11,258 bases of DNA, from assembly GCA_016934535.1 (NCBI GenBank), contig JAFGSQ010000009.1, positions 1 through 11,258 of the forward strand, read 5' to 3'. Shown here in pieces: positions 1 through 11,258 of this stretch (position 1 is its first letter; each line of letters starts with the position of its first letter). The translations under genes were made by a program, and so were the position numbers. Source of the DNA: a candidate division WOR-3 bacterium (GTDB taxonomy: Bacteria; SDB-A). The notes under the pieces were generated by a model that saw only the letters and a program-made list of their open reading frames with translations, had not been told where the DNA came from and searched no databases.

Positions 1-13
1 GAAGGAAAGATGA

Positions 14-87
14 GGGCGAATGGCTCAGATGGTTAGAGCGCCGGTCTCACATACCGGAGGTCAGAGGTTCAATTCCTCTTTCGCCCA
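14..87 (+). tRNA. tRNA-Val (anticodon CAC)
   Basis: This is a complete 74-nt cloverleaf. The acceptor stem GGGCGAA (14-20) pairs perfectly with TTCGCCC (80-86), with discriminator A at 87. The D stem is GCTC/GAGC, and the anticodon stem CCGGT/ACCGG encloses the loop CTCACAT, which reads anticodon CAC after U33. The T stem AGAGG/CCTCT (63-67 and 75-79) encloses TTCAATT. CAC decodes the valine codon GUG. The 3' CCA is not encoded (the sequence continues A-GTT), so it must be added after transcription. A hairpin with a T-run follows 13 nt downstream. Confidence 0.97.
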
Positions 88-100
88 GTTATCGACAAGC

Positions 101-128
101 GGGATAGCTCACTATCCCCGTTTTTTTT
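101..128 (+). terminator. Rho-independent terminator-like hairpin after the tRNA
   Basis: A perfect 7-bp stem GGGATAG/CTATCCC (101-107 and 112-118) has a four-base CTCA loop and is followed by CG and eight consecutive T (121-128). This is a classic intrinsic terminator shape on the plus strand, right after the tRNA. The next gene starts only 16 nt beyond the T-run, so little room remains for an independent promoter. The hairpin may therefore act as a partial terminator between the tRNA and the downstream gene. Confidence 0.8.
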
Positions 129-132
129 GTCC

Positions 133-136
133 GGAG
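133..136 (+). promoter_or_regulatory. Shine-Dalgarno GGAG setting the GTG start at 145
   Basis: GGAG lies 8 nt before a GTG at 145. The longer reading from TTG at 127 would start inside the terminator T-run with no Shine-Dalgarno, so 145 is the better start. Confidence 0.7.
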
Positions 137-144
137 ATGTTCTC

Positions 145-879
145 GTGACCAATCCTCTGGACAGCCTCAATGAACTTCACAAACTTGATCAGAGAATTAT
201 TAAACTCAAGGAAAGAATGGATTCCATACCTGAAAGACTCTTTAAGCTGAATGAAAATTTTAAAAAAAGAGAAACTGAAATTGAAAGAGAAAAGGAATCC
301 CTGAAATCCAACGAAGTCGCCAGAAAAAAGATAGAAATAGACATAGAGGAATTCGAAAACAAGATAAGCACTTATAAACTTCAGCTTCAGAAAGTTAAAA
401 CCAACGAAGAATACAGGGCGATGGAATCCCAGATAGAATTTTCTAAAAATAAAATAAGCGAACTCGAGACGAAAGAGATAGAGATATTCGACGAAATCGA
501 CAGAATGAAAAACGAACTTGTCGAACTCCAAAAAAGGCATTTTTCAGAAAAGGATAGATTTGAGACCGAAATGAAAAATCTCGAAGAAGAACAGGCGAGA
601 GGAAAAGAGATTCTCGAAGAACTTGAAAAACAGAGGGTCGTGATGGTTTCGGGATTCGAAATAAAGTTGCTTAAAAAATACGAAAAAATAAAGAACGCCA
701 GAGGGACTGCTCTGGCTCAGATTTTTCTTTCAGACTCGGAAAACGTCAATTCAAAGAAAAATTTCTGGGTTTGCGGAGGTTGTAATTCCATGGTGGCGCC
801 GCATCTTGTTGAAGAGGTCAAAATGAAAAAAGATATCGCTCAGTGCGAATCGTGCGGAAGAATTCTTTTTTTTGAGTGA
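145..879 (+). CDS. Coiled-coil C4 zinc-ribbon protein (COG1579/CT398-like)
   Basis: A 244-residue cytoplasmic protein starting at GTG. Residues about 5-175 are almost entirely charged, with E/K-rich heptad-like sequence forming a long antiparallel coiled-coil hairpin. The C-terminal domain is a zinc ribbon with CxxC pairs at C210/C213 and C234/C237. It also has the family-typical segments around the first pair (FWVCGGCN) and second pair (CESCGRILFF). This order and length match the C4-type zinc-ribbon family (PF02591, COG1579), whose members are proposed to be nucleic-acid-associated or scaffold proteins without a settled biochemical role. The fold family is secure; the function is not. It ends 17 nt before the next gene and probably heads a short plus-strand operon (145-1365), possibly fed by read-through from the tRNA. 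Confidence 0.9.
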   Translation: MTNPLDSLNELHKLDQRIIKLKERMDSIPERLFKLNENFKKRETEIEREKESLKSNEVARKKIEIDIEEFENKISTYKLQLQKVKTNEEYRAMESQIEFSKNKISELETKEIEIFDEIDRMKNELVELQKRHFSEKDRFETEMKNLEEEQARGKEILEELEKQRVVMVSGFEIKLLKKYEKIKNARGTALAQIFLSDSENVNSKKNFWVCGGCNSMVAPHLVEEVKMKKDIAQCESCGRILFFE

Positions 880-884
880 AATTT

Positions 885-891
885 AAAGGAG
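885..891 (+). promoter_or_regulatory. Shine-Dalgarno AAAGGAG for the small gene at 897
   Basis: AAAGGAG is 5 nt upstream of ATG 897. It decides against an in-frame GTG at 876 that overlaps the upstream stop codon and has no comparable site. Confidence 0.8.
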
Positions 892-896
892 AAAGT

Positions 897-1070
897 ATGT
901 TTCAAAGCGTCATGATGGTTTATATAGGATTGTGGCTGATAGCGAGCGCTTTGGTATTCAGGTCGAGCGCTGACAAATCCAATATAACCTTCGGCATAAT
1001 AATAGCCGTTTTGGCTTTAGTTCAGGTTTTTTGGACAGTCAAAAGAAATAAAGAGAAAAAAGGAAAATAA
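897..1070 (+). CDS. Small two-helix membrane protein
   Basis: A 57-residue protein with a strong Shine-Dalgarno. It has two hydrophobic helices (about residues 5-21 and 30-47) joined by a short polar loop, and ends in a very basic tail (KRNKEKKGK) expected to be cytoplasmic. The motif YIGLWLIASALVF near the N-terminus recurs in the next gene (YISLWIMGSGFVI), so the two look like tandem duplicates. The pattern loosely resembles short SPW-repeat-type membrane proteins, but I do not assign a family. No function can be read from the sequence. It sits between the zinc-ribbon gene and its paralogue, with only 1 nt before the next start. Confidence 0.78.
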   Translation: MFQSVMMVYIGLWLIASALVFRSSADKSNITFGIIIAVLALVQVFWTVKRNKEKKGK

Positions 1071-1071
1071 T

Positions 1072-1365
1072 ATGTGGACTTCATGGGCGATTTTTTACAT
1101 ATCATTGTGGATTATGGGTTCCGGATTTGTCATCGGAGGACCGAACAAATTGACAAACGTCGCCGCGGGTTTTTTTCTTTTAGTCCTGTCCGCCTGGACC
1201 GGGATTAAATACAGGAGATCCCTTTTTATCAGGGATATCTCTGCCGACGAAAATGAACAAAAGAACGCCTCCGACAACAGCGGGAGCGTAGTGAGCGACG
1301 ATTCTCCAGAGAAGAATGAGAGCGGTGACAGGTCCGTCCCAGCTCAAAGCGAAACTGATTCCTGA
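1072..1365 (+). CDS. Small membrane protein with polar acidic tail, antisense to the next gene
   Basis: A 97-residue protein starting 1 nt after the previous stop, with AAGGA about 7 nt upstream. Residues 1-47 align without large gaps to the whole of the preceding 57-residue protein: shared YIxLW, S, V, K, N, G and VL positions, two helices, and a basic stop-transfer segment (KYRR). After residue 55 the sequence becomes a low-complexity tail rich in D, E, S and N with no membrane character. From 1180 onward the gene runs antisense to the 3' end of the convergent flippase-like gene, so most of the tail is written on the complement of a conserved membrane segment. The helical core is well supported; whether the full tail is functional is uncertain. 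Confidence 0.68.
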   Translation: MWTSWAIFYISLWIMGSGFVIGGPNKLTNVAAGFFLLVLSAWTGIKYRRSLFIRDISADENEQKNASDNSGSVVSDDSPEKNESGDRSVPAQSETDS

Positions 1366-2292
1366 GAGTTCGGCTATTCCCGCCCCTCCCGGCGTAGGGG
1401 CGTAAGCGAGAATGTACGAAAGAGCGACGCCTGTCGCGTAAAGGCCTGCGAGGTCTCTCTCTGGGCTTAAACTCATAGCCAGACACGGTGTAATAAGAAA
1501 ATATACTCCCATCTCCGCTACGGCTATCAAAGAAGCAAGAGCGGTTTTTGACGGATGCTTGTAAAAGAAAGATTCGTAGTTTTTCGCAAGATGTTCAACC
1601 GAATTTAAAAATTTAATCACGTATTTTAAAATCAATCCTGCCGCTTTGTTGCCCCTGTTTTTGAACAATATCGCTGACGCCAGCTTTTTCACTGATTTGT
1701 TTTTGAACATTATAAGATAGAAAAAAACAGCTACTGCAAGATAAAAGGCTAGTACGTAATTCGAAAAGCCTGAAAACATGCGGCTTTTAAAAACGCTGTC
1801 CGCGTAAATAAACAGCAACGGCAAAGAGACGACGAGAAAAAGGCCGTTCAAAGCGCTTTTAAAAGTAATGATCGCGACGCTTCTTGAAAAACTGCATCCG
1901 GATTTTTTTAATATATAAATTTGATAAGCTATTCCTCCGCTTTGAAGAGGAGTCACGGAGGATAAAAAAAACGGACAAAAAGTGAATCTGGCTGTTTTGA
2001 CGAAAGAAAAAGAGACACCCTGAGCCCTTGTTATCAGCATCATTTTAAGAACACTCAAAGTCATCTGAAAAAAAACGAGGACGAACGCCAGAAAAATGAA
2101 AAAAATGTCAGCACTGGCAACGGCTGTTTTTAAAGAACAAAAACCCTGCATCCATCTTTCGGTGAACGAACCGCCTTCTGAGATATTCAGAGGAATGAGA
2201 AGTATCCACGCTGAGAGAGTCAGCAAAACGAAAAGAGCGATCCCTTTCCGGATTTTGCCCGGATCAATAGGAATCGAGATCTTGTTTTTCAA
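1180..2292 (-). CDS. Flippase-like / LPG-synthase-TM (YbhN-type) membrane protein, copy 2
   Basis: A 370-residue polytopic inner-membrane protein with multiple hydrophobic helices. It carries the two hallmark motifs of the UPF0104 / lysylphosphatidylglycerol-synthase transmembrane family (PF03706, COG0392): TPLQSGG followed by YQIYIL at residues 114-128, and APTPGGAGIAEL from residue 298. Known members of this fold include the membrane half of MprF and the YbhN-type proteins, linked to lipid or lipid-linked sugar transfer or flipping. No MprF-like aminoacyl-transferase domain is attached, so the substrate cannot be stated. The ATG start overlaps the end of the upstream paralogue by 29 nt, and only a weak AGAG lies 8 nt before it, suggesting translational coupling. 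The last 61 codons overlap a convergent small gene. Confidence 0.88.
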   Translation of the reverse strand: MKNKISIPIDPGKIRKGIALFVLLTLSAWILLIPLNISEGGSFTERWMQGFCSLKTAVASADIFFIFLAFVLVFFQMTLSVLKMMLITRAQGVSFSFVKTARFTFCPFFLSSVTPLQSGGIAYQIYILKKSGCSFSRSVAIITFKSALNGLFLVVSLPLLFIYADSVFKSRMFSGFSNYVLAFYLAVAVFFYLIMFKNKSVKKLASAILFKNRGNKAAGLILKYVIKFLNSVEHLAKNYESFFYKHPSKTALASLIAVAEMGVYFLITPCLAMSLSPERDLAGLYATGVALSYILAYAPTPGGAGIAELSGISFALSWDGPVTALILLWRIVAHYAPAVVGGVLLFIFVGRDIPDKKGSPVFNPGPGGQD

Positions 2293-3313
2293 TGTGCAGG
2301 ACTCTAAGAGAAATCACGGCTCCGAGAACAGTCGGTATATAGCAAGTAATTATCCTCCAGGCTAGAGTCAGAAGGCTTATAACTGGAGAACCTTTTGGAA
2401 TGAAATGACTGAAAGTGCTGCTGAAACCAAGTTCGACAAGACCGCTCCCGCCCGGAGTCGGCGCGAAAAGAAATACGAAAGTCAAAATGAGCTGAAGAGC
2501 CATTGTCTCGATTATTCTGAAATTGTTAAGACCCATGCCGTACATTAAAAAAGCCGGAATAAGGTAAACCATCATCAGAAAAAGAGCCGTACATAGAAAA
2601 GCGAGAAAGAGCATCATTTTGCCTGTCTTGAGATATGTTCTGAGACCTTCCTTGAAAAAATTGATCTCTTTAAAAACTTTACACACAAACTTGAAGTAAA
2701 ATCTCGGTTTCTTTTTTGTCTTGTTCCACATAAATCTGCCTATTCGGTAAAAGAAATTTTTTGTGTACCTGGGTTTGAAGGCGATGAATAGCGAAACCGT
2801 TACGCCCACTGTTATTGCGGTTATCACCCAGAAAAACATAGTGACTGTCAACGGATTTTTGGGAAAATAGGGTATTACAACGGGGATAACGAGCACGCTG
2901 ACTGCGAGCTGGAGTATACCTCTGAAAAGAAGAACAAGAGTCGCCTTGCCGGGAGATATGTTTTTTTTGTGAAATATATACATCTGAACCGGAAGACCGC
3001 CGGTTTGAAAAGGGGTGACTGTCGCCAGGAAGATTCCCGATACTATGACTTCTATTGCAGTCCAGAGTTTTATTCTCTCTCCTGAGCCCATCACGAGAAG
3101 CTTGGTTCTCAAAGCGTCCAAAAGGATTGCTCCAGCCCACAGGCCGAGCGATATGAGCAGAAAGAGAGGGTTTATGTCCCTTAAAATCTGGATTACCGAT
3201 TCTCTTGTCGCGTTCTTGAGAGAAAAGAAAAATATAAGAAGGAGGGTTACGAACGTTATTGTCAAAAAAAGCCTGAAACCGAGGGCTATCTGCTTGGTGA
3301 GTTTACCCGCCAA
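2264..3313 (-). CDS. Flippase-like / LPG-synthase-TM (YbhN-type) membrane protein, copy 1
   Basis: A 349-residue polytopic membrane protein of the same family as its downstream neighbour. It has TPFQTGG with VQMYIF at residues 100-114 and APTPGGSGLVEL from residue 284, plus several long hydrophobic helices, the first at about residues 10-31. It shares architecture with copy 2 but most other positions differ, so the duplication is old or the two were acquired separately. Translation appears to start at TTG 3313. The codon just upstream is the in-frame TAG of the previous gene, so no earlier start is possible, and a GGAG lies 11 nt before the TTG. Substrate unknown; a role in envelope lipid or glycolipid handling is a family-level inference. 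Confidence 0.88.
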   Translation of the reverse strand: MAGKLTKQIALGFRLFLTITFVTLLLIFFFSLKNATRESVIQILRDINPLFLLISLGLWAGAILLDALRTKLLVMGSGERIKLWTAIEVIVSGIFLATVTPFQTGGLPVQMYIFHKKNISPGKATLVLLFRGILQLAVSVLVIPVVIPYFPKNPLTVTMFFWVITAITVGVTVSLFIAFKPRYTKNFFYRIGRFMWNKTKKKPRFYFKFVCKVFKEINFFKEGLRTYLKTGKMMLFLAFLCTALFLMMVYLIPAFLMYGMGLNNFRIIETMALQLILTFVFLFAPTPGGSGLVELGFSSTFSHFIPKGSPVISLLTLAWRIITCYIPTVLGAVISLRVLHIEKQDLDSY

Positions 3314-4240
3314 CTAAAAACGAGCTCCGATTGAAAAATAATAATCGAGACGGTCGGCTTTAAAATCATCGGTCTGACCCCAGCATGCGGCGGAAACAAT
3401 ATACCTGTCGCGCGCAAAAGTAGTGCCGAAAGAGAAAAGTTTTGCGCCGTCTTTTTCAACATAACCGGTGGAGGCTTTGGCAGGGCCGTAGAACGCCTGA
3501 ATACAGTAATGGTGAATCACGCTCCAGTCTTTTTCGGAGTACTCAAAATCGTAAGCCGCAGAGGCGTATTTCATAGACATCGAAATTCCGGCTCTGTAGG
3601 AAGAGGGAACGGTGATCTCATCGTCGAAGACTTTTCCTGCAAAGTTTTTCGCGCTGACACCCATGGCAAAATGTGAGATAACAATCGCAAGACCAGCGTC
3701 TACGAAAAAACCGTGAGCGGGAAATGCTCTGAAAATAAGCGAATCTTCCGCGAATTGACCCGAATCCGGATATGAAATCTCCCTGTAAGAGGCGTGAAAG
3801 TATTTTATCGTGCCGCCTACTGAGAATGAGGATAAATCGGCATCCCTTATAGCAAAAGAAAGGCCGGCTTCGTCGGCTCTGAGCAAAGCGCTCGTTTTTC
3901 TTCCGGAATAAGCGGTGTCTGTACGATCTGCTTCGAGTATTCTCCAATAAAAAGCCGTTTGAGGAGAGGATATGAGAACCGAATTGACGTATTTTCCGTC
4001 GTAGGCAGAGTATTCACCGAAGCCAGTGCAGGCGGAGTCCTTGTCCCTGACTCCGTAGTACGATACAAGAACCGAGGAATAATATGAAAAGGGCAGCATT
4101 GCGGGATTGTAAAAAACCGGATCGTCCGTTAATGCCGTCCCGGTCCCTCCGCATCCCAGAGAGTATGCCGATGTTGGCATCCCGAAATAGCCGGGTCTTT
4201 CAAAGAAAAATCCCACAACAAGAAAAAATGTCAAAAACAT
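3314..4240 (-). CDS. PorV/PorQ-like outer-membrane beta-barrel protein
   Basis: A 308-residue protein with a short hydrophobic export segment (residues 1-12). The N-terminal pattern AYSLGCGGTGTALTDDPVFY followed by NPAML corresponds to the 'LGMGGA...DD...NPA' signature of the PorV/PorQ and FadL-like barrel group. The rest is alternating aromatic and small residues typical of beta strands. It includes DAGLAIVI..GVSAKNF and VPSSYRAGI segments seen in that group, and ends in an aromatic residue (GARF) as outer-membrane barrels do. PorV and PorQ are T9SS outer-membrane components in Bacteroidetes. Placement opposite a C25 peptidase with a sorting tail supports that link, but a general PorV-superfamily barrel is equally compatible. 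ATG 4240 is forced by an in-frame TAG three codons upstream; no Shine-Dalgarno is visible. Confidence 0.75.
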   Translation of the reverse strand: MFLTFFLVVGFFFERPGYFGMPTSAYSLGCGGTGTALTDDPVFYNPAMLPFSYYSSVLVSYYGVRDKDSACTGFGEYSAYDGKYVNSVLISSPQTAFYWRILEADRTDTAYSGRKTSALLRADEAGLSFAIRDADLSSFSVGGTIKYFHASYREISYPDSGQFAEDSLIFRAFPAHGFFVDAGLAIVISHFAMGVSAKNFAGKVFDDEITVPSSYRAGISMSMKYASAAYDFEYSEKDWSVIHHYCIQAFYGPAKASTGYVEKDGAKLFSFGTTFARDRYIVSAACWGQTDDFKADRLDYYFSIGARF

Positions 4241-4246
4241 GAAAAA

Positions 4247-4275
4247 ATGCTATCATTTAAGGTTGATTTTATCAA
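4247..4275 (-). promoter_or_regulatory. Sigma70-like promoter directly abutting ATG 4240
   Basis: On the minus strand, TTGATA (4275-4270) is followed by a 17-nt spacer and TAGCAT (4252-4247), matching the -35/-10 consensus at 5 of 6 and 4 of 6 positions. Only 6 nt separate the -10 element from the ATG, so transcription would begin at or next to the start codon, giving a leaderless or near-leaderless message. The absent Shine-Dalgarno fits. The -10 is imperfect, so this is a candidate. Confidence 0.4.
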
Positions 4276-4276
4276 C
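4262..4276. repeat. Small perfect inverted repeat in the divergent promoter region
   Basis: GTTGAT-TTT-ATCAAC is a perfect 6-bp dyad with a 3-nt centre. It lies between the divergent genes at 4240 and 4356 and overlaps the proposed minus-strand -35 element. It could be an operator half-site pair or occur by chance in AT-rich DNA. Confidence 0.35.
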
Positions 4277-4342
4277 TCAAATAGCTTTGAAAAATATTAG
4301 GTGCAATGAGTTTTTTGTACGGTAAGATTTGTTTGAACAAGC

Positions 4343-4349
4343 AAAGGAG
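4343..4349 (+). promoter_or_regulatory. Shine-Dalgarno AAAGGAG setting the GTG start at 4356
   Basis: AAAGGAG is 6 nt before GTG 4356. It excludes the longer TTG reading at 4329 and places a clean signal peptide at the N-terminus. Confidence 0.85.
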
Positions 4350-4355
4350 TTTAAG

Positions 4356-7300
4356 GTGAAAAAAATTATAGCTGTGTTGTTCATTTTTTCAGCCTGCCTT
4401 TCCGCTGAAACGTTTGAATATGTTTTTACTTTCGAAGAACCTGACAAACACAATTTTTTGAGCCCCTGGGGTGATTCATACGAGTTTTATTACCTGCCTG
4501 GCAGACCTGTTGTTTCAGCGCCTTCGTGTCCGTTTATTTATTCGGAGACCGAGATAATAAAATTGCCCTCTGGTTTTGTGGTTGAAAATATAAGCGTGGC
4601 GCAGGAGGAAGGGACAATTATCGCAGAAAACATATTTTTGGCTCCCCATCAGGGAACCCAACCCATGAGTTTTATTCAAACAGTTTATTTCGAACCCGAC
4701 CGAAATATTTACTCAAAAGACGCCCTCTATCCAACAGATAATATTTTGTCCTACAAACAGGGAAGAGCGGGAAGCGAAAACCTGCTGGCCATAGCGATTT
4801 CACCTTTGCAGTACAATCCCGTGAGAAAAAAATTATTCTTCAACGAAAAAGTCGGAATAATTGTCGAAGGACGTTACACCGGTGTATCTACAACTGCTGT
4901 TCCGGAAAGCGTCTCCGACACTGACATGATAATAGTTACTGTTCCAAATTACATGCCCGCAGCCGATAGCCTGGCTCAACTTCACATTAAAAGCGGCATC
5001 AACTGCGCCGTCAGAACAACAGAATATATAAATCAAAATTATCAGGGAAGAGACATCCAGGAAAAGATAAGGAACTGCATAAAATATATGAACGAAAACC
5101 ATTCCGCCTCTTATGTCCTGATTTTGGGCAACTGGCAGGCGGTTCCCGGAAGATATTGTCACATCGAAATGCAGAGTCTTTCCGAAGACATTCCATCCGA
5201 CCATTACTATTCCGACTTGGACGGCTCCTGGGACGCCGACAACGATAATGTTTTCGGTGAGATAGAAGACAGTCTCGATATGTTCCCGGAAATGAGCGTG
5301 GGCAGAGCGTGTGTCGGATCTTCTTCCGAAGCTCTCGATTTTTTCAATAAAGTGAAGTCCTACTGCACGAGTGATTCGCTTTTTTATCCGGAGAACATTA
5401 TTTTTATGGCCAGCTATCTCGACGCCAACACGGACGGGGGAGTGGCGAAAAATTACATAGCCGACAATCTGATAAGCCCTGTTTTCACCGTCCACAGGCT
5501 TTACGAATCCCTTTCGAATCTCAACATCGGGTCCTTTCAGGACACCTGTGAACGTTACGGATTTTCTTTCCTGAATCACATTGGACACGCCGGAACAAAT
5601 TCGATGCAGTGCGGACCGGATTATCTCGAAAAATCCGACGTCGACAACCTTTCGAATTTTTCAAAGTACGGAATCGTTTATTCGACGGGATGCTGGGCGG
5701 CCGCGTTTGACGACGACTGCGTGGGCTGGCATTTCGTCTCGAATTCCTCCGGCGGAAGCATAGGATTCATCGGAAATTCAAGATACGGATGGTTCACTCC
5801 CGGGTTTCCCGGATGCGGCAGTTCGGAAGTCATAGATTACAATTACTTCAGAACCGTGCTGTCCGAAGGCGAAAACGTTCTCGGAAGATCGTTTTCTCTT
5901 CACAAAATACCTTACATAGCGTTGTCCGGACAGGCTAACGATTACAGGTGGATAATGTTCGCGCTTACTTTATTCGGAGATCCGGCGCTGTACCTTAGGA
6001 CTGAAGCCGAATTAACCGAGATGGACGTGTTTTTACCGGGAACTGTTTTCCCGGCCGGAAGCGGAGTTATCAGCGTTTCAGTAAAGGATTTGACTGGAAC
6101 CCCACTCGAAGGCGTTATTGTTTCTCTTACTTCGGCAGGAAGTCTGATAACGGCAGGTCTGACGGACGCCTCCGGCACTTGTTTTATTCCGTACAACGGA
6201 GTGAGCTCAGGTGACGGCGTGATATCCGCGTCCGGAGCAAATCTCGTTTTCGAGCAAGTTCCTGTTCAATTCGGAGACGCCGCATACAGAATACAGATAG
6301 ATTCGACAATATATGCCGACACTTTTCCTGCCTGCAACGCCGACGGTAAGTTTTCATCCGGAGAGACTCTCGAATACTCAATTTATATAAAAAATACGGG
6401 TTCGTCGGCCTTGACTTCTTTGACAGGAGACTTGGCTTCAGACAGCTCATTCATAGGATTTATAATTTCAAGCGACACGATAGCTTCCGTCGCTTCGGGC
6501 GGCGAAAGTGTCATGACCTTTATTATTTTTTCTGAACCCGGAATAAACAACGGAACGCCGATGAATTTGAACCTTAATCTTGTAACCGCTTCTCTCGACG
6601 ACACTTTCAGCCTTCCGTCGGTCATACAGAACCCCGAAATGCACTGCACAGGCTTTAGATGTTTGGACACAATCAGCGGCAACGGCAACGGTTTTTTTGA
6701 ATCCGGAGAGACCGCTCTCTGGGAATTCACGTTTGAAAACGCCGGTTTTTCAGATCTTTTCCCGGGACAGACAGCAATACACCTGAACACAACAGAAGTG
6801 ACTGTCAATGACAGCTTTTTTTCACATACCCGCGTCAATGCAGGTAATGACATGACGATTCCCTTCGTTTTAACAGCCTCTTCGAATCTCCCTGCCGAAT
6901 TTCAGGCTCTGTTCACATTTACGTCAGGAAATCTTCCTGTTCCCGATGAATACTCTGTAAATCTCACCACTGGAATTTTCGGTTTCACGGACGACATGGA
7001 AGGGGACACATCTTTGTGGGTTCATTCGGGAGACCCGGATCTATGGCACATATCGTCACGACGTTACTCTTCTTCATCGAATTCCTGGTACTGCGGCAAT
7101 GAATCGACAGGTCAATATCCTCCTGCTTTCGCCGAGACGCTTGAAACCGTCGTAATGAGATCAGGTCATGACATGGCACTCTCATTTTGGCACTGGTACG
7201 AAGTCGAGGCAGGTTACGATTATTGTATTGTTCAGGCTATAGAGGACGGGCAGTGGAAGAATCTGGCGACTTTTTCAGGAAGCTCTCAGGGCTGGTCCTA

Positions 7301-7712
7301 CGAAGAAATTCTGTTTGACGTCTCAGCCGATTCGTTCAATCTGAGATTTGTCTTTTATTCCGAAGACAATAATAACCAGTACGAGGGCTGGTACATAGAC
7401 GACGTCAGGGTTTTTGGAATGCAGACCGTCGAGGTCGAAGAAAATATAATTGTATCAGCACCTTCTCTCGAATACTCGGGTTCATTCATAACCAACAGAT
7501 GGTCGCTTAATTTGACATGCCCGGAAAATGAAAATGTAAATATATATTTATTCGACGTTTCAGGCAGAACAATTAAAGTTTTACACGAAGGGATTCTGGC
7601 GAGGGGTTTCCGTTCGTTCGGACTGCCTCAGGACCTGCCCCTGGGCGTATATTTTATAACTGTTGAGGGGAGTTCCTTCAAGGAGAGTATAAAGCTGATG
7701 AAAGCGATCTGA
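4356..7712 (+). CDS. Secreted gingipain-like C25 cysteine peptidase with T9SS-type sorting tail
   Basis: An 1118-residue exported protein. Residues 1-17 are a signal peptide (MKKIIAVLFIFSAC, probable cleavage after LSA). About 18-190 resembles the C25 propeptide. About 195-550 is the peptidase: the family segment YSDLDGSWDADND begins near 285. The catalytic-type histidine lies in NHIGHAG (H411) and the nucleophile in STGCW (C446). The 35-residue gap is close to the gingipain His-Cys spacing, and the domain closes with FGDPALYL near 540-547. Then follow an Ig-like module (about 555-640), two related modules with a repeated SGET motif (G669 and G784, spacing 115), a jelly-roll/MAM-like module (about 879-1030) ending in EGWYIDDVRVFG, and a C-terminal Por-secretion/FlgD-like tail (about 1048-1118; LFDVSGR, LPLGVYFITVEG). 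Expected location: cell surface or secreted. Cleavage specificity cannot be read. A lipoprotein reading at the early Cys is less likely. Confidence 0.92.
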   Translation: MKKIIAVLFIFSACLSAETFEYVFTFEEPDKHNFLSPWGDSYEFYYLPGRPVVSAPSCPFIYSETEIIKLPSGFVVENISVAQEEGTIIAENIFLAPHQGTQPMSFIQTVYFEPDRNIYSKDALYPTDNILSYKQGRAGSENLLAIAISPLQYNPVRKKLFFNEKVGIIVEGRYTGVSTTAVPESVSDTDMIIVTVPNYMPAADSLAQLHIKSGINCAVRTTEYINQNYQGRDIQEKIRNCIKYMNENHSASYVLILGNWQAVPGRYCHIEMQSLSEDIPSDHYYSDLDGSWDADNDNVFGEIEDSLDMFPEMSVGRACVGSSSEALDFFNKVKSYCTSDSLFYPENIIFMASYLDANTDGGVAKNYIADNLISPVFTVHRLYESLSNLNIGSFQDTCERYGFSFLNHIGHAGTNSMQCGPDYLEKSDVDNLSNFSKYGIVYSTGCWAAAFDDDCVGWHFVSNSSGGSIGFIGNSRYGWFTPGFPGCGSSEVIDYNYFRTVLSEGENVLGRSFSLHKIPYIALSGQANDYRWIMFALTLFGDPALYLRTEAELTEMDVFLPGTVFPAGSGVISVSVKDLTGTPLEGVIVSLTSAGSLITAGLTDASGTCFIPYNGVSSGDGVISASGANLVFEQVPVQFGDAAYRIQIDSTIYADTFPACNADGKFSSGETLEYSIYIKNTGSSALTSLTGDLASDSSFIGFIISSDTIASVASGGESVMTFIIFSEPGINNGTPMNLNLNLVTASLDDTFSLPSVIQNPEMHCTGFRCLDTISGNGNGFFESGETALWEFTFENAGFSDLFPGQTAIHLNTTEVTVNDSFFSHTRVNAGNDMTIPFVLTASSNLPAEFQALFTFTSGNLPVPDEYSVNLTTGIFGFTDDMEGDTSLWVHSGDPDLWHISSRRYSSSSNSWYCGNESTGQYPPAFAETLETVVMRSGHDMALSFWHWYEVEAGYDYCIVQAIEDGQWKNLATFSGSSQGWSYEEILFDVSADSFNLRFVFYSEDNNNQYEGWYIDDVRVFGMQTVEVEENIIVSAPSLEYSGSFITNRWSLNLTCPENENVNIYLFDVSGRTIKVLHEGILARGFRSFGLPQDLPLGVYFITVEGSSFKESIKLMKAI

Positions 7713-7717
7713 CGGAA

Positions 7718-8650
7718 ATGAAGACTGTCGGTATAGTCGGTTCGACGGGTGCGGTCGGCACAAAGGCCGTTGAAATAATAAAAAGCAGATCTCTTCCCGT
7801 CGAACTGAGGGCATTTTCTTCTTACTCGGGCGGACGCGAAGTATTTGGAGTCGAAGTCGAAGAGCTGAAAGAGGTTCCAAAAAATCTCGATTTCGCTATT
7901 TTTTCAGCGGGATCTGCAGTTTCTTTAAAATGGGCAAAAAATTTCGCCGACGCAAATATAGTCTGCATCGACAACACTTCGGCTTTCAGAAGAGATGATG
8001 ACATTCCTCTCGTTGTGCCCCAGGTCAATTTCGACGACGTTAAAAAAGACGGTTTTCTTATATCGAATCCGAACTGCGCTACAATACCGGTTGTAAGGAT
8101 TTTGAATAATTTCAAAGACGAAGTGACCGGATTTCACGCCGTTACTTTTCAGTCTGTGTCGGGAGCGGGGAGAAGAGGATTGACAGCACTTTCCGAAGAG
8201 AGCAGAGGTTTAAAGTTCGAGCAGTCGCCTTTCGCTGAAAAAATTTTCGACAACGTATTGCCTCTCATAGGAAACATTTCTGAAACCGGATGCTCTCAGG
8301 AAGAACTCAAACTCGTCTTTGAGACGAGAAAAATACTTCACAAAAAGGACATGAGAATCTCGGCTGTGTGCGTCAGAGTGCCGGTGACAGTGGGTCACTC
8401 CGTGTCGCTGACTCTTGAGGGAAAAAATCTTACGGCCGAAAAGGTCAGGAATTGGATTAAGCTGAACAAAGATGTTCTGTACAAAAAAGTTCCCACCCCT
8501 CGCGACATTCAGGATAGAGACGAAGTAATCGCCGGAAGAGTAAAAGAAGAGGACGGTTATCCTGGGCTCGTCAGTCTGTTCGTGTGCGCAGACAATTTAA
8601 GGGTCGGGGCGGCGACGAACGCCGTTGATATTCTCGAAAAGCTTTTGTGA
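7718..8650 (+). CDS. asd: Aspartate-semialdehyde dehydrogenase
   Basis: A 310-residue cytoplasmic enzyme that reduces L-4-aspartyl phosphate to L-aspartate 4-semialdehyde with NADPH (EC 1.2.1.11), feeding lysine/diaminopimelate, threonine and methionine synthesis. Visible landmarks are the Rossmann loop GSTGAVG (8-14), DNTSAFR, VVPQVN, SNPNCAT with nucleophile C120, FQSVSGAG, the R220-VPVTVGHS segment with H227, and the C-terminal DNLRVGAATNAVDILE. At 310 residues it is somewhat shorter than common bacterial homologues (about 330-370), apparently through trimmed loops; every catalytic motif I could check is present. It starts 5 nt after the peptidase stop with only a weak GGA-type site, so co-transcription with the peptidase gene is likely. 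No other amino-acid synthesis gene is adjacent. It converges on the next gene with a 3-nt gap. Confidence 0.96.
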   Translation: MKTVGIVGSTGAVGTKAVEIIKSRSLPVELRAFSSYSGGREVFGVEVEELKEVPKNLDFAIFSAGSAVSLKWAKNFADANIVCIDNTSAFRRDDDIPLVVPQVNFDDVKKDGFLISNPNCATIPVVRILNNFKDEVTGFHAVTFQSVSGAGRRGLTALSEESRGLKFEQSPFAEKIFDNVLPLIGNISETGCSQEELKLVFETRKILHKKDMRISAVCVRVPVTVGHSVSLTLEGKNLTAEKVRNWIKLNKDVLYKKVPTPRDIQDRDEVIAGRVKEEDGYPGLVSLFVCADNLRVGAATNAVDILEKLL

Positions 8651-8653
8651 AAA

Positions 8654-8851
8654 TTATTTTTTAAGATTCCACGCTCTGAAAAAGTTCTCTCTCGACCTGT
8701 CGTAGGTTTTTTCATATTCTGGGGGAAAAAAACAGCCAGGCAGTTCTCCCGCATCTCTGTGATAAGCGACGCATTCACAGCACATTCCTTTCTTTGAACA
8801 GTTGTAGGTGCAGGCGCAAGTCAAAGCTGTCTTTTCTTTTCTGCATTCCAT
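8654..8851 (-). CDS. Cysteine-rich DUF6485-type small protein
   Basis: A 65-residue protein with eight cysteines (C3, C12, C14, C18, C24, C25, C27, C40) and H31, a probable metal-binding cluster. The pattern Cx[26 protein letters not shown] followed by EKTYDRS matches my recollection of the DUF6485 family, whose function is unknown. No signal peptide or membrane helix is seen, so it is probably cytoplasmic. The ATG at 8851 has GGAG 8 nt upstream, located in the last codons of the preceding barrel-HhH gene; the two genes are 3 nt apart and clearly form one transcription unit. The 3' end faces asd with a 3-nt gap and no convincing shared terminator. Confidence 0.85.
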
Positions 8852-8854
8852 GAA

Positions 8855-9880
8855 TCATTCTCCAATCAATAAATAAGGTTTTATTTTTTCAAAAAGCGAG
8901 CTTCCTATGCCTGTGATGTTCAGGAGTTCTTCAAGAGTTTCAAATTTTCCTTTTTCAGATCTGTATTCGACTATTCTCGTGGCGAGAACGGGACCAATAC
9001 CCGGGATTCTGTCGAGAAGAGGTGCGGAAGCCTTGTTTAAGTCCAGAGGGAAAATGCTGGCTGCAATTGTGTCGGGATCAAGTTGAAGTGTGTAGGATGA
9101 GGAAGGTTCCAACGTTTTTAAAAATTCTTTTTTCCAGGACAACGAAGCGGTGTGAGTATATCCGAGATCAGCGTGGTTGGAAAGACCGTAGTGCGAACCG
9201 ATGTTTGAAGCTTCGGCCTCGAAACCGACTGAAAACTCTCCGGGGCTGTCAGTGTATCCGATTATAAAAGAGAGGGCGTTGAACCTGAAACAGAGCGAAA
9301 AACTCTTTCTAATATCTCTGTCTCTGACCTTGAAGGCGCAAAGCCCAATGCTGACGCCGTCGAAATATTCCAGCAAAATGTGCGCGTTTACAGACAAAGG
9401 AGGTTGGTTTGATGAAGTGCCGTAAGTTGTCGAGAGCATGTTTTGAACGGAAACACCAAATCCGAAATATTGATTTATGTCGGTCCATGTATAAAGGTCG
9501 GAGCTCCAGACTATTTTACTGCCGTATCCTTTAATGGACAAGAACATCGGTTTAAAGCGCAGACCCGCTGACTGACCCTTCAATCTGTACGCACACGCAA
9601 ATCCGGTCGTTATCTCTCTGTAGAGTGAGTTGCCGAACTGAGAAGCTGTCACGGAGAAGGAGTATGGATTTTTTGTCCAGGAAACGCCTGCCGAGTAGAG
9701 GTTGAGATCATCCATCGAATAGAGCTGAGTGAAACAGCAAGAAGCTCTCAAACCGTCGGAGAGAGGGATTGAAGGATTAAGAAATACGTTGAAGTGGGAA
9801 ATTTTTGAAACAGGATGGTAGAATTTTGGCAGAGGGTTTAATTCGAAGGCAGAGAAGAGAATTATCCAAAATGCATACAT
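8855..9880 (-). CDS. Outer-membrane-barrel-like protein with C-terminal ComEA-type helix-hairpin-helix domain
   Basis: A 341-residue protein. Residues 1-12 are a short hydrophobic export segment. About 20-255 has amphipathic beta-strand character, with many aromatic/glycine alternations and segments such as GVSWTKNPYSFSVTASQFGN and FGFGVSVQNM, resembling PorV-superfamily barrels. Residues 277-341 form a ComEA-like double HhH: LDLNKASAPLLDRIPGIG, TRIVEYR, then LEELLNITGIG. These contain the PGIG and TGIG hairpins that bind the DNA backbone non-specifically. ComEA proteins take up or hold DNA in the periplasm. With the HhH after the last barrel strands, the tail would face the periplasm. ATG 9880 is forced by an in-frame TAA two codons upstream, and no Shine-Dalgarno precedes it. 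The HhH assignment is secure; the barrel call is from strand pattern only. Confidence 0.8.
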   Translation of the reverse strand: MYAFWIILFSAFELNPLPKFYHPVSKISHFNVFLNPSIPLSDGLRASCCFTQLYSMDDLNLYSAGVSWTKNPYSFSVTASQFGNSLYREITTGFACAYRLKGQSAGLRFKPMFLSIKGYGSKIVWSSDLYTWTDINQYFGFGVSVQNMLSTTYGTSSNQPPLSVNAHILLEYFDGVSIGLCAFKVRDRDIRKSFSLCFRFNALSFIIGYTDSPGEFSVGFEAEASNIGSHYGLSNHADLGYTHTASLSWKKEFLKTLEPSSSYTLQLDPDTIAASIFPLDLNKASAPLLDRIPGIGPVLATRIVEYRSEKGKFETLEELLNITGIGSSLFEKIKPYLLIGE

Positions 9881-9887
9881 CTTTTAT

Positions 9888-9916
9888 ATTTTAAACCAAG
9901 ATTGAGATAATTTCAA
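9888..9916 (-). promoter_or_regulatory. Sigma70-like promoter directly abutting ATG 9880
   Basis: On the minus strand TTGAAA (9916-9911), a 17-nt spacer, and TAAAAT (9893-9888) each match consensus at 5 of 6 positions. The -10 ends 7 nt before the ATG, so the predicted transcription start falls on or within about two bases of the start codon. The gene has no Shine-Dalgarno, consistent with a leaderless transcript. Confidence 0.55.
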
Positions 9917-9999
9917 ATGTTATTTATTCATAACTTTAGCAACAACAAAATATAAACGGTTAAGTTTCATTATTTTACAGATTATCTTCATTTTTACAA

Positions 10000-10028
10000 T
10001 TTATTGATTTAACTAATTATTGTATAAT
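10000..10028 (+). promoter_or_regulatory. Candidate promoter for the 10114 gene (perfect -10)
   Basis: A perfect TATAAT (10023-10028) lies in the AT-rich divergent region, 17 nt after a poor -35 (TTTATT, 10000-10005). It would give a leader of roughly 80 nt. In DNA this AT-rich a lone TATAAT is weak evidence. Confidence 0.35.
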
Positions 10029-10059
10029 ATGTAAAAATGTTATTTATATAATTAATAAA

Positions 10060-10087
10060 TTGACACAAAAAAAAAATAAGATAACAT
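10060..10087 (+). promoter_or_regulatory. Alternative promoter for the 10114 gene (perfect -35)
   Basis: A perfect TTGACA (10060-10065) is followed after 16 nt by TAACAT (10082-10087, 4 of 6 to consensus). This would start transcription near 10094 with a roughly 20-nt leader holding the Shine-Dalgarno. It competes with the candidate whose -10 is at 10023. Confidence 0.35.
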
Positions 10088-10101
10088 CTGGCAACTTTTA
10101 C

Positions 10102-10108
10102 AAGGAGG
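10102..10108 (+). promoter_or_regulatory. Shine-Dalgarno AAGGAGG setting the TTG start at 10114
   Basis: A full-consensus AAGGAGG is 5 nt before TTG 10114. The earlier in-frame TTG at 10060 has no such site and would bury the signal peptide behind 18 polar residues. Confidence 0.85.
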
Positions 10109-10113
10109 TATTC

Positions 10114-11187
10114 TTGAAAAGAACTCTTATCAGCGCCGTAGTTTTGTTTTTAACTACGTCTGTGATGGTGGGGCAAATATCGCCCGGGGGCTGGGAAAAA
10201 ATCTACACTAATTTGGACGGTGTAGCTCACGATCTTGAAAAAACCGCCTTCGGTTACACATTTGTCATCGGAAGCGGAAGAGTCGGTCCGGACCAGTATC
10301 AGGTTTATTCTCCGACAACTTTAGTCGCTGTAAACAATTCAGGAAACATAATCTGGCAGATAACGAACAATGATCTTGTCATGAACCCTGATCATAAAAT
10401 TGTCTTCGCCGGACACAACGACAGTACGAACAGCTATATTTTCCTTGTTGCGGGTTACGGAGAATACAATGACACTTCTGCAATGCAGCTCTGGCCTGTT
10501 TCTGCTGATTACAATCCGGGAACCCAGACATGGTCTGTGAATTCATTGCCTGTTAAGACATATATTGATTATAGTTCTTATTTTCCTTCAGATTTAATTT
10601 ATTATGAAAGTAACAAGTTTATGCTTGTAGGTTTTTTAAACAATTCTTATGGTAGAGGGTTTTTTCATTCACAAATAAATCATTCTGGTATCGCTGATAG
10701 TTTATATCAAGGTTGGGGATGTTATTTTTCTGAATTTGTATGCTGTAAATACAATGATGAATTAGTAATGGTCGCTTCTCAAAACAATCTAAATAATTAT
10801 TCCATTACAATAATGGTTTATGATGATGTTAACCAAATTTATCCTGATCAGATTTCTTATATATCAACATCTGGAAATCATTATTTAATTAATTCAATAA
10901 CAATGAAGTATGATACAATACTTTTAGGTTCAGTTGTCAGTTGGGGAAGAAATATTTCTTATCATAATATAATTAAGACAAACAAATCAGGTTATCTGTT
11001 CAACCATTATTCATATGGCTATAATAATGGTTGTAAAAAAATGAACGCAATCATCGACAACAACAACGAATATCTAACTGTTGGTGGAAGTTTGTATCCT
11101 GGTGATTCCCTGTCTCCGCCATGGTGCGGCGGATTTTATATGAAGAATTATTCTGATTTTAGTTTTAAATCCACTAGTGTCCTATAA
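10114..11187 (+). CDS. Exported repeat/beta-propeller-like protein of mosaic composition, probably 3'-truncated
   Basis: A 357-residue protein beginning MKRTLISAVVLFLTTSVMVG, a typical signal peptide, then GGWEKIYTN. The body has recurring blade-like units (a hydrophobic query such as GYTFVIGSG, then TLVAVNNSGNIIWQI; later YLTVGGS near the end). These resemble the SBBP/delta-60-type beta-propeller repeats of secreted FCB proteins, though the match is by eye. No catalytic motif is seen. It ends inside what looks like a blade (GGFYMKNYSDFSFKSTSVL), with no sorting tail like that of the C25 peptidase. Composition changes sharply: about 50% GC in the line at 10261, 18% at 10561, 28% at 10801 and 10921, then 47% at 11101, with matching codon shifts (AAC to AAT, TAC to TAT). 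Truncation and mosaic origin are inferences. Confidence 0.65.
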   Translation: MKRTLISAVVLFLTTSVMVGQISPGGWEKIYTNLDGVAHDLEKTAFGYTFVIGSGRVGPDQYQVYSPTTLVAVNNSGNIIWQITNNDLVMNPDHKIVFAGHNDSTNSYIFLVAGYGEYNDTSAMQLWPVSADYNPGTQTWSVNSLPVKTYIDYSSYFPSDLIYYESNKFMLVGFLNNSYGRGFFHSQINHSGIADSLYQGWGCYFSEFVCCKYNDELVMVASQNNLNNYSITIMVYDDVNQIYPDQISYISTSGNHYLINSITMKYDTILLGSVVSWGRNISYHNIIKTNKSGYLFNHYSYGYNNGCKKMNAIIDNNNEYLTVGGSLYPGDSLSPPWCGGFYMKNYSDFSFKSTSVL

Positions 11188-11203
11188 AAAATAAAAAGAA
11201 AAA

Positions 11204-11258
11204 GACTGGTTCCTAAAAAGAAAATATAATCAAAAAAAGCTAAAAAAAGGAACCAGTC
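11204..11258. repeat. 11-bp perfect inverted repeat closing the window
   Basis: GACTGGTTCCT (11204-11214) and AGGAACCAGTC (11248-11258) are exact reverse complements around a 33-nt A-rich centre. The right arm ends on the last base of the window, so it may extend further. It could be a mobile-element end or subterminal hairpin, or an assembly break at a palindrome. The large A-rich loop argues against an ordinary terminator. The rest of 11188-11258 is A-rich with no gene. Confidence 0.7.

Follow-up and report, generated by a model that had tools for sequence, protein, structure and literature searches.

What role would be served by an outer-membrane barrel that carries a helix-hairpin-helix (HHH) tail of the ComEA type on the same polypeptide? 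This question is raised by a gene on contig C9 of the 2.23-Mb draft genome of a candidate division WOR-3 bacterium, within a stretch of 11,258 nucleotides that was analyzed as a whole (hereafter, the window). In the original prediction, the protein was considered a DNA receptor tethered to a barrel and possibly a single-protein uptake port. The fused protein is best explained as an outer-membrane component for DNA handling, probably for DNA uptake, and the probability of this single best explanation is estimated at approximately 0.52. The gene starts with ATG and comprises the following features.

8855–9880, minus strand: whole gene, 341 amino acids; predicted PorV/FadL-type outer-membrane barrel with a ComEA-type (HhH)2 tail
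9848–9880, minus strand: residues 1–11, short hydrophobic export segment (from the sequence and alignments A1 and A5)
9770–9778, minus strand: residues 35–37, NPS, matching the NPA motif; N-P is invariant in the related barrel family
9116–9760, minus strand: residues 41–255, predicted 14-strand outer-membrane β barrel, the last strand of which begins with LGYTHTASLSW
9614–9634, minus strand: residues 83–89, GNSLYRE, the G-x-x-LYRE motif conserved in the partner-linked barrel family
9053–9115, minus strand: residues 256–276, variable linker with low model confidence
8870–9046, minus strand: residues 279–337, ComEA-type double helix-hairpin-helix (HHH_3)

The domain make-up of the fused protein is well supported, including the presence of a barrel and a ComEA-type HHH region within one exported protein, as had been proposed, and the protein is a new architecture assembled from known kinds of part. 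The export segment is present, although short; it reads MYAFWIILFSA and is followed by FE, a mature-protein start typical of related barrels. HHH_3 (PF12836) matches residues 279–337 with an E-value of 4.3e-21 (75.2 bits against a cut-off of 27), and the two hairpins, PGIG at residues 293–296 and TGIG at residues 323–326, lie exactly where they had been placed. The closest solved structures of the tail are ComEA proteins (8dss, 8dfk, and 2duy; E = 2e-14 for 8dss), and the HHH folds of PsbU and T2SSK are weak matches. The scores against two ComEA models are below the curated cut-offs (60.7 of 152.35 bits for TIGR01259 and 52.3 of 53.1 bits for TIGR00426). The tail and ComEA are alike in the double HhH, its spacing, the GIG hairpins, and the expected periplasmic location, whereas ComEA is soluble or anchored in the inner membrane and the tail follows a predicted outer-membrane barrel of approximately 240 residues. 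The net charge of the tail is 0, and those of ComEA proteins of solved structure range from -2 to +1. ComEA of V. cholerae requires the lysine pair K62/K63 (PMC3879209); the counterpart in the fused protein, at an approximate position, is apparently V298/L299 within GIGPVLA, so that the lysine pair seems absent. The same GIGPVLA is found in Thermus ComEA (2duy).

The fold of the N-terminal part was examined with an AlphaFold2 model built from a 3-sequence alignment (mean pLDDT 49.5). The model contains 14–15 antiparallel strands between residues 43 and 252, followed by the HHH helices, in agreement with the claim that residues 20–255 are β-rich; the expected order of a barrel (approximately 41–255), a linker (256–276), and an HHH region (279–337) was also obtained, at low confidence. 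A separate model of the barrel alone was worse than the whole-protein model (pLDDT 46). The best Foldseek matches of the model are nearly all outer-membrane barrels, and VIA-align gave a Z-score of 21.0 over 205 residues with the 14-strand OmpG and approximately 17 with FadL and TodX. A closed 14-strand barrel over residues 41–255 is thus the best prediction from this weak model. No Pfam family matched the N-terminal 255 residues, the barrel profile retrieved nothing from the sequences of the PDB, and a PHROGs search gave no match. The predicted barrel fold and the N-terminal NP motif, which resembles the NPA motif of FadL, are shared with FadL/TodX; by contrast, the fused protein bears an HHH tail, shows no sign of a hydrophobic-substrate pathway, and has no match to PF03349 (FadL/TodX) at E ≤ 0.1. 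A likeness to PorV and PorQ of the type IX secretion system (T9SS) lies in the predicted 14-strand barrel fold of the FadL superfamily (Z = 16.4 to PorV 8gl6_F). Many relatives of the barrel match the NCBIfam model PorV_fam (NF033709) below its 90-bit cut-off, and those with an HHH-barrel partner (described below) score approximately 50–78 bits. The fused protein itself is shorter, bears the HHH tail, and is below any PorV model, with no match to PorV_fam at E ≤ 1. Because no PorV model is reached, the fused protein is, as judged from its sequence score, a relative of the PorV/PorQ family and not a member.

The barrel and the HHH region remain fused in all four WOR-3 genomes examined, and the homologues in the other three genomes are 71, 59, and 35% identical to the window protein. 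In all four genomes, the fused gene adjoins or is located near asd. Purifying selection acts on the barrel and the HHH region alike because dN is far below dS in each (window versus G002: dN about 0.15 and dS about 1.05 for the barrel; dN 0.25 and dS 1.4, both approximate, for the HHH region). An assembly artefact was considered and dropped, given the persistence of the fusion in four genomes and the selection acting on each part. Immediately upstream of the fused gene, G002 and G003 encode small coiled-coil lipoproteins together with a larger one (L027:6568-7719 and L029:17-1657); the window lacks them at that position, and its neighboring gene there is divergent.

The relatives of the barrel provide the context for the fused protein. 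A profile built from the four WOR-3 barrels was searched against 386 genomes and identified relatives in 60, of which 56 are outside the WOR-3 phylum. Among named records, relatives are found in candidate division WOR-3 and in Desulfuromonas sp. SDB, which is G003 and belongs to the same family; a scan of the contig collection with the profile yielded only two loci, both from the window's own phylum. Many of the barrel genes immediately precede a gene of approximately 510–870 residues, referred to here as the HHH-barrel, which has a single or double HHH at its N-terminus, followed by a long β-rich, outer-membrane-like part, often with an aromatic C-terminal residue. The long β-rich parts are homologous to each other. 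In an hhalign comparison, the window barrels matched 13 partner-linked barrels from other loci (99.7%; E = 6e-26; 226 columns), and the two groups have the motifs N-P, G-x-x-LYRE, YGS, and LG-x-TH in common. A profile of the long β-rich part, with the HHH domains removed, found the HHH-barrel in 83 of the 386 genomes. Both proteins are present in 51 genomes (Fisher p approximately 1e-30, kinship ignored), and 47 of the 88 barrel places have an HHH-barrel gene as the next gene downstream in the same orientation. Most of the well-scoring unlinked barrels (e.g., in G346, G217, G060, G329, G198, G076, and G107) have the partner elsewhere in the genome. Likewise, in the four WOR-3 genomes the HHH-barrel gene is not directly downstream of the fused gene, and the likely partner (587 amino acids on contig C49 in the source genome, with its relatives) is on another contig. 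The HHH-barrel is also found in 158 of 198 genomes of the phylum of G064, and a barrel is directly upstream of it in 26 of the best 30; full-length SprA in one of its members, G205, points to Bacteroidota as the probable phylum. The analysis thus shows how the proteins are built from domains, how they are conserved and related as families, and that their genes are linked. No description of the pair was found in the open-access journal papers searched, and within that literature the system appears undescribed.

Fusion of a barrel to an HHH tail recurs in at least two other families in addition to the four WOR-3 genomes. Briefly, the barrels of L072 and L078 form one family with two HHH motifs and that of L082 has one HHH; each of the three fused genes is followed by an HHH-barrel gene. 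In the barrel tree, the window clade, the L072 and L078 barrels, and two unfused barrels group together (98/98). The fused state requires three changes on this tree, of which at least two are forced by the starred branches; a single gain followed by losses may account for part of the pattern.

The neighboring genes carry nucleic-acid-related domains. Secreted LTD or OB/DUF5689 proteins are encoded by nine of ten upstream genes of long operons, which were chosen by eye and include some matches below cut-off. In the source genome, an operon on contig C54 encodes a 985-amino-acid DUF5689/OB protein that bears a T9SS tail, a 285-amino-acid PorV-like barrel, a 794-amino-acid (HHH)2-barrel, the gene of which overlaps that of the PorV-like barrel, and a 362-amino-acid protein. 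Two in-frame stops reported in a match had suggested that the C54 barrel is a pseudogene; this was dropped, as the 285-amino-acid reading frame is intact. The OB/DUF5689 protein resembles the extracellular nucleases ExeM/NucH in their N-terminal part (E = 2.6e-21), and no nuclease domain was found in the upstream proteins tested, this one included. A second HHH-barrel, the 587-amino-acid protein on C49, is near two LTD-like secreted proteins; PriA-like and NUDIX-like genes are located beside it (L031:4670-10677). The L129–L132 operons are conserved and comprise a DUF5689/OB surface protein, a PorV-like barrel, an (HHH)2-barrel, in some cases a FadL-like protein, and a downstream 5′-nucleotidase, which was identified by a profile match in L129 and by the similar start of the sequence in L130–L132. 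Adjacency of comEC to these genes is rare: the HHH-barrel gene of G064 overlaps comEC by 10 bases and is followed by a RecQ-like gene (L122:6271-10307), and comEC is about 3 kb downstream in G210. In L086, a ComEA gene follows the pair. A domain-level likeness is seen in Riemerella anatipestifer, in which a DUF5689 surface protein (RA0C_RS04920, reported as essential), an outer-membrane barrel (RA0C_RS04915), and an HHH protein (RS02645) are needed for transformation (PMC8459023). Unlike the proteins described here, however, RS04915 carries a carboxypeptidase-regulatory domain, and RS02645, predicted to be periplasmic, has its HHH at residues 236–301 (PMC8459023). Identification of RS02645 as an HHH-barrel was dropped, since the HHH position differs when the two are compared by domain position.

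The competence genes of the source genome bear on the original prediction in two ways. comEC, a secretin, PilB/PilT-like ATPases, and DprA are all present, and a predicted barrel, fused homologues, and comEC with uptake machinery, the lack of which had been named as evidence against the prediction, were all found. By contrast, the expected absence of a stand-alone comEA does not hold, because a separate membrane-anchored ComEA of 175 amino acids is encoded beside pilB/pilT-like genes. The notion of a single-protein uptake port is likewise unsupported: the genome encodes this ComEA, comEC, type IV pilus ATPases, a secretin, and two HHH-barrels (C54 and C49), and other phyla inherit the barrel together with a second protein.

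The preferred reading is therefore of a component that acts with others. We infer membrane insertion, topology, DNA binding, DNA passage, and hand-over to ComEC in the following scheme. The (HhH)2 at the C-terminus of a barrel of the FadL/PorV superfamily would be on the periplasmic side, as expected because both ends of even-stranded barrels face the periplasm, and the protein is a fused version of barrels that many phyla encode immediately ahead of the HHH-barrel. The barrel, the HHH-barrel, and the secreted LTD/OB proteins most likely act together on DNA from outside the cell as it meets the outer membrane: the LTD/OB surface protein would catch DNA, the barrels would allow its passage or retain it, and the periplasmic HHH domains would bind the emerging DNA and prevent back-sliding, a ratchet idea derived from V. 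cholerae ComEA (PMC3879209), before DNA is passed on to ComEA and ComEC. Against uptake, the stand-alone ComEA of the genome and its type IV pilus components could take up DNA without the fused protein, the counterparts of the V. cholerae lysines seem absent, and the structure models are of low confidence. A broader and distinctly more tentative proposal is that the PorV-like barrel and the HHH-barrel, fused or paired, serve as the port by which DNA enters through the outer membrane in phyla that frequently possess T9SS, including that of G064, and that the fused protein is a compact form with the DNA receptor on the pore. The route of DNA across the outer membrane of naturally transformable Bacteroidota is described as unknown; in Porphyromonas gingivalis, ComEA and ComEC are essential, DNA entry into the periplasm is stated to be unclear, and the type IV pilus-like conjugation pilus is not involved in DNA entry (PMC11532111). 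The widespread pair, with a ComEA-like domain built into the barrel, offers named genes and a direct hypothesis for this step. Should the role be other than DNA uptake, a function would still have to be found for an outer-membrane pair that is widely conserved, apparently uncharacterized, and equipped with nucleic-acid-type domains.

Two other roles are each unlikely, at about the same level. In one, the fused protein would be an accessory of type IX secretion, i.e., a PorV/PorQ-like protein that shuttles or anchors T9SS cargo, in which the HHH domains are protein–protein modules or periplasmic spacers and not DNA binders. SprA is matched in 79 of the 83 HHH-barrel genomes (p = 9e-34, kinship ignored), in 59 of the 60 barrel genomes, and in the source genome, and this close tracking makes a real rival of a role tied to T9SS, or of common descent among the phyla that have T9SS; a T9SS role is also consistent with the sub-threshold PorV_fam scores of the barrel relatives, the T9SS-type tails of the upstream proteins, and the PorU-like C25 peptidase and additional barrel encoded in the window. 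However, the fused protein has no PorV_fam match at E ≤ 1, its HHH domains are closest to ComEA with the GIG hairpins kept, the genetic partners of the barrel family are the HHH-barrel and LTD/OB proteins, and the neighbors carry nucleic-acid-related domains and are not T9SS core genes. Furthermore, the link between barrel and HHH-barrel persists among SprA-positive genomes (p = 3e-12, kinship ignored), and four HHH-barrel genomes have no SprA match.

The other role, in which extracellular DNA is scavenged as a nutrient or anchored for adhesion in biofilms, with the help of nucleases and 5′-nucleotidases, and is not used for transformation, would suit the nucleotidases of L129–L132, the relationship of the OB region to ExeM/NucH, and the distribution of ComEC. 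ComEC is found in 77 of the 83 HHH-barrel genomes and in 282 of the 303 others (93% either way), and co-occurrence therefore gives no support to uptake; three genomes that are 96–99% complete (G108, G149, and G192) have the barrel and the HHH-barrel and no ComEC match. Yet the upstream proteins tested show no nuclease domain, the nucleotidase neighbor is absent from most of the shorter pairs seen, and the HHH-barrel gene overlaps comEC in G064. It is improbable that the protein is a common porin or FadL-type channel without any DNA function, whose tail has a structural or other non-nucleic-acid role like that in PsbU or GspK: the weak PsbU and T2SSK matches and the near-zero charge of the HHH region would agree with this, but similar charges are found in ComEA proteins of solved structure, the fusion is seen again in separate lineages, and HHH domains are present in the partner family too.

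The C25 peptidase of the window (4329–7712, plus strand) comprises 1127 amino acids, carries a T9SS type A tail, and is weakly similar to the sortase PorU (NF033707; E = 1e-17, far below its cut-off). Its gene is back to back with another outer-membrane-barrel-like gene (3314–4240, minus strand), and further WOR-3 genomes (L028 and L029) preserve this layout; the two may be a PorU/PorV-like pair or the peptidase may be an ordinary secreted one. Downstream of the barrel-like gene, two overlapping tandem genes (1180–2292 and 2264–3313, minus strand) encode LPG-synthase-TM (UPF0104-like) membrane proteins.
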